The translations under genes were made by a program, and so were the position numbers. The notes beneath the pieces are model-generated. The model saw only the letters and a program-made list of their open reading frames with translations. It was not told the DNA's origin and did no database searches. From Candidatus Gastranaerophilales bacterium (lineage in GTDB: Bacteria; Cyanobacteriota; Vampirovibrionia; Gastranaerophilales; Gastranaerophilaceae), in NCBI GenBank assembly GCA_944325605.1, contig CALVAX010000002.1:1-64000 (forward strand): a DNA stretch of 64,000 nt, given 5' to 3'. Within the stretch, counting starts at the first letter, position 1. The number at the start of each line of letters is the position of its first letter. Positions 1 through 64,000 of this stretch are shown piece by piece.

Positions 1-389
1 AGATTTCTGTCAGTCACTCGCTTATTGAAGTTTGCTATATGCCAGTTTTTGACTCCAAACGCTCGTTCCCGTTTTTTTATCCTTTCCATCAATTACCGTT
101 AAACTTTTAGATTTCTGTCAGTCACTCGCTTATTGAAGTTTGCTATATGCCAGTTTTTGACTCCAAACGCTCGTTCCCGTTTTTTATCCTTTCCATCAAT
201 TACCGTTAAACTTTTAGATTTCTGTCAGTCACTCGCTTTTGGAGTTTGCTATATGCCGTTTTTGATTCCAAACGCTCGTTCCCGTTTTTTATCCTTTCCA
301 TCAATTACCGTTAAACTTTTAGATTTCTGTCAGTCACTCGCTTTTGGAGTTTGCTATATGCCGTTTTTGATTCCAAACGCTCGTTCATT
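1..389. repeat. Tandem repeat, about 107-bp unit, 3.6 copies
   Basis: Units start at 1, 109, 216 and 321 (periods 108, 107 and 105 bp); the fourth is cut off near 389. Each unit holds the phrase TTTGCTATATGCC and a run ending GTTAAACTTTT. The units abut without unique spacers, so this is not a CRISPR array. The array continues off the left edge. Open reading frames across it are by-products of the repetition. The phrase TTTGCTATAT resembles the terminal repeats of the dispersed elements at 3721, 21764 and 43905, so it may derive from them. Confidence 0.9.
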
Positions 390-404
390 GTTGATTTGTA
401 AGGG

Positions 405-1568
405 TTACATATACTGGATGTTTACTTTTTTAAAATATTTGTCCTGTAATATGTTTGCCATTTTTTTGATAATGTTCTTGCGGATTTCTATCTCTATCGG
501 AAGCGCCGGGTCATAATGCGCCTGATTTAATTTCGCCCCGACCATGAAATTTATGCAGTCACTATCTAACAAAAATTTTACCAACTTACCTGCCGCATTG
601 TCAATATCTGTTGTGTTTGACTCCAGATATTCTAATGTCTTGGTCAATGTCAAAATCCCTTCTGTCACAAGGTCAACGCCTTCCATATAAGAGCACGCCG
701 GAAGTTTGCCGATACTTATTGTCGAATCCATCTCTATCGGACGTTTCAACTCTCTGGAAATAAGGTTTGCGGTTGTGCCGCCGCAGATTGCTTTTTTGCC
801 TTTGAAATTGTCAAACAGTTTGGCATATTCGGCATCTTTCTGCTGATGATACGGCGGGCCTGTAAATATCAGCGACTCCCGCGGTTCCCTGAAATACAGG
901 ACGCATGCTGATATATCATCTTTCGGTTTTCTGTCTGTTTCGATGTTGCGGGCTTGATTTACTATGTATTGCGCAAGTTCCGAACTTGAAATGTCCGGAT
1001 GTTCTTTCAATTTGTCTTCCAGAAGAATTATCAGACCTTCTCTTCTCAAGCCGAGTTTAAGCCTTCCGCCGCCAAGCCCTGCCTGCGTAACCCCGTCAGA
1101 ACAAAATATAAGTCTGTCGCCTAGCCGCAGTTGAATTTTATATAGCCTCATCATTCTGTTTTTGAAAGTTTTTGACGGGACTGTTTCATATTCAGGTTTC
1201 ATAACCTCATTGTTGCGGATCCAGATGAATTCAGGGTTGCCTTCTTCGACTATTTTGGCATTCCCGTAGTCGTCGCAGTTTATCGCGGAAAACGTTGAAT
1301 AACTTATTTTTCTTACCTTGCACACAGGAAGAGAGTTCATAATTATTTCTGCGGCTTTTCTTATCGGAATTTGTCCGTTTTCTATAAATCTTAAAAGCAT
1401 TGTTGCAGTCATACAGGACAAAATATTTGCCTTAATCCCGCTTCCCAGACCGTCAGACAAAACCGCAATCAATTTTGCCTCGTCAGGGTATCTTTTTGAG
1501 ATAAAATAATCCCCGTAAGCATTCTGGTTGTATTTCTTCATCTGGCTGCAATCTATATCTATAAACAT
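405..1568 (-). CDS. PP2C/SpoIIE-type serine phosphatase of the sensory hydrogenase operon
   Basis: 387-aa protein with a PP2C/SpoIIE-like phosphatase domain in its N-terminal half. Metal-binding motifs are visible at about residues 38-44 (LSDGLGSG), about 155 (FCSDGVTQAG) and about 215 (KPKDDISACV). The C-terminal 160 residues form a second region I cannot name. It is the last gene of a minus-strand operon, 39 bp after the hydrogenase-PAS gene. PP2C phosphatases are known partners of group C (sensory) [FeFe]-hydrogenases, so it probably passes an H2 or redox signal to a phosphoprotein; that role is inferred. No clear ribosome site precedes the chosen ATG. An 8-bp inverted repeat (GTTGAATA/TATTCAAC, 1586-1604) lies just upstream. 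Confidence 0.8.
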   Translation of the reverse strand: MFIDIDCSQMKKYNQNAYGDYFISKRYPDEAKLIAVLSDGLGSGIKANILSCMTATMLLRFIENGQIPIRKAAEIIMNSLPVCKVRKISYSTFSAINCDDYGNAKIVEEGNPEFIWIRNNEVMKPEYETVPSKTFKNRMMRLYKIQLRLGDRLIFCSDGVTQAGLGGGRLKLGLRREGLIILLEDKLKEHPDISSSELAQYIVNQARNIETDRKPKDDISACVLYFREPRESLIFTGPPYHQQKDAEYAKLFDNFKGKKAICGGTTANLISRELKRPIEMDSTISIGKLPACSYMEGVDLVTEGILTLTKTLEYLESNTTDIDNAAGKLVKFLLDSDCINFMVGAKLNQAHYDPALPIEIEIRKNIIKKMANILQDKYFKKVNIQYM

Positions 1569-1607
1569 AAGTCGAATGGTTGAAGGTTGAATAGTTTATT
1601 CAACAAA

Positions 1608-3341
1608 TCAGACCTTACCTCCTTCTTTGTCATTTGCGTCGTCTTTATCGTCAAAGTCGTTTGCGATTGAACTTAACAGAGTTTCGGTTTCTACCATGTG
1701 TTCGCCCAATAAACATGCTATTTCCTGAACTATTGAAATGTTTTTAGAAATTACTTCATGAGCTTTCTGGGAAATTTTTTCTCTGTTTGCTTCGCTCTGG
1801 GTTACATCTGTTATGACCGCACCCACAATTTCATTTTCTTCAATCGTAAATGCGCTGATATCGTAAAGCCTGTTCTGGCTCGGATAACGTTCTTTATGAA
1901 GGTCTTTGCCAGTGTCAAGAATTGTTTTGAAAATGTCTGCAAAATCTACAATCCTGTCTATTGCGGCACCCGCAACCCCGTCAGGTCTGGTTTTGAAAAC
2001 GTCGTACATGTCGCCGGTAAACATACGCATAAATGCGTCGTTTGCTTCAATAATATTCATATTGCTGTCAACCATAACGGTTGCGGAAGGCATACATCTG
2101 AGCATTGCATTGGCCTTTCTCATTGCGATTTTTCTCATATAAGAAACGCACATTGATGTTTCCGCATCCCCGTCAAGAAGCGCTTTTGCAAGGTCGCGGC
2201 AGGTCGCATAACCGCAGCCGCCGCAGTTAAGTTCGTCATCAACTGTATGCTTGCCAAGTTTTTTCAGCGTTTTTAAAATATCTTCTATCGGATATTCGCT
2301 TGTTACAACTTTTTTGGGTACAATTGCCATATCAACGACGATTTCAGGAATTTTAGGTATAATTTCGCGGGTTTTGACACCGGACAAAACATCCGATACG
2401 ATGCTTATACCGGCTTTTTCCGTTGAAATACACGGGCCTGCAACACAGCCGCCTTCGCAGGAGAGGGCTTCTACAAAAATTATTTTGTCCAGTTTGTCGG
2501 GATTAAGCTGGTTTAAAGCCTTTTCAAAAGGTAAAAGCCCGCTTATATCCATCAATTGAACTTCTTTTTTTATCCCGATTTTCCGGATTGTTTCGTTCAT
2601 TCCGCCGTCTATCGGGTATAATGAACCCTCATAAGCTGCTTTCGGCACAAATTTGTTTTCCGGATCCGCCGGAATTGAGGATATATCTATTGCTTCATCA
2701 TTCAGCCACAATTTTAGTTCTTCAAATGTCAAAGCTACATCGAAAAGTTTAAATTCATCGGCTTCATTTTTTTTGCCGATGCAGGGGCCTATAAATACAA
2801 TAGAAATATTTTCTCCGTATTTGTCTTTAAGCATTTTTGCATGGGTCATCGCCGGCGAACCCACAGGGGTTACACAGGCGGCAAATTCAGGGCGGTATTT
2901 TCTTATGAAATTCACAATAACAGGGCAGGCGCTTGATATAAAAAGACCTTTTTCAGCATTGTTAAGCATTTCTGCTGTTTTTATTGAAACCTCCTGCGCG
3001 CCGAGTGCAGTTTCTGAAACACCGGTGAAGCCGAGTCTTTTCAGGATGGAAACCATCTTTTCTTCACTCACATCAAAAACTCCGCTCCAGCTTGGTGCAA
3101 GTGATACATATACATCTTTCTGGGCACGTATAAGGTTTTTAGCTTTATCAATATCAGTGCGTACTCTTTTGGCATTGGAAGGACATGCCTTAACACAGTT
3201 GCCGCAGGCGATACAGCGTTCCCCTATAACAGATGCGTGTCCGTTTTCTATTTTAATTGCTTTGACCGGACACTCCCGGATGCATTTATAACAGTCGTGA
3301 CACTCGTTTGAAAGCGTGTAAACCGGATTTGTACTATTCAT
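1608..3341 (-). CDS. Sensory [FeFe]-hydrogenase with C-terminal PAS domain
   Basis: 577 aa. Two 4Fe-4S ferredoxin motifs sit at C14/C17/C20/C24 and C43/C46/C49/C53. The H-cluster domain follows, with the three hydrogenase signatures in altered form: SSACP for TSCCP, GPCIGKKNE for MPCTxKxxE, and SCEGGCVAGPC for ACxGGCxxG. The four cluster-binding cysteines are kept, but the proton-relay cysteine of the first signature is alanine, as in sensory HydS proteins. Next comes an Fe-S motif (NCGGCGYATC...C, about residue 370) and then a PAS domain (about 410-520). Sensing H2 rather than catalysing bulk turnover is therefore likely. It sits between the ferredoxin and phosphatase genes in one operon, with a 47-bp upstream gap. 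Confidence 0.92.
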   Translation of the reverse strand: MNSTNPVYTLSNECHDCYKCIRECPVKAIKIENGHASVIGERCIACGNCVKACPSNAKRVRTDIDKAKNLIRAQKDVYVSLAPSWSGVFDVSEEKMVSILKRLGFTGVSETALGAQEVSIKTAEMLNNAEKGLFISSACPVIVNFIRKYRPEFAACVTPVGSPAMTHAKMLKDKYGENISIVFIGPCIGKKNEADEFKLFDVALTFEELKLWLNDEAIDISSIPADPENKFVPKAAYEGSLYPIDGGMNETIRKIGIKKEVQLMDISGLLPFEKALNQLNPDKLDKIIFVEALSCEGGCVAGPCISTEKAGISIVSDVLSGVKTREIIPKIPEIVVDMAIVPKKVVTSEYPIEDILKTLKKLGKHTVDDELNCGGCGYATCRDLAKALLDGDAETSMCVSYMRKIAMRKANAMLRCMPSATVMVDSNMNIIEANDAFMRMFTGDMYDVFKTRPDGVAGAAIDRIVDFADIFKTILDTGKDLHKERYPSQNRLYDISAFTIEENEIVGAVITDVTQSEANREKISQKAHEVISKNISIVQEIACLLGEHMVETETLLSSIANDFDDKDDANDKEGGKV

Positions 3342-3388
3342 CTTAACCCCTGTAATTTACTATTGTAAGGATGTTTTCAAAAACAAAT

Positions 3389-3637
3389 TTATTTCACTTT
3401 AACAAGTTCATCTAAAGTTTGTTTAAGCTTTTTTTCATCAACTTCAGTGTATTCAATTCCGTTGATAATAACGTTCGGGCCTGTTACGCATTTCCCTTCA
3501 CAGCGGGAGCCTGCAAGATCTATATCTGCTTCCAGTCCGTTTTCTTTGATGTAATTTTCGATAAACTCAAGATTGGATGCATTTCCGCGTGCAAAACATG
3601 AACTTCCCATACATACGGTTATATTTAATTTTGACAT
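3389..3637 (-). CDS. Thioredoxin-like [2Fe-2S] ferredoxin
   Basis: 82 aa, matching the thioredoxin-fold 2Fe-2S ferredoxin family (NuoE / HndA C-terminal type). The four cluster cysteines are visible in CMGSSCFARG and in the later CEGKCVTGP. It is the first gene of the hydrogenase-PAS-phosphatase operon and probably delivers or removes electrons for the sensory hydrogenase (inferred from context). The start has a good ribosome site, GAGGGTC, two bases before ATG. Confidence 0.9.
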   Translation of the reverse strand: MSKLNITVCMGSSCFARGNASNLEFIENYIKENGLEADIDLAGSRCEGKCVTGPNVIINGIEYTEVDEKKLKQTLDELVKVK

Positions 3638-3720
3638 CTGACCCTCTTTTAAGTTTATTTATTTTACATCATTATTTTACTTCAACTAAAGTTTTTAAGC
3701 AAGTTATATATTTTTGGACT

Positions 3721-3894
3721 TATATAGCAAATTCCATAGATACTATAAAAGCCCGTCATTCTGAGGACTTTAGTCAGAAGAATCTTTTTTATCGAGATAC
3801 TTCGGCCTCTCACAAAACGATACTTAATCGTTTTGTTCGGCAGAGTGCTCAGTATGACGCTGTTTTGAGAATTTTTGGCGGAATTTGCTATATA
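3721..3894. repeat. MITE-like dispersed element, family A, copy 1
   Basis: 174-bp non-coding element bounded by perfect 15-bp inverted repeats, TATATAGCAAATTCC at 3721-3735 and its complement at 3880-3894. The interior holds short palindromes of the GTCATTCTGAGGAC type. Copy 3 (43905-44079) is nearly identical throughout; copy 2 (21764-21910) shares only the ends and part of the interior. It carries no transposase. Confidence 0.85.
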
Positions 3895-4090
3895 CATCCC
3901 TATTTTTTCTTGCGGTGCTGAGCTTGGTATTTTCATCCTGTTCTTTCTATACATTATGCCCCTCACTCGAAATTGCGAGTTCGCTGCCGCTTTTTCATTT
4001 CCGGTAAGGATTTGTTGATTTTTCATTGCTGTCCCCCACCTCGAAATCAGAGATTTCGGTCCTCCCTCCAGGGGAGGACAATAAATTTTA

Positions 4091-4424
4091 AAAGCGCCTT
4101 AGTCCTAATTCAGTTCCTGAGTGTAAGAGTGCACTTCGTGGAAAAACAGCGCGCAATTCAAGAAAACCGTTCCGAAACGTTGCCCTTTCCCAGCGCTTTT
4201 GCTTAATTGTGTACTTTAGTTCCTAATCCAAACCAAAGCGCCTTAGTCCTAATTCAGTTCCTGAGTGTAAGAGTGCACTTCGTGGAAAAACAGCGCGCAA
4301 TTCAAGAAAACCGTTCCGAAACGTTGCCCTTTCCCAGCGCTTTTGCTTAATTGTGTACTTTAGTTCCTAATCCAAACCAAAGCGCCTTAGTCCTAATTCC
4401 GTTCCTGAGTGTAAGAGTGCACTT
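4091..4424. repeat. 144-bp tandem repeat, 2.3 copies
   Basis: Copies begin at 4091, 4235 and 4379, exactly 144 bp apart. The first two are essentially identical and the third breaks off after about 46 bp. Each starts AAAGCGCCTTAGTCC and holds GAGTGCACTTCGTG. No coding capacity is convincing. The array lies between the hydrogenase operon promoter and the terminator of the next gene, together with family A copy 1. The 3638-4437 stretch holds no gene that I can support. Confidence 0.9.
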
Positions 4425-4431
4425 CGTGCAC

Positions 4432-4461
4432 AAAAATAAGCCCTTAAAAATTTAAGGGCTT
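4432..4461 (-). terminator. Intrinsic terminator for the 4676-5791 gene
   Basis: Perfect 11-bp stem AAGCCCTTAAA / TTTAAGGGCTT with a 2-base loop (4438-4461), followed on the minus strand by a U-rich run. Confidence 0.75.
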
Positions 4462-4482
4462 CTATTTGCACTAACCTGCTCT

Positions 4483-4620
4483 TCACTTCCGTTCTAATTT
4501 TCTGCGGTTTGAGGAATTACCAAATCGACAGGTTTTAAGTATCACTGCAAAAATCATTACAGAAAAATCATTCTTTTGCGGCTGATTGATTTCTGTAAGA
4601 TTTTTGGACAAATTAATCAT
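4483..4620 (-). CDS. Possible 45-aa small protein
   Basis: Short minus-strand frame starting MINLSKNLTEINQPQKN and ending NRRKLERK. A purine-rich ribosome site (GGAAGAGG) lies 5 bases before the ATG. It sits between the 4676-5791 gene and the terminator at 4438-4461, so it could be the last gene of that transcript. A ten-codon leader frame (MQKQGRGLYD) overlaps its start. I recognise no family, and it may be chance. Confidence 0.3.
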   Translation of the reverse strand: MINLSKNLTEINQPQKNDFSVMIFAVILKTCRFGNSSNRRKLERK

Positions 4621-4675
4621 ATAAACCTCTTCCTTGTTTTTGCATATTTTCCCCTAAAAGACTGTGTATTACATG

Positions 4676-5791
4676 TTATGCGTTTTGTGATTTATTAAGC
4701 TCCAGTCGTTTCAAAACTTCTTTTACGTCGACCGGTGCGTTTGCATTGACTACTTTGTTATTGTATGTAAATTTAACCGAAATTACTTTCCCGTTATTGT
4801 TTTCTCTTAGAACTTCTGCTTGAATATCTTTTGCTATATCAGGAATCGCATTGTTAAATTGCTGGCTCATAATTTTTAAATATTCATCAGGATATTTTTC
4901 GGCAAATTCAACAGGAGTCATCTGCTTGCCGTCTTTGTCACGATAAACAACACGTTCTCCGTTTGCCCAAACTCTTGCTGAGTATCCGTCTTTCAGTTTC
5001 ATTTCTGTGCCGAGAGCGTATTGAGCATTCAGTTCTACACCGTCGTATGAAGAATAATATTTGCCGTCTTTTATAATTGTGCCGTTCGGGCCGGCTTCTC
5101 CTTCAATTTTTGTGCCGTCTGTTTTTACAACTGACTGTGGTTTAATTTCAGTTTTTGGTTGTTCCGGTTTTTCTTCTTTTTCCGGTGTTTCAGTTTTTTC
5201 AGAATCTTCTGTGCCGGAAAGTTCTTCTTTTATTGTTTCAATAACATTTGCGGCTTTGTCGTGAAGAGCTTTTATATCTTCCTGAATTTGTTTGAAATCT
5301 TCTCTGAGAGCATCTTTGTCTGCATTTGGTTTCTGCATTGCTTTTTTGTAGTCGGAAAGTTTTTTCTGTAAAGCTTTTGCTTCATCTATAATTTTTTGAA
5401 TTTCAGCTTTTTGCTCGTCATTCAGATTTTTGTCTTTTAAAAGAGCTTCAAATTGTCCTTTAATTGTACCAATATTTTTTGAAGCATCATTGAAGTTTAT
5501 GCCGTCCATAATTTCGGCCATTCTGTTTTTGCCCCAGTCGTATGCCTGCTGAAGCCCTTGCTGGGTTAAGCCCGGATTTGTCACATTACTCTGTATGGGA
5601 AATGCAAACATAGGATTCCACTGGCTTATGTGGTTCGGGTTAAGAATACCGTGAAATAGTCTTGCTTCCTGCGGGGTTGCGTATTCCGGCAAAACGTTCA
5701 GCTGCATCTCAAATCCGTAATTTGAAGACCATGCATAAGGGCCCATCCCCATCCAGATGTATGGATTTGTGTAATCTGTAAGTCCAGACAT
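4676..5791 (-). CDS. Hypothetical protein with central coiled coil
   Basis: 371 aa, not recognised. The N-terminal 110 residues are rich in aromatic residues, Asn and Pro (NPYIWMGMGPYAWSSNYGF) and have no signal peptide. Residues about 110-200 are charged and predicted coiled coil. An acidic, Pro/Glu/Lys-rich linker spans about 200-220, and a folded C-terminal domain covers about 225-371. The layout suggests a structural or scaffold protein, but no function can be assigned. The gene stands alone, with its own terminator about 220 bp downstream. Confidence 0.75.
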   Translation of the reverse strand: MSGLTDYTNPYIWMGMGPYAWSSNYGFEMQLNVLPEYATPQEARLFHGILNPNHISQWNPMFAFPIQSNVTNPGLTQQGLQQAYDWGKNRMAEIMDGINFNDASKNIGTIKGQFEALLKDKNLNDEQKAEIQKIIDEAKALQKKLSDYKKAMQKPNADKDALREDFKQIQEDIKALHDKAANVIETIKEELSGTEDSEKTETPEKEEKPEQPKTEIKPQSVVKTDGTKIEGEAGPNGTIIKDGKYYSSYDGVELNAQYALGTEMKLKDGYSARVWANGERVVYRDKDGKQMTPVEFAEKYPDEYLKIMSQQFNNAIPDIAKDIQAEVLRENNNGKVISVKFTYNNKVVNANAPVDVKEVLKRLELNKSQNA

Positions 5792-5883
5792 AACTTTTAA
5801 TCTCCTTAATTAATTCCCGTACTTATATAAAGTATTTTTTTCCGGAGATATTGCGTATTTTATATCTTTGGTCTTAATAATTC

Positions 5884-6534
5884 TTAATAATTTGAAAATA
5901 AGTCTATTAGATTATCAATAGTCAAGTCCGGTGCAATTTCTTTAATAGATGTAACTTCTGTATTTTCAATATTTTCGTGAAAAATGTTTTCCAGTAAGGT
6001 TTTATCATAATCCATCAGAATAGAGCCGTGTTGTAAAATATAACCGTTTTTACGGCATTGTGCGGAGCCGATAAGTTTTTTGCCGTTGTAACAAAGGTCG
6101 GCGCCTGTAGAAAGAAGCATGCAGTATTCAAAATTTGTTTTGAGGGGCTTCCGTGTGCCAAAATCAAGGTTTATGCCTATTCGGGAAAATTTATCTATTA
6201 GAAATCCGGAGATTTCAATGTATGAATCTTTGATGTTTTCACCGTGTTTGAGGTATTCAACCGGACATATAAAGCTATAAGTTAATTCCTTATCGTGTAA
6301 AAGAGCGCGACCGCCTGTTAAACGTCTTACGATATCTATGTTTTGGGATTTCAGAAAATTTTTGTCAAGAAAATCGTCTTTCTGGTTTCTTCCAAGGCTA
6401 ACGCAGGCCGGCGACCAGCCGTATAGGCGAAAAATTGCATCTTTAAAATTTGTCTCAACAGCCTCATTCAGCAAATCACTGTCAATTTGCATATTTTCAG
6501 GGCCTGTTTTAATTTCAAAAGGAATAAATTTCAT
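5884..6534 (-). CDS. Lipoate-protein ligase A family
   Basis: 216 aa of the biotin/lipoate ligase catalytic fold. Visible motifs are SLGRNQ (about 48-53), RRLTGGRALLHD (family RRxSGGGxVxHD, about 71-82) and the lysine motif NGKKLIGSAQ (about 150), which normally binds lipoyl-AMP. The protein attaches lipoate or octanoate to the E2 or GcvH carrier; ligase and octanoyltransferase (LipM-type) roles cannot be separated by sequence alone. Its ATG overlaps the stop of the upstream gene (TAATG), so translation is probably coupled, although the neighbours look unrelated in function. Confidence 0.85.
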   Translation of the reverse strand: MKFIPFEIKTGPENMQIDSDLLNEAVETNFKDAIFRLYGWSPACVSLGRNQKDDFLDKNFLKSQNIDIVRRLTGGRALLHDKELTYSFICPVEYLKHGENIKDSYIEISGFLIDKFSRIGINLDFGTRKPLKTNFEYCMLLSTGADLCYNGKKLIGSAQCRKNGYILQHGSILMDYDKTLLENIFHENIENTEVTSIKEIAPDLTIDNLIDLFSNY

Positions 6535-7415
6535 TATTCTTCTTTTTTATCTCTTTCATTCAAAATTTTTTCAAATTCGACAAAAGTTTCGTTACCGACA
6601 AACTGTTCAAGCGCTGCGCGTTTTGCCATATAATCCGATCTTGCTTTTGCCTGCTGATCAATGGCCGAGCGATAGTAAGCATCTGTTATCATAATTACAT
6701 CACGGGATTCTTCCTGCGCATTGTCGTAATTCTTTTTGCGCTGAAGAACCACTTTGTCAATCAACCCGAGCATTTTGCGGGATGTCATGTAGTTGTAATA
6801 AAGGTTAACCGTTGTCTGCTGAAGCTCTTCAATCTTTCTGACAAGAATAATCATATCAGCATCTGTCACACGGGTGTATTTGTAATTCATTGCTTTTGTG
6901 TCCTGTGACATTATGCCTAAGATATTTCCGCCGATAAGCGAGCCGGTTGCAAGTATCGGGTTGCCGACACCGGCGCCGACAAGGGTCGACATGCTGGCGA
7001 TTGTGGTCAGAATATTCTTGACGGATTTTTCGTCCGGTTTATTTTCGTCAGGATTTGAAAGTTTATACAGTGCAAATGCTATGGTGTCGCTTTTTGAAGC
7101 CGCCCCGCGCCATAAAAGCGACAAGTCTTCCATCATTGTCTTTTCTTCATACCCCAGTTCCTGTGCAATTTCTTTTGAAATTTTTTTTATGCTCAAATCC
7201 GCATAGGTCAGGTCGGTTGAATCGTAATCGGTTTCTTCTTTTTGAACGTATTCTTTTTCAAGAGGAGCAACTTCTTCAATGTATTTTTTCTCAGGAAGTT
7301 CAGACAAGCCTGTTCTGTATGCGGGCGGTTTAGGCTCCGTAATATCATCAAGACTAACTGCAGATACCGGCAGAGAAAGCGAAATGAGCAGTAATAAAAT
7401 AAAAGTTTTTTTCAT
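6534..7415 (-). CDS. Exported alpha-helical protein, paralogue of 7415-8227
   Basis: 293 aa with a clear signal peptide (MKKTFILLLLISLSLPVSA). The middle has a small-residue, Gly-rich stretch (about 135-165). The C-terminal third is a long amphipathic helical hairpin (about 190-285) whose pattern recalls one half of a TolC-type outer-membrane efflux protein. It shares layout and short motifs (LxxLWxG...FALxKL, LIxxLQ...YYNY) with the upstream gene, so the pair arose by duplication. Start and stop codons overlap on both sides, giving a tight three-gene unit ending in the lipoate ligase gene. Function unknown. Confidence 0.75.
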   Translation of the reverse strand: MKKTFILLLLISLSLPVSAVSLDDITEPKPPAYRTGLSELPEKKYIEEVAPLEKEYVQKEETDYDSTDLTYADLSIKKISKEIAQELGYEEKTMMEDLSLLWRGAASKSDTIAFALYKLSNPDENKPDEKSVKNILTTIASMSTLVGAGVGNPILATGSLIGGNILGIMSQDTKAMNYKYTRVTDADMIILVRKIEELQQTTVNLYYNYMTSRKMLGLIDKVVLQRKKNYDNAQEESRDVIMITDAYYRSAIDQQAKARSDYMAKRAALEQFVGNETFVEFEKILNERDKKEE

Positions 7416-8227
7416 TATTTTTCTGCTCCTTTCACAAGTGTTGAATCAAAGTTATACTGGTATAAATTCAGGTTGTCGACAATTTTTTTGCCGGCAAGAC
7501 GCTGAAGTTCCAGATGGTATTTTTTTGCGTTCTGCATATAGTAAAATTCTTCCAGCGCCATATTGTCATACAGTGATGAGGAAATAGTGATTTCCAGAAG
7601 GTCATCATTTTCAAGTGCTTTTGAATAGTTTTTGTTGTATAAAATAAGCCGTTCCCGTGTTTCCTTAAGCTGAGCAAGAGAGCTTTTGTAGTTGTAATAA
7701 GCATCTATAATTTTATCCTGAAGATTTTCAATCAGCCCTGCAAGTTCAATTAATTCCGTATCTGTGAGCGGAATTTCCTGCGGAATATTTTTGCGGTTAA
7801 TGAGATTTTGCGCCAGTCGTCCGGCTGCAAATGCCGACGATTGGACAAGATAGTCTGAACCCATCATCATCGGTGCAAAGGAAGCTCCTGCTATTACGGC
7901 ATTAAGGGTCTTTGCCATAAGAGAAGAGTGAATTCGGCGCTGGCTTTCAGGTGTGGCAAGTTTTTTGAGGGCAAATCCGATTACCTGATTGTTTTCCACC
8001 GTCCCTTTCCAGAGGTTTTCGATATCTTCAAGGTCTTTTTCCCTCTGGCGTTTTATTAGTTCCTGCATGACCTGTTCGTCGCTTATGACAAGTGAACTTT
8101 TCATCTTCACGTTTGTTTTGGGAAGTTCAATCTGTTGTTTTTCAACATTTCCGAGAGTTATCTCGCTGCTTTCAGCAAAGACAGGCATACCCGCTAACAT
8201 AATCAACAAAATAAACAGCTTTTTCAT
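7415..8227 (-). CDS. Exported alpha-helical protein, paralogue of 6534-7415
   Basis: 270 aa with a signal peptide (MKKLFILLIMLAGMPVFA). Like its downstream paralogue it has a conserved LENLWKG...GFALKKL segment (about 68-90), a small-residue membrane-like stretch (about 108-135) and a long C-terminal helical hairpin. It is the first gene of the overlapping trio with 6534-7415 and the ligase. The two paralogues may form a hetero-oligomer in the envelope; this is a guess from layout. Confidence 0.75.
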   Translation of the reverse strand: MKKLFILLIMLAGMPVFAESSEITLGNVEKQQIELPKTNVKMKSSLVISDEQVMQELIKRQREKDLEDIENLWKGTVENNQVIGFALKKLATPESQRRIHSSLMAKTLNAVIAGASFAPMMMGSDYLVQSSAFAAGRLAQNLINRKNIPQEIPLTDTELIELAGLIENLQDKIIDAYYNYKSSLAQLKETRERLILYNKNYSKALENDDLLEITISSSLYDNMALEEFYYMQNAKKYHLELQRLAGKKIVDNLNLYQYNFDSTLVKGAEK

Positions 8228-8348
8228 ACCAACACTTATAACACAATCAAATAAATAAATCCAATGATTGAGAAAGCTCTACACCAAACGGTGGTTAAAC
8301 ACAATTGCCCTGAAAAGTATAATTAATAAAGTAAAAAGAGAGGCCGGA

Positions 8349-9101
8349 GTGGGTAACGATAATTTTAACAAATCGAAATATATGACGACTAATGCCGACA
8401 AAAAAGAATTTGATTTTTTTGAGCGTGCGGATGATTTTTTGCGTAAAAAATCGTATAAAGAAGCCGCGGCAAATTATCTGAATGCGATTTTGATATCAAG
8501 AGATGATGCAAAATCTTATTTCGGGCTTGGAATGTGTTTCAAAAATACTAAAAATTATGCAAAGGCCATAAAATATCTTGATAAAGCCGTTCAGATTGAT
8601 GAGAATTATTTTGAAGCATATTACGAACTTGGAGTTTGCCACTTATTAGAAGGAATTCCGTGCGGTGCAATCAAGAATTTTGTCCGCGCTGTGCAGGTTA
8701 ATCCTGAAAATCCGGATGCAATTTTACAGCTCGGGCTTGCGCATGAAATGTGTGAAGAATATGATATGGCTTTGATGATTTATCAGAAACTTATCGAAAA
8801 TTCTCCGGAGTATAAAAAGGCTTATGAAAACAAATCTGCATTGTTGATGAAGATGAACCGTTACAAAGAGGCTTCTATTGTGCTTAATGACCTTATTAAG
8901 CGCAGGCCTGCAGACACTGATGCATTTGCGGGTATCGGGGTATGTTTTGACAAACTCGGCAGACGTCTTGAGGCTCAAAGATATTACAGAAAATTTTTGC
9001 AGAAAAATCCGCTTTCCTCGCAGGCACAGTTCATTAAATCCAGACTTGAAAAGCTGAAATCTCTGTCTGTTGAAAAAGCTCAAAAATTCAGTGTTGTGTA
9101 A
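8349..9101 (+). CDS. TPR repeat protein
   Basis: About 250 aa made of tetratricopeptide repeats: several 34-residue units with the pattern AxxYFGLGxCFKNxxxYxxAIKYLDKAV are visible from about residue 30 to the end. TPR arrays mediate protein-protein contacts; no partner is evident. The start is uncertain. A GTG at 8349 has a ribosome site (AGAGAGG, 6 bases upstream), whereas an upstream TTG (8268) and a downstream ATG (8382) lack one. Confidence 0.8.
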   Translation: MGNDNFNKSKYMTTNADKKEFDFFERADDFLRKKSYKEAAANYLNAILISRDDAKSYFGLGMCFKNTKNYAKAIKYLDKAVQIDENYFEAYYELGVCHLLEGIPCGAIKNFVRAVQVNPENPDAILQLGLAHEMCEEYDMALMIYQKLIENSPEYKKAYENKSALLMKMNRYKEASIVLNDLIKRRPADTDAFAGIGVCFDKLGRRLEAQRYYRKFLQKNPLSSQAQFIKSRLEKLKSLSVEKAQKFSVV

Positions 9102-9306
9102 ATCTGCAAGTACAAGATACCGGTTTCAGGGATTAAGTTTACACTAAAAAATTTTGACCGGTCTTTCCTGAACTTTTTTCAGTGGCTAATTGCTTTATTG
9201 TTGCTGAAACACGTTTAGCATGACAATACTTAGTTTATCCGGTTTAAATTTGTATTAAATTTCCAGTTTACAGAGATAGGGTTTTGCCATATATCGAATT
9301 GCCTGA

Positions 9307-12300
9307 TTATTTTTCGGGATTAAGATCTCTTAAAACTCTGTCAAGGCAGGTATTTGAAGAATATTGCCATTCACGGAAAGTTATACGGTTTACTTTGAAC
9401 CCGCAGCGTTCTAAGATTGCCTGTTTTTTCATTGAAGGCATTGCGGTTGAGAATTTATCTTCCATACCGTCAACTTCAATAACGATTTTGTCGTCTACAA
9501 GAAGGTCTGCGCTCAAACCTGCAATTTCTGCTCCTGCCTGAACTTTATGGCCGCGCTCGCGTATTTGTGCGGCGATTTCCTGTTCAAGTTCGTTTTTGTA
9601 TGTGTTTTCGGCGATATCACCGGAGAGCATTGCCTGACGCATATTTTGATAATGTTTCAAAAAGTTTATGTAATTTCTGAAGTGGCCTTCCGGAAGTTCT
9701 GTCGGGTCTTTTGATATGAAATTGATTACTTTATTTCTGGCACGTGTGACAGCGACGTTAAAGAGGTTCGGCTTTTGAAGGAAGATAAGGCTTTGCGGGA
9801 AACTGTTGTTTGCAATCGCCCAGCTTATCAGCATAATATCTCTTTCGTCACCCTGAAACGTGTGCGCTGTACCGATTTCAATCTGATGTTTTTTAATCAT
9901 GTGATCCGAAAGAACTTTAGAGAGAGAAACCTTCAACTGTTCAACCTGCGCGCGGAATGGGGAAATAATTCCGATAGAAACAGGATTGTCAGGGTTTTTG
10001 CGCTCATCTTCAATGACGATTTCGTGAACACGTTTGACAACCGCCTCTATTTCCGGAAGGTTTCGGGTTGCGTCTGCGTCGACCTTGCCGTCTTTGACTT
10101 CCTCAAGTTCTAATACAAGGTCATCGGATTTGTCTTTTCTCATAACTCTGATTCTGTCGTTGTAGAATTCGTGGTTTGAGAAGTTGATAACCGGCGGAAG
10201 GCTTCTGAAATGTTCGTCAAGCATAACTGAATTAATCGAATAATAGTCGGCAAGATCGAACATGGAATTTGTCCTGAAACGCCAGATTAACTGATATTTG
10301 TCCGGAATTCCGTACTGGCTTAAGAAAGACTGTTCTTTTGCTTTTTCGAGGAATGAAAGGTGCGGAAGCTGTTTGTCGTCGCCAACGATTACCGCGCGTT
10401 TGGCTCGGAAAAGTATCGGGAAACAGCTTGCGATGTCGCACTGGGAAGCTTCGTCAATAATTGCGACATCAAACATTCCTGGTTTCAGCGGAAGCGAGTC
10501 TGAAACGGCGTAAGTCGTTACGCACCAGCAGGGAAAGGCTTCAAGAAGCGGTTTAAAATCTTCTTCTTCAAGAATGTTTGTCTGCTGGCGTTTGCGGTTT
10601 GAGATAAGTGATTTTGCGTGGATTTTCAGCCTGCGGCATTTGTTTTCGTCACGCAGTAAGGCTCTTAAAGCTTCACGGCGTTTGTTTTTCAGAATATTCA
10701 CCGCAAGTTTTGGCTGTTTCTTTTTCATCTGGCGGATTTGTTCTGACATTATATGAAGGTTGCCCAGTGTCTGAATTTGTTCTTCGACACTGTTCATATC
10801 CGCAATTCTGGCGGCCATTTGAAGTTCTTCCGCAAGTTTGGAAAGGTTCTGCGGTGTTGCGTCAAAATCTTTCACTTCAAGAATTTTTTTCAGCTGCGAC
10901 AGCGTTGTAAAGTTGGTGAATTTGCTGAAAATTCCTGTTTTTTGAATGTTTTCGCGGAGTGTTTTAATTGTATTTCTGATTGTTTCGACTTCGCTCTTTT
11001 TGAGATTTTTTCTGATGAAAAACGGCGCCGGATGAAGCGGGCGTTCTTCTTCAACGTCAACGGCTTTGTCGTGCCAGAGTTTTTCAAGTTTTATAATCTG
11101 TTCGCACTTGTTTTCCGTGTCACGGAGGATATTGAGATGGTTTTTCATATCGTCCGTATCTGCAAATAAAGCATCTTCAAAATCGTTGTCAAGGGATGAG
11201 TGTTCCGCAATCAGGGCGTTAAGTTCGTTGCTTAATGACCGCTGGTAATTGAGCCTTCCGGCGCGGAGCGCCATGTGGCTTGCGCCGAGAGCATTCAATC
11301 TTTCAGCCACAACATCGACCGCCTTGTCCATTCTGGAGGCGACAAGAACTGTCTTACCGTTTGCGACAAGGTGTGCGACAAGGTTTACTATTGTCTGGGA
11401 TTTTCCTGTCCCAGGAGGCCCTTGAACAGCTACAAATTTTGTGTTGTCTATGTTTTTGATTACCTGCTGCTGGGTGTCTGAAAGCGACAAAGGGGTTATC
11501 GGATAAAATTCTTTTATTGCATTAATATCTTTTATTGGAACGGATTTTTCCTTGCTCTGTGCAAATTCTTCGTTAATTATACTGAGTGCTGTTTCTCTGT
11601 AAATTCCGCTCGGCTGTTCTGCTATTCGGGTCAATTCGTGCAAAACTCCCGCTGTCATTGAGGGTCGTTTTGTCAAAATGATGGCGCTTTGATATGTAAC
11701 AGAAATTTTTTCAAGTTTAACCCTTTGTTTTTGCTGCTGTTCTTCGTGTTCAATTACATCTTCTATATTTTCACCGTCGATTTTTTCTTTGTAAAAATCT
11801 TTTTCTTCGGTTTTTGTAATGTTGTCCTCTGTTTCATAATCCGATTTGTTGTATGAGATTTCAACCTCAGGAACAAGAGATTTTAATGTGGTTAAAAAGA
11901 TATTTAGTTTTTCCTCGGTTATCGGAAGTTCGGGCACAACGTCAAGAAGCCCTTCAAGCATAATATCGGTTTCATCTTCGTCGTCGGATTTTTTCATCAA
12001 AGCCGCAAGAGCACCGGTATTCAAAGATAAAACTTCATCAAGCGGAAGACAGTTGATGTTTACGCCGTTTCTCTCAAGTTTGCACGGCATATAAAGAAGC
12101 GGGGTCAAAAATTCATTCTGGCGTTTTGATTTGCTGCTTTTTCCGACAAGAAAAAGATATCCGTAAATCAAATATTTGTCTTTTGAGCCGAGTTCACTCT
12201 GAAGCATAAGTTCCGTGAGTTTGCTGTCTTTGCCGTCAAGTGAAATGTAATCTTTATTCTGTGTAAAAAGTTCTTCTTCGCCTTTTAGAAAAATCCATTT

Positions 12301-12441
12301 GTTATCTTTGTCGCCTTTGAGGTTGCGGAAAGTTGAACTTTTAACTTCTTCCCTCACACAGTCGTGAAGATACTGGCTTAATTTTTTTATAAAACTGTTG
12401 TTAAACGCTGAATTTAGTGCTTTTGTTGCTTCCTGTAACAT
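9307..12441 (-). CDS. Superfamily 1 helicase with C-terminal PD-(D/E)XK nuclease-like domain
   Basis: 1044 aa from the chosen start. Helicase motifs: Walker A GPPGTGKSQTI, motif Ia VASRMDKAVD, Walker B AIIDEASQCD, motif III VGDDKQLPH, motif IV LDEHFRS, motif V GTAHTFQGDERD and motif VI VAVTRARNK, all of the DNA2/NAM7/UPF1 type. The last 100 residues look like a Vsr/DUF559-type nuclease fold (SADLLVDDKIVIEVDG). Such fusions occur in DNA repair and in phage-defence loci; no other defence gene lies nearby. An ATG at 12441 with ribosome site AGGAG is preferred over one 81 bp upstream. Confidence 0.88.
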   Translation of the reverse strand: MLQEATKALNSAFNNSFIKKLSQYLHDCVREEVKSSTFRNLKGDKDNKWIFLKGEEELFTQNKDYISLDGKDSKLTELMLQSELGSKDKYLIYGYLFLVGKSSKSKRQNEFLTPLLYMPCKLERNGVNINCLPLDEVLSLNTGALAALMKKSDDEDETDIMLEGLLDVVPELPITEEKLNIFLTTLKSLVPEVEISYNKSDYETEDNITKTEEKDFYKEKIDGENIEDVIEHEEQQQKQRVKLEKISVTYQSAIILTKRPSMTAGVLHELTRIAEQPSGIYRETALSIINEEFAQSKEKSVPIKDINAIKEFYPITPLSLSDTQQQVIKNIDNTKFVAVQGPPGTGKSQTIVNLVAHLVANGKTVLVASRMDKAVDVVAERLNALGASHMALRAGRLNYQRSLSNELNALIAEHSSLDNDFEDALFADTDDMKNHLNILRDTENKCEQIIKLEKLWHDKAVDVEEERPLHPAPFFIRKNLKKSEVETIRNTIKTLRENIQKTGIFSKFTNFTTLSQLKKILEVKDFDATPQNLSKLAEELQMAARIADMNSVEEQIQTLGNLHIMSEQIRQMKKKQPKLAVNILKNKRREALRALLRDENKCRRLKIHAKSLISNRKRQQTNILEEEDFKPLLEAFPCWCVTTYAVSDSLPLKPGMFDVAIIDEASQCDIASCFPILFRAKRAVIVGDDKQLPHLSFLEKAKEQSFLSQYGIPDKYQLIWRFRTNSMFDLADYYSINSVMLDEHFRSLPPVINFSNHEFYNDRIRVMRKDKSDDLVLELEEVKDGKVDADATRNLPEIEAVVKRVHEIVIEDERKNPDNPVSIGIISPFRAQVEQLKVSLSKVLSDHMIKKHQIEIGTAHTFQGDERDIMLISWAIANNSFPQSLIFLQKPNLFNVAVTRARNKVINFISKDPTELPEGHFRNYINFLKHYQNMRQAMLSGDIAENTYKNELEQEIAAQIRERGHKVQAGAEIAGLSADLLVDDKIVIEVDGMEDKFSTAMPSMKKQAILERCGFKVNRITFREWQYSSNTCLDRVLRDLNPEK

Positions 12442-12552
12442 TATGACTCCTCTTTTATCCCCTTTTTGAGAAAATTTTGCCGTTTTGTTTTTAACATGCC
12501 GCAAGGGGTTAAAATCTTCCATTTTTTCTTATTTTACGATAAAATCAGTGTT

Positions 12553-13722
12553 ATGGACATCATCAGTTTAAACGATACTTCAAATCTGTACCTTGTCGGC
12601 GGGGTTGTGCGTGATGAACTTCTCGGGATTAAATCCCTTGATGTTGATATGGTTTACGAAGGAAATGCGATTGAGGATTGTGCGGATTTAGGCGAACTCA
12701 TACAGGTAAATCCTGATTTTGGTACAATCCGCTTGAAATTAAACACTCATCGGAATTCCAGTCATTTTCCGGATGAAAACGGCGAAATTCTGCCATCTCC
12801 CACAGTGAGAGAGGTTACTGCTGTTGACATAGCCTCAACCCGCACGGAAAATTACCCGCACAAAGGGCATTTGCCGGTTGTTGATAAAATTGGAGTTCCT
12901 TTAAAAGAAGATGTTATGCGCCGTGATTTTACGATAAATTCTCTCTACAAATCCGTTAAGAATGGCGAAATTCTTGACTTTACGGGCGGGCTTGAGGATT
13001 TGAAAAACAAGAAAATCCGTATCCTTCACGACAAAAGTTTCATTGACGACCCGACAAGAATAATCCGCGCGCTCAAATTTTCTCATCGTTTCGGGTTTGA
13101 ATTGGAAGCTGAAACCCGGAAATTGTGCGATGAGTATTTGAAAAATATAAATTATGACATGTGTTATAAGCGTGTAAAAAAAGAACTCATTGAAACCCTC
13201 GGGCTGAACAGTGACAAACTTTTTGCAGAATTTATAAAAAGCGGAATTTACAAACTCGTGACAGAAACAGATGTTGAATTGCCTGATGTGCCGGTTGAAC
13301 CTTTGATAAAAAAATATGCGCCAAAATCCGAAAATATCTGGTTGATTTATACAGGTGTTCTGCGTGACCTTGGACGCCTTGAACTTACACGGAAAGAACA
13401 GAAAATCCTTGACGATTTCAAAGAACTGGAAGCGTTAGAATTAAAAAATGATTTTGAAATTTACAGGGCTTTTGAGGGAAAAGAAATTGAAAGCGTGATT
13501 CTTTATGCGGTTTTGAAAGACAAAAAAACAGCCCTGCATTATCTGGATGATTTAAAAAAAATAAAAATTCAGACAACGGGCAAAGATTTAGAAGCGGCAG
13601 GATTTACCCCCTCGCCAAAGTACAGGGAAATTTTTGACTTCCTCCTGCAAAAAAAACTTGAAAATCCTGAAATGACTTTAGAAGATGAAATATGCGAAAT
13701 AAGAAGAAAATATAATAATTAA
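12553..13722 (+). CDS. CCA tRNA nucleotidyltransferase / poly(A) polymerase family
   Basis: 389 aa. The class II nucleotidyltransferase head is clear: LVGGVVRDELLG, then LDVDMVYEGNA with the catalytic aspartates (family DxD), RDFTINSLY, and the neck motif DPTRIIRALKFSHRFGF. It most likely adds or repairs the 3' CCA of tRNAs; a CC- or A-adding-only enzyme cannot be excluded. No ribosome site precedes the ATG. Instead a -10-like TAAAAT (12540-12545) ends 7 bases upstream, suggesting a leaderless mRNA. The gene diverges from the helicase gene. Confidence 0.88.
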   Translation: MDIISLNDTSNLYLVGGVVRDELLGIKSLDVDMVYEGNAIEDCADLGELIQVNPDFGTIRLKLNTHRNSSHFPDENGEILPSPTVREVTAVDIASTRTENYPHKGHLPVVDKIGVPLKEDVMRRDFTINSLYKSVKNGEILDFTGGLEDLKNKKIRILHDKSFIDDPTRIIRALKFSHRFGFELEAETRKLCDEYLKNINYDMCYKRVKKELIETLGLNSDKLFAEFIKSGIYKLVTETDVELPDVPVEPLIKKYAPKSENIWLIYTGVLRDLGRLELTRKEQKILDDFKELEALELKNDFEIYRAFEGKEIESVILYAVLKDKKTALHYLDDLKKIKIQTTGKDLEAAGFTPSPKYREIFDFLLQKKLENPEMTLEDEICEIRRKYNN

Positions 13723-13736
13723 GGAAGGAATATAAA

Positions 13737-14108
13737 ATGAATAATTTAATACAAAATATAAAAGTTTACGGTTTGAGCGGGCTGCTTGCATGCAGTACAG
13801 CATCCTGCGAAACAGGTTTGCACGGGAAAAAAGCATTGGATGAAAGTAAAAAAGATGCTCTGGAAACCGTCGATTATAAAAATCTTCCGGTGAATGAGTA
13901 TGATAGGTTATTAACCGGCGAAAAGCAGGTAAGTAAAAGTATTTGGGCGTGGGATAACAACGTAAAAGCAATCAGATACTGGGACAGTATAAAAACTGAT
14001 GCGCTTGTGAAAAAAGCATATCAGGAAGGCGCGCAGATGGTTCGCGACAGTATCGCAAAAGCAAATCTTCAAAAAATTGCAGCAGATTCTTTGAAACATG
14101 TAAAATAG
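13737..14108 (+). CDS. Putative small lipoprotein
   Basis: 123 aa, not recognised. The N-terminus has a short hydrophobic stretch ending in a lipobox-like LLAC (Cys at about 19), so it is probably lipidated after signal peptidase II cleavage. The rest is hydrophilic and helical, ending in a basic tail. A strong ribosome site (AAGGAAGG) precedes the ATG. It lies 14 bp after the nucleotidyltransferase gene and is probably co-transcribed. Confidence 0.7.
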   Translation: MNNLIQNIKVYGLSGLLACSTASCETGLHGKKALDESKKDALETVDYKNLPVNEYDRLLTGEKQVSKSIWAWDNNVKAIRYWDSIKTDALVKKAYQEGAQMVRDSIAKANLQKIAADSLKHVK

Positions 14109-14150
14109 TATAGTTGCAAGAGTAATATTTTGAAAATTTATTTTTCCCCC

Positions 14151-14178
14151 TTGAAAAAATAAAAAATACGTTTATAAT
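14151..14178 (+). promoter_or_regulatory. Promoter upstream of the ssrA repeat region
   Basis: TTGAAA (14151-14156), 16-bp spacer, TATAAT (14173-14178). A start near 14185 would read through both 159-bp repeat units into ssrA, giving a precursor with about 375 extra 5' nucleotides. Confidence 0.65.
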
Positions 14179-14243
14179 GATAGAACGGGATGCAAGCTGC
14201 AAAGTTTAAACCTGCGGTCATGTACATTAATAATTGAATACAT

Positions 14244-14561
14244 GGGGACGTTTGCCTTCTTTTCTTAATGAGAGCGAAGCTCGAATTAAAGAAAATGGCG
14301 TCACGGCTTCAGGAATACTGTCGCAATAGTAAAAAACAAACAGACAGTGACAGGATTTGCACCGTACGCAGTACGGTCACGCACATTAAAAATTGAATAC
14401 ATGGGGACGTTTGCCTTCTTTTCTTAATGAGAGCGAAGCTCGAATTAAAGAAAATGGCGTCACGGCTTCAGGAATACTGTCGCAATAGTAGAATACAAGC
14501 AAACAGTGACAGGATTTGCACCGTACGCAGTACGGTCACGCACATTAAAAATTGAATACAT
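14244..14561 (+). repeat. Two tandem 159-bp copies carrying the tmRNA 5' junction
   Basis: Units at 14244-14402 and 14403-14561 are nearly identical (short differences near 14330 and 14490). Each begins GGGGACGTTTGCC, and each ends with the same leader TTAAAAATTGAATACAT that precedes the real tmRNA 5' end. The 5' flank plus first bases of the tmRNA (GGGGACGTTT) therefore occurs three times in phase. Each unit can fold a hairpin from TTTTCTTAAT to ATTAAAGAAAA and a perfect ACCGTAC-GCA-GTACGGT hairpin. Confidence 0.9.
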
Positions 14562-14961
14562 GGGGACGTTTTGGATTTGACAGGATGTTTCGGTTGGAAC
14601 AGGCTGCGGGTTCGTGCGCTGTTCACGGTTATCAACGAGCAAAACAAATTAAATGCTAACGTAGTTGAAGCAGACTTCAGCAAAGCAGCATATGCAAAAG
14701 CTGCCTAGTTTGCGATTATAGCTCCTTGTAACGCCCAGCTTGCCGGTGTTATGAGGCCATCATGCAAGACGCAGTGCAGTGATTGGCGGTAACTGCATCA
14801 AGACTTCCGTCAGGGGTTTAGAGTTTCCCTAAAATAAAACCACAGGCTGATTTATAAGGTTGTGATTTTCCCCTGAATCAGCCGGAAAATGAAAATCTAC
14901 ACTCGTAGACGTCGGTTACAATCCATTTTGGACGCGGGTTCGACTCCCGCCGTCTCCACCA
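14562..14961 (+). ncRNA. Transfer-messenger RNA (tmRNA)
   Basis: One-piece tmRNA of about 400 nt. The 5' end GGGGACGTTTTGGATTTGAC pairs with the 3' acceptor strand CGTCTCCACCA, and the T-arm GGTTCGACTCCC is intact. The resume frame reads (A)NVVEADFSKAAYAKAA then TAG (about 14654-14709), a typical hydrophobic alanine-ended proteolysis tag. It rescues stalled ribosomes and marks the broken product for proteolysis. An intrinsic terminator follows at 14971. The tandem repeat immediately upstream is unusual. Confidence 0.97.
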
Positions 14962-14970
14962 TTAAAATTC

Positions 14971-14995
14971 AGAGGCTTGTGATAGCCTCTTTTTT
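14971..14995 (+). terminator. Intrinsic terminator of ssrA
   Basis: Stem AGAGGCT / AGCCTCT with a 6-base loop, then TTTTTT, ten bases after the CCA end. The remaining bases to 15244 hold only an imperfect inverted repeat (AAGAGAATTT ... AAATTCTCTT, about 15037-15096). Confidence 0.85.
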
Positions 14996-15244
14996 AATAC
15001 CAAATTCACCGCACTGTGCAGGCCTTCGCCGATTTAAGAGAATTTACTCGGTTCGATTTTTAGCGAATTTTACCAAGCTTGCATCAAAATTCTCTTTGGG
15101 CAAATAAAAAAGTCCTTTCAGAAATATAGATACAGAGCTGTTTTTAGTAAGTTTGGACAAAAGCTCGACTTTTACCATCCTGAGATAAATAAAAATTATA
15201 AACTAATGTCTATCGACAAAAATTATTGTTGTATAATTTTAACT

Positions 15245-15766
15245 ATGAAAAAAATATTTTTAGTCATTTTTTTATTAATCATAACAAACCTTCCAGTATT
15301 TGCTGAATACAAGCCTATTCCAGAAACTTTAAGCAAACAATATAAAAAGGAAATGGAACAGATTATTAATAGTGAGTATAAAAAAACAATTAATAATATT
15401 GATAATCACGTGAAAGATGCAAAAAGAATAAGAGATAAAATTTTAAAAAATGGGTTTAATATAGATGATTATATAACTTTATCTCTTATTCCTGATACTT
15501 GTATTCCTTCCGCTGATTTAGATTTGTACGGAAAAATGTTAAAAGTTACGCAAGAAAAATATTTGGGTATGGAATATAAACCTATCAGTACTGATAGTGT
15601 AAACCCTATTGATGACATTCTATCACCATATTTCAGGGATAACAATGTTAATAGGAGTAAGCTAAACAAAATTTTACTTTATGAAAATAAAAAAATTAAG
15701 ATTGTAGAAGAGTATATTAAACAAGTTGAAAAACTACGTCCGACTAGTAATCAAAATATTTATTAG
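15245..15766 (+). CDS. Exported hypothetical protein
   Basis: 173 aa with a signal peptide (MKKIFLVIFLLIITNLPVFA). The mature part is Lys/Asn/Ile-rich, mostly helical, and not recognised. A TATAAT (15232-15237) lies 7 bases before the ATG with no ribosome site, again suggesting a leaderless message. Its 3' end overlaps the convergent M23 gene by 23 bp. Codon use looks more AT-rich than the flanking housekeeping genes, and it opens the accessory segment downstream of ssrA. Confidence 0.65.
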   Translation: MKKIFLVIFLLIITNLPVFAEYKPIPETLSKQYKKEMEQIINSEYKKTINNIDNHVKDAKRIRDKILKNGFNIDDYITLSLIPDTCIPSADLDLYGKMLKVTQEKYLGMEYKPISTDSVNPIDDILSPYFRDNNVNRSKLNKILLYENKKIKIVEEYIKQVEKLRPTSNQNIY

Positions 15767-16730
15767 GATTTACCGGAGTTCCTTTATAAACTCCTTCTCT
15801 TATTGTAATGTGTAAATGAGGGCCTTGTGAATGACCTGTATTTCCTGATTTTGCAATTATTTGTCCCTGTTTGATTTGTTCCCCTGCATGTACATTCCAA
15901 GATGATAAATGCCCGTATTCACTGGTTACAATTTTTCCATTTATTTTATGGGTAATTATAACATATTGCCCATATCCTTTAGGATCATTTGCACCTGCAT
16001 AGTAAACAGTTCCATCGGCAACAGCTTTTATTGGGGTACCGACAGGTACTGCAATATCAATTCCATTATGGACGTGTGTACTTCGTTGTTCTCCATATTG
16101 TCCAACAATTGGCCCATTGCAAGGCTTTATCCATCTTTGTGATTGAGGCAGCGTTGGGGTTTTAGGTGCAGGATTCAGTTGTGGTGCTTTAGATGTTGGC
16201 TGAGGTGTCGAAGTTTGAGGATTCTGATTTTCAGATGAGATTCTATTAGTATTAGAATTTTCTTCTTTTGCTCTTTCAAAATCTCCGTTTGAACTTGTAT
16301 CTTCCACAATTTCAACAGTACATTTGCAATTCGGGTGAGGACGTTCGGGAACTTCTTCATAAAAATCAAATTCTTTGCCATCTAAAGATTTGCATACATC
16401 ACATGTATTCTCGCTATTTTCAGAGTGCCAGATATATTTGTTATAACTAATACCGCCCTTCAAAAGAATAGTTTCAATATTTTCTTTTTCTTCCTGAGCA
16501 TCCTGATTATAATTATTTTCATTCAGTTTTTTATATCTATGCAAGGATTTGCCAATACTTTGCAAATCACTAAATTTTTTCAAAATTTTATTTTTGTCTT
16601 TTTGGTTAATAACAGGATTTGAATGATTTTTCAGTAAATTCTCCTGCGATTTGGAGATATCATCCAAAGTAGTTTCTAATTCCACATCACTTTTAAATGC
16701 TTGCTGAATTTTTTCTTTTAATTTTGCCAT
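15744..16730 (-). CDS. M23 (LytM) metallopeptidase fused to a phage-head-type Cys/His domain
   Basis: 328 aa. Residues 1-95 are charged and helical. About 98-145 form a Cys/His module (WHSENSENTCDVC ... ERPHPNCKC) matching the C-terminal part of phage Mu-F / SPP1 gp7 minor head proteins. A Pro/Gln/Thr linker covers about 150-205. The rest is an M23 domain with zinc and catalytic residues in STHVHNGID and GPHLHI. M23 enzymes cut peptidoglycan cross-bridges. There is no signal peptide, so delivery would need a phage-like or other route. A good ribosome site (AGGAGG) precedes the ATG. It is convergent with 15245-15766. Confidence 0.85.
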   Translation of the reverse strand: MAKLKEKIQQAFKSDVELETTLDDISKSQENLLKNHSNPVINQKDKNKILKKFSDLQSIGKSLHRYKKLNENNYNQDAQEEKENIETILLKGGISYNKYIWHSENSENTCDVCKSLDGKEFDFYEEVPERPHPNCKCTVEIVEDTSSNGDFERAKEENSNTNRISSENQNPQTSTPQPTSKAPQLNPAPKTPTLPQSQRWIKPCNGPIVGQYGEQRSTHVHNGIDIAVPVGTPIKAVADGTVYYAGANDPKGYGQYVIITHKINGKIVTSEYGHLSSWNVHAGEQIKQGQIIAKSGNTGHSQGPHLHITIREGVYKGTPVNPNKYFDY

Positions 16731-16922
16731 TTTATATTCCTCCTTATTTCTACAATATATTTGCTGTATCCGGTGTAAATCTTAAAAAACATTCATACTA
16801 TAACGATTATTCAAATTACCCGCCAGTCCGTAATTTTACGTAACTCTTTAGAGTAATTGACATGGAAACCCGTACTTTGACATGCTTTAAGCCTGATTTG
16901 ACCGACAAAAATAATAAAATTT

Positions 16923-16946
16923 ACAAAATTTTTGTAAAAATTTTGT
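16923..16946. promoter_or_regulatory. 24-bp near-perfect palindrome between divergent genes
   Basis: ACAAAATTTTT-GT-AAAAATTTTGT lies in the 415-bp gap between the M23 and Fic genes. It could be an operator or a weak terminator. The rest of the gap holds the left 87-bp direct repeat and the Fic promoter. Confidence 0.45.
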
Positions 16947-16985
16947 TTAACATATGATGTGTCAAATTGATACAAAAATCACCAG

Positions 16986-17072
16986 AAATACTTGATATTA
17001 CTACAACATAGAGTAATATTGTAAATAGGATAAAATACATAATGGGAAAATCTTGGACATTATTTCGACTTC
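16986..17072. repeat. Left 87-bp direct repeat flanking the Fic gene
   Basis: Starts AAATACTTGATATTACTA and ends TATTTCGACTTC. It matches 18231-18317 in the same orientation with about five mismatches in 87. The pair brackets the Fic gene, leaving 1158 bp between copies. Confidence 0.9.
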
Positions 17073-17085
17073 TTATACAAATATC

Positions 17086-17114
17086 TTGACAATCAGATAA
17101 GAATAATATACTAT
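17086..17114 (+). promoter_or_regulatory. Fic gene promoter with direct-repeat operator candidate
   Basis: TTGACA (17086-17091), 17-bp spacer, TACTAT (17109-17114). From the -10 into the leader the sequence repeats ATTAGGTC-type words (ATTAGGTC, ATTAGGTC, then a related AATCAGGT), which could bind the winged helix at the C-terminus of the Fic protein. The autoregulation is inferred. Confidence 0.65.
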
Positions 17115-17145
17115 TAGGTCATATTAGGTCTAATCAGGTATTGTT

Positions 17146-18201
17146 ATGCTTGGAAATTTTGATATCAAAATAAACAACCAAATGCTCACTATCATCTCTG
17201 AAATAGATGAATTTAAAGGAAGTTGGAAATTACTGGGACAAATGGCACCTGAAAAATTACAGGCTTTGAAAAAAGTTGCAACGATTGAAAGCGTTGGTTC
17301 TTCGAACAGAATTGAAGGTAACAAACTTTCAGATAAACAAGTTGAAGAACTTTTATCAAGAATTAATAAACAATCTTTTGCTAACCGTGACGAGGAAGAA
17401 GTTGCCGGATACGCAAAACTTGCGGATACAATTTTTGAAGATTGGGAAGTAATTCCACTGTCCGAAAATTATATAAAGCAGCTGCATAAAATTTTATTGG
17501 AGTATTCTTCAAAAGATGAAAAACACAAAGGAGAATACAAGAAAATTTCGAACGCTGTTGCTGCCTATGATAGCAATGGTAAAGAGCTTGGAGTTGTTTT
17601 TGAAACGACAACGCCTTTTGAAACACCTTTAAAAATGCAAGAACTTATTGAATGGACTAATAAAAATTTGGCTGATAGATTTTCTCATCCGTTAATTGTT
17701 ATTGGAATTTTTGTTGTTAACTTTCTTGCAATCCATCCGTTTCAGGATGGAAATGGCAGACTTTCAAGAGCGTTAACCAATCTATTATTGCTCAAATCCG
17801 GTTACGCTTATGTTCCTTATAGTTCTACTGAGTCAATAATTGAAGATAATAAAGAGGGATATTATAGAGCTTTAAGGCAAACACAAACTACTTTAAATTC
17901 TGAGCCAAATTACGAACCATGGTTAATGTTTTTCTTGAAAACTTTGCAAAAGCAAAAAATTAGATTAGAGTATAAATTAGAACATACTGAAATTAAAAAA
18001 CTTTCAAATCTTGATTTACCTGAAGTTTCTGCAAAAATTATGGAGGTTTTTGAAAAAAAAGATCGTGCAACAATTTCAGAACTATCTGAAATGACAGGTA
18101 CAAATATTAATACAATCAAAAAACACCTCGCGAACCTTGTTGAAAACAATTATCTGATAAAACATGGTAAAACAAGAGGCGCTTGGTATACAAAAAATTA
18201 A
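17146..18201 (+). CDS. Fic family protein (class II, N-terminal inhibitory helix)
   Basis: 351 aa. The Fic active-site motif is intact: HPFQDGNGRLSR (about 203-214). The N-terminal inhibitory helix motif SSNRIEGN (family S/TxxxE(G/N), about 50-57) puts it in class II, where the protein silences itself. A winged-helix DNA-binding domain forms the C-terminus (about 285-351, TISELSEMTGTNINTIKKHL). Fic proteins usually AMPylate other proteins. Flanking 87-bp direct repeats suggest that it moved or was duplicated into place. The ribosome site is weak. Confidence 0.93.
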   Translation: MLGNFDIKINNQMLTIISEIDEFKGSWKLLGQMAPEKLQALKKVATIESVGSSNRIEGNKLSDKQVEELLSRINKQSFANRDEEEVAGYAKLADTIFEDWEVIPLSENYIKQLHKILLEYSSKDEKHKGEYKKISNAVAAYDSNGKELGVVFETTTPFETPLKMQELIEWTNKNLADRFSHPLIVIGIFVVNFLAIHPFQDGNGRLSRALTNLLLLKSGYAYVPYSSTESIIEDNKEGYYRALRQTQTTLNSEPNYEPWLMFFLKTLQKQKIRLEYKLEHTEIKKLSNLDLPEVSAKIMEVFEKKDRATISELSEMTGTNINTIKKHLANLVENNYLIKHGKTRGAWYTKN

Positions 18202-18230
18202 ATTATATCCAATTGATAAGTTTATCTTGA

Positions 18231-18317
18231 AAATACTTGATATTACTATAATATAGAGTAATACTATAAATAGGATAAAATACATAATGGGAAAATTTTG
18301 GACATTATTTCGACTTC
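18231..18317. repeat. Right 87-bp direct repeat flanking the Fic gene
   Basis: Direct copy of 16986-17072 with about five mismatches. It lies 30 bp after the Fic stop codon and ends 34 bp before the convergent HExxH gene. Confidence 0.9.
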
Positions 18318-18350
18318 CTGTCCGCTCCAGTTTATGACATTTTCTTAAAT

Positions 18351-19319
18351 TTAAGCCTCCATTGTGTAGCCATAATCGGATAAACTTTTCTTAGAAATTT
18401 TTTTTCTTAATTTTTCTAATTCATCCAAATCTTGTTTTGTTATTATTTCTTTAATTTCAGGGCCGCCAAATTTTTTATATTTAGAAGTTATTTCCGGAGA
18501 AAATTTGAAACCTCTCGCTGCCAGATGGAAATAATCTGCAACAAATTCTAATTCATTCGATAGCATATTGGGCATATAATACTCAACCGGATTTTTTCGA
18601 AAATCTTTGTATAATTTATTTAATTCACGTTTTAATTTTGTTTTTTCAGCTTCTGTTTTACAAACTGACAATCTTTCTTCTATGCTTGCTTTAGCCGGAT
18701 TATGTGTAAAGAAACCCTCATCCCAGGCTCGTTGTAAATCTTTTGCTAAAATTTCCTGTTCATTTTTGTTTAAGTGGTTAAATGTTTTGTTTTTAAAAAG
18801 TCCTAATTTATGAAGAAAATTTCCCAATGATTGCTGGTAATCATTTTTATAAAGTGTTAATATACCGCCTTTTTTGTGCATTAAATGTCCTGTTTCGTGT
18901 ATGGGGACTCTAAAATCAATATTTTTTATACTGCGCGGATTATAAATCATAGAATTATTAAAGGCCTCTCCTAGCAGACCGGAGCCGCTGGGCAGCCTAT
19001 ATTCCATAAATACTAGCTCTGCAGGTTTTTCATAACCTTTTGAAATAAGCAATTTATGAAATTTTTCCATGAATTCTACATTTTGTAAAGTTTCTAAGGT
19101 CTCACGATGAAAACCATGTGCTGCTGCTGTTTCTTCGTATGTTTTAGCAATATCTATTTTCGTACAGGAAGTCTTATTAATTTCTTTTTGGAAATGTGTC
19201 ATAATCCTTCTGTAATCTTTGTAAGCTTGAGGTTTTGGATTTAAGCCGACAAGTCTTTTCAGCATTGATCTTCCGCCAATACCAAATAGTTCAACAGATA
19301 GTTGATGTACTATCCCCAT
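18351..19319 (-). CDS. Putative zinc metallopeptidase-like protein (HExxH)
   Basis: 322 aa from the chosen ATG, which has AGGAG 8 bases upstream. The core motif HETGHLMHKKGG (about 160) fits HExxH zinc peptidases, and NELEFVADYFHLAA (about 275) could supply the third ligand. No signal peptide or membrane helix is seen. The family is not recognised. It is part of the accessory block with the Fic and M23 genes and an M23 remnant, and could be an effector or a phage-derived enzyme. Function inferred only from the motif. Confidence 0.65.
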   Translation of the reverse strand: MGIVHQLSVELFGIGGRSMLKRLVGLNPKPQAYKDYRRIMTHFQKEINKTSCTKIDIAKTYEETAAAHGFHRETLETLQNVEFMEKFHKLLISKGYEKPAELVFMEYRLPSGSGLLGEAFNNSMIYNPRSIKNIDFRVPIHETGHLMHKKGGILTLYKNDYQQSLGNFLHKLGLFKNKTFNHLNKNEQEILAKDLQRAWDEGFFTHNPAKASIEERLSVCKTEAEKTKLKRELNKLYKDFRKNPVEYYMPNMLSNELEFVADYFHLAARGFKFSPEITSKYKKFGGPEIKEIITKQDLDELEKLRKKISKKSLSDYGYTMEA

Positions 19320-19496
19320 AATCATTTCTCCTATAATTATTCCCTTTAATAATATAAAGTATTTATATATTCTATAATTGCTTTTTGTATCAGTAGTGGA
19401 TAGTACAAACGGCCGGAACAACGGTATATCAATAAAGTCTACTCTTAATAAATTTTAATAAAATGATAAATTTACAACTATATAGTTAGATTGTGT

Positions 19497-19549
19497 TATC
19501 TGCAACAGCTTTTATCGGAGTTCAAACAGGTACAGCAATATCAATTTTA
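19497..19549 (-). pseudogene. Remnant of an M23 peptidase gene
   Basis: About 53 bp align with bases 16015-16070 of the intact M23 gene. Translated on the minus strand it reads KIDIAVPV-stop-TPIKAVAD, against GIDIAVPVGTPIKAVAD in the intact protein. A stop replaces one glycine and nothing else of the gene survives. It shows that a second M23 copy once lay at the right end of the island. Confidence 0.75.
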
Positions 19550-19598
19550 TTTTAAAAATCAACTTTACTTTTTCCCTTAAAAGTGCCATAATTCCTTT

Positions 19599-20501
19599 AT
19601 GCGAAGTGTTACGGAAAAGAAATCAGCGGCTGCGCTGTCAATAATTTCAAATGCTGTAATTATAATTCTGAAGCTTATTGCAGGAACCATTTCAGGAAGT
19701 ATAAGTATTATATCCGAGGCAATTCATTCATTAAGTGATTTTTTAGCATCGGTGTTGACTTTTTTTGCGGTTATGAAATCATCTGAACCGGCTGACAGCG
19801 GACATCCTTTCGGGCATGGAAGATATGAAGATATGTCAGGATTTATTGAAGGCGGCCTTATTATTTTTGCAGCGTTTTATATTGTTTTTGAAGCTTCAAA
19901 AAAAATTATTTCCGGCGCCTCAATGGAATCTGAAACAACTCTCGGCATAATAGTTATGACCATTGCCGTTGTAGCCAATTTTCTTGTAAGTTCTTATCTT
20001 TTTTATGTCGGTAAAAAAACAAATTCAATTTCGCTTCTGGCTGACGGCGAACATCTTAGAACGGATATCTGGTCGTCATTGGGAGTTCTTGCAGGATTAG
20101 TTTTAATTAAATTTACAGGTCTTGAAATCCTCGACCCGCTGATTGCAATTCTGGTTGCTTTATTTATTCTGAAAACAGGTTTTTCAATATCAAAAACAAC
20201 GCTCAATAATCTTCTTGACGGAGCTTTGCCTCAGGCAGATCTGGACAAAATAGAAACCGTAATTAAAGAAATGAAAATCGAAGGGGTAATGAGTTATAAG
20301 GATTTGAAATCCAGATGCGCAGGGCCTGAAAAAATGGTTGAGATGACGCTTATTTTCCCAAAAGATATGACAATAGAACATTGTCATGATATCTGTGACG
20401 CAATTGAGGATAAAATTAAAGAGCAGCTTGGCGGAATTTGCAGCATCTCTATTCATGCAGAACCTGAATGCGAAAGATGTGCTCATTCAATTAACAAATA
20501 A
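19599..20501 (+). CDS. Cation diffusion facilitator (CDF) metal transporter
   Basis: 300 aa with about six membrane segments and a cytoplasmic C-terminal domain. Metal-site motifs are visible: HSLSD (TM2, about 43-47), the loop HPFGHGRYED (about 69-78), and EHLRTD (TM5). It exports divalent metals (Zn, Fe, Mn or Cd; which one cannot be told) in exchange for protons. A CATAAT (19587-19592) lies 6 bases before the ATG with no ribosome site, suggesting a leaderless transcript. It is convergent with the next gene, with a 9-bp gap. Confidence 0.93.
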   Translation: MRSVTEKKSAAALSIISNAVIIILKLIAGTISGSISIISEAIHSLSDFLASVLTFFAVMKSSEPADSGHPFGHGRYEDMSGFIEGGLIIFAAFYIVFEASKKIISGASMESETTLGIIVMTIAVVANFLVSSYLFYVGKKTNSISLLADGEHLRTDIWSSLGVLAGLVLIKFTGLEILDPLIAILVALFILKTGFSISKTTLNNLLDGALPQADLDKIETVIKEMKIEGVMSYKDLKSRCAGPEKMVEMTLIFPKDMTIEHCHDICDAIEDKIKEQLGGICSISIHAEPECERCAHSINK

Positions 20502-20510
20502 AACATAAAG

Positions 20511-21677
20511 TTAAACTTTATCCGGCTGATTTCTGTATCTCATATAGAAAAAGAACAAAATTAAAAATCCGGTAAATGCAAACAGAATTCCGGGCAGAGC
20601 AGTAAATTGATATCCTAGCCCGAAGGTTACAGGCAGCCCCCCAATGTAAGCACCAATCGCATTCCCAAGATTAAACGAAATTTGAGAACAAGAGGCTCCA
20701 AGCATTTCGCCGCCCTTTGCATTTTTTATCAAAAGCACCTGCTGCGGAGCCGAAACCGCAAACAGACAGGCAGTACAAACACACATCAAAATTACGCAAA
20801 TAACCGGATTTGAAGCAAGAAAGAAGATTCCTGCAAGCGCCGCTGCCGCAAGTAATTGAGTAAATCCTGCAACTTTTGATGGCGAAAATTTATCCGAAAG
20901 TTTCCCGCTGATAAGGTTTCCTATACACATACCGGCTCCTGCAAGAATCATTAAAAGAGAAACGTATTTAGGCTCAATATGCGATACTTTTACAAGCAGA
21001 GGATTTATATAGCTGTACAGGCAGAATATTCCGCCGTTGCCGAGAATTACCGCAAAAATCAAAAGCCATGGTGCAAGTGATTTAAAGATTTTGAATTGTC
21101 CTCTGAATCCTGTATCAGGCAGAGGCTTGATTGAAGGAATAAGTTTCAAAACAGAATAAAGCACGGCAAACCCGAATAATCCGATAAGAAGAAAGGTTAT
21201 TCTCCAGGAAAAATTGTGGCTTAAGAATGTTCCGAAAGGTATTCCTCCCAGATTGGCGACGGTCATTCCGGAAACCATTGTTGCAACTGCCTGATTGCCT
21301 TTATCTTTGTCTGAAAGTTTATCGGCAACAATTGCGCCGACTCCGAAGAAAGCCCCGTGCGGAAGACCTGCAATAAACCTTAATGTACAAAAAATATAGT
21401 AATTCCCTGCTAAGGCCGACAGCAAATTCGCAGCCGTAAAAATCGACACAAGGACAATAAGAATTTTTTTCAGCGGTTGTTTCCTGCCGAATATCACAAG
21501 TAAAATTGAACCAAATACAACTCCCAGTGCATAAAAAGATATGAAATTTCCTGCAGACGGAATTGAAACATTCATCGTTTTTGCAACATCCGGAAGCACT
21601 CCCATCATAACAAATTCCGCGAGTCCAAGGCCGAAAGTGCCCATCGCAAGGGGTAAAAGACATTTTGATTTGCGCAT
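20511..21677 (-). CDS. MFS transporter, AraJ/YdhP-like (DHA1)
   Basis: 388 aa with 12 predicted membrane helices and the major facilitator pattern, including GLAEFVMMGVLPDVA in TM1 and RFIAGLPHGAFFGVG in TM4, typical of the sugar-efflux / drug-H+ antiporter 1 group (AraJ, YdhP). The substrate is unknown. It is monocistronic, with family A copy 2 upstream of its start. Confidence 0.9.
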   Translation of the reverse strand: MRKSKCLLPLAMGTFGLGLAEFVMMGVLPDVAKTMNVSIPSAGNFISFYALGVVFGSILLVIFGRKQPLKKILIVLVSIFTAANLLSALAGNYYIFCTLRFIAGLPHGAFFGVGAIVADKLSDKDKGNQAVATMVSGMTVANLGGIPFGTFLSHNFSWRITFLLIGLFGFAVLYSVLKLIPSIKPLPDTGFRGQFKIFKSLAPWLLIFAVILGNGGIFCLYSYINPLLVKVSHIEPKYVSLLMILAGAGMCIGNLISGKLSDKFSPSKVAGFTQLLAAAALAGIFFLASNPVICVILMCVCTACLFAVSAPQQVLLIKNAKGGEMLGASCSQISFNLGNAIGAYIGGLPVTFGLGYQFTALPGILFAFTGFLILFFFYMRYRNQPDKV

Positions 21678-21763
21678 TGATATTTATCCTCCGCTATTTT
21701 CCGGAAAATATTATATAATAAACTTTTTTTTGAACAAAGTCTTTTGACAATTATTTTTAAGGG

Positions 21764-21910
21764 ACATATATAGCAAATTCCGCCAAAAATTTCCAAAGCT
21801 ACGTCATACTGAGCGTTAGCGAAGTATCTCAAAGATTCTTCGGGCTAAAGCCCTCAGAATGACGGGCTTTTATAGCATCAGTGGAATTTGCTATATATGT
21901 ACCATTTTTA
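21764..21910. repeat. MITE-like dispersed element, family A, copy 2
   Basis: 147 bp with perfect 18-bp terminal inverted repeats, ACATATATAGCAAATTCC at 21764-21781 and its complement at 21893-21910. The interior differs from copies 1 and 3 but holds the same kind of GTCATACTGAGCGTTAGCGAAG and CTCAGAATGAC pieces. It fills the gap between two divergent genes. Confidence 0.85.
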
Positions 21911-21982
21911 AATACTTTATGTTTTATCAAAAATCGGGTATTATATAGTTAGAAGAGATATTTTTTGAAAAGGAATTTACAT

Positions 21983-22789
21983 ATGAAATCAGTTAAAGAA
22001 GTTTCAATAGAATCTAAAATATTAAGACGGCTTGAAAAAAGTCCTGTATGTCTTGAACTTGTAAATTACCTGTTTGCAGATGAAGAATTGCAGGAAATGC
22101 AGGATTATGCAAACACAGTATCAATAAAGCGTTTAGGCTACAATGATCATGGCCCTGTTCATATGAGGCAGGTTGTGGGTAATGCAATAAAAATGCTGAA
22201 TATCCTTCATGACAGCGGGATTAAAACTTCGCTTGAAACAGAAGAAACCGGCACATTTGAAGACAGTATGTGCGCCGTAATTCTTGCAGGCCTGATGCAT
22301 GATTTAGGGATGATGATTGGCCGACAGGGGCATGAAGATATGTCTGCAATGCTTGCGCAGCCGCTGATTGAACGTGCTTTGAAGCATATTTTTCCTGACA
22401 ATCTTCACAAACGGGTTGTTATTAAATCACTTGCAACCGAGGCAATTGTCGGGCATATGTCCACTAAAAAAATTCACTCAATAGAAGCCGGCATAATTCT
22501 TATTGCTGACGGATGCGATATGACAAAAGGCCGGGCGCGTATTCCGATGTCTATTAATAAAACCCCGCGTGTCGGAGATATTCACAAATATTCGGCAAAC
22601 GCAATTAATCGTATCGGAATTCACCACGGAGAAAGAAAGCCAATAAAAATTGACGTTGAAATGTCCGGAGATGTAGGCTTCTTTCAGGTGGAAGAAGTTC
22701 TGCTTACAAAAATTGACTCAAGCCCCGCTAAACAATACGTTGAACTTTATGCAGGAGTTGAAGGGCAGGAGCGTAAGTGCTATTTGTAA
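21983..22789 (+). CDS. HD-domain phosphohydrolase
   Basis: 268 aa. Metal-binding residues are visible in NDHGPVHMRQV (about 48-58), the HD pair MHDLGM (about 105-110), and conserved later His/Asp residues (VGHMSTKK, IADGCDMTKGRAR). The family includes nucleotide and cyclic-nucleotide phosphohydrolases; the substrate is not determinable. The ATG at 21983 has AAGGA eight bases upstream and is preferred to an upstream TTG. Confidence 0.85.
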   Translation: MKSVKEVSIESKILRRLEKSPVCLELVNYLFADEELQEMQDYANTVSIKRLGYNDHGPVHMRQVVGNAIKMLNILHDSGIKTSLETEETGTFEDSMCAVILAGLMHDLGMMIGRQGHEDMSAMLAQPLIERALKHIFPDNLHKRVVIKSLATEAIVGHMSTKKIHSIEAGIILIADGCDMTKGRARIPMSINKTPRVGDIHKYSANAINRIGIHHGERKPIKIDVEMSGDVGFFQVEEVLLTKIDSSPAKQYVELYAGVEGQERKCYL

Positions 22790-22828
22790 ACCTAAATTCA
22801 AAAATGCTGATTTGCATTGCATAAGCTT

Positions 22829-23299
22829 TCAGACAGTAAGTTCCGCTGTTTGAAACCGGATTACTTTTGAGAGATTTTCAAGGCTCAATTCTACCTGATA
22901 GCCGATTTTGCCGGCACTGAAAATTATTGTCTGGAAATTTTCGGCTGATTTGTCAATCGTTGTTGTGAAAAATTTTTTCATCCCGATTGGTGAACAGCCG
23001 CCGTGGATGTAGCCTGTGAGAGGCAAAAGTTCTTTTGATTTCAGCATATCAATTGCTTTTTCGCCGACGGCGCAGGCTGCTTTTTTTAAGTCCAGCTCTT
23101 CGGCAACCGGAATCATAAAAACATAATATTTTTTCGATTTGGAAACTGTTACAAGGGTTTTAAAAACCTGTGCAGGATTTTGATTTAGAGCGTTGGCGAC
23201 TTCCACTCCGCTTATCGCATCAGTGTCTGCGTAAGTGTAGTGTTTGTAGTTTATTTTCAATTTGTCCAGCATTCGCATTACGTTTGTTTTATATTCCAT
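22829..23299 (-). CDS. ybaK: Cys-tRNA(Pro)/Cys-tRNA(Cys) deacylase
   Basis: 156 aa matching YbaK/EbsC throughout: N-terminal TNVMRMLDKLKINYKHY, central FKTLVTVSKSKKYYVFMIPV, and the signature GYIHGGCSPIGMKK (about 105-118) with the catalytic loop. It removes cysteine wrongly loaded on tRNA(Pro). It lies 18 bp upstream of the next gene's end, so the two probably share a transcript. Confidence 0.93.
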   Translation of the reverse strand: MEYKTNVMRMLDKLKINYKHYTYADTDAISGVEVANALNQNPAQVFKTLVTVSKSKKYYVFMIPVAEELDLKKAACAVGEKAIDMLKSKELLPLTGYIHGGCSPIGMKKFFTTTIDKSAENFQTIIFSAGKIGYQVELSLENLSKVIRFQTAELTV

Positions 23300-23317
23300 A
23301 AAACCTCTCCGGTTTAT

Positions 23318-23671
23318 CTATCCTTTTTCAACCTGTCTTCTCAGCCATTCCATTATAATCCCGACAAGATATTCCTGCTGATTTTGATTTAGAGGGACAT
23401 CTTTTGGAAATTTGTGCCATTTGTTGATGCACCCTCTGCAGCAGCAAGCGGTTGCATGCTGCGCCGTAAAAACCGGATGACCTTTTGTAGGTGTCTGTTT
23501 GCCGTCATTTTGAGGCTGTGCAGGTGCAATTCTCTTTGATATAAAATCCCGTGCGTGGCTTTCTATTGTTTCAAAACCTTTGCTTAAAAGATATTCTCTG
23601 TCTTTATCTTTAAGCTTAAATCTGCTTCGAAACTCAGATTTTTTAAGTCTTTCAAAAATTTCTTCATACAT
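23318..23671 (-). CDS. DUF4186 family protein
   Basis: 117 aa. The Cys/His-rich core HPVFTAQHATACCCRGCINKWHKFPKD (in two parts, HPVFTAQHATACCCRGC then INKWHKFPKD) is the hallmark of DUF4186, and probably binds a metal. Function unknown. It is the first gene of a two-gene unit with ybaK. Confidence 0.88.
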   Translation of the reverse strand: MYEEIFERLKKSEFRSRFKLKDKDREYLLSKGFETIESHARDFISKRIAPAQPQNDGKQTPTKGHPVFTAQHATACCCRGCINKWHKFPKDVPLNQNQQEYLVGIIMEWLRRQVEKG

Positions 23672-23781
23672 ACCATCAGGTTAGCACAAAATTTGTAAAT
23701 TTTTTGTAATTTCTTAATTCTTTTTGCGCAAAAAATTTTCTTCAGGAACTTAATTAGAGATACATAACAAAAAGGAAGAAT

Positions 23782-24412
23782 ATGGAACCAGCATTTACCG
23801 GAATTAAAAATATAGGATATATAAAAACCACATTAAATCATGCAGCAATGAGCATTATAAAAGACGATAATAACGGATATAGAAGGATTCCGCTTGCACC
23901 GAATTCCAGAGTGGAGGAAGGTTATCTTTTGAATATACAGCTTACGGATGACTACAACGGCAAGCATTACACAGAGCTTACAGACGCATTGAAAAAAGCC
24001 CGTCTGCCCTTTTCAGAATTCAAAAATCCGGTAAATAAAAACTTTTTAAACTTTTTTATTTCCCGTGAGTTTTATAACGAAAACGGCCGTCTGTTTAAGG
24101 ATACTGAATTTATACTAAACGGAAAAGAACTCAAGCTTGAGGACAAAAATCTTTCTTTTTTCTCATATATTGCAAAACTTGTCAGAGAAATTGCGCACAA
24201 ACCTTTCAAAAGAATTCATTGTGAACAATGACTATCTGGACAGTGAAGGCTTAAGCCAGGGTTTATGTTTCGGCGATGATTTGTATGCTATATTCGGAAA
24301 AGATTATTACGACAAAGTCAGAGAAATTCATAACCCGCAAAATGTTAAAGAAGGCTTAAAAGAAATTGACAACGTTATAGATGCTGAAATGATAGAGTAT
24401 TTTAACAGATAA
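23782..24412 (+). pseudogene. Lineage-specific hypothetical gene broken by a frameshift
   Basis: Frame 1 (23782-24231, from MEPAFTGIKNIGYIK) and frame 2 (24137-24412) join in sense if one A is removed from the AAAA run near 24206: the product would then read AHKPFKEFIVNNDYLD. The intact protein would be about 209 aa, with no recognised domain. A good ribosome site (AAGGAAG) precedes the ATG. This could be a true frameshift mutation, a programmed shift or a sequencing error in a homopolymer. Confidence 0.65.
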
Positions 24413-24423
24413 AAATTACAAAA

Positions 24424-24448
24424 GGCGCAGAACTAAAAGTTCTGCGCC
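24424..24448. terminator. Bidirectional hairpin between convergent genes
   Basis: Perfect 11-bp stem GGCGCAGAACT / AGTTCTGCGCC with loop AAA. The U-run is poor on either side, so efficiency is uncertain. Confidence 0.65.
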
Positions 24449-24493
24449 ATAAATTTCTATTCGGTTGTGAAATCTGAATTAAACCTCCTTTTG

Positions 24494-25909
24494 TCAGACT
24501 CCTATTTCTCTCAGCCGTTTACCCTCCATAAGATTTCTTTCAATATTTTCTAACGATATACCCTTCGTTTCCGGAATAAGCATAATCGTTAATACAATGA
24601 ACAAAACGTTCAATCCCGTATAAATCCAGAAGGTTGCGGCAATGCCGAAAGTGTTGATTAATGTCAGGAAAGTAGCTCCGATAATCATATTTACAATCCA
24701 GTTTGTAGTTGTCGAGCAAGCTACACCAAAATCACGGCTTTTAAGCGGTTGAATTTCGGAACATAAAATCCAGACTACAGGACCTGCGCTCATAGCAAAA
24801 CTTGCAATAGTAAATAACGTCATCAAAATGGCGAAAATCGAAATCCATAAGGCGTCAAATCCCGCATTAATCATATATAAACAAACCCCTAACAGGAATG
24901 TTCCGAGCGCAATCCCTGCAAAACCTATCTTCAAAACAGGTTTTCTTCCCTGTTTGTCTACTGTTTTCATTGCAATCAGGGTCGCCAGAACATTTGTCGC
25001 ACCGCAAATTACGGTCGCAATCATCTGCTGTTCGGTGTTCGCAAAACCGGCATGCTTGAATATCTGCGGAGCATAATATAATATCACGTTCATACCCGTG
25101 AACTGCTGCATTGCCTGCAATAGCATTCCCAGATATACCGCACGCCGTACGTTTTTATTTTCTTTGAATAAGCCCCAGCCTTCCTGTTTGACTTTAAGGC
25201 TTTCATGTATTTCATTTAATTCGCTGTCAGCTTTGGCATCAGTTGTGTTCAGCATTCTTAAAATTTCTTTTGCTTTTTCAAACTTGCCCTTGGAAGCAAG
25301 CCATCTCGGGCTGTCAGGAAGTCCGAAAACAGCAATCATAAGCAGCACAGCCGGAACACTTATAACTCCGAGCATCATTCTCCAGTGACCGCCATAACTG
25401 AATATAGTATCAGAAATAAAAGCCGTCAAAATACCGATTGTAACCAACATCTGATACATTGAAATAAGTTTGCCTCTGTTTTCTTTTTCAGACATTTCGG
25501 ACAAATACAGCGGTGCAACATACGATGCTATCCCGACCGCAAACCCGAGTAAAACTCTTGAAAGTATCAGTATTGCAACGTTTGGAGCAAGTGAACACCC
25601 TAATGCGCCAATTACAAATAAGGCTGCACCCGTCATTAAGCTTGTTTTTCTGCCTAATCTAAAGGATATCCATCCTGTTGAAACAGCACCAAGAGCAGCC
25701 CCTAGCATCATTGCAGAAACTACCCATTCCTGAAGTCTGCTTGTAAGTTCAAAATGCGTCGTAATAAACGGCAATGCGCCTGAGATTACTCCGATATCCA
25801 ATCCGAAAAGCAATCCTGCCATGCCTGCGGCGAAAGTTATAAAGGTCTTCATTCGTTTTGCCCTTACAGCTCTGATTAAATCGTCTTGTGCCGGCAAAGC
25901 GTCTGCCAT
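24494..25909 (-). CDS. Sugar porter MFS transporter
   Basis: 471 aa with 12 predicted helices and sugar-porter signatures: [14 protein letters not shown] in TM1, GRKTS after TM2, [13 protein letters not shown] before the central loop, [14 protein letters not shown] in TM7, and the C-terminal [13 protein letters not shown]. It is closest in pattern to XylE/GalP/AraE proton-sugar symporters and imports a hexose or pentose. It is monocistronic, with an AT-rich upstream region that includes a MITE-like element. Confidence 0.95.
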
Positions 25910-25984
25910 AAAAATCTCCTTCTAAAACTATATTTTTATTATGCCCGTTGTTTTAAAAAATTATCACTCTCCTAAAATTTTTTT

Positions 25985-26080
25985 GTAATTATCTCTTGGC
26001 ATACAGAACAGTTTCTTTGTTGGGCTGAAAGCCCAACCTACATTACTCTCGCAATGACGTGTATCGCAAGGGATAATTAC
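25985..26080. repeat. MITE-like element, family B, copy 1
   Basis: 96 bp with 20-bp imperfect terminal repeats, GTAATTATCTCTTGGCATAC (25985-26004) against the complement of 26061-26080. The interior has a TTGGGCTGAAAGCCCAA hairpin. The ends match those of the element at 56424-56614. Confidence 0.75.
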
Positions 26081-26093
26081 GTTTTTTTCACAC

Positions 26094-26126
26094 AAAAAGA
26101 CCGCTTGTTTAAGGCGGTCTTTTTTA
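26094..26126 (-). terminator. Intrinsic terminator of the 26148-27854 gene
   Basis: Stem AAAAAGACCGC / GCGGTCTTTTT around a TTGTTTAAG loop, with T-runs on both sides, 22 bp after the stop codon. Confidence 0.85.
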
Positions 26127-26147
26127 TATAAATTCAGACAGATTTCG

Positions 26148-27854
26148 TTAAAATTTGAAGATATATTTGTTCGGGTTTTCTTTAACAAGTCTTTGTGCTT
26201 CTTCTTGAGCCTTCTGTTCGCTCGGAAGCTGGTCAATAAGGACATTTTGATCACAATCCTGAACTTTGTAAGTCGGAGCTTTGCCAAAATTAACCGGCTT
26301 GAAGAAGTTCATTTTGCCTTTATTTGCAACTGTACCGAGGATGACATTACCATCTGTGTAAACATAATCCACTCCGTTTACGTTTTTGGTATCAGGAAGC
26401 TGAATTTTGCCCTGTTTCAAACCTTTGTTTGCACCGAAGATATCATTTCTTAAAGCCATAATATCTTTGTGAGTCATTGGTTTGCCGTCCGCACGTTTGT
26501 ATTTGCCCATTACAATGTTGTACGGGTTGTCACCTTTGATAATTGTATTACCATCTTTGTCTTTTTCTTTAATGCCTGCACGTACATAGTAATCGTGAGC
26601 GTTTACACCGTCATTTTTACCTATACTCAACTGACAAAGTGCTGGTGCCGGCTGAACAACTACTTGTTCATCATCATCGTCGTCGTCATCATCTCCTGAA
26701 GGTACCGGTGCTGGAGTTACAACAACAGTCGTATCATCATCGTCATCATCATCATCTCCGGCAGGTGAAACTGTTCCAGGAAGTTTGTCATAATCTTTTG
26801 CAAGAATTTCAGGATGTTCGTTGCAGTATTTTGCAATTTCGTATGCTGCAACAAGTTCTCTGTCATTTACTTTCTTGCCGGTTAATTCACCGTATGCAAG
26901 TTTGAGAATAAATGCCTTATCTTCATCTGAAAGGTTTTCCATTCTGAGAATTCCCCTCATCATATTCTGGTTTGCTTCGCCTTTAATTCTGGATTCAATA
27001 TTCTTTTCAGCTTTTGCTACAATTTCTTCGGCGGTGTTGCCTTTGAAGATGTCTTTGCCGCCGTCGTCTTTTACAACTGCAGCAAGCGCAAGCGACGGGA
27101 TAATACCGCCGATAAGGCCTCTTAAAGCACCGACACTTCTTGCATTAGAAGTGTGAATTGTATCAAGAAGCTCTGTTGAACCATCATTATGAATACCATG
27201 CACATTACTTGTAAAGTTTGCGCCGACAAGTGAACCTACACCTGCTGATGCACCTAAAACGCCAAGTGCTGCAAGGCCTTTGTACAACCAAGTTAAATCT
27301 TTTTCTCTTTCGTAACCTGCGCGCTTCATTGCACGTCTGATTGTTCTGTTACCTACGCCATAATCTGATGCGGCTGTTTTAACTTCATCAAGGTTTGCCT
27401 TGTTGTCAAAACCTGTGAATCCGCCGAGTCTTCTTTTGTATTGATCGCTTGAAAATTCACCGTCTACATAAAAATCTTCCGGATTTTCTGCGATAATTTT
27501 TCTTACTTTTGCGTCAAATTTTTTGTCCGGATCAAGATAAACATGTTCTCTGTCCGGCATAGCGGCTTGAGCTGCCTGCATTTTGTCTTTGTCGATGTAA
27601 ACCATTCTGTCATCAACTACTGCAGCAGCCCTTTCGTTTTGCATTGTCTTTTTCCCGAAAGAAGTTGCTTGTTTCTGGGTAAGTTCCGGAATTTCACGTT
27701 TGTATTCCGCAGCTTTTTCTTTTGCAAAAACGTTTCTTGCTTCTTTGCTTGTTTTCAATTCCCGTGCTTTTAGTCTGTCCAGTCGTGAACGTCTGTACTG
27801 TCCGTCCTCATACTTAACAGGCTGCGCAGTTACTCCTTTTACTGCATCTGTCAT
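26148..27854 (-). CDS. Large hypothetical protein with two poly-Asp linkers
   Basis: 568 aa, not recognised. The N-terminal 180 residues are basic and helical. About 195-265 contain two glycine-rich hydrophobic segments that could be membrane hairpins. About 345-385 is a striking linker with two runs of exactly eight Asp separated by Val/Thr/Pro-rich spacers. The C-terminal 160 residues are a folded domain, possibly LysM-like (DNPYNIVMGKYKR...ALRNDIFGANKGLKQGKIQLP). Calcium binding by the Asp runs is possible but speculative. It is monocistronic with its own terminator. Confidence 0.8.
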   Translation of the reverse strand: MTDAVKGVTAQPVKYEDGQYRRSRLDRLKARELKTSKEARNVFAKEKAAEYKREIPELTQKQATSFGKKTMQNERAAAVVDDRMVYIDKDKMQAAQAAMPDREHVYLDPDKKFDAKVRKIIAENPEDFYVDGEFSSDQYKRRLGGFTGFDNKANLDEVKTAASDYGVGNRTIRRAMKRAGYEREKDLTWLYKGLAALGVLGASAGVGSLVGANFTSNVHGIHNDGSTELLDTIHTSNARSVGALRGLIGGIIPSLALAAVVKDDGGKDIFKGNTAEEIVAKAEKNIESRIKGEANQNMMRGILRMENLSDEDKAFILKLAYGELTGKKVNDRELVAAYEIAKYCNEHPEILAKDYDKLPGTVSPAGDDDDDDDDTTVVVTPAPVPSGDDDDDDDDEQVVVQPAPALCQLSIGKNDGVNAHDYYVRAGIKEKDKDGNTIIKGDNPYNIVMGKYKRADGKPMTHKDIMALRNDIFGANKGLKQGKIQLPDTKNVNGVDYVYTDGNVILGTVANKGKMNFFKPVNFGKAPTYKVQDCDQNVLIDQLPSEQKAQEEAQRLVKENPNKYIFKF

Positions 27855-28097
27855 AATTTTCCCCTTTCCTTTTCATAAAATAGTGTGTGCTATTTTACCC
27901 CTATGCCTTTATAAACAATTTTTAGCTTTAAAAATTGCATGGAATTTTGTCTGTTTTGTATATAAAGTTCTGAAAACACTTGTCATACAAGCGAAAACAC
28001 AGAATGTTTACTGGTTTACATTTCGTAACAATTAATCGTCCGGCTGTTTAGTTAATTGAGTTATATTATTTTTGTTTTATAGTGTATAATTTATTTT

Positions 28098-29057
28098 ATG
28101 AAGGTGTTAGAAGTAAATAACTTAAGCCTTGGATTCAAAACGGAACAAGGATTTTGCAGGGCTTTGCACGGGGTAAATTTTTCGCTTGAAGAAGGCAAAA
28201 TGCTTGCGTTGGTCGGGGAAAGCGGATGCGGAAAAACAGTCAGTGCAATGAGTATTTTGAAGCTTTTGCCGAAAAACGCTCAAATTATTGAGGGTCAAAT
28301 TTTATTTAAAAAACAGGATTTACTGGCATTAAGCGAAAAGGAAATGCACAAAATCAGAGGAGCACGTATTGCGCTTATTCCGCAGGATCCGATGACTTCT
28401 TTAAATCCTCTTTATACAATCGGAAATCAGCTTTTAGAGGTTATAAAAATTCATCAGAACTTGAAAGGCAATGAGGCAAAACAAAAGGCGCTTGAGGCAT
28501 TGGAAATGGTTCAAATCCCGTGCGCTAAGGAAAGATTACGCGCTTATCCTCATGAATTTTCGGGCGGAATGAAACAGAGGGCAATTATTGCAATGGCGCT
28601 TGCCTGCAAGGCGGAAATTCTTATTGCGGATGAGCCTACAACGGCGCTTGATGTCACAATTCAGGCGCAGATTATGAAGCTTCTGGCTGAAATAAAACGT
28701 GATTTGGGAACATCAATTTTACTTATAACTCATGATTTGGCATTAGTCGGCGAAAACGCGGATGATATTGCGGTTATGTACGCGGGGCATGTGGTTGAAA
28801 GCGCGCCGGCAAGTGAATTTTTCACAAATACAAATCATCCGTATTCGCTTGCATTGTTGAATTCAATTCCGTCAAGGCGCGGTGCTGTTCTTGAAACAAT
28901 TCAGGGACAACCGCCTTCTATCAGAGAAAACATTACAGGCTGCAGATTTCATCCGAGGTGCAAAAAATGTTTTGACCCTTGCAGTATGACTGTTCCGCCG
29001 GATTTTGTAATCGGGGATAACCATATCAGTGCCTGTTTCTTGAATGCAACAAATTAA
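28098..29057 (+). CDS. Oligopeptide/dipeptide ABC transporter ATP-binding protein (OppD/DppD-like)
   Basis: 319 aa with Walker A GESGCGKT, Q-loop PQDPMTSLNP, signature FSGGMKQR, Walker B ILIADEPTTALD and the switch His (LLITHDL), followed by the oligopeptide-transporter C-terminal region with four cysteines (CRFHPRCKKCFDPC). It powers peptide or nickel import. Unusually, it stands alone with no permease, binding protein or OppF neighbour. TATAAT (28085-28090) lies 7 bases before the ATG and no ribosome site is seen, so the message may be leaderless. Confidence 0.93.
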   Translation: MKVLEVNNLSLGFKTEQGFCRALHGVNFSLEEGKMLALVGESGCGKTVSAMSILKLLPKNAQIIEGQILFKKQDLLALSEKEMHKIRGARIALIPQDPMTSLNPLYTIGNQLLEVIKIHQNLKGNEAKQKALEALEMVQIPCAKERLRAYPHEFSGGMKQRAIIAMALACKAEILIADEPTTALDVTIQAQIMKLLAEIKRDLGTSILLITHDLALVGENADDIAVMYAGHVVESAPASEFFTNTNHPYSLALLNSIPSRRGAVLETIQGQPPSIRENITGCRFHPRCKKCFDPCSMTVPPDFVIGDNHISACFLNATN

Positions 29058-29066
29058 TTCGTATAT

Positions 29067-29278
29067 AAATAAAAGGCGCAACAGTGTTACCCGTCACGCC
29101 TCTTTTAGCGGCTGCAAATTTAAGGCAAGTTCGTGGGGGCTTACCCGCAGCCGTCCGTATCCCGCCGCTTATTTTAGCATATTTGCGCAGTCAGAATACT
29201 TAACTTTCTGCCGCTTCGCAAAGCTATGCACCACGCCCGCATAATCGCAGGAGAACCCGGCTTTCGGATACGAAATTT
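29067..29278 (-). ncRNA. Candidate free-standing structured RNA
   Basis: About 210 nt between the convergent end of the ABC gene and the divergent dehydrogenase gene. On the minus strand it folds into a junction closed by CGTATCC (29266-29272) with GGATACG (29156-29162), continued by GCCG/CGGC. Inside are a CCTGC/GCGGG hairpin and a long GCATA-TTTGCG-CAGAA stem (29177-29229). Outside is a CGGCTGC...GCAGCCG stem (29109-29153) capped by GGTAAG/CTTGCC, and then a terminator-like hairpin at 29071-29106. Two stems need G-U pairs that exist only on the minus strand. A TATAAA (29287-29292) could be its -10. Class unknown. Confidence 0.5.
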
Positions 29279-29445
29279 AACGTAATTTTATATGTGTTAA
29301 TTATTTGTTTTTGTACATTATCAGAATAAACTTTTTTTGTTCTTGTTTCATTGGACGAAAGTGCTAAAATAAAAAATTTTATCTGCCTGTTTGTTTAATT
29401 GTTTTCTCTATTTTATTCCGGAATAATTTATAGAAAGGAGAAATT

Positions 29446-30453
29446 ATGACTGTAGAAATGGTTTTATTTGACTTCAGAGAAGAAGAGCAGGCATTTTTTG
29501 AGAATAACAAGTTTCCTGACTTTAATTTTACTTTCTTTGAATGGAGTTTAACTCCGGAAAGTGTTAGAAAGCTTCCTGAGGACATAAAAAACAAAACGTC
29601 AATAATCAGTGTTTTTACGGATTCTGACGTAAGCGCGGATGTCATAAATGAGTTTAAAAATCTCCGCATAATTTCAACCCGCTCCACATTCTATGATCAT
29701 ATCAGTCAGGGTGCAGCTACAAAAAGAAATATTGCTGTTATTAATGTTGCAAACTACGGAGAAAAATCTGTTGCGCAGTTTACGTTTGCATTGATTCTTG
29801 CGCTTGTGAGAAAATTGCTGCCGGCTTCTGTCGGAAAATTTTTAAGCCGGCAGGAGCTTATCGGGCGTGATATTACAGAGCTTTCCATCGGAATTGCAGG
29901 CACCGGTGCAATAGGTGCTTCTGTTTGTAAAATTGCCCGATTTTTCAACATGAAAATTTACGGATATGATATTAAACAAAAACAAGAACTCGTTGACAAA
30001 TACAATATAGAATATCTTTCACTTAAAGATTTACTTGCAAAATCCGACATCATAACTCTTCACCTGCCTTATACCGGTGAAAATTTCCACATGTTTTCGG
30101 ATTCACAATTCGAGATTATAAAGCAGGGCGCTTATTTTATAAATACTTCATCATCAAAGCTTGTTAATTTAAAAAGTTTATATAACGCCGTTGAATCCGG
30201 AAAAATTGCAGGTGCAGCGCTGGATTTTACGGTCTGTGCCGCCGGAAGTCCTGATTGTTATATGCTCAAAAACCCGTCTGAGATTTGCAGGGAAGAAAAT
30301 AAATACCTGACTCTGTTAAAAAATCAGGATAATGTTATTATCACTCCTCATGTTGCCTACGATACAAAAGAAGCCGTTAATTATATTCTTAAAACAACAA
30401 TAAACAAAATAAAACATGCTATGCAATGCGGAGATGTTTACGGGGTTTATTGA
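29446..30453 (+). CDS. D-isomer-specific 2-hydroxyacid dehydrogenase (D-lactate dehydrogenase-like)
   Basis: 335 aa. The NAD-binding motif GTGAIGASVCKIARFFNMKIYGYD is split around the loop with the terminal aspartate (GTGAIG at about 146-151, then YGYD). Substrate and catalytic residues appear as STRSTFYDH (Arg, about 81) and ITPHVAYDT (His, about 303). It probably reduces pyruvate to D-lactate or a related 2-oxoacid, fitting a fermentative life. The start has GAAAGGAG upstream. It is monocistronic; the 388-bp upstream gap contains the candidate structured RNA. Confidence 0.9.
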   Translation: MTVEMVLFDFREEEQAFFENNKFPDFNFTFFEWSLTPESVRKLPEDIKNKTSIISVFTDSDVSADVINEFKNLRIISTRSTFYDHISQGAATKRNIAVINVANYGEKSVAQFTFALILALVRKLLPASVGKFLSRQELIGRDITELSIGIAGTGAIGASVCKIARFFNMKIYGYDIKQKQELVDKYNIEYLSLKDLLAKSDIITLHLPYTGENFHMFSDSQFEIIKQGAYFINTSSSKLVNLKSLYNAVESGKIAGAALDFTVCAAGSPDCYMLKNPSEICREENKYLTLLKNQDNVIITPHVAYDTKEAVNYILKTTINKIKHAMQCGDVYGVY

Positions 30454-30468
30454 AAACTTCCGGTATCT

Positions 30469-31140
30469 TCAGATTTTCTCCATAATTTGGGCAGAAATGG
30501 CGCCTAATACAAAATCTTTGCGTGTTTTTAATTTAAACCCGCACTTTTCAAAATCCTTGATAAGTTCATCCGGCGAAGGAAATATTTCTTTAGATTTGAC
30601 AAGATATTTGTAAGGTTCGGTATATTTTGTAAAAATTGACGCCAAAACAGGGGCTTCAAAATCAAAAATTCTGCTAAATATATTTTTTTTTCCGAAATCA
30701 AGATGGAGAAATTCCCCGCCCGGTTTTAAAATTCTGTGGAGTTCACAGAGAGCTTTTTCGGCATTCTGAATGTTTCTCAGTCCGAATGCCATTGTAACAA
30801 TGTCAAAACTTTCAGACGGAAACTCTGTTGCCGTAATATCTCCGGAAATAAAATTTACGGTATTTATCCTTTTTTTTGCAATTGAGAGCATGCTTTCGGA
30901 AAAATCAATCCCAGTAACCTCTGCAAAAGGTTCCTTAGTTTTTATTAATTCTGCAATATCTCCGGTTCCGCAGCATGCATCCAGAATTCTTGAGTGCGGT
31001 TTTATATCCAGCAGCTCTGCTGCACGTGATTTCACAGCTCTGTGAAGCCCGAAAGAAATAAGATTATTCATAAAATCATATCCGGCCGCAATCTGATTAA
31101 ATAAATTTTGTATATTCTCAGGAGTTTTTGAAATTGTCAT
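30469..31140 (-). CDS. ubiE: Demethylmenaquinone/2-polyprenyl methyltransferase (UbiE/MenG)
   Basis: 223 aa of the UbiE/COQ5 family, with the SAM-binding motif LDACCGTGDIAEL (about 50-62), the family signature AFGLRNIQNAEKALCELHRILKPGG in two adjoining parts, and N-terminal NLISFGLHRAVK. It methylates the quinone ring in the last step of menaquinone synthesis. Its presence suggests a menaquinone-linked process, or a retained ancestral gene; no other men gene is in the window. It is convergent with the dehydrogenase gene and divergent from the next. Confidence 0.93.
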   Translation of the reverse strand: MTISKTPENIQNLFNQIAAGYDFMNNLISFGLHRAVKSRAAELLDIKPHSRILDACCGTGDIAELIKTKEPFAEVTGIDFSESMLSIAKKRINTVNFISGDITATEFPSESFDIVTMAFGLRNIQNAEKALCELHRILKPGGEFLHLDFGKKNIFSRIFDFEAPVLASIFTKYTEPYKYLVKSKEIFPSPDELIKDFEKCGFKLKTRKDFVLGAISAQIMEKI

Positions 31141-31189
31141 AAATCGTTACCTGTTTTGCAATATAAAGATAATAACATATAATAAGCTT

Positions 31190-32530
31190 ATGAACATAGG
31201 ATTTATTCCGATAGACAACAGACCTGTTTGTTATACTCTCCCTGAAATGACAGCGGAAATTGATGAAAATTTAAAACTATTTCTTCCGCCAAGAGAACTT
31301 TTGGGCGATTTAACAAAATATGCTGATACAGAGCGGATTTTTGAATGGCTTAAAACCCTTCCGCCTCTTGATGCATTTGTAGTTTCGCTTGATACTATCG
31401 CATACGGCGGGTTGATATCTTCAAGAAGGTGTCCTGAGTCTTTTGAGGATATCAAAAACAGGATTCTTAAATTCAAAGAACTTCTTCTTCAAAAAGGAGC
31501 CAGAGCCTATGCATTTTCAAGTATTATGCGGATTTCCAACAACAACATAAACGAAGAAGAAAAAGAATACTGGTCAGATTGGGGTAAAAAAATTTTTGAA
31601 TATTCTTACTTCACGCACAAAGCAGGAGAAGAAAGCCCGCTGAAATCAGAAATTCCGCCGGAAATTCTTAATGATTATCTGAATACAAGAAAAAGAAATT
31701 TTGAGATAAATAAAATATATCTTTCCTGGCAAAAGGAAGGGTTATTCGACACACTTGTTTTCTCAAAAGATGATTGTGCAGAATTTGGCCTTAATGTAGC
31801 TGAAGCGCTGGAACTGGAAAAAGAAGGCGGATTTGTGAAGACAGGCGCGGATGAAATCCCTCTTAGCCTTCTTGCGCGGGCAATTGCAGGTAAAATAAAA
31901 ATCGCACCGGTATTTTTAGAACCTGAATTTAAAGACTTAATCTCAAATTATGAAGATGTTTCCATTGAAAAATCGGTCAAAGGCCAGATTGAACTTGCAG
32001 GATGTGAAATTTCAACAGAAAAAGATGCTGATATTCTGCTGTATGTGAATAATTTTAAAATCCGTCAGGGCGAAATTGTTATGAAAATTGAGACAGAACC
32101 GTTTTCAGGGCGGTGGAAAAAGCCCGCAAAGCCTTATATGATTGCTGATGTAAGATTTGCGAACGGTGCTGATAATGCTTTTGTGGAACAATTGTTGAAA
32201 AATCAGGCGGACATGAATTTTTACGGATATTCAGCGTGGAATACGTCGGCAAACTCTCTCGGCAGTTTGATTTGTGCAGCAAAGACTAAATTTCTGGCTG
32301 AAAAATATAATAAGGATTCCTTTTTGAAACTGCAAATGATAAGGCTCGCTGATGACTGGGGTTATCAGGCAAATTGCAGGCAAATTTTGTCATCTCCCGC
32401 TCCTGATACTCTCAAAAATTTGATGGAGCCGTATGAAAAGCGTATTCAAAAATTTTTGAATGCAAGCTATAATATGAATTACAAATTCCCGTGGAACAGA
32501 TTATTCGAGGTGGAAATTGAGTACAATTGA
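31190..32530 (+). CDS. DUF4127 family protein
   Basis: 446 aa. The N-terminus GFIPIDNRPVCYTLPEM and the block FVVSLDTIAYGGLISSRR are the signatures of DUF4127, whose function is unknown. It has no signal peptide. The gene overlaps the start of the downstream mntP-like gene by 14 bp, so translation is probably coupled. TATAAT (31178-31183) ends 6 bases before the ATG with no ribosome site, indicating a leaderless message. Confidence 0.88.
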   Translation: MNIGFIPIDNRPVCYTLPEMTAEIDENLKLFLPPRELLGDLTKYADTERIFEWLKTLPPLDAFVVSLDTIAYGGLISSRRCPESFEDIKNRILKFKELLLQKGARAYAFSSIMRISNNNINEEEKEYWSDWGKKIFEYSYFTHKAGEESPLKSEIPPEILNDYLNTRKRNFEINKIYLSWQKEGLFDTLVFSKDDCAEFGLNVAEALELEKEGGFVKTGADEIPLSLLARAIAGKIKIAPVFLEPEFKDLISNYEDVSIEKSVKGQIELAGCEISTEKDADILLYVNNFKIRQGEIVMKIETEPFSGRWKKPAKPYMIADVRFANGADNAFVEQLLKNQADMNFYGYSAWNTSANSLGSLICAAKTKFLAEKYNKDSFLKLQMIRLADDWGYQANCRQILSSPAPDTLKNLMEPYEKRIQKFLNASYNMNYKFPWNRLFEVEIEYN

Positions 32531-33059
32531 GATAATTTTTCTTGCAATCGCTCTTGGTATTGATTGCTGTGTTGCATCCTTTTCGCAGGGGCTGCTTGTG
32601 CAAGAAGAAAAAGAGAAAACTTCAATGCTTCTGGCGGCAACAATGGGCGGATTTCAAAGTCTTATGGCTGCAATCGGGTATTTGTTTGCTTTTGTTGTAA
32701 GCGGGCTTGTGCAGGATATTACGCACCTGCTTGTCTTTGTAATTTTTCTGATACTTGGAATAAATATTATAACAGAGGCTTTCATCGAAAAGCCTGAAGA
32801 ACAGGAAAAATGTCTTGATTTGAAATGTCTGCTAATGCTCGGGATTGCAACAAGTATTGATGCTCTTGGCGCCGGAGCAAGCTTGCGGTTTAGTGAAACC
32901 AGTTTCTGGTCACCTGTTCTTGTAATCGGAGCCATGTCATTTGTAACGTCTTTATCCGGATTTTGGTTCGGACATTTCTTTAAAATTTTTCCGTCAAAAT
33001 TTTTGGAAATTTCAGGCGGCGTAATCCTTATTATTCTTGCAGTTAAGGCATTATTTTAG
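32517..33059 (+). CDS. MntP/YtaF-like manganese efflux pump (DUF204)
   Basis: 180 aa with about six membrane helices in two repeated halves: IALGIDCCVASFSQG in the first and GIATSIDALGAGAS in the second, each with the buried aspartate typical of MntP. It exports Mn2+ in characterised homologues. Replacement of the usual D-A/F-A motif by DCC/DAL is noted. It starts with TTG just after a GAGGTGG ribosome site inside the end of the DUF4127 gene. It is followed by a 353-bp gap. Confidence 0.8.
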   Translation: MSTIEIIFLAIALGIDCCVASFSQGLLVQEEKEKTSMLLAATMGGFQSLMAAIGYLFAFVVSGLVQDITHLLVFVIFLILGINIITEAFIEKPEEQEKCLDLKCLLMLGIATSIDALGAGASLRFSETSFWSPVLVIGAMSFVTSLSGFWFGHFFKIFPSKFLEISGGVILIILAVKALF

Positions 33060-33194
33060 TCAAAAAAAGCATGCCCTGAATAAAAAAACAGCGTAATCTT
33101 TTACAATTCTTAATAAAAAGTCAAATCATGGAAATGCATGTCCGGTGCATGATTTCATGATTTAAAACACGAAAACCATGTTAGAGATTAGTTT

Positions 33195-33240
33195 TTGAGG
33201 AGATTGACCTGCCAAAACGCCCTCAATACAGTGCCGGCAG
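33195..33240 (+). other. Potential H-type pseudoknot in an intergenic region
   Basis: TTGAGG (33195-33200) pairs with CCTCAA (33221-33226), and CTGCC (33209-33213) pairs with GGCAG (33236-33240). The two stems cross. An imperfect palindrome containing AAATCATG / CATGATTT (33122-33164) lies upstream. No transcript start is obvious for it, so this may be chance. Confidence 0.25.
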
Positions 33241-33278
33241 AACTTTGTTACAAATGTTAATAATCTCATGTTGTGCCC

Positions 33279-33306
33279 TTGAAAAAATCCCCTTATTTCC
33301 TATAAT
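33279..33306 (+). promoter_or_regulatory. Promoter with 100-nt structured leader
   Basis: TTGAAA (33279-33284), 16-bp spacer, TATAAT (33301-33306). The leader to 33412 can form GGTC/GACC, AGCC/GGCT and a perfect AAACTTC/GAAGTTT hairpin that ends immediately before the GGAG ribosome site. Control at the level of translation is possible. Confidence 0.7.
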
Positions 33307-33412
33307 GTAATTAAGAGGTGGTCAAAAGACCGCAAGGGGTGGAGAAAACAGCCTTCATAACCGGCTGAAAACTTCGCTATTGTTGTAGATTGAAGTTTGG
33401 AGATAGTATAAA

Positions 33413-33634
33413 TTGTTTAGAAGTAGAGATATGGGTAGGGCAGTTGCTGTCAGAAGATGGACGCCGACTGCATTAGAGTGTTACAAGCGCGGCTGTAATT
33501 GTGAAGGCTGCTTTTATAAAGATTTTTTCAGCGGTTCATCGCAGAAATGCCAGATGAAGGCATCTGTTCTTGAATTAGTGCGGGTTATCGGCACTCCGAA
33601 TGTTGAGTTGCAGCAGTTTATTCTTGAAGATTAA
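33413..33634 (+). CDS. Small Cys-rich conserved-looking protein
   Basis: 73 aa, family not recognised. A cluster CYKRGCNCEGCFY (about 24-36) plus a later Cys (KCQM) resembles a zinc- or iron-sulphur-binding knot, followed by a helical C-terminus (ASVLELVRVIG). It starts with TTG behind GGAG, or alternatively with ATG at 33431. It has its own strong promoter and structured leader, and lies just upstream of the hibernation factor gene. This arrangement makes a small regulator plausible. Confidence 0.7.
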   Translation: MFRSRDMGRAVAVRRWTPTALECYKRGCNCEGCFYKDFFSGSSQKCQMKASVLELVRVIGTPNVELQQFILED

Positions 33635-33742
33635 GCTTTCAGCATAAATTTGTTAAATATACATTACCGAAATGCTAATTTACCCTTTAAAAAAATACAA
33701 TCTTATGTTATACTGTATAAGCAGTATAAATAGGAGGGTCAG

Positions 33743-34102
33743 ATGCACATACACGTTAATGGAAGAAACATTGAGATTACTGAGGCAATTAAGGCTTATG
33801 TGAAAGAGAAAATAGGCAAGGTTGCGGCTCATTACGACCAGATTCAAGGTATTGAAGCAGTCTTATCGGTAATCAAAAATCCGGCAGCATCAGATAAGCA
33901 TGTTGCGGAAGTTTTGTGCAAAACCAACAATGGCACAATCAAAGTTGAAGAAGCTGCTGAATCAATGTATGCAAGTATTGATCTGCTTGCTGACAAACTT
34001 GCCAGACAGATTAAAAAATTGAAAGAAAAAAATTCAGGTTTCGACAACTCTTCAATCAGAACAGATGTTATTGAAGCAAGTGCTGAGCCTGTTGAAGAAT
34101 AA
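33743..34102 (+). CDS. hpf: Ribosome hibernation promoting factor (short HPF/RaiA)
   Basis: 119 aa, the short form of the family: starts MHIHVNGRNIEITEAIKAYV, ends in a basic helix (LARQIKKLKEKN) and an acidic tail, and lacks the long-HPF dimerisation domain. It binds the 30S decoding centre and inactivates ribosomes in stationary phase. Ribosome site AGGAGG precedes the ATG and a strong terminator follows, so it is probably monocistronic. Confidence 0.93.
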   Translation: MHIHVNGRNIEITEAIKAYVKEKIGKVAAHYDQIQGIEAVLSVIKNPAASDKHVAEVLCKTNNGTIKVEEAAESMYASIDLLADKLARQIKKLKEKNSGFDNSSIRTDVIEASAEPVEE

Positions 34103-34129
34103 AATTTTCGAAAAATCAAATTTAAAGGC

Positions 34130-34160
34130 AAAATCTCCGGCAAGTGCCGGAGATTTTTTG
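34130..34160 (+). terminator. Intrinsic terminator of hpf
   Basis: Perfect 11-bp stem AATCTCCGGCA / TGCCGGAGATT with loop AG, followed by TTTT. Confidence 0.9.
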
Positions 34161-34186
34161 TACAGTCTTTATTGTTTTTATAACGA

Positions 34187-36373
34187 TTAGTGCAGACTTT
34201 CCGGCACTGCCATCGGGATTGGAACCGGTGCGGTCTGAACCTGCTGGATAGGTTGCTGGGAAGGAGTCTGTTGTGCGGCAGGCGGAACCGGAGCCTGTTC
34301 CTGTTGTTGTTTTGCTTTTTCCTCCTGATTTTGTTTAAAGTTTTTGATTATATCAGCCGGAGTTTTGGCGGGTTTTGATTCTTTTTCTTTGTCATTTTCC
34401 TGCGGCTGGGTTTCCGGAGGAGTTTCTGTTTGTTCCTGAACTTCTTCTTCCTCAGGTTTTGGAGCAGCTTTGGGCTTCACGTCAAGAAGCTGGACTTCAG
34501 GATAATCAAAGTCTGCATTTTTATAAGGGGCGGTTGCAACTTTCATAATGTCACGCCAGATAAGAGCCGGAACCGTGCCGCCCTGAACGGATTTTGTATT
34601 AATTGTGTTGTCATCATTCCCGACCCAGACACCTGTTACAACATTCGGTGTGTAGCCTATAAAGCTTGCATCTTTGTAATCGTCAGTAGTTCCTGTTTTG
34701 CCTGCGGCAGGTTTTCCGATGTTTGCAGCAGCGCCTGTGCCGCCTTTGATAACATTTTTAAGCATTGCTGTCATTACGGCAGCTGTGTTGTAGCTTAACT
34801 GATGTGACTTACGCACCTGAGGAGCGCGGTAAACAACTTTGCCGCGGGAAGTTTCGACACTTTCGATTGCATAAGGTTCAACAATATATCCTCCGTTTGC
34901 AAAAGCACCGTAAGCCCTTGTAATTTCGTATAATTTTGTACCGTTTGACCCGAGTGCAATTGTATAGTCGTATTCAAGCGGGGTAGTTATGCCTAAAACC
35001 CTGACTATCTGTATGACAGAGCGAATTCCTACTTCCTTAATCAAGCGGGCGGCACAAACATTTGAAGACACCATTAAAGCTTTATGAAGCGGAATTTTGC
35101 CTCTGTATTTGTTTCCGTAGTTATGCGGCGACCATCCGCCAAGAGTTACAGGAGCATCTTCTATTAAATCATTCGGATTTATGCCTTTTTCAATTGCTGC
35201 AGCATAAACGAACGGCTTAAATGCCGAACCTGCAGGTCTGATAGCCTGAACACGGTCATACTGGCTCTGGGTATAATCTTTTCCGCCTGCATAGGCAAGA
35301 ATTCTGCCGTCAACAGGACTGAATGAAAATACTGCGGCCTGCTGATTTTTACCTTTGAGGCCATAAGCATTCATGTTTTTAATTATTGCTTCATTTGCGG
35401 CTTTTTGTGCATTGTAATCAAGTGTTGTTACAACTTTGTAACCGCCCTGCGAAATGTCTGTTTCGTCAAAACCGAGTTTTTCCAATTCAGCAAGCACAAG
35501 GTCGCAGAAATAAGGAGCTTTATTGGTTGTGTAATACCTTGGCATTGTGCTTAATTTTACTTTTGCTTCTTTAGCTTTTTCGTATTGTTCTTTTGTAATG
35601 AATTTCATTTTATACATTCTCAAAAGAACCTGATTACGTCTTTGGATTGCCAGATCGAGGTTGTTGAACGGAGAATATACGGACGGCGCCTGCGGAAGCC
35701 CTGCAATCAGCGCAAGTTCAGGAAGAGTAAGCTGTTTAAGTCTTTTATTAAAATAAATTTCGGCAGCTCCTTCAACTCCGTATGCGCCGGAGCCGAGATA
35801 AACGTTATTCATATACATTTCCAAAATCTGGTCTTTGGAAATTGTTTTTTCAATTCTTGCGGCAATTACGAGTTCTTTTAACTTTCTGTCGAATGTTTTT
35901 TCGTTTGAGAGGAACAGAATTCTTGCAAGCTGCTGGGTAATTGTGCTTGCACCCTGAACAAGCTTGCGGGCAAGAAGGTTTTGTACGGTAGACCTTGCAA
36001 GTCCGTAAATGTCATATCCGTGGTGTTTGTAGAAGTTTTTGTCTTCTGTTGCGATAAGTGCATTGATAAAATCCTGCGGAACATCTTTCATTTCAACACG
36101 GGAGTAGGTGTAGGCAGTAAATGTTTTGATGATTTCGCCGTCGTGGGCATGAAATTTTGTAACAATATTCGGTTTAAATCCGTTCAAATTTTCAATCGGC
36201 GGAAGCGATGACAGATAAAGATTAAATGACACACAGCCTGCCAGCACAAATGCCACTGAGAGAATACATGTTATTTTTACTGCTTTAAAAAATTTGTTTT
36301 CTTTTTTTATCATATTTTTTCTGGCGGCAGCTTTGGCCGATGTTTCCGAATCCGTCCTTTTTATTTTTACCAT
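34187..36373 (-). CDS. Class A penicillin-binding protein 1A
   Basis: 728 aa. Cytoplasmic basic tail, one membrane anchor (about 32-52), then a GT51 glycosyltransferase with EDKNFYKHHG (catalytic Glu), GASTITQQLARILFL and RKLKELVIAARIE. The transpeptidase domain has SAFK (active-site Ser of SxxK, about 383), SSNV (SxN, about 433) and KTGTT (about 565). It polymerises and cross-links peptidoglycan. The last 90 residues are Pro/Gln/Glu-rich and disordered. It is monocistronic and convergent with hpf. Confidence 0.95.
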   Translation of the reverse strand: MVKIKRTDSETSAKAAARKNMIKKENKFFKAVKITCILSVAFVLAGCVSFNLYLSSLPPIENLNGFKPNIVTKFHAHDGEIIKTFTAYTYSRVEMKDVPQDFINALIATEDKNFYKHHGYDIYGLARSTVQNLLARKLVQGASTITQQLARILFLSNEKTFDRKLKELVIAARIEKTISKDQILEMYMNNVYLGSGAYGVEGAAEIYFNKRLKQLTLPELALIAGLPQAPSVYSPFNNLDLAIQRRNQVLLRMYKMKFITKEQYEKAKEAKVKLSTMPRYYTTNKAPYFCDLVLAELEKLGFDETDISQGGYKVVTTLDYNAQKAANEAIIKNMNAYGLKGKNQQAAVFSFSPVDGRILAYAGGKDYTQSQYDRVQAIRPAGSAFKPFVYAAAIEKGINPNDLIEDAPVTLGGWSPHNYGNKYRGKIPLHKALMVSSNVCAARLIKEVGIRSVIQIVRVLGITTPLEYDYTIALGSNGTKLYEITRAYGAFANGGYIVEPYAIESVETSRGKVVYRAPQVRKSHQLSYNTAAVMTAMLKNVIKGGTGAAANIGKPAAGKTGTTDDYKDASFIGYTPNVVTGVWVGNDDNTINTKSVQGGTVPALIWRDIMKVATAPYKNADFDYPEVQLLDVKPKAAPKPEEEEVQEQTETPPETQPQENDKEKESKPAKTPADIIKNFKQNQEEKAKQQQEQAPVPPAAQQTPSQQPIQQVQTAPVPIPMAVPESLH

Positions 36374-36492
36374 TTTTATCCCGTTAAATAGCCCTTTTGT
36401 GTATATTTCTTATTATTCTTCCATTACTAAACAATTTTAGTATAAAATATATATAAGGGCAAGTTTTCAACAATTCGGGATATAATATTAGT

Positions 36493-36894
36493 ATGCTTGA
36501 TTTTATATTTTCGATAATAAATGAAATACGGTCATATTTTGTGCCGGAAAAAGTTGAATATGAGATTACGGGAGAGTGCAAAAAGTGCGGCAAATGCTGT
36601 AATTACATGTACAGCGTGGACACTTATACGGAAAAAGAATTCAAGATTATGCAGTTTTTGTTTCCAAAATACAGAAGGTTTTATATTAAGGGCAAGGACG
36701 AATACGGGAACTTTATTTTTGCCTGCAAACTTGTGACGCCGGAAGGTTTATGTTCTGATTACAAAAGGCGTCCTGCGATGTGCAGAAATTATCCGGTGAA
36801 AAAGATTTACTTTCCGGCAAAACTCCATGAAGGATGCGGCTACAAGATAAGTACAAAAAGTTTTGAAGATTACCTGAACAAAGATAAATCTTAA
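36493..36894 (+). CDS. YkgJ-type cysteine cluster protein
   Basis: 133 aa. The Cys cluster CKKCGKCCNY (about 29-38) with later CKLV, GLCSDY and AMCRNYPV matches the YkgJ zinc/iron-chelate family. Function unknown. TATAAT (36481-36486) lies 6 bases before the ATG without a ribosome site, so it is another leaderless candidate. It diverges from the PBP1A gene and runs toward the carbonic anhydrase gene 39 bp later. Confidence 0.88.
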   Translation: MLDFIFSIINEIRSYFVPEKVEYEITGECKKCGKCCNYMYSVDTYTEKEFKIMQFLFPKYRRFYIKGKDEYGNFIFACKLVTPEGLCSDYKRRPAMCRNYPVKKIYFPAKLHEGCGYKISTKSFEDYLNKDKS

Positions 36895-36933
36895 CAATTT
36901 GCAAGGACTCTTTTTTTATATAAAAATAAAGTT

Positions 36934-37539
36934 ATGGAAAACAAGTTTAATTTACCGGAAAATATCATACCTGCTGCAAAGGTCGAATTGGAGAAGCTTT
37001 TAGCGGGCAACAGAAATTTTGTAAACGGCACCCCGACGACTAAAAATATTTCACTTGAAACCTTGAAAAAATACGCATTTCATCAGGAACCTTATGCTTG
37101 TGTTCTGACGTGTTCGGATTCAAGAGTTGTGCCGGAGATAATTTTTGACTGCGGAATAGGGGAGATTTTTGTAGTAAGGGTTGCCGGCATGACAACAGGG
37201 CCTAATGTTGTGGAAAGCGTTGAATATGCTGTGAAAAAACTTGGCGTGCCGCTTCTGATTTTATTAGGGCATGACGACTGCGGGGTTATGAAGTATGCAA
37301 AAGAGCATTATCCCGAGCCGATGAAGGAGTTTTCGTCTATTTTAAAGTGTGTTTATCCTGTTCTTGACAAAAAAGAGGACATAACCTGCCACAACTTTTT
37401 TGCGCAGGAGCACACAAGATGGGTTGAAGATTACTTGATGAAACATTCTGTAATCGTTAATCAGGCGGTCAAAGAAAAACGTTTGTATATCGCAAAATGT
37501 CATTTTGACCATTCGACAGGGTTAGTAGATTTAATTTAA
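36934..37539 (+). CDS. Beta-class carbonic anhydrase
   Basis: 201 aa with the zinc ligands and catalytic dyad intact: CSDSR (about 57-61) and GHDDCGVM (His and Cys about 110-113). It interconverts CO2 and bicarbonate, serving carboxylases and pH balance. No signal peptide. It follows the YkgJ-like gene closely and ends at a bidirectional terminator. Confidence 0.95.
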   Translation: MENKFNLPENIIPAAKVELEKLLAGNRNFVNGTPTTKNISLETLKKYAFHQEPYACVLTCSDSRVVPEIIFDCGIGEIFVVRVAGMTTGPNVVESVEYAVKKLGVPLLILLGHDDCGVMKYAKEHYPEPMKEFSSILKCVYPVLDKKEDITCHNFFAQEHTRWVEDYLMKHSVIVNQAVKEKRLYIAKCHFDHSTGLVDLI

Positions 37540-37558
37540 AATTTTTAATTAATAAAGA

Positions 37559-37589
37559 GGCGGCAGAATTTTTCTAAAATTCTGCCGCC
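37559..37589. terminator. Bidirectional terminator between convergent genes
   Basis: Perfect 14-bp stem GGCGGCAGAATTTT / AAAATTCTGCCGCC with loop TCT; A/T-rich flanks on both sides. Confidence 0.85.
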
Positions 37590-37605
37590 GAAATTTTATC
37601 AGAAT

Positions 37606-37881
37606 TTACAGTTTCCCGTTTGTGGAGGGTTTAAAATTGTTTGCGCCGTGAAGGGTTTTGTGTTTATACTCCTCCTCGCAGCCGCAGTCGTTTTCGGAAA
37701 TCATGCACAGACGGCTTTCAAAAATATCGTCTTTGTTGAATTTTTTTAAGTCCTGTTCTTTTTTGAAGTTTTCTATGAATTTGTCTAAAGTGCCGTTTTT
37801 CTTCATGATTAGTCCGGCGATTGATGCGGCGGCAATCCCGAGAAGCAGACCTCCGCCGGCAAATTTGATTATTTTGTTCAT
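37606..37881 (-). CDS. Small membrane-anchored hypothetical protein
   Basis: 91 aa. One N-terminal membrane segment rich in Gly/Ala (FAGGGLLLGIAAASIAGLIM, about 7-26), then a charged cytoplasmic or periplasmic tail with three cysteines (RLCMISENDCGCEEE). Family not recognised. It follows the ferritin-like gene with an 18-bp gap, so it is probably in the same transcript. Ribosome site AAGGACA precedes the ATG. Confidence 0.65.
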   Translation of the reverse strand: MNKIIKFAGGGLLLGIAAASIAGLIMKKNGTLDKFIENFKKEQDLKKFNKDDIFESRLCMISENDCGCEEEYKHKTLHGANNFKPSTNGKL

Positions 37882-37899
37882 AAAGTTGTCCTTTCAGAG

Positions 37900-39204
37900 T
37901 TAAAATTCTACCATATCAGCGGTTTCCATATCCCTGTAGTCGTCGGCTGAAACAGTATCAGGCGCCTGTGCTTTTTCTTCAAGCCCGCGCTCAATCAGTT
38001 CCGCCTGTTTTTTGATGAGTTTCGGTGCTCCGAAAACTATGTCGCGGCCGGTTGCTGTTGTAATGAGCTGTATTGTTTTTTCGGTCGGAGCGCCATCTTC
38101 GCCGACTTTTTCCTGAACATCATAGCTTGCCCAGTTGTCAGGAAGATCTTCAATGATTGTGTAGCCTTTTTCTTCTTCCCCGTCAAGGCGTTTGTCTATT
38201 TCGTTAATCAAAATATCTGCAACGTATTCTTTCTGGCTTTCAAAGTGGCAGGGTTCCACAACCTTGTCGCCGATAATTTCTTCCGGATCGCGCTTTTCGT
38301 ATTTTTTGATTAAGTCGGATGCTATTTTCAAATGTTCGATTTCAAAGGCAAGAAATTCTTCCCAGATTAATTTTAATTGTTCGTCCTGCTCGTCTTTGTA
38401 GCAGTTGTAGTAGGTGCATACTTCCGTAAATTCATGAAGAAGAAGTTTTTCATACATAGTTTCGTTCGGGTCAATCAGGGATTCGTACATTGTGACGTGT
38501 TCTTCTTCCACGTCGCAGATTTCGCCGAAAGTTCTTCTCAAATCGTCGTTTCCATACATCATCCCGTGTTCGGCGTAGAAATTATGTGTCTGCTGCTCGC
38601 CTGATACAAGAGTCAGGATGTTGACTTTTGTCTGCGGGTCGGCGGTTTCTCTGTCGTAATGGTTTCTAAGCCTGATTTTGTTGTCGTTGTGATGGTTTTG
38701 TGTCGGGCGGCTGACAAGGACATCTGTCCGGTTTTGCAAAATGTCATTAGGATCAATTCCGTGAATCATATATGCCCACTGGCTGTAGCGGTAAAGATGG
38801 TCAAAATCTTCAAGAAGCCCGAAATTGAAGGTTTCTCTGACATAATCGTCCGGTTCGTTCTGCGCAAGCCAAGCCGTTAAATCCACCGCAACCTGTTCAT
38901 ACCCGAGAGTCGTTTCAAGAACGGACTGTTCTGCAGGTGTCATCCAGTTTACGGTTGTCTGCTGCATATCTTCTATACGTCTGGTTTCTGCAAGAATTTT
39001 GCAAACATCGTCATCAGGACAGAATCTTGCAAATGCATGTTTAAAATTCCACGCTTCAACCTCAATCCCGTTCATCAAAATCTGGCGGGTTCTGGTGTAG
39101 CAGTCGACTTTGTGTTTGTCAAACGGTCTTTTAACAATTTTGTGCCAGCTTCTAAGCTGGTTTTCAATTGATATTCCCTTTTCTTTTAACGGATTAAATG
39201 TCAT
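37900..39204 (-). CDS. Ferritin-like domain protein (possible di-iron)
   Basis: 434 aa from the chosen ATG (AAAGGA 9 bases upstream); a longer frame to 39243 only adds repeat-derived codons. The helical core has paired carboxylate/His motifs spaced as in ferritin-like di-iron proteins: EDFDHLYRY (about 150), GEQQTHNFY (about 215), EEEHVTMY (about 250), LHEFTEVC and FEIEHLKIA (about 310). An oxidoreductase or rubrerythrin-like role is possible. The C-terminal 100 residues form a separate, charged region. Not assigned to a named family. Confidence 0.7.
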   Translation of the reverse strand: MTFNPLKEKGISIENQLRSWHKIVKRPFDKHKVDCYTRTRQILMNGIEVEAWNFKHAFARFCPDDDVCKILAETRRIEDMQQTTVNWMTPAEQSVLETTLGYEQVAVDLTAWLAQNEPDDYVRETFNFGLLEDFDHLYRYSQWAYMIHGIDPNDILQNRTDVLVSRPTQNHHNDNKIRLRNHYDRETADPQTKVNILTLVSGEQQTHNFYAEHGMMYGNDDLRRTFGEICDVEEEHVTMYESLIDPNETMYEKLLLHEFTEVCTYYNCYKDEQDEQLKLIWEEFLAFEIEHLKIASDLIKKYEKRDPEEIIGDKVVEPCHFESQKEYVADILINEIDKRLDGEEEKGYTIIEDLPDNWASYDVQEKVGEDGAPTEKTIQLITTATGRDIVFGAPKLIKKQAELIERGLEEKAQAPDTVSADDYRDMETADMVEF

Positions 39205-39223
39205 TTTAGTTTTTCCTTTCTTT

Positions 39224-39690
39224 TGTCTGCAATTATTGTTCACTTCGCTATCGAAGCATTTTTATATTTGATTTTTAGTGTTTTTCCTTTCTTTTTTAAT
39301 TTGCCCTTGCGGGTGCAGGGAGTTGTTTCAATAAATTTATCAGTCTTAGCGCCCTGTTGCATTAGGTTTTTCTATTATTCTGTGGGCAGAAGCCAGAAGA
39401 ATCTCTTTTTTGTCCTCCGGACGGGGGCACTTTTGGTGGCAAAAGTGCCGCAAAACCAGCCGGCACGCTTCGTTCACTAATAATTTGCAAGACTCGGCAT
39501 TTAGGCGGGTAAACTCGCTGCGCTCGAACAATACCCGCCTTTGATGTTTGCCTTGTCTGCAATTATTGTTCACTTCGCTATCGCGGCATTTTTATATTTA
39601 ATTTTGAATGTTTTTCCTTTCTTTTTTAATTTGCCCTTGCGGGCGCGTTGAGTTGTTTCACTTAATTTATTAGTCTTATCGCCTTTTTAA
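39224..39690. repeat. Duplicated intergenic segment, 330-bp period
   Basis: About 135 bp starting TGTCTGCAATTATTGTTCAC at 39224 recurs at 39554 with scattered differences. Between the copies lie palindromic pieces: GGCACTTTTG/CAAAAGTGCC (about 39425-39450) and GGCGGGTA/TACCCGCC (about 39503-39540). The frames seen here are repeat-derived. The 528-bp gap holds no convincing gene. Confidence 0.8.
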
Positions 39691-39732
39691 ACGTAACGCA
39701 CTTAACGCCTTATCGCCTTGCAGTCTTAACAC

Positions 39733-41124
39733 CTATTTATCAATCGCATACGCAAATAATTCTCCTGTCTTTTTGTTGTATTCAATGCCGTCATCGTGGG
39801 TAAAAAGATTGTACCAGTGGCTTTCGGGGGTTCCGTCAGTGGAGTAGGAAGGGTTTGTCATCATCAAAAGATGTGTGTTCGCGTCATATCTGAGCGGAAA
39901 CAAATCCTCCATCTGCATAAAGCTCGGAAGCTTGTCGCTTGCAAGTTCAAATCCGAAAAGAGAGTTTTTTATTCTTTCAAGCCTTATTTCATAAGGTGTT
40001 CCGCCGGTGTCGTTGTCGTTGGAAACTTCAACCCCCGGAGCATAATCGCGGGCATATTTGAGTTTTTCCGACCAGTCTTTGACGGTTTCGTAGTTATCGG
40101 GGTTAATGAAGGCTGTTCCTGCCGTAAGTCCGAGGTTTTTGTAACGGTCAAAATCACCGGAACTTTTTTCTCCGACAAAACTTAATGTTGTCATACCCGA
40201 GCGGGCGCGGATTTCGTTTAGGATATACTGCATCTGCGGGTATTCCGGTAAATCTCCGACACCTGTGTAATTTTCGCAGTCGTAGCCGCCAATGTGTTTT
40301 GCGGAATCTATGAAAATCGCCTCAAACCCGAGTTTGCAAAGTTTTACGCACTCGTTAATCCATAGTTCCTGATGTTCCGCATTGCACCAGTCAAAACCTT
40401 CATCGTCGCCGTCAGGATGTGCGATTTTCATCTGGTCGGCGGAAATTACTACCCTGTAACCGGTTTTAAGCCCTCTAAAATGCGCAAGGTCATTAAACGC
40501 CCTGAATTGCTCTTCGGGGCTTACTTTATCTGCAATCGAAAAGTCGATAATATTTCGGCTGTAGCCTGCATTCAGCCTGACTCCGTAGATAGAATTTTCT
40601 TCTAATCCTTTGTTATATCCGTCACCGAAGATGTTCGGCCAGATTTGCGAAAGTATTACGCAGTTTGCCCAGCTGAACGCAGACGGCGGAATTGCCGGAA
40701 GAAGCTTAATCGTACTTATAATTCCGCAGCAGCAGTGTTCAAAAGTCATGTTTGCAATTGCACGGTTGTTTATTTCAATGTAATTTGCAAGCCGTCCCCA
40801 CCTGTCGCCGTAGTCAGGGGTTTTAATATTTTTGGGAAATTCTCTGTAAAATTCTCCGCTTTCGCTCAGCGTTACAATAGAATCGACCGCGCGTTTGAAA
40901 GTTCTTGTCAGTAAAGTTGATGGATGAATTCCCGCAAGCCATTTTTTGTTTGAAGCCCGTCCGACCCCGCGGAACGCGCGGCTTTCCGTCCACGTGTCAT
41001 AATGAAGGGTTGAACTTCCGCTTAAAACACTTAATAATTTTTCTGTCGGGCGAAGATTTCCGTTGTTGAAATTTTTTGTCATAACAATTTTTTTATAAAA
41101 AATCCGCGTAATTTTTACATTCAC
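39733..41124 (-). CDS. Putative GH13-like (alpha-amylase fold) protein
   Basis: 463 aa. The centre has a TIM-barrel pattern resembling glycoside hydrolase family 13: IFIDSAKHIGG looks like region II (nucleophile Asp), SFVGE like region III (acid Glu) and SNDND like region IV. No signal peptide is present, so any substrate would be cytoplasmic. The likeness is by motif shape only. The true start may be the internal MTKNFNNG (41082), because a ribosome site is adjacent to the first ATG with almost no spacing. Confidence 0.6.
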   Translation of the reverse strand: MNVKITRIFYKKIVMTKNFNNGNLRPTEKLLSVLSGSSTLHYDTWTESRAFRGVGRASNKKWLAGIHPSTLLTRTFKRAVDSIVTLSESGEFYREFPKNIKTPDYGDRWGRLANYIEINNRAIANMTFEHCCCGIISTIKLLPAIPPSAFSWANCVILSQIWPNIFGDGYNKGLEENSIYGVRLNAGYSRNIIDFSIADKVSPEEQFRAFNDLAHFRGLKTGYRVVISADQMKIAHPDGDDEGFDWCNAEHQELWINECVKLCKLGFEAIFIDSAKHIGGYDCENYTGVGDLPEYPQMQYILNEIRARSGMTTLSFVGEKSSGDFDRYKNLGLTAGTAFINPDNYETVKDWSEKLKYARDYAPGVEVSNDNDTGGTPYEIRLERIKNSLFGFELASDKLPSFMQMEDLFPLRYDANTHLLMMTNPSYSTDGTPESHWYNLFTHDDGIEYNKKTGELFAYAIDK

Positions 41125-41226
41125 CTTGAGGGTTAAGATAATTTAATTAAAATTTAATATTTATTTACTCATTTCAGTGTTAGAATAAAAATTGACAGAG
41201 TAGTTTTTAATAAGAAGGAGTGAAAA

Positions 41227-41736
41227 ATGATTTCTGAAAAATTAGAAAAAGCTTTTAATGATCAAATTAACAAAGAATTTTATTCTGAATACCTTTATCT
41301 TTCAATGCAGGCATATTTTGAAAGATTAAACCTTAAAGGATTTGTAAACTGGATGACAGTACAGGTTCAGGAAGAACACGCTCATGCTATGGGAATGTTT
41401 AATTATGTTCACGAAAGAGGCGGAAAGGTTGAACTTGAGGCTATTGCAAAACCACAGGTTGATTGGACGTCTCCTCTGCATGTTTTTGAAGAAGTTCTGA
41501 AACACGAAGAATACGTAACTTCCCGCATTAATGCATTGATGGATGTCGCAGAAGAAGTTAAAGATCGTGCTGCACTTTCTTTCCTTGACTGGTACGTAAA
41601 AGAACAGGTTGAAGAAGAATCAAATGTCGGCGGAGTGCTTGCGACATTGAAACTTATTAAAGACGATGCAAAAGCTCTCTTGATGCTTGACAAAGAACTT
41701 GCGGCAAGAACTTTTGTTGCTCCGGTAATCGGCTAA
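41227..41736 (+). CDS. ftnA: Ferritin
   Basis: 169 aa, full length for bacterial non-haem ferritin. The ferroxidase ligands are visible: NKEFYSEYLYLSM (Glu, about 17), EEHAHAM (Glu-x-x-His, about 50) and EQVEEE (about 127). It stores iron as a 24-mer. AAGGAG precedes the ATG and a terminator-like hairpin follows, which also contains the next gene's ribosome site. Confidence 0.95.
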   Translation: MISEKLEKAFNDQINKEFYSEYLYLSMQAYFERLNLKGFVNWMTVQVQEEHAHAMGMFNYVHERGGKVELEAIAKPQVDWTSPLHVFEEVLKHEEYVTSRINALMDVAEEVKDRAALSFLDWYVKEQVEEESNVGGVLATLKLIKDDAKALLMLDKELAARTFVAPVIG

Positions 41737-41760
41737 AATTTACTATAAACGTATGACATC

Positions 41761-41805
41761 AAAAAACTCCTTTCAAAGTACAATATTTCTTTGAAAGGAG
41801 TTTTT
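41761..41805 (+). terminator. Terminator hairpin whose right arm is the nfeD ribosome site
   Basis: Perfect 12-bp stem CTCCTTTCAAAG (41767-41778) / CTTTGAAAGGAG (41789-41800), extended by A-run and T-run to 17 pairs, followed directly by TTTTT and then ATG at 41806. The GGAG needed to translate nfeD is paired in the stem. Read-through from ferritin would thus leave nfeD untranslated unless the hairpin opens. Confidence 0.8.
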
Positions 41806-42354
41806 ATGCCTGAATTTATGAATATTACAAACATCTTTTTGGCCGTCGGAGTGTTTGCAACAGTGTTTTACATTATAAAAATGTGCCTGTTTTTGTTCAC
41901 CGGCGGAGATGTGGAAGTGCATGCGGATTTTACATCCCTTTGTGATACGGATGTGTCATTTGATTTTATTTCAATACAGTCCATTTTGGCCTTTATGATG
42001 GGTTTTGGCTGGGTCGGACTTGCGGCTGTAAGTCAGTTTAAAATGAGCATTCTGTTGTCAGTAATATCTGCTGTTGTATTTGGCTTGATTTTTATGTTTT
42101 TGTCTGCATATCTGATGTTCTTAATCAAAAAACTTGATAAAAGAGAAAAAATTGACCTTCAGGATTTTGTGGGAACCGTCGGCCGGGCATACACAGCATT
42201 TAAACCGCAGGGAGAAGGTCAGATTGAAATAACAATTAATGACCAGCTTTCAGTAATCGGTGCGATAAACATGACAGATGAAGAAATTCACGCATTTATG
42301 CCTGTAAAGATTGAAAAAATTGAAGATAATAAAATTTATATAGTACGAGTTTAA
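41806..42354 (+). CDS. NfeD-like membrane protein (YuaF type)
   Basis: 182 aa from the ATG with AAAGGAG five bases upstream. Three membrane segments (about 5-25, 55-75, 85-108) precede a C-terminal soluble OB-fold-like domain (about 115-182: VGTVGRAYTAFKPQGEGQIEI), the layout of short NfeD partners of flotillin. It lies 16 bp before the flotillin gene. The pair organises membrane microdomains in characterised bacteria. Confidence 0.85.
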   Translation: MPEFMNITNIFLAVGVFATVFYIIKMCLFLFTGGDVEVHADFTSLCDTDVSFDFISIQSILAFMMGFGWVGLAAVSQFKMSILLSVISAVVFGLIFMFLSAYLMFLIKKLDKREKIDLQDFVGTVGRAYTAFKPQGEGQIEITINDQLSVIGAINMTDEEIHAFMPVKIEKIEDNKIYIVRV

Positions 42355-42370
42355 AAAAAAGGAGAAAGAA

Positions 42371-43843
42371 ATGTTGGGTCCAAGTTTTATGGCTTTTGTA
42401 GTGGTTCCTGCACTTATATTAATTGCGGCACTCATATTTATAGCCAACCAGTACAAAAGATGTCCGTCAAACAAAGTTATTGTAGTTTACGGTAAAACCG
42501 GCGGAACGTCAACCGCAAAATGCGTTCACGGCGGCGGAACTTTTATCATCCCGCTTATTCAGGATTACGGGGTTCTGTCACTTGAGCCGATGACAACTGA
42601 TATTGATTTGAAAGGCGCGCTTTCAAAAGGGAATATCCGTGTAGCAGTTCCGTCAACCTTCACATTCGGAATTTCTACAAAAGAAAATATAATGATTAAT
42701 GCTGCAGAACGTCTTCTTGGATTGACGAAACCTGATATTATTGTACAGGCAAGCGATATTATCTTAGGGCAATTACGTCTTGCGATTGCAACTCTTTCAA
42801 TTGAAGAAATCAATCAGGACAGAGAGAAATTTCTTGAACAGATTAACGCAAACGTAAACACTGAACTTAATAAAATCGGCCTTGAAATAATCAACGTAAA
42901 CATCAAAGATATCACCGATGAATCCGGTTACATTGATGCAATCGGAAGAAAAGCCGCAGCAGAAGCAATTAACAAGGCAAAAGTAGAAGTTGCACAACAG
43001 GAAAAACTCGGTGCAATCGGTGAGGCTGAAGCAAACAAAGAAAAAGAAGTTCAGGTAGCGGAACAAACAGCACAGACAGAAATCGGTAAAACAAACGCCG
43101 AAAAAGAACAGCGTATTAAAACCGCAAGCCTTGAAGCGGAAGCCGTAGACGGTGAAAACATTGCAAAAGCAAACATTGCCGATTCAAATGCAAACCTTGC
43201 CGTTAAACAGGCTGATGCTTTAAAACTCGGTGAGGTTGCAAAAGCAAACGCTGAACGTGACGTCCTGATGGCACAGAAAGAACGTGAAGAAGCAAGATTG
43301 AAGAAAGAAGAACTTGCAGCTCAGGAAGTTGAAAAACTCAAAATTCAGGTAGAAGCAGATGCCGAAGCAGAACGCCTCAGACGTATTGCAAACGGTGAAG
43401 CCGACGCAATCAAGGCAAAATACTTTGCAGAAGCCGAAGGTGTCCGTGCCGTTCTTGAAGCTAAAGCAAAAGGTTATGACCAGCTTGTTAAGATTTCAAA
43501 CAACAAGCCAGAAATTGCAACAAGCTTCCTGATGATTGAAAAAATTGAAGATATTGTTGCTAAACAGGTTGAAGCAATTAAAAACATCAAATTTGACAAA
43601 ATTACTGTCTGGGACGGCGGCGCAGGCTCTAAAGGCGGCAGCACAACCGCAAACTTTATGCGTGATTTAATCAAATCACTTCCTGCAATGCATGATCTTG
43701 CAGCGCAGGCAGGGGTTGAACTTCCGCAAATCCTCGGCAAAGTTGCATCTCAGGAAGATATTGAAGCCGAACCCGTAACCGTTCAGGCTCCACCTGTTCC
43801 TGCTGCTCCGAAAAAAGCAGAAAAGAAAGACGAAGAAAAATAG
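42371..43843 (+). CDS. floT: Flotillin-like SPFH protein (YuaG/FloT type)
   Basis: 490 aa. N-terminal membrane segment (about 7-25), SPFH/band-7 domain (about 30-200), and a long Ala/Glu-rich coiled coil with EA-type repeats (about 205-350). The tail ends in Lys/Glu and Ala/Pro-rich low-complexity sequence. It scaffolds lipid microdomains with NfeD, which is encoded immediately upstream. GGAG precedes the ATG and a strong terminator follows. Confidence 0.93.
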   Translation: MLGPSFMAFVVVPALILIAALIFIANQYKRCPSNKVIVVYGKTGGTSTAKCVHGGGTFIIPLIQDYGVLSLEPMTTDIDLKGALSKGNIRVAVPSTFTFGISTKENIMINAAERLLGLTKPDIIVQASDIILGQLRLAIATLSIEEINQDREKFLEQINANVNTELNKIGLEIINVNIKDITDESGYIDAIGRKAAAEAINKAKVEVAQQEKLGAIGEAEANKEKEVQVAEQTAQTEIGKTNAEKEQRIKTASLEAEAVDGENIAKANIADSNANLAVKQADALKLGEVAKANAERDVLMAQKEREEARLKKEELAAQEVEKLKIQVEADAEAERLRRIANGEADAIKAKYFAEAEGVRAVLEAKAKGYDQLVKISNNKPEIATSFLMIEKIEDIVAKQVEAIKNIKFDKITVWDGGAGSKGGSTTANFMRDLIKSLPAMHDLAAQAGVELPQILGKVASQEDIEAEPVTVQAPPVPAAPKKAEKKDEEK

Positions 43844-43869
43844 ATAAATTTTCTACTGTAAAAGTAATC

Positions 43870-43899
43870 GACGGTTGAATTTTTCAACCGTCTTTTTTT
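43870..43899 (+). terminator. Intrinsic terminator of the nfeD-flotillin operon
   Basis: Perfect stem GACGGTTGAA / TTCAACCGTC with a 3-base loop, then a run of seven T. Confidence 0.93.
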
Positions 43900-43904
43900 G
43901 TACT

Positions 43905-44079
43905 TATATAGCAAAGTTTCACAGATACAATAAAAGCCCGTCATTCTGAGGACATTAGTCAGAAGAATCTTTTTTATCGAGATACTTCGGCCTCTCACAA
44001 AACAATACTTAATCGTTTTGTTCGGCAGAGTGCTCAGTATGACGCTGTTTTGAAAATTTTTGGCGAAATTTGCTATATA
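43905..44079. repeat. MITE-like dispersed element, family A, copy 3
   Basis: 175 bp with terminal repeats TATATAGCAAAGTTTC and GAAATTTGCTATATA, and an interior almost identical to copy 1 (3721-3894). It sits between the flotillin terminator and the asd promoter region. Confidence 0.85.
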
Positions 44080-44171
44080 CATCCCATTTTTTACGTTTTG
44101 TAATATGCAGGTCTATTTGTTTTTGTTTTTGCTAAGATTAAAGTTGCAAATCAAACACTGGGGGAAATCAA

Positions 44172-45188
44172 ATGAGAAAACCGAATATCGCAATTTTAGG
44201 CGCAACAGGTGTTGTGGGAAGAGAAATCACTAAAATAGTTGATGAAATGAAAATTCCTTACAATGAGATTAAATTCTTATCAAGCGCGAAAAGCGCCGGA
44301 ACAAAACTTGAATTTCAGGGAAAAACCTACACCGTGGAAGAAGCAAAACCAGAAAGCTTTGACGGCATAAATATCGTACTTGCTTCTGCCGGCGGCTCGA
44401 CATCTCAAAAATTTGCACCTGAAATTGTGAAAAGAGGCGGAGTTTTGATAGACAATTCTTCAGCCTTCAGAATGGAACAAGATGTTCCGCTCGTGATTGC
44501 AAACGTTAATGATGAAGATTTGAGGAAACATAAAGGCATTATCTCAAACCCGAACTGTTCAACTTCTCAATTGATGCTTGTCTTAAAGCCTCTTCATGAA
44601 AAAGCAGTGATAAAAAGGTTATTAGTATCAACTTATCAGGCAGTGTCAGGAGCAGGGCTTGCCGCAATGAATGAACTTACGGCAGACACAAAAGCAAATC
44701 TTGCCGGCGAAATTTTTGAAAATAAATGTTTCAAAAAACCGATTTCCTTCAACGTAATCCCGCAGATAGATGTATTCTGTGAAAACGGTTATACAAAAGA
44801 AGAAATGAAAGTCGTGAATGAAACTAAAAAAATTCTTCATCTTCCTTCAGACCTTCCGATATCCTGCACGGCAGTCAGAGTTCCGGTCTACACAGGACAC
44901 AGCGAAGCGGTAGACATAGAATTTGAAAAAGAAATTACCCCTGATGAAGTCAGAGAAATTCTCAAAAATTCATTCGGAGTAAAAGTTATTGACAACCCTG
45001 ACAACTATGAATATCCGACAACAAGAGATGCAGCAGGAGTTGACCCTGTTTTTGCCGGCAGAATAAGAAAAAATCTCGCTTTTAAAAACGGAATTTCCCT
45101 CTGGTGTGTGGCAGATAACCTGCGCATAGGAGCTGCCTTGAACACCGTCAGAATTTGTGAAAAAATAATAGAAATGGATTTATTTTAA
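44172..45188 (+). CDS. asd: Aspartate-semialdehyde dehydrogenase
   Basis: 338 aa. NADP-binding GATGVVGREI (about 10-19), active-site NPNCSTSQ (Cys about 128), and the substrate motif RVPVYTGHSEAV (about 237-248, with His). It makes the branch-point aldehyde for lysine/diaminopimelate, threonine and methionine. A long GGGGGAAATC ribosome region precedes the ATG. No pathway partner is adjacent. Confidence 0.96.
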   Translation: MRKPNIAILGATGVVGREITKIVDEMKIPYNEIKFLSSAKSAGTKLEFQGKTYTVEEAKPESFDGINIVLASAGGSTSQKFAPEIVKRGGVLIDNSSAFRMEQDVPLVIANVNDEDLRKHKGIISNPNCSTSQLMLVLKPLHEKAVIKRLLVSTYQAVSGAGLAAMNELTADTKANLAGEIFENKCFKKPISFNVIPQIDVFCENGYTKEEMKVVNETKKILHLPSDLPISCTAVRVPVYTGHSEAVDIEFEKEITPDEVREILKNSFGVKVIDNPDNYEYPTTRDAAGVDPVFAGRIRKNLAFKNGISLWCVADNLRIGAALNTVRICEKIIEMDLF

Positions 45189-45327
45189 TTTTTGTATTAG
45201 ATTAAACTTGTCAAACAGGTTTAAGCAAAAATTCCGATGACAAACGTAAGAAAATAAATAAAAATAAAATTGCAAAGAGCAAAAAATAAAATTAAGGCAT
45301 TTTATAATAATGTCAGTGGAGAAAACA

Positions 45328-45459
45328 ATGAAAACCCAGACTTTAATTATGGAAAAAGAAGAAATCAAAAACGAAAAAAAAGAACTAAAAGACGAACAGA
45401 AATTTAATTACCCGCGCTCAACAGTAGAAATGCTTGAGCAGACACTGCAAATTGCTTAA
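45328..45459 (+). CDS. 43-aa charged small protein
   Basis: Begins MKTQTLIMEKEEIKNEKK and ends VEMLEQTLQIA; highly charged, helical, no recognised family. GGAG six bases before the ATG supports translation, and it has 132 bp of open frame between two real genes. It could be a coding leader for the next small gene or a separate protein. Confidence 0.45.
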   Translation: MKTQTLIMEKEEIKNEKKELKDEQKFNYPRSTVEMLEQTLQIA

Positions 45460-45541
45460 TAAAAATTAAACAAAAGCGGAAATCATGCAATTTTTTAGAC
45501 CGGCCTTACTTATATATAATGAAAGGAAGGCTGGTTTGTGT

Positions 45542-45736
45542 ATGTATAATTCAATAAAAAAAGCGGCTTCGGGGTTCAGTTACGGATTGCCGACAAGATT
45601 TGACGATATAATGAAGGAAATAAGTGCAGAAAAGGCAAATATTAAGGCATATAAGAAACTAAACGAACCCGCTAAAGATATCAAGTATTACAAATTGGGC
45701 GACAAACTCGGCGACGTATTGAATAAAATAATTTAG
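45542..45736 (+). CDS. 64-aa hypothetical protein
   Basis: From an ATG following a weakly spaced GGAAGG. The sequence MYNSIKKAASGFSYGLPTRF is followed by a Lys-rich helical region ending KLGDVLNKII. Not recognised. It lies upstream of the heptose adenylyltransferase gene with its own AT-rich promoter region between. Confidence 0.5.
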   Translation: MYNSIKKAASGFSYGLPTRFDDIMKEISAEKANIKAYKKLNEPAKDIKYYKLGDKLGDVLNKII

Positions 45737-45813
45737 AGAAATATATTACTTTTTGTTAATATAGTAGGCTTTTTATTCCTTGTTTCTGGTATGATGATTA
45801 AATAAGGAGTAAT

Positions 45814-46299
45814 ATGGGACAGGTATTGAGAAGAGAAAAGGTTGCAGAATTTGTTTCAAACCTTCATAAAAGCGGAAAGACAGTTGTTGCAACAAACGGC
45901 TGTTTTGATATTCTGCATGTAGGACATATCAGGTATCTGGAAAAGACAAAGACCTTTGCTGATTATATGATTGTCCTTCTGAATTCAGACAAATCAGTCC
46001 GCTCAATCAAAGGCGAAGGTCGTCCGATAAATAACGAAAATGACAGGGCGGAAATTTTATGTGCGCTCAGATGCGTTGATTATGTTGTGCTTTTTGATGA
46101 GGACAGTCCGCGTAATCTTCTGGATGAGATAAAGCCCGATGTTTATACAAAAGGCGCAGATTACACAATGGAAACCCTTCCAGAAGCTGATATAATGAAA
46201 AAAAACGGAACAAGAGTTGAATTTATCGACTTTGTAGAAGGAAAGTCAACAACAAAAACCATCGAAAAAATATCCGGAAATTCTGATATAAGAAATTAG
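45814..46299 (+). CDS. rfaE2: D-glycero-beta-D-manno-heptose 1-phosphate adenylyltransferase (RfaE2 / HldE C-terminal type)
   Basis: 161 aa. Nucleotidyl transferase motif TNGCFDILHVGHIRYLE (about 26-42; HxGH = HVGH) and RCVDYVVLFDEDSP. It activates heptose 1-phosphate with ATP to ADP-heptose for the LPS core. In enterobacteria this domain is fused to a kinase (HldE); here it stands alone. It sits 97 bp upstream of lpxD, so LPS core and lipid A genes are grouped. Confidence 0.93.
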   Translation: MGQVLRREKVAEFVSNLHKSGKTVVATNGCFDILHVGHIRYLEKTKTFADYMIVLLNSDKSVRSIKGEGRPINNENDRAEILCALRCVDYVVLFDEDSPRNLLDEIKPDVYTKGADYTMETLPEADIMKKNGTRVEFIDFVEGKSTTKTIEKISGNSDIRN

Positions 46300-46395
46300 A
46301 ATAACAGGAATATTCAAGGAAAACCTTATAAATTAAGTTTTTCTGAATAAGACAAAAGTTTAAAAAACGAGAATAACAATTAAGGAGATAAGCTT

Positions 46396-47499
46396 ATGAA
46401 AACTTTTACGGTTGAAGAAATTTCACAGATTGTCGGCGGAATGCTTACGAAAGCCCAAGATGTAAAAATTTCGCAGATTGCACCGCCTCTTTTGTCGGAT
46501 GAAAATACTCTTGCATTAGCACTGGGCGAAGACGAGATTGCAAATCTTGCAAAATCAAAGGCAAAGGCAGCGCTTGTACCTTTGGGAGTACAGATTGACG
46601 GATTAACAACCATAGAAGTTGAGCGTCCGCGCCTTGCAATGATGAAACTTCTGAACCTGTTTTATACTGCGCCTGTCGTAAATAAAGGGGTTCACCCGTC
46701 CGCAGTAGTTGACCCGACGGCAAAACTCGGCGAAAACGTTCAAATAGGGCCGAATGTAGTTATTTCGCACGATGCCGTAATCGGTGACAATACCAAAATC
46801 CTTGCAAACTCCTACATCGGCGGCGGGGCAAAAATCGGCAAAAACTGTTTCTTTCACGCAGGTGTAAACGTTGGCGACAGAGTGGAAGTCGGAAATGATG
46901 TAATTCTTCATCACGGGGTTTCGTTAGGTGCCGACGGTTTCAGTTTTGTAACCGAAAATCCTGACAACATCGAACAGGCAAGAAAAGACGGTGAAATTAA
47001 AGATGCAAATCAGAAACATGTAATCTTCAAAATACCGTCAATCGGTTCTGTTAAAATCGGAAACAACGTTGAAATAGGTGCAAACAGCACAATTGACCGC
47101 GGCACAATTGAAAACACCACAATCGGCGACAACACAAAAATTGATGACCTTGTAATGATAGGCCATAACTGTAAAATTGGTCAAGGCTGCCTGATTGTTT
47201 CCCAGGTCGGGATTGCCGGAAGCTGCGTAATCGGTGACAGAGTCGTAATCGCAGGTCAGGCTGGTCTTGCAGACCATATTGAAATCGGTTCTGACACAAT
47301 CATTACAGCAAAAGCCGGCGTTACAAAATCTTTCCCTGAAAAATCAATTATTGTAGGTATTCCGGCTGTTCCGAGAAAAGAATTTATAAAACAGCTCAAG
47401 ACAATGAAAGATGCTCAGGAAATTTTTGCAAAATTCAGAAAATATGAACCGCTTTTGAAAGAATTTGAGGAAAATATCAATAATGACCACAATTCTTAA
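46396..47499 (+). CDS. lpxD: UDP-3-O-acylglucosamine N-acyltransferase (LpxD)
   Basis: 367 aa. N-terminal uridine-binding domain (about 1-100) followed by a left-handed beta-helix of hexapeptide repeats, with the catalytic His in the [10 protein letters not shown]...[13 protein letters not shown] region. It adds the N-linked acyl chain of lipid A. Its last codons overlap lpxC by 17 bp. First gene of a lpxD-lpxC-fabZ operon. Confidence 0.95.
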
Positions 47500-48358
47500 T
47501 GAAATAACAATTCAGGGACACGGTTTGATGAAAAACAAACCGTGTTCTGTAAAATTTTTCCCGTCAAAAGAAGGAAAAATCAGATATTACATTTGCAAAG
47601 ACGCCGGCCCGAATTTGACAAAAGAAGATTTGTCAACTCTCTGCGCTGAAGGTAAAATCGAACCTTTTGAAGCGATAGCAGATAATGTTTTGTCAACTGA
47701 CCATTGTGTTGTTATCGGAAATAAAAAGCACAGAGCAATGCTGACCGAACACCTGACAGCAGCACTGGCCTTTTGCGGGATAGACAGCATAGATATTCTT
47801 ATGACGGAAGAAGAAGTTCCGGCGCTCGACGGAAGTTCAAAACAGTGGGTTGAACTTTTTGAAAAAGCGGGGATTGAAAAACATCTTTTTGAGAAGAAAA
47901 AATTTTATACGGTTAAAGAGCCTGTGTATTATCTTAATGGCAAAACAAGTCTTGTCGTTTTGCCATCGGATGAACTTTACATATCATATGCCGTAAACTA
48001 TGACCATCCGGATTTAACAAGACGCTGGGTCGCATACAATCCGAAACAAAAAGACGAAATTATAGAAGCAAGAACTTTCGGGTTTTATAAAGATCTGAAA
48101 AAATTTCAGATGCTCGGATTTGCAAGAGGAGTGAACATCGAAAACACCCTCGGGCTTCAGGATGAAGGCTACACATCGCCATTAAGAAGCGACTTAGAAC
48201 CTGTTAAACATAAAATTCTTGATTTAATCGGAGATTTTTATTTAACCGGTGTAAATCCCCTGAATATGAAATGCCAGATTTTAGTCAAAGAAGCAGGGCA
48301 TGCCGTTCATATTAAAACAGCAAAAATGTTAAAAGATAAATTGATAGAATGTAAATAA
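47483..48358 (+). CDS. lpxC: UDP-3-O-acyl-N-acetylglucosamine deacetylase (LpxC)
   Basis: 291 aa from ATG 47483, which overlaps the end of lpxD. Zinc-binding and catalytic motifs: [22 protein letters not shown] (His pair), [10 protein letters not shown], and the C-terminal [15 protein letters not shown]...HAVH. It performs the committed step of lipid A synthesis and is normally the regulated point. Gene order LpxD-LpxC-FabZ differs from the enterobacterial order and resembles cyanobacterial-type clusters. Confidence 0.94.
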
Positions 48359-48389
48359 TTAAAAGTAAATATAATAGGAGAGAATGATT

Positions 48390-48842
48390 ATGACAGAACA
48401 AGCGGAAGAAAAAATACTGCAGTTTGATACAATGCAAATAATGGAAATGATTCCTCACAGATATCCGTTTTTACTTGTAGACAGAATTACGGAATGCGTT
48501 CCGGGCAAATACGCAAAAGGGTACAAAAACTTGACAATGAACGAACAGTTTTTCCAGGGCCATTTCCCGGGAAATCCGATAATGCCCGGGGTTTTGCAGC
48601 TTGAAGCTATGGCGCAGTGCTCTGCTCCGATATTGATGACAATGCCGGAATTTGAAGGAAAATTAACCCTTTACGCAGGTGTTGACGGTGTAAGATTTAA
48701 AAATATTGTCCGCCCAGGAGATAAATTTGAGATGGAAGTTGAATTGACTAAAGTTAAAGGCCCTGTTTGCAAGGCTCACGGTATCGGAAAAGTGGACGGC
48801 AAAATCTGTGTAGAAGCAGATATGACTTTTGCATTAAAATAA
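48390..48842 (+). CDS. fabZ: 3-hydroxyacyl-ACP dehydratase (FabZ)
   Basis: 150 aa, hot-dog fold: MIPHRYPFLLVDRI (catalytic His), GHFPGNPIMPGVLQLEAMAQ (catalytic Glu/Asp helix). It dehydrates 3-hydroxyacyl-ACP in fatty acid synthesis and competes with LpxA/LpxD for substrate. The start is placed at the second ATG, nine bases after GGAG; the first (48384) is too close. Confidence 0.94.
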   Translation: MTEQAEEKILQFDTMQIMEMIPHRYPFLLVDRITECVPGKYAKGYKNLTMNEQFFQGHFPGNPIMPGVLQLEAMAQCSAPILMTMPEFEGKLTLYAGVDGVRFKNIVRPGDKFEMEVELTKVKGPVCKAHGIGKVDGKICVEADMTFALK

Positions 48843-48878
48843 TAGACAATTTATATAGTTCTGCGTATAATAGAAAGT

Positions 48879-50039
48879 ATGAGAAATCCGTTTCCCATAC
48901 TTTCTAATTTATTTTCGAAGAAGGACAGTCTGGAAATATCACCTAAGAGCGCTGATGAATTGGAGAATTCTATCCTTCTTGCACTTTTGTATATATCAAA
49001 AAACATCCGTCCGAACGGAAGATTTGTTTACAGAAATAATTTGAACCCGAAGAAAAAATATTCCGACAAATATTACAGTTCGCTACGACACGCAGGCACC
49101 CTGTATTCAATGTATCTTTGCGAAAGACTGCTCGGGAAAGAGGCACTCTATAATAAACGGCTCTTATCTTCAGAATATCTTGTAAAAAATTATATAAAAA
49201 AAGTTGGCAAGGATATGTACGGACTTTTATCAAAACCGGAAGAAGAAGCCCCTGCACTACTTGCAACATCAGGCGGAACTGGACTTGCCTTAATAGCACT
49301 TTCAAATCTTCTGAAAGACAACAAAATTTCAAAACATATTCTTGAAAAAATGGGGAATTTTTTGATATTTATGCAAACCCCTCAGGGAGATTTTTGTCCG
49401 AGTTTTGAACTTGTAAAAAAAGAAAAATCAAATCTTCATTCTGCAAGGTATTATCCCGGAGAATCGTGTCTTGGATTATTGTATTTGTATGAATTTGACA
49501 AACAGGAAAAGTGGCTTGAAACAGCTAAAAAAGGTCTGCTAAGACTTGCCGAAAAGGCTGCAGATAAAGGTGTGGCTAACTTGTCATTTGATCACTGGGG
49601 AATGCTTGCAACCCAAAAATTATTTGCCACTCCGGATAATGCACTTAATTCACCGCAGCGAGCACTTTTAACGGCATTTGCCGAAAGAAATGTAAAAGCA
49701 ATTATTGCAAAACAGAATTTGAATACAAGAGATGAAAACTTCGGCTCGTTTACCATAAACCGTTCACTTTGCGGAAACGCTACAAATATGGAAGGTTTGA
49801 TTGCGGCTTATCAATGTTTGGATAATAAAGTTTTAAGACAGAAGCTCGCATATTCACTAAAGGCCGGAGTTGAATTTTTAATGAAAAAGCAGGTAAAAAC
49901 AGGTGTTTGCGAAGGCGGAATTCCGGCAAGCCCTGACTGGGATAAACCGGATGCCAAAAATGCAGATAAAGAAATAAGAATTGACTATGTTCAGCACACG
50001 ATGTCAGCATGGATTGCATATAAAAGTTTGCTGGATTAG
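48879..50039 (+). CDS. Hypothetical alpha/alpha-toroid protein
   Basis: 386 aa, not recognised. Repeating motifs (LRHAGTLYSMYLCERLLG, LLATSGGTGLALIALSNLL, PGESCLGLLYLYEF and a later TNMEGLIAAYQCL) fit an alpha/alpha-barrel like glycosidases, LanC-type cyclases or terpene cyclases. No signal peptide. Two aromatic His/Asp sites (SFDHWG, DYVQHTMSAW) could be active-site residues. TATAAT (48866-48871) lies 7 bases before the ATG with no ribosome site. It is inserted in the lipid A cluster between fabZ and lpxA. Confidence 0.7.
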   Translation: MRNPFPILSNLFSKKDSLEISPKSADELENSILLALLYISKNIRPNGRFVYRNNLNPKKKYSDKYYSSLRHAGTLYSMYLCERLLGKEALYNKRLLSSEYLVKNYIKKVGKDMYGLLSKPEEEAPALLATSGGTGLALIALSNLLKDNKISKHILEKMGNFLIFMQTPQGDFCPSFELVKKEKSNLHSARYYPGESCLGLLYLYEFDKQEKWLETAKKGLLRLAEKAADKGVANLSFDHWGMLATQKLFATPDNALNSPQRALLTAFAERNVKAIIAKQNLNTRDENFGSFTINRSLCGNATNMEGLIAAYQCLDNKVLRQKLAYSLKAGVEFLMKKQVKTGVCEGGIPASPDWDKPDAKNADKEIRIDYVQHTMSAWIAYKSLLD

Positions 50040-50102
50040 AAAATTAGTGCGCAAAAAAAATAATTCACGTATTTTATATTTTCAGACAAGGAGATACCCC
50101 GC

Positions 50103-51713
50103 ATGCAAATTCATTACATTACCCCTGCGATTTTATCAAGAAATACCGCTTATTTGAAACAGAATAAAAAAGACTTAACTTTGCAGCCTGCAGCTGTAAA
50201 TACAAGTCGGCCTGATTTAACCAAACTTCCTTCGACGAGGGATTATTTAAGCTTTACGGGCGGATACAGTTTAAACCTTGCAGACACAATTGCAAATCTT
50301 GATAAACTGGCACAAAAAAATTCTTCAGTTTATCCAAAACATATTCGCGAATGGGCAGGCATGATTTTAGAGGGCGGAAATAAAGCGAAGCAAACTCTGA
50401 TTGACATTCACAAAAAATATTATGAATCTTTGAAAAGCTGCACTTCTCTTGACGAAGTAAAACAAAAATTTTCTGAATTTGCAGACGTCCTTTCAGACAG
50501 CGAAGTTTCTTTCTCAAAAAACTCTTTTGGCGAAGCTGTAAAAGCAGGCGAAATGGAATGTTTTGATAAGAATGAAGATTTGTCGCTGCAGATTTTAAAA
50601 CTGTATTACGGCGAAGGGTTTTCTCTGAATGACCTGAAAAAATACACGGACGGAAAAGATATTTACTGGACAATGAAAAAATTGAACATTCCGCGCCAGA
50701 ATCAAACTTACGGACAAATTTTGAAGCTTTCTGATCCTGATTACAATGCAAGATTAACGGCCGAGATGACATACAAGCGCAGACTTGCGCTTGATAAAAA
50801 AGCACAGGAAGCAGGTGAGCCTGTTTACATTCCGCGCGGGCCGCTTTCAAAAGAACACAGAGAACATATTTCGGAAGGCTTGAAAAAATACTATCAGGAA
50901 AATCCGGCAAGAATTTATGAAATGTCTGCAAAAATGAAAGAATTTTACAGACAAAATCCTGAAAAATCCGAAGAAATGACAAGAGTTTTGCAAAAAGCCT
51001 GGAATGCTTACGGTGCAGACAGAATAAAGTCAGCCCTTTCAGGATTTATGAAAAATAAAGGTTTTAAAAACTTCAACCCGGAAGCAAATCCTGTTGAGAT
51101 ATCAAAAGAACAGTCAAATGCCTTAAAGCAGTTCTGGGGTATGAACGAGTGGGCAAGAAAGACTTTTTCAAGAAATATGGAATATGCCTGGAAAAAAGTA
51201 AAGGAAGAAAATGAAGCATTTTTTACAATAAGAACTGTTCCTTTAAGATTAAGCAAATTCGTTGAAGAAAAAGCGGGACTTACTCAAGGAACTTTAGATG
51301 TTGATACAACTTACAATCCTTATCTTAAAACCAGCAGTATTGATGAAATTTCAAACGCAATTTTTACAAAATATACCGATATTAAAGGCCTACAAAACGT
51401 TATGGCTGATACATATCAGATTTCAATTTTGCATGTATTAAACAGTTTGAAAGATATGAATTTAAAGAGAAAACCGAAAGACTTTCAGGTTGTTCTGGAC
51501 TATGCTGCAGGTATTGTAAGAGGAAATCTTCAAAAAGACGGCAGCAAACCTTACAAAATTCAATCAACCGATGAGGCCCAGAGTGATTACATGGAACTTG
51601 CGATGATTGCGGCACAATCAAAAAATCAGGAACTTGTCGATATCATAAATAATGCTCTTGAAGAAGGGTTTGAAATGGCAATGGATTTTCATAAAGATTT
51701 CATATTAAAATAA
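50103..51713 (+). CDS. Hypothetical protein with NUMOD3-like motifs
   Basis: 536 aa, no signal peptide. Residues about 240-315 carry two helical motifs (LSKEHREHISEGLKKYYQEN and a related EMSAKMKEFYRQNP) that resemble NUMOD3, a DNA-binding module found in homing endonucleases, but no HNH or GIY-YIG active site is visible. The N-terminal 80 residues look disordered. A good GGAG precedes the ATG. It is the second unknown gene between fabZ and lpxA. Confidence 0.65.
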   Translation: MQIHYITPAILSRNTAYLKQNKKDLTLQPAAVNTSRPDLTKLPSTRDYLSFTGGYSLNLADTIANLDKLAQKNSSVYPKHIREWAGMILEGGNKAKQTLIDIHKKYYESLKSCTSLDEVKQKFSEFADVLSDSEVSFSKNSFGEAVKAGEMECFDKNEDLSLQILKLYYGEGFSLNDLKKYTDGKDIYWTMKKLNIPRQNQTYGQILKLSDPDYNARLTAEMTYKRRLALDKKAQEAGEPVYIPRGPLSKEHREHISEGLKKYYQENPARIYEMSAKMKEFYRQNPEKSEEMTRVLQKAWNAYGADRIKSALSGFMKNKGFKNFNPEANPVEISKEQSNALKQFWGMNEWARKTFSRNMEYAWKKVKEENEAFFTIRTVPLRLSKFVEEKAGLTQGTLDVDTTYNPYLKTSSIDEISNAIFTKYTDIKGLQNVMADTYQISILHVLNSLKDMNLKRKPKDFQVVLDYAAGIVRGNLQKDGSKPYKIQSTDEAQSDYMELAMIAAQSKNQELVDIINNALEEGFEMAMDFHKDFILK

Positions 51714-51782
51714 TATAAAATTATTGTTGTGCGCCTCAATTTGTACTATAATTGACACATAATAAGCAAAGAGAGGTAATTT

Positions 51783-52592
51783 ATGATAGACAAAACAGCA
51801 ATAATTCATCCGTCAGCCGAGATTGCGGAAGATGCGATTATCGGGCCTTATGTAGTAATCGGCGAAAACGTAAAAATCGGAAGCGGTACAAGAGTAATTT
51901 CAAATGCACATATAGAATTTGCGGAAATCGGTGAAAATTGTACGATTTCCCCGTTTGCGACAATCGGTTCGGAGCCTCAGGATTTAGGCTACAAAGGCGA
52001 GCCGACAAAAGTTGTAATCGGCGACGGCACAATTATTAAAGAAAACGTAACCGTTCACAGAGGTGCAGCCTGCGGAGATTTTACAACCAGAATCGGCAAA
52101 AAATGTCTTTTGATGGTCGGGTCACATGTTGCGCACAACTGTGTTCTGGCAGATGAAGTCATTCTTGCAAACCTTGTCACATTAGGCGGGCATGTTCACG
52201 TCGGATTCGGCGCATTTGTCGGTGGAATGAGCGTGTTCCATCAGAATATAAGAATCGGTGATATGGCGATTATAAGCGGATTTTCGGCCTCCCGTCAGGA
52301 TATCCTGCCGTACTCAAAAGGCGAAGGCAGACCGCCTGTTCCGCGCGGACTTAATATTGTTGCGATGAAGCGCAGAGGAGTTCCGCTGGAAGTCAGAACT
52401 CATACTAACGAAGCTTTCAAACTTTTGATTTCCGAAGAATACAACACAACTCAGGCAATCGAAAAGATTAAGGCTGAAATCCCGATGAACCCGTATATTG
52501 AAAAGATGATTGAATTTATCAAGACATCAAAACGCGGAGTTCTTCTTAAATCACACAAATCCGGCCACGAATCGCTCGAAAGCGAAGAATAA
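51783..52592 (+). CDS. lpxA: UDP-N-acetylglucosamine acyltransferase (LpxA)
   Basis: 269 aa, left-handed beta-helix: IHPSAEIAEDAIIGPYVVIG at the start, catalytic His in SHVAHNC (about 120), and GLNIVAMKRRGVP in the C-terminal helical cap. It adds the first acyl chain to UDP-GlcNAc. GAGAGG precedes the ATG. The gene is separated from lpxD-C-fabZ by two unknown genes. Confidence 0.95.
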   Translation: MIDKTAIIHPSAEIAEDAIIGPYVVIGENVKIGSGTRVISNAHIEFAEIGENCTISPFATIGSEPQDLGYKGEPTKVVIGDGTIIKENVTVHRGAACGDFTTRIGKKCLLMVGSHVAHNCVLADEVILANLVTLGGHVHVGFGAFVGGMSVFHQNIRIGDMAIISGFSASRQDILPYSKGEGRPPVPRGLNIVAMKRRGVPLEVRTHTNEAFKLLISEEYNTTQAIEKIKAEIPMNPYIEKMIEFIKTSKRGVLLKSHKSGHESLESEE

Positions 52593-52598
52593 GAGTTC

Positions 52599-52937
52599 AT
52601 TGTCCGGCAAAAACTGTCATCCTGAGCTGCACGGGCAGAGGGTGAAATCCGCAAGTCGTACCTGTGAAGGATCCATGTAAAAGGCAATGAGATTTTTCGG
52701 ACTAGCGTCCTCAGAATGACGTGAAGAAATGTATGTCATCTTGAGCGTAACGAAAGAGCAGCTAAAAATAGGACGTCATCCTGAGGCTTTAGCCGAAGGA
52801 TCTCCTAAAAATGTCATGAGAGTCTCCGGTTGCGGCGCTTCCTCAGAATGACATATAAAGCAGCCCGACGGGATTTTTTTCAGGCGTTGTCTCCGGAATG
52901 ACGGCACGAAATTATTACGATTCCATTGCCGGACAAT
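52599..52937. repeat. MITE-like compound element, family C
   Basis: 339 bp bounded by perfect 12-bp inverted repeats ATTGTCCGGCAA / TTGCCGGACAAT. Inside are several GTCATCCTGAG- and CTCAGAATGAC-type palindromic modules. It occupies nearly the whole 410-bp gap after lpxA; nothing else is seen there except AT-rich DNA before the aminopeptidase. Confidence 0.75.
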
Positions 52938-53002
52938 AAATTAACCAATACAAAGAATTAAAATAAAATGATATTATTATAAATATAGCACGGGGGAAAT
53001 TT

Positions 53003-54109
53003 ATGGAAAATCCAATCTGGGAAAAATATGCAAAAGTTCTTGTCGATTATTCGACAAACGTTCAAAAAGGCGATTTAGTCCAAATCAGAGGCACAAGCGT
53101 CTATACAAAAGAGCTTGTAAAAGCTGTTTATAAAAGAGTTCTTGAGCGCGGCGGGCACCCGATTGTAAGAACTTCAATTGAAGATTTGTCCGATACTTTC
53201 ATAAAATACGCAACAGATGAACAGCTTGACTATATCGACCCGATTACAAAACTTGAATATGAAACAGTCGACAAATTCATATCAATCGGCGGGCCAATGA
53301 ATACTAAAAATATGGCGCGTGCTGATATGAAAAAACTTGCAAGGCGTTCTGCGGCAACAAAACCGCTCTCGGAAAAACTTCTGACCCGTTCTGCTAACGG
53401 TGAGGCAAGCTGGGTTATTGCTGATGTTCCGACGCATGCTCTTGCGCAGGAAGCAAAAATGGCCTTTGATGAATATTCTGATTTCCTTTTTAAAGCCTGC
53501 TACCTTGACCTCGATGATCCGGTTGCAAAACTCAAAGAAATGGACGAAAAACAAACCAAATGGGCAAATTATCTGAATAATGTTAAAAAAGTCCGCATAA
53601 CAGGTGACAGGACAGATATAACTTTCGGAGTCGAAGGCAGAAAATGGATTAGCTGTTCGGGCTTAAATAACTATCCTGACGGTGAAGTGTTTACATCCCC
53701 TGTAGAAAATGATATTAACGGCGAAATCTATTTTGATTTTCCTCAGCTATACCGCGGCAACGAAGCACACGGGGTTCATCTGTGGATTGAAAACGGAAAA
53801 ATCACAAAAGCAAAAGCTGATAAAGGCGAAGATTTTCTAAACGCCATGCTTGATACGGATGAAGGCTCCCGTGGTATCGGCGAAATCGCAATAGGAACAA
53901 ATGATTGCATAAAAGATCTCACAGGCAATATTCTATTTGACGAAAAAATAGGAGGTTCAATACATATGGCAGCCGGCGCCTCATATCCTGAAACCGGCGG
54001 AAAAAACGTATCAGGCCTTCACTGGGACATGATTAAAGGAATGCAAAACGGCGGAAAAATTTTCGCAGATGATATTCTAATCTACGAAAACGGAAAGTTT
54101 TTAATTTAA
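53003..54109 (+). CDS. Aminopeptidase, M29 family
   Basis: 368 aa. The M29 metal-ligand pattern is visible: ENDINGEIYFDFP, the metal Glu in GIGEIAIGTN, IHMAAG, and HWDMI near the end. N-terminal VDYSTNVQKGDLVQI is typical. It removes N-terminal amino acids with two metal ions. GGGGG precedes the ATG. It is monocistronic with a bidirectional terminator. Confidence 0.92.
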   Translation: MENPIWEKYAKVLVDYSTNVQKGDLVQIRGTSVYTKELVKAVYKRVLERGGHPIVRTSIEDLSDTFIKYATDEQLDYIDPITKLEYETVDKFISIGGPMNTKNMARADMKKLARRSAATKPLSEKLLTRSANGEASWVIADVPTHALAQEAKMAFDEYSDFLFKACYLDLDDPVAKLKEMDEKQTKWANYLNNVKKVRITGDRTDITFGVEGRKWISCSGLNNYPDGEVFTSPVENDINGEIYFDFPQLYRGNEAHGVHLWIENGKITKAKADKGEDFLNAMLDTDEGSRGIGEIAIGTNDCIKDLTGNILFDEKIGGSIHMAAGASYPETGGKNVSGLHWDMIKGMQNGGKIFADDILIYENGKFLI

Positions 54110-54144
54110 ACATCTAAAACATTTTAAAATTTCGCACAAAACAA

Positions 54145-54182
54145 AAAGTCCGGCAAAGAGTTTTCACCGGACTCTTTGTTTT
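54145..54182. terminator. Bidirectional terminator
   Basis: Stem AGTCCGG / CCGGACT (54147-54173) with flanking A and T runs, shared by the aminopeptidase gene and the convergent small gene. Confidence 0.8.
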
Positions 54183-54194
54183 ATTCAATAAACA

Positions 54195-54356
54195 CTATAC
54201 AAGACCTAAAACTTTTTTGTACCAGGAGAATGTCTCCAATTCTAATCCGTTAAACGTTGTTTTTAAGCACTGAGCCTTAAGATACTTTTCAAATTCATCA
54301 TTAAATTTTGAGCGAACTTTCCCTGTTCTCATACCCTTTTTAGTTGCAGTTTTCAT
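54195..54356 (-). CDS. 53-aa small protein with its own promoter and terminator
   Basis: Begins MKTATKKGMRTGKVRSKF and ends FSWYKKVLGLV; basic N-terminus, helical centre. AAAAGGAGAAGG lies before the ATG. Promoter at 54407-54435 and terminator at 54145-54182 bracket it as an independent transcript. Not recognised; the basic head might bind nucleic acid. Confidence 0.6.
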   Translation of the reverse strand: MKTATKKGMRTGKVRSKFNDEFEKYLKAQCLKTTFNGLELETFSWYKKVLGLV

Positions 54357-54406
54357 GTAATCCTTCTCCTTTTATTAATGCCATATTACCCCTAATATAT
54401 TGTAAT

Positions 54407-54435
54407 ATTATAACGTATTAACCGTGGTTTTTCTA
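54407..54435 (-). promoter_or_regulatory. Promoter of the 53-aa gene
   Basis: Minus-strand TAGAAA (54430-54435), 17-bp spacer, TATAAT (54407-54412). Confidence 0.6.
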
Positions 54436-54490
54436 CACTCTTAAGAATTACTTCTAAAGAATTGAAGGATTATCGTGGAAGATTAGAAAT

Positions 54491-54521
54491 AGAACAGCCG
54501 GCCATTCAGGCCGGCTGTTCT
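54491..54521 (-). terminator. Intrinsic terminator of the PFP gene
   Basis: Perfect 13-bp stem AGAACAGCCGGCC / GGCCGGCTGTTCT with a 5-base loop, 31 bp after the stop codon. Confidence 0.85.
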
Positions 54522-54551
54522 GTAATATATTGATTAACTACAGTTAGAAGT

Positions 54552-56234
54552 TTATGCATTAACCAGTGTTTTGCTTCTTTCAAGCTGAAGAGTGCAAGTT
54601 GTAATATCGCATACGCATGAAGGGCCAAAGTACTGGATTGCACCGGGGAACAAGTATCTGTCATTCATTGCCCAATCTTCTCTGTTTTCTTCCAGTTGTT
54701 TGAATACAGGGCCGTCAAGTTCAACAAGAGCTTTCTGAATTACAGGTTTCATTTCACCGTGACGTTTTTCCATATTCATCATCATTGTCAAAGGTACACC
54801 GCCTGCTACCCACTCGTCTGCAGGTTGTGTAAGGTTTCTTACTGATGAAAGGTATCCTGTCAAGCCGAAGTTGATTAATGCAAAAGCGTTGAAGCCTAAT
54901 GAATAGCAGTAATCAGCATCAAAGTTTGACGGGAATGCACATCTGCCTTCATATCCGAAGAAGTGTGATTGTGCGGAGAATTTGCCGATATATTCGCCCT
55001 GTGATTTTAATTCGTCAAGTCTTGTTTCAATCATTTCGATTAACAATTTTTCAGTTTCGATTTTAGAAACCTGAACGTTGCCGTGAGGATCGCGGTCTGC
55101 AAGAAGCTGGCCTTTAATCAAAACTGGCAGTGAATTATAAACTTTTGCATTTTCAGGGTTCAATCTGTTTTCAACAATGTCAAATTTTTCTCTGATTGTA
55201 GTTGCGTTTACAAAATCAGGATCATTTTCAAGTGTTGCCATAATATCGTTCAGGTTAGCAATCATTGATTTCATTTCAGGAATAAATTCAATCAAACCTT
55301 CCGGAACAATTGCAATACCGAAGTTTTTACCTTTGTCGGCACGTCTTACAATAATATCACACATATAATTTACAATTTGTTCAAGCGACATTTTCTTTGC
55401 TTCAACTTCTTCAGAAATCATTGTGATATTTGGCTGGGTTTGAAGAGCGGCTTCAAGAGCTACGTGAGATGCGCTTCTGCCCATAATTTTTATGAAGTGC
55501 CAGTATTTTTTAGCTGAATTTGCATCTCTCTGGATATTTCCGATTAATTCAGCGTAAGTTTTTGTGGCTGTGTCAAATCCGAAAGAAATTTCAATCTGAT
55601 CATTTTTCAAGTCGCCGTCGATAGTTTTCGGGCAGCCGATAACCTGAATGCCTGTGTTATTTTTTACAAACCATTCAGCCAGAAGTGCGGCGTTAGTGTT
55701 TGAGTCGTCGCCGCCGATAATTACAACTGCTTTGATGTTCAGCTTTTTGCAAACTTCCAGCGATTTTTGAAATTGTTCTTCTGTTTCAAGTTTAGTTCTG
55801 CCTGAACCGATAATATCAAATCCGCCTGTATTTCTGTAACTGTCAATGAATTCATCGGTAAATTCAATATATTTTCCGTCAATAATACCTGACGGGCCGC
55901 CTAAAAATCCGTAAAGCTTATTAGATGAATTTGCCTGTTTCAAAGCATCGTACAAGCCTGCGATTACGTTATGACCGCCGGGAGCCTGTCCGCCGGAAAG
56001 AATTACACCGACATTTTTTTGTTCTGATACTGACATAGAAATAGAATTTTTGAAAGTTACGACAGGTTTGCCGTAGGTGTTTTTGAATAAATTTTTAATC
56101 TGTTCCTGATCTCTTACTGATTGAGTCGGTTCTCCTTCAACAAGCTCAAGGCTGTTAATCCCGAGAGCCAGTGTTGCCGGAAGCTTCGGTTGATACTTCA
56201 ATCTTTCGATCTGCAAAGGTGAAAGTTTGTTCAT
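54552..56234 (-). CDS. pfp: Pyrophosphate-dependent phosphofructokinase (PFP)
   Basis: 560 aa, long (plant beta-subunit type) PFP. Motifs: [18 protein letters not shown] (the second Asp marks PPi rather than ATP use), PKTIDGDL with the catalytic Asp pair, and MGRSASH. It phosphorylates fructose 6-phosphate reversibly with PPi, saving ATP in fermentative glycolysis. An ATG at 56234 with GGAAG upstream is used; the longer frame to 56366 runs through non-coding DNA. Confidence 0.95.
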
Positions 56235-56423
56235 ATTCTCTTCCTTCTGTTTAAAAATGTACTTTAACAATGATATTTTACAACAAAAATACGTACGGGC
56301 AAATTTTTTCGGAATTATCAACTGACGCGCTGAAGGGTTAAGAGATTTTTCGCCTTTTTCCGTCATTCGAAACTTATGAAAATTCTTCGCTTCGCTCAGA
56401 ATGACATTTTTATAAAAAAATTA

Positions 56424-56614
56424 CAATTATTCCTTGACATACATACAAATAACAATAAGCCATTTTGTCATGCTGAACTTGTTTCAGCATCTCAAGGGGA
56501 TTCTGAAATAAATTCAGAATGACCGTCTAAGACAAAATGGCTTGTATAAAAAATCCGGATTCATTAGGGCTTCATCCTTTCTGACTAATAGCGCTGTATG
56601 TCAAGGGATAATTG
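56424..56614. repeat. MITE-like element, family B, copy 2, with a nested element
   Basis: 191 bp with 19-bp terminal repeats CAATTATTCCTTGACATAC / GTATGTCAAGGGATAATTG, one mismatch. Inside is a second perfect inverted pair AAGCCATTTTGTC / GACAAAATGGCTT (56457-56543), which looks like another element inserted into the first. The rest of the 388-bp gap has a GTCATTCG...CAGAATGAC palindrome at about 56361-56405. Confidence 0.8.
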
Positions 56615-56622
56615 CGATACAA

Positions 56623-57195
56623 TTAAAGCTTGTTCATTTTTTTTGCAATTTCGGAGTGAATTCTGTTGGCACGGTAAAGGTAGGCCGTAAGTTTTTCATA
56701 GTTTGCCTTTGTTTCCCCGTAAGGAACTTTCATTGCAATCAGTTCGTCCACGTTTTCGTTAATACTTTCCAGAGTGTCGAGTGATTCTCCGATATCCGCA
56801 ATTGATTTGAATTTTTTTGAAATTTTTGCAAAAATCTTGCGTGTGACAAAACGCTGGATTCTTCTTAACAACGGTATTTTTTTCTTTGATTTTTTTGTCT
56901 GGGTTTTCAATCGTATCTTGAAGTTATTTTTTGCAAACTCTTCTTTAAGTTCTGTTATTTCATTTTCCAGCTGTTTTGCCTTAATTTTTAATTCCATTAC
57001 ATCAAGAAGTTTGCCGAGAACTTCTCTTCCTTTAATCTTGGAATTTACATTTTCAAGCTCTTCTTCTTTTTCCTGTATCAAAAGCTCAAGACGGAGCGAC
57101 TCATCATCCACTTCTTTCAAACTCTTGTCATTAAGGATGTTTAAGTCGTAGTCGTTTAATCTTTTGTTGTTTCCATGGAAAAAATTTTCGTTCAT
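56623..57195 (-). CDS. Coiled-coil hypothetical protein
   Basis: 190 aa, highly charged, almost entirely helical. Heptad-like Leu/Lys/Glu patterns run from about 35 to 105, with a basic patch in the middle (KKSKKKIPLLRRIQRFVTRK). No signal peptide or membrane segment. Not recognised. It lies 42 bp downstream of the LptF/G gene in the same direction, so co-transcription is likely. Confidence 0.65.
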   Translation of the reverse strand: MNENFFHGNNKRLNDYDLNILNDKSLKEVDDESLRLELLIQEKEEELENVNSKIKGREVLGKLLDVMELKIKAKQLENEITELKEEFAKNNFKIRLKTQTKKSKKKIPLLRRIQRFVTRKIFAKISKKFKSIADIGESLDTLESINENVDELIAMKVPYGETKANYEKLTAYLYRANRIHSEIAKKMNKL

Positions 57196-57237
57196 ATTTA
57201 ATTATCCTAAAAACCGGAAAAAATATTTTTTGCGCAT

Positions 57238-58362
57238 TTATTCAATTGTGTAAACTTTTTTATAATAAAGCAGCGCTCCGACAATTGTCAATACGATATT
57301 CGGCATCCAGGCAGCAAAGAATGCCGGCAGGGTTCCGGCTTCCCCGAATGAAATTGACAGCGCACGTATCAGATAATATGCAAAGATTATCAGAATACTG
57401 AACAGAAAACCTCTGTTATATCTGACTCTTGGCGGAGTAATCGCAAGCGGAACACCGATAAGAACAAGAGCAATTGTTGTCAGCGGAAGCGCAAGTTTGT
57501 CATAAAGCTCAATTACAAGAATATTTTTCTGTTTTGCCTCAAGATGTCCGCCGTGCTCGCCGATATATTTGACAAGTTTCGGAAAATTCATTTCCTTTGC
57601 AACGTCTTTGTTCATCTGTTTGCTCAAATCCATACCGAATTTAAAAACAGAATCTTCAAACAATGCAGTGTTTAAAATTTTTCCGTCGTCGCCGACAGTG
57701 TAAACTGCACCTTTTTGGAAATTCCACCCTTCAGGGCTTGTTTTGCCCTCTTCAGCCTGAAGAATTTGGATAGTTCCTTCTTTTGATGAATCCAGAACCG
57801 TTATGTCGTGAAGAATTTTATCCTCGCAGTATCCGACATAAAAAAGCCGTTTCAAAACGCCGTTGTCGCTGAGTTCTTTGAACACAAAATTCTGTTTGCC
57901 GTTAGGGATATTTTTCTGTCCCAGTGCCCACAGAGCCAAATCTTTTGATTGTTTGGTCATTACGGGTACAATCGTTTCGTTTATAAAAAAGCTGAAAATT
58001 GACATTACGACTGCAAAAATAAAAATCGGTTTTGCAATTCTGTTCAATCCAATCCCGCAGGCTCTCATAACGGTAATTTCCGATTTCAGACTCAGTCCGT
58101 TCAGGGTCATAACCGTCGCAAGAAGAACGCCCATCGGAATAGTCATAACTATTACCTGCGGAAGGTTCAGAATAATCATCATAAACGCAACCTTAAACGG
58201 AATTCCGTACATTGAAATCTGTTTGATAAGGGTTATGAATGTATCCGAGGCAAATATGATTGACGTAAAGACGCAGACGCCCATTAAAAACATCTCTATT
58301 ATCTGTCTTAAGATATAGGTGTCGAGCAATTTTACCTGAATTTTATTTTCGGATTCAGCCAT
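57238..58362 (-). CDS. LptF/LptG-type LPS export permease
   Basis: 374 aa with six predicted membrane helices, three at each end, and a large periplasmic beta-jellyroll-like domain between (about 140-280). LDTYILRQIIEMFL at the start and the NGLSLKSEITVMRACG segment are the family hallmarks. With LptB and a partner it pulls LPS from the inner membrane. Only one of the usual two permeases is here. TAGAAT lies 6 bases before the ATG with no ribosome site, so it is also a leaderless candidate. Confidence 0.9.
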   Translation of the reverse strand: MAESENKIQVKLLDTYILRQIIEMFLMGVCVFTSIIFASDTFITLIKQISMYGIPFKVAFMMIILNLPQVIVMTIPMGVLLATVMTLNGLSLKSEITVMRACGIGLNRIAKPIFIFAVVMSIFSFFINETIVPVMTKQSKDLALWALGQKNIPNGKQNFVFKELSDNGVLKRLFYVGYCEDKILHDITVLDSSKEGTIQILQAEEGKTSPEGWNFQKGAVYTVGDDGKILNTALFEDSVFKFGMDLSKQMNKDVAKEMNFPKLVKYIGEHGGHLEAKQKNILVIELYDKLALPLTTIALVLIGVPLAITPPRVRYNRGFLFSILIIFAYYLIRALSISFGEAGTLPAFFAAWMPNIVLTIVGALLYYKKVYTIE

Positions 58363-58386
58363 GATTTTATTCTATCCCAAAATTGA

Positions 58387-59352
58387 TTAAAATTCCAACA
58401 AAACCTTCAAAGTTTCTTTTTCTTTGTTTTTTTCAAAAGCAGCAATTGCATCGTTGGCTTTGTATCGTGCTGAAATGAGCGGTGTAAAGTCGATTTTGCC
58501 GGATTTCAGAAGCCTGAGAGCCGGCCCGAATTGTCCGCAGCGGGAGCCGAGAACAGTAATTTCATCAATTACAATCGGCGCAAGGTTGAATTCTTTAGAC
58601 GCAGCGACCGTACTTTTCAGAACAAGGGTTCCGCGGGGCTTTGTGAGTGCAAGCGCTGTTTCAAATCCCGAAATAGAACCCGTTGCCTCAACGACAACAT
58701 CATAAATCTTTTCAATTTTCAAATCATTCAAAAGTTTTGTTTCAACCCCTTGAGCTTTTGCAATATCAAGTTTGTTCTGATGTTTGCCGATTAAAATTAC
58801 GTCGATATTCTGCGCATTGAGGGTTAAAGCTGTAATAAGCCCCAATTTCCCGTCTCCCAGTACAATTACTTTTTCAAAAGGTTTTATGTGGAGTTGTTCT
58901 GTGATTTCGCAGGCTGCGGCAAGAGGTTCGACAAAAACTGCCTGTTCGTCCGGAACATTGTCGGGAACTTCAAAAAGAACTTCAACAGGCATTGTAAAAT
59001 ACTGGGCAAAACATCCGTCTTTTCGCCAGATGCCGAGAGTGTGACGATTCGGACAGTGGCGGTAAAGCTTTTCGGCACAATAAGGGCAATCGGGTTCTTT
59101 GCAGCCGTAGCTGATTTCGGAAACGACACGTTTGCCGATTAAAGATTTATCTTCACCGTTCACGTCAACCACAACCCCGACGGCTTCGTGCCCCAAAATT
59201 CCTTTGTAGCCCATATAGCCTTTTGTGATTTCATAATCCGTGTTGCAAATTCCGGCGAGCGTCACTTTTATCAAAGCTTCGCCTTTTTTCGGCACCGGTT
59301 TTTCGTAATCGTTTACTAACTTTAATCCTTCATCAAATACTACAGCTTTCAT
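58387..59352 (-). CDS. Zinc-dependent alcohol dehydrogenase, MDR superfamily
   Basis: 321 aa. Catalytic zinc site: GICNTDYEI (Cys), GHEAVGVV (His-Glu). Structural zinc cysteines: GCKEPDCPYCAEKLYRHC (three or four of the usual four). The NAD fold has VLGDGKLGLITAL. It is close to sorbitol/threonine dehydrogenase-like enzymes; the substrate is unknown. AGAGG precedes the ATG. It lies 24 bp upstream of the LptF/G gene. Confidence 0.9.
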   Translation of the reverse strand: MKAVVFDEGLKLVNDYEKPVPKKGEALIKVTLAGICNTDYEITKGYMGYKGILGHEAVGVVVDVNGEDKSLIGKRVVSEISYGCKEPDCPYCAEKLYRHCPNRHTLGIWRKDGCFAQYFTMPVEVLFEVPDNVPDEQAVFVEPLAAACEITEQLHIKPFEKVIVLGDGKLGLITALTLNAQNIDVILIGKHQNKLDIAKAQGVETKLLNDLKIEKIYDVVVEATGSISGFETALALTKPRGTLVLKSTVAASKEFNLAPIVIDEITVLGSRCGQFGPALRLLKSGKIDFTPLISARYKANDAIAAFEKNKEKETLKVLLEF

Positions 59353-59489
59353 CCTCTAATCTCTCCTATACTCAAGAATTTTATCATAAAAATTTGTTAC
59401 ATAATGTAAATATGTATTTTGGGGTTTAGCAAATTAATTTGTGATTTTGTTTTATTATAATTGTGTGTAAAAGTTAAAGAAGTTCTTTG

Positions 59490-60431
59490 ATGGTAGATTC
59501 AGTAGGTATAAAATATTCAAATTATTATAGACCGCATTTTAAAGGTGAAGTTGAAAATTCTAATAATTCTAAGAAAAATTCTGAAACTGAAAAAGAGGGT
59601 ATGCAGAAATATTTAACAGGCAAAAATGTAATGTTAGGCTTGAGTGCAATCGGACTTGCGACTTTGGGTATAATCGGGCACAAAAACGGTTGGTTCAGCA
59701 AAGCTGCAAAGACTCTTGCAAAAAATTCATCAGATGATGCTCAGGTGAATCCGCAAAATTTGAGGGTTATAGTAGAGACTCAGTTAGATGGTACTAAATT
59801 TATCCTAGAAACTGATTCTAAAACTGGTAAGATGGTAAAAAGAACTGCTTATCAAAATGACAGTAATACGATAAAATGTATTGAGGAATTTGACCCACAA
59901 ACAGGAAAACTAAGCAAATATACATATTATCAGAAAGATGGTAAAACTATCGAATCAATTCTCGATTTTGACCCGAATACAGGAAACAAGTGCAAAGAAA
60001 CATTTTATCAGAAAGATGGTAAAACTATCGAAAAAATTACCGATTATGACCTGAAGACAGGAAAAATAAGCAAAATTACCGATTATGACCCGAAGACTGG
60101 AAACAGATGCAAAATAACATATTATCAGCAAGATGGCAAAACTATCGCTTCAATTATCGATTATGATCCGAAGACTGGAAAATGTATCAAATATACATCT
60201 TATCAGCAAGATGGCAAAACTATCGCTTCAATTATCGATTATGATCCGAATACAGGAACCAAGTGCAAATATACATCTTATCAGAAAGATGGTAAAACTA
60301 TCAAAGCAATTACCGATTATGACCCGAATACAGGAAACAGGATCAAATATACATCTTATCAGGAAGATGGAAAAACTATCGAAAAAATTAGAGATTTTGA
60401 CCCTAAAACAGGGAAAGAAATTAAAAAATAA
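59490..60431 (+). CDS. Membrane-anchored protein with 26-residue tandem repeats (DUF2963-like)
   Basis: 313 aa. A membrane or signal-anchor segment (about 50-65, GLSAIGLATLGIIG) is followed by eight tandem 26-residue units of the form DYDPKTGNRCKITYYQQDGK (first part) then TI-x-x-I; one unit (about residue 190) is half length and a ninth is partial. At the DNA level units are 78 bp and nearly identical, so copy number can slip. The pattern recalls DUF2963, known from phytoplasmas, and MORN-like toxin repeats. An ATG is used instead of a TTG 3 bp upstream. Confidence 0.75.
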   Translation: MVDSVGIKYSNYYRPHFKGEVENSNNSKKNSETEKEGMQKYLTGKNVMLGLSAIGLATLGIIGHKNGWFSKAAKTLAKNSSDDAQVNPQNLRVIVETQLDGTKFILETDSKTGKMVKRTAYQNDSNTIKCIEEFDPQTGKLSKYTYYQKDGKTIESILDFDPNTGNKCKETFYQKDGKTIEKITDYDLKTGKISKITDYDPKTGNRCKITYYQQDGKTIASIIDYDPKTGKCIKYTSYQQDGKTIASIIDYDPNTGTKCKYTSYQKDGKTIKAITDYDPNTGNRIKYTSYQEDGKTIEKIRDFDPKTGKEIKK

Positions 60432-60467
60432 TACAGTGAGGCAGCCCAAAAAGGTCTGCCTCTAAAA

Positions 60468-60668
60468 CTATGATTTTGCAACAACTTCTGCGACAAGTTC
60501 ACCGTAACTGTTGAAGTGTCCGTCTGTTTCTTCAACAATGTAATTAAGCTCCGGATGTCCTTCAATCGCTTTTTCTGCGGCGTCCATTGCTTCGTCGTAA
60601 TCTTTGAAATCTCCGATTAATGTTTTGGTTAATTCCGAACGATTTTTTTCTGTGTAAACGTGATACAT
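60468..60668 (-). CDS. 66-aa small hypothetical protein
   Basis: Begins MYHVYTEKNRSELTKTLIGDF in register with a DYDEAMDAAEKAIEGHPELN helix and ends VAEVVAKS; likely a compact alpha/beta fold. Strong ribosome site AAGGGG before the ATG. Conserved-looking but family not recognised. Convergent with the repeat-protein gene. Confidence 0.65.
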   Translation of the reverse strand: MYHVYTEKNRSELTKTLIGDFKDYDEAMDAAEKAIEGHPELNYIVEETDGHFNSYGELVAEVVAKS

Positions 60669-60737
60669 AATTGCACCCCTTTCTTTTTATATTCGTTTGT
60701 ATGTTTTATATTTTTCTTTTGATTCTTTGCCTTTTTC

Positions 60738-60787
60738 CGTCATTCTGAGCGAAGCGAAGAATCTTCATAAAATTCGGCTCTGAATGA
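60738..60787. repeat. Short dispersed palindrome
   Basis: GTCATTCTGAGCGAAGCGAA ... GAATGAC. It is the same module seen inside the family A and C elements and at about 56361-56405. Confidence 0.6.
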
Positions 60788-60831
60788 CAGTATATTTTTT
60801 ATCCTGTCACACTGTGCGTTCTTAAAAAATT

Positions 60832-61485
60832 TCAACTTAATTTTTCTATTTTTTCCCTTAATTCAAGAACCTCATACTTAAGCCTGTTAAGTTCACACTT
60901 GACCGGATCCGGAATTCTGTTGTGCATTAAAACGCCGTTCTTATCTCTGGTTTTTCTTCTCACAACCCTGCCCGGAACCCCGACGACAGTTGAGTATTCA
61001 GGAACATCTTCCACCACAACCGAGCCGGCTCCGACTCTTACGTAATCGCCGAGAGTAATATTTCCTAAAACTTTCGCGCCCGCACCGACAATTACGTTGT
61101 TTCCTAAAGTCGGGTGGCGTTTGCCCTGCTCTTTTCCTGTTCCGCCGAGTGTAACCTGCTGGTAAATCAAAACGTCATCCCCGATTACTGTTGTGGCACC
61201 GATTACAACACCTTCGCCATGGTCAATGAAAAATCTTCTGCCGATTTTTGCCGCAGGGTGAATTTCAATCCCTGTGATTATTCTTGTAATATACGAAATT
61301 ACTCTCGGGATAAGCGGAATATGCCACTTATAAAGCCTGTGCGCAAACCGGTATGCTACAAGTGCGTGAAGCCCCGGATAACATAAAATTACCTCTAACA
61401 AATTATTTGCGGCAGGGTCTTTGTCGTAAATAACTTTTATATCTTCTTTTACTTTTGTGATTCCGCGTTTTAGTATCTTGAGCAT
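60832..61485 (-). CDS. cysE: Serine O-acetyltransferase (CysE/EpsC)
   Basis: 217 aa, hexapeptide-repeat acetyltransferase. N-terminal helical domain DPAANNLLEVILCYPGLHAL, then GIEIHPAAKIGRRFFIDHGEG with catalytic His and DVLIYQQVTLGGTGK. It acetylates serine for cysteine synthesis. Short form like EpsC and plant/cyanobacterial enzymes. Monocistronic or first with the four-helix gene upstream. Confidence 0.95.
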   Translation of the reverse strand: MLKILKRGITKVKEDIKVIYDKDPAANNLLEVILCYPGLHALVAYRFAHRLYKWHIPLIPRVISYITRIITGIEIHPAAKIGRRFFIDHGEGVVIGATTVIGDDVLIYQQVTLGGTGKEQGKRHPTLGNNVIVGAGAKVLGNITLGDYVRVGAGSVVVEDVPEYSTVVGVPGRVVRRKTRDKNGVLMHNRIPDPVKCELNRLKYEVLELREKIEKLS

Positions 61486-61514
61486 AGTTTTTATTCCCGC
61501 ATTTGTTTTATAAA

Positions 61515-61544
61515 AAGTGAAGAGTGAAGTGTGAAGCGTGAAGG
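61515..61544. repeat. Left inverted repeat of the four-helix-bundle element
   Basis: AAGTGAAGAGTGAAGTGTGA and following bases; complement of the array at 61902-61931 with few mismatches. Itself made of GTGAAG-type 7-bp units. Confidence 0.85.
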
Positions 61545-61546
61545 GA

Positions 61547-61894
61547 TTATTTGTTTTTTAAATATTTGATTAATCCTAATATTAAACTACGGATTTTTAT
61601 TAATCTGCAAGTTGTATCTTCAATATTTTGTATATAATTTAAATTCTTTGCAATTAATAACTCAGTTTCAAGTTCGGCTAAAGATCCAACAGCAATATAT
61701 AGAAATTGCAAGGTTTCTTTATCTGATTGACGTGCACAGCCTTCTGAAATATTTGCAGGTATAGAAATAGCACTTCGTCTGATTTGGCTTGAAAGACCGT
61801 ATTGTTCGCTTTGTGGAAAATTTTGTGTTAATTTATATATTTCGGTAACGAAATCAACGGCTTCTTTCCAGGCTTCCAAATCTTTATGATTCAT
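61547..61894 (-). CDS. Four helix bundle protein (23S rRNA intervening-sequence type)
   Basis: 115 aa with the family's signature: WKEAVDFVTEIYKLTQNFP, EQYGLSSQIRRSAISIPANI, SEGCARQSDKE and a C-terminal LIKYLKN. Relatives are encoded in 23S rRNA intervening sequences and in free-standing cassettes; one relative is the Avd accessory protein of diversity-generating retroelements. No retroelement or rRNA is nearby. The gene is bracketed by inverted GTGAAG-type repeats, and the right repeat supplies its ribosome site (GAGGTGA). Confidence 0.93.
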   Translation of the reverse strand: MNHKDLEAWKEAVDFVTEIYKLTQNFPQSEQYGLSSQIRRSAISIPANISEGCARQSDKETLQFLYIAVGSLAELETELLIAKNLNYIQNIEDTTCRLIKIRSLILGLIKYLKNK

Positions 61895-61901
61895 AAAATC
61901 A

Positions 61902-61931
61902 CCTCACACTTCACACTTCACACTTCACTTT
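61902..61931. repeat. Right inverted repeat of the four-helix-bundle element
   Basis: CCTCACACTTCACACTTCAC and following bases, overlapping the tyrS stop codon (61925-61927). The tandem period is about 8 bases. Confidence 0.85.
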
Positions 61932-63148
61932 ACAAGCTTCGCGTACTTTCTTTTTCCTGCCTGCAATATTACACTGTCTGTGAAGTTTAGAGTATAAGCC
62001 ATATCGGCAATTTTTTCGCCGTCAATTTTAACTCCGCCGCCCTGTATCAGACGCTTTGCTTCGCCCTTGCTCTGGACAAACTTTAATTCCACCAGAAGGT
62101 CAAGAATGTTTTTGCCCTGCTCAACTTTAACTTCTTCAATGTCTGAGGGAAGTCCCTTGTTTGATACAACATTGATAAATTCCGCCTGCGCACGGTCTGC
62201 TCCGTCTTTTCCGTGGTATTCTTCCGTTATTGTGTATGCCAGTTTGAGCTTCAAATCCCGCGGGTTTACGGAAGGATCTTTCAGTGAATTTTCGATTTGT
62301 TTTAATTCCTCCTCCGGAATATCCGTCAGAAGCGTAAAGTATTTGACAATCAAAGTGTCCGGAATACTCATCAATTTGCCGAACATATCGTTTGCGCTGT
62401 CGGTGAGTGAAATGCAGTGTTCTGGGTAAGTTTTGGACATTTTGACAACCCCGTCCGTGCCTTCAATCAGCGGAAGCAGCATAACCATCTGCGGATATTT
62501 TTTGCCGTAAGCCTCCTGAATTTGACGACCCAGAAGCGTGTTAAATCTCTGATCCGTTCCGCCAAGTTCAATATCCGCATCAATTACAACAGAATCATAC
62601 GCCTGCATTAACGGATAGAAAAATTCGTGAACGGAAATGGGCTTGCCTTCTGCATATCTCTTTGCAAAATCGTCGCGCGTCATCATCTGCGCAACCGTCA
62701 TTTGCGAAGCAAGTTTCAGCAAATCAACAAAACTCATCTTGTGAAGCCAGTCAGCATTGTTGGTAACTTCCGCCTTTTCAACATCCACAACCTTTGACAT
62801 CTGTTCAAAATAAGACTTAGCATTTTCTTCAACCTGTTCTTTTGTCAGGGAAGGACGGGTTTCGGATTTTCCCGAAGGATCGCCGACCATTGCGGTCGCC
62901 CCGCCGACTATCAAAACAACTTTATGCCCGAGTTTTTGAAACTCTCTGAGTTTTCTCATTACAACCGTGTGCCCGAGGTGTAAATCCGGACGCGTCGGAT
63001 CCATTCCGAGTTTTACCCTCAAAGGAGTGTTTGTATCCTTTGCGTGCTGTAATTTCACTGCCAGCTCCTCAATTCCGCCCGGTAAAACTTCTGCGCCTCT
63101 TGAAAGCTTCTTCGCCTGTTCTATGAATTCTTCTCTTATATCAACCAT
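61925..63148 (-). CDS. tyrS: Tyrosyl-tRNA synthetase
   Basis: 407 aa. HLGHTVVMRKLREFQKLGHK carries the HIGH signature, VVKMSKTYPEHC the KMSKS loop, and an S4 RNA-binding domain closes the protein (FVQSKGEAKRLIQGGGVKID). It charges tRNA(Tyr). AAGGAG precedes the ATG. The stop codon touches the inverted repeat of the adjacent four-helix cassette. Confidence 0.97.
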   Translation of the reverse strand: MVDIREEFIEQAKKLSRGAEVLPGGIEELAVKLQHAKDTNTPLRVKLGMDPTRPDLHLGHTVVMRKLREFQKLGHKVVLIVGGATAMVGDPSGKSETRPSLTKEQVEENAKSYFEQMSKVVDVEKAEVTNNADWLHKMSFVDLLKLASQMTVAQMMTRDDFAKRYAEGKPISVHEFFYPLMQAYDSVVIDADIELGGTDQRFNTLLGRQIQEAYGKKYPQMVMLLPLIEGTDGVVKMSKTYPEHCISLTDSANDMFGKLMSIPDTLIVKYFTLLTDIPEEELKQIENSLKDPSVNPRDLKLKLAYTITEEYHGKDGADRAQAEFINVVSNKGLPSDIEEVKVEQGKNILDLLVELKFVQSKGEAKRLIQGGGVKIDGEKIADMAYTLNFTDSVILQAGKRKYAKLVK

Positions 63149-63220
63149 TTTTCTCTCCTTGTTGACTTAATTGTATCAAAAACAAAAATCAAAGAGCATT
63201 TGAAGTTAAGATATTTAAAC

Positions 63221-63245
63221 AAAAAAGCGCCGGCATTGCCGGCGC
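63221..63245 (-). terminator. Terminator of the first toxin-like mRNA
   Basis: Perfect 8-bp GC-rich stem GCGCCGGC / GCCGGCGC with a 3-base loop, followed on the minus strand by TTTTTT. It separates the toxin-like unit from tyrS. Confidence 0.9.
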
Positions 63246-63298
63246 ATAAATATAAACTTACTTTTTAATAAGCCTTATTTTTAAAACCTTATCCACAC

Positions 63299-63327
63299 TT
63301 GACAAACAGGAGAAAATCGTAAATAAT
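63299..63327 (+). promoter_or_regulatory. Promoter of antisense RNA 1
   Basis: TTGACA (63299-63304), 17-bp spacer, AATAAT (63322-63327). The 36-bp block from CACTTGACA to TAATAT is repeated at the second module (63667). Confidence 0.85.
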
Positions 63328-63333
63328 ATTCAT

Positions 63334-63446
63334 ATAGGGGGAAGCCCTAAGAAAATGTGACTTCCTTAGAGCTTCACTTCGTACCCTATAACCAATAAAT
63401 AATAATTTGTAAAACCGTTATAATTACCGTTATAACGGTTTTTATT
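63334..63446 (+). ncRNA. Antisense RNA 1 (candidate type I antitoxin)
   Basis: About 110 nt from the promoter at 63299 to a terminator hairpin with a perfect 13-bp stem AAAACCGTTATAA / TTATAACGGTTTT (63411-63442), which lies inside the opposite-strand micro-ORF. An 11-base imperfect hairpin GAAGCCCTAAG/CTTAGAGCTTC (63341-63375) is near the 5' end. It is fully complementary to most of the 63386-63460 reading frame and its 3' untranslated region. Confidence 0.7.
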
Positions 63447-63460
63447 ATCTCGTTGGTCAT
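63386..63460 (-). CDS. 24-aa hydrophobic peptide (candidate type I toxin 1)
   Basis: Begins MTNEIIKTVITV and ends LQIIIYWL; one membrane-spanning stretch, almost no charge except the N-terminus. The ribosome site AAAGGAGGTG lies eight bases before the ATG. The leader can hide it: CACTTCC (complement at 63513-63519) pairs with the GGAGGTG (63467-63473) over 7 bp with one G-U. An antisense RNA covers the frame. Size and design match bacterial type I toxins (Fst, TxpA, BsrG), but the sequence matches none I know. Confidence 0.65.
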   Translation of the reverse strand: MTNEIIKTVITVIITVLQIIIYWL

Positions 63461-63540
63461 TTTCATCACCTCCTTTTTCAGACCGCTTTCTTCGTAAATT
63501 GCGTGTGTCCGTGGAAGTGATAGGCACTTACCCTAAAGTT

Positions 63541-63569
63541 ATATTACAAAAAATCTCTTTGTCTGTCTA
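63541..63569 (-). promoter_or_regulatory. Promoter of toxin-like mRNA 1
   Basis: Minus-strand TAGACA (63564-63569), 17-bp spacer, TAATAT (63541-63546). A start near 63534 leaves a leader of about 70 nt before the ATG and an mRNA of about 315 nt. Confidence 0.7.
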
Positions 63570-63669
63570 TTTCAATGTGCAAATGTGAGTGAATAAGTGT
63601 TGAAGGTTGAATTGTCGATTTATCAAACAGTTCAACTGTTATTGCCCTTCACTCATAAATTGCCCGCAC

Positions 63670-63698
63670 TTGACAAACAGGAGAAAATCGTAAATAAT
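63670..63698 (+). promoter_or_regulatory. Promoter of antisense RNA 2
   Basis: TTGACA (63670-63675), 17-bp spacer, AATAAT (63693-63698); identical spacer to that of module 1 (AACAGGAGAAAATCGTA). Confidence 0.85.
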
Positions 63699-63705
63699 AT
63701 AATTA

Positions 63706-63783
63706 CAGGGTGGCAGTTTCCTAAGCTGCCGACAACTCTGTAGAAGGCACGGTTCTTATCTGTTCAGGTAAGAGCCGTTTTTT
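63706..63783 (+). ncRNA. Antisense RNA 2 (candidate type I antitoxin)
   Basis: About 78 nt. A GGCAG/CTGCC hairpin at the 5' end is followed by a strong intrinsic terminator, ACGGTTCTTA / TAAGAGCCGT (63749-63778) and TTTTTT. The terminator lies within the last codons of the opposite-strand micro-ORF 63756-63836, so the RNA is antisense to its 3' end and 3' untranslated region. Confidence 0.75.
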
Positions 63784-63836
63784 AATATGTACAAAATCAA
63801 AAAGATTAGTAATAAACTAATATTGAAGTTATCCAT
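63756..63836 (-). CDS. 26-aa hydrophobic peptide (candidate type I toxin 2)
   Basis: Begins MDNFNISLLLIF and ends LKNGSYLNR: a hydrophobic core of about 12 residues flanked by polar ends. AAAGGGGGT lies five bases before the ATG. The leader can form CGGG-TTGGTT-CCCG, and CGAC/GTCG places the ribosome site in a loop. Different sequence from peptide 1 but same size, orientation and antisense layout. Confidence 0.6.
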   Translation of the reverse strand: MDNFNISLLLIFLILYILKNGSYLNR

Positions 63837-63936
63837 ATCGACCCCCTTTCTAGTCGGGAACCAACCCGAAGGCTACATAATCATTGTAGGTAGTTCCGTT
63901 TCAAAAAAGAGCTGTCTTTTACCCTGTGGGATTATA

Positions 63937-63965
63937 TTATTACCATAATCCCGCCTGTCTGTCTA
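63937..63965 (-). promoter_or_regulatory. Promoter of toxin-like mRNA 2 within an inverted repeat
   Basis: Minus-strand TAGACA (63960-63965), 17-bp spacer, TAATAA (63937-63942), matching module 1. An inverted repeat GGGATTAT / ATAATCCC (63928-63952) brackets the -10 and could be an operator or a 5' hairpin. Confidence 0.65.
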
Positions 63966-64000
63966 TTTCAATGTACTATTGAAGGGTTGAAGAGTTGAAA

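Follow-up and report, generated by a model that had tools for sequence, protein, structure and literature searches.

A pseudoknotted RNA of Gastranaerophilales that forms the 3' UTR of a small heat-shock gene and persists where that gene is missing

Between an oligopeptide ABC-transporter ATPase gene (28098-29057) and a D-2-hydroxyacid dehydrogenase gene (29446-30453), both assigned by Pfam and both on the plus strand, a 64,000-nt stretch of a Candidatus Gastranaerophilales genome (here called the window) contains a segment whose minus strand looks like that of a structured RNA, convergent with the former gene and divergent from the latter. An earlier note, made from the letters of this one sequence, took it for a free-standing RNA of unknown class with a possible pseudoknot, and the question raised by the locus is whether such an RNA exists and, if so, what it is and where it came from. 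We know of almost no RNA biology described for the Gastranaerophilales lineage.

Fold, covariation and range of the RNA

For the minus strand of 29067-29278 the folding energy is -80.1 kcal/mol (z -2.87, with 2 of 200 shuffles as good), and the plus strand is weaker (-62.6 kcal/mol, z -1.44). On its own, a z of -2.87 is modest evidence for a structured RNA, and it is the homologues that decide. By DNA similarity, the complete RNA was recovered from 10 other genomes of the same genus and a 5' fragment of it from an eleventh (G011), in which the RNA is ~355 nt long and carries a large insertion in its P1 domain (L012 1189-1543, minus strand). We then built covariance models, the first on 7 same-genus members and the second on 19 diverse members, and ran them through 191 genomes of the family and then 383 of the order; full-length matches to models R1 and R2, together with folding, delimit the RNA here at 212 nt, which begin with the 5' leader of P1 and end in the U-tract of the terminator. 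With terminator false positives taken out and diverged copies 3' of a small heat-shock gene (hsp20A, discussed below) put in, the RNA family comprises 85 genomes in 13 genera, with one copy per genome and lengths of ~150-360 nt. The weak model matches that were excluded (L056, L057, L075-L078 and L080-L083) are ordinary terminators that follow other genes.

Every strong match lies in the window's own taxonomic family within the Gastranaerophilales, and as far as we have searched the RNA is specific to that one family. Some genomes in member genera gave no model match and the RNA itself may at times have been lost, in a genome set that is partly fragmented. Named records with the core sequence are mostly Candidatus Gastranaerophilales; a single Sphingomonas record is probably a chance match, and record FR900472.1 (L152) carries a genuine member of the family under the label Fusobacterium sp. 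CAG:439, which is probably wrong. The core pattern had no match in viral contigs, and a viral origin was set aside.

In an alignment of 90 rows (the 85 members and 5 spurious ones), 95.9% of cells are standard pairs and all 35 modelled pairs show at least one double change, counts that lean towards the structure to which this alignment was fitted. The covariation score of 0.712, compared with 0.074-0.109 in six registers with slid partners, agrees with them, as does a structure-blind MAFFT alignment of 11 same-genus sequences, in which compensatory pairs appear in P1b, P2, P4 and the terminator. The alignment of homologues that the earlier note had proposed as a check thus comes out strongly in favour of its structured RNA. 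Its choice of the minus strand, argued from G-U pairs, holds as well, because G-U cells (226) far outnumber A-C cells (32) across the 85 homologues.

Covariation between the aligned sequences establishes a fold in which a closed P1 domain holds P2 and an optional P3, with P4 docking back by a pseudoknot or kissing pair. All of its elements lie on the minus strand. The 5' strand of P1a (CGUAUCC, 29266-29272) pairs with GGAUACG (29156-29162), and all seven pairs covary in alignment A11; that of P1b (GCCG, 29258-29261) pairs with CGGC (29164-29167) in a nearly invariant core, and the 3' strands of P1 together occupy 29156-29167. The P2 hairpin (CCUGCGAUUAUGCGGG, 29236-29251) covaries at 5/5 pairs. 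The P3 arm (29177-29229) has the base GCAUA/UAUGC and a variable apex, and it is dispensable, being missing from genera g8, g17, g20 and g35. P4 (29109-29153) is a hairpin whose seven lower pairs all covary and whose upper stem shows double changes in the MAFFT alignment, and the terminator hairpin (29074-29101), which with its U-rich tail spans 29067-29101, covaries at 12/12 pairs. Among the 85 homologues, near-invariant positions cluster in and around P1b and P2 (AAAGCCGAAU, GAU and AAA..AGCGGC). We also note that in genus g7 (L043, L048, L089 and others) a hairpin inside the P1 domain, GCAGRUGAYAGUGAUAAYCUGC, is almost invariant and is possibly an extra docking site, and that several g8 and g11 genomes (L084, L085, L086, L087) have stretches rich in palindromes, with repeats of CATGG/CCATG, just 3' of the RNA terminator.

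The possible pseudoknot of the earlier note joins CGUGG (29231-29235), immediately after P2, to the CCACG of the P4 loop (29132-29136), and both positions proved correct. Because CGUGG/CCACG hardly varies within this genus, the pairing was tested across genera, where the two halves covary: they read CGUGC/GCACG in g35 and g27, CGUAC/GUACG in g17, g20 and g10, CAUGC/GCAUG in g8 and g38, and UGUACA/UGUACA in one g10 genome. Of 48 members from 8 genera, 47 carry within the 12 nt after P2 a stretch of 5 nt or more that perfectly complements the member's own P4, compared with a mean of 11 and a maximum of 20 of 48 in 1000 trials with P4 swapped between genera, and a mean of 8 of 48 with P4 shuffled; the pairing is real. 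In genus g11 it is the P3 loop that instead makes an independent kissing contact, with the covarying loop pairs AGUCGGC/GCCGAUU, ACUGGC/GCCAGU, AUCGGU/ACCGAU and UGCCGGU/ACCGGUA. The kissing contact is lost in two g22 genomes with a nearly loopless P4, and unclear in g7 and g14.

A small heat-shock gene beside the RNA, present or missing

As the earlier note had held, the RNA is not a leader: it has its own terminator, its downstream neighbour in this genome converges on it, the genes downstream differ between genera (the ABC ATPase gene adjoins it in some genera and not in all), and it does not sit upstream of a same-strand gene, as a riboswitch or other 5' leader controlling that gene would. 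What lies on its other side is more informative. Of the 85 genomes, 55 have the RNA as the 3' UTR of hsp20A, a same-strand gene for a type A Hsp20/alpha-crystallin small heat-shock protein (PF00011, 158-186 aa); the median distance between its stop codon and the start of the model is 1 nt, and the divergent dehydrogenase gene lies beyond. In the other 30 genomes, which fall in seven genera and include this one, hsp20A is missing and the RNA is kept. The description as free-standing is accordingly right for this genome and wrong for most relatives, and the free-standing arrangement here looks like a derived state.

The distance from dehydrogenase to RNA is 168 nt here, compared with 615-758 nt in genomes that bear hsp20A, and in 29 of the 30 genomes without hsp20A the dehydrogenase start is 124-205 nt from the RNA. 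From this spacing we place the junction at the missing Shine-Dalgarno sequence and open frame (158-186 aa in relatives) at 29279-29316 on the minus strand. Next to it, at 29317-29352 (minus strand), block conservation identifies the promoter-like sequence AATGAAA-N-TTTATTCTGATAAT that lies 5' of hsp20A in relatives; in the form AATGAAA-N-TTTATTCT-AATG, the block stands before hsp20A or, where the gene is missing, directly before the RNA. The Shine-Dalgarno sequence is gone or decayed in genomes without hsp20A, and the promoter-like block is retained. The strict pattern of this block occurs in this genome, and in this genus, at the RNA locus alone, and the block upstream of type B hsp20 differs; a promoter shared by a regulon was therefore rejected. 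Type B hsp20 genes (L107 = G000:C12:16692-17135; L106, L108-L112) have a conserved upstream block of their own, TTGTTAATTTTTGGTTAA ... AATAATATAAGTGT.

On a tree of the dehydrogenase protein, the state with or without hsp20A changes 15 times, and all of these changes are forced by well-supported branches. Loss is the sensible direction, because type A hsp20 is found in the same slot and at the same spacing in 13/13 genera and also in genera without the RNA. Judged from these sequence comparisons, about 15 lineages, among them the one studied here, seem to have deleted hsp20A and kept the promoter and the RNA. Pairing is undiminished after the loss (96.2% of cells without hsp20A and 96.3% with it), and a six-genome clade that includes the window and lacks hsp20A has acquired later compensated changes in P1, such as UCC/GGA to CAA/UUG. 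The RNA is thus no decaying relic, and with equal pairing in the two states we discarded the idea of a fossil.

Ten genomes were checked for Hsp20 genes, and all had some Hsp20, the six without type A carrying type B elsewhere; in G009 and G013, which also lack type A, no strong match to Hsp20 was found, and G126 carries both types. After hsp20A of genera g34, g29 and g24 (L122, L124, L125) there are other short, structured-looking 3' UTRs, which are possibly distant or analogous RNAs.

Identity and function of the RNA

Rfam 15 gave no family above its gathering score at the RNA locus or in nine diverse members, in line with the earlier note, which had recognised no known family; relaxing the search to E up to 10 yielded chance-level matches to preQ1-II, snoR64 and mir-541. 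The only Rfam match within the window is an ordinary, full-length tmRNA gene (14562-14961, plus strand). A small protein was also rejected, there being no conserved open frame and the longest ATG frames ranging from 0 to 59 aa. As in type II 3'-UTR-derived sRNAs, the RNA shares an mRNA 3' end and terminator, in 55 of the 85 genomes, and our best reading is that it belongs to a previously uncatalogued family of 3'-UTR-derived RNA. The earlier note's view of a structured, pseudoknotted RNA of unknown class has thus been borne out; what it missed is where the RNA comes from, namely the retained 3' UTR of a small heat-shock gene that has apparently been deleted.

We found no paper that describes the RNA; a survey of structured RNAs from human microbiomes (PMC8040213) mentions neither the lineage nor hsp20 in its main text, and no description of a 3'-UTR RNA that outlives its gene turned up in the literature searched, which covers the field in part. 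Other RNAs are linked with small heat-shock genes. In Deinococcus radiodurans, the heat-inducible ncRNA DnrH is reported to pair within the coding region of Hsp20 (PMC6798082); compared by description alone, it shares the link to Hsp20, whereas the RNA here is part of the hsp20 transcript and persists without the gene. ROSE-like thermometers (PMC3669281) and IbpA binding to its own mRNA (PMC10474464) involve elements in the 5' UTR of hsp20 or ibpA that control translation. These are likewise structured RNAs on small heat-shock mRNAs, but the RNA described here follows the stop codon and persists in genomes where the open frame is gone.

Could the RNA be a classical 3'-UTR-derived sRNA, pairing with target mRNAs through the C/U-rich stretch before P2 or through the P4 loop, as the enterobacterial CpxQ and SdhX do? 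Its site at an mRNA 3' end, Rho-independent terminator and start near the stop codon fit known 3'-UTR sRNAs (PMC9438474), among them CpxQ, which derives from the stress gene cpxP and, like the RNA here, ends at the mRNA terminator with conservation reaching beyond it; copies in g1 moreover have CUCC-rich segments, complementary to Shine-Dalgarno sequences, ahead of P2 and within its 5' strand. We nevertheless regard this as rather unlikely: across genera we see no conserved unpaired seed of 8 nt or more, the loops show mutual covariation instead, and pairing to the start region of type B hsp20, the one candidate target examined, was not found, the match being no better than with shuffled sequences in almost every genome tested. 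CpxQ-type sRNAs also differ from this RNA of ~150-360 nt in that it has a closed domain of several helices and a pseudoknot that covaries, shows no universal seed, and persists with its promoter in the many lineages where the coding gene is missing. The lack of an Hfq match in 21 genomes says little, as the same search also misses the Hfq of Synechococcus elongatus, a cyanobacterium.

Position also invites readings in which the RNA serves a neighbour. The dehydrogenase gene, the one gene that stays beside the RNA, lies upstream in nearly every member, and G004, the sole same-genus genome without the RNA, lacks the dehydrogenase too, apparently with the whole locus gone; yet the RNA is transcribed away from that gene without overlapping its 5' end, and a shared divergent promoter region could by itself hold the pair together, so that a regulator of the dehydrogenase seems quite improbable. 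A cis element of the hsp20A mRNA (a stabiliser, an exonuclease block or a 3' regulator) that survives as a fossil after gene loss would account for the 55 genomes in which the RNA adjoins the stop codon of hsp20A; we consider it very improbable, given that promoter, fold and terminator all persist in the 30 genomes that lack hsp20A, with the pairing and the new compensatory changes described above. A divergent copy of 6S RNA, RNase P RNA or SRP RNA, to which the size and the single copy per genome might point, has next to no probability. A candidate 6S RNA and the RNase P, SRP and tmRNA RNAs sit elsewhere in the genome, and the only match to RF00013 is at G000:C8:1012-1184 (L016), covering the full model at 36 bits, below the cut-off of 46 bits. 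Although it resembles 6S and other free-standing RNAs in being single-copy, structured and, in this genome, free-standing, the RNA differs from 6S in architecture and in its narrow lineage range; an ordinary RNA such as 6S, the outcome that the earlier note had named as counting against it, did not emerge.

The explanation that we favour, and think probable, is that the RNA family arose as the 3' UTR of hsp20A, works independently of that protein and acts through its shape. The comparative sequence evidence establishes a conserved, strand-specific RNA with a tertiary contact, selected independently of hsp20A, and since hsp20A appears to have been deleted while promoter and RNA were kept, the RNA very likely has a function of its own. 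Where hsp20A is present, a single transcript would comprise the open frame, then the RNA from the stop codon, then the terminator, and the RNA would presumably be released by cleavage near the stop codon or act on the mRNA tail. In genomes that have lost hsp20A, this one among them, the gene's old promoter would drive the RNA alone, which would then be expressed in whatever condition induces hsp20A. The docking strands vary freely as long as they pair, and there is no long, unpaired, invariant stretch, which makes action by shape the most likely mode; function thus probably depends on the fold rather than on a conserved antisense seed. That the RNA binds a protein or other partner by its shape, under the conditions in which hsp20A is produced, is a prediction to which we give about an even chance. 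We advance more tentatively, as possible and somewhat short of even, the view that the RNA is the main selected product, a stress-induced pseudoknotted scaffold for a protein or small ligand from which the open frame has repeatedly been discarded; were this true, the family would be a natural, repeated series from bacterial mRNA to noncoding RNA gene.

RNAs in 3' UTRs are often suspected of functions apart from their own mRNAs, and clean evolutionary experiments on the point are rare. At this locus about 15 separate lineages lack the coding gene that in relatives stands between this promoter and this RNA, and they still maintain the fold. Whether a 3'-UTR RNA acts independently, and how mRNAs give rise to noncoding RNA genes, can thereby be tested directly by comparing related gut bacteria, and an uncatalogued, strongly covarying RNA family is added for the Gastranaerophilales.
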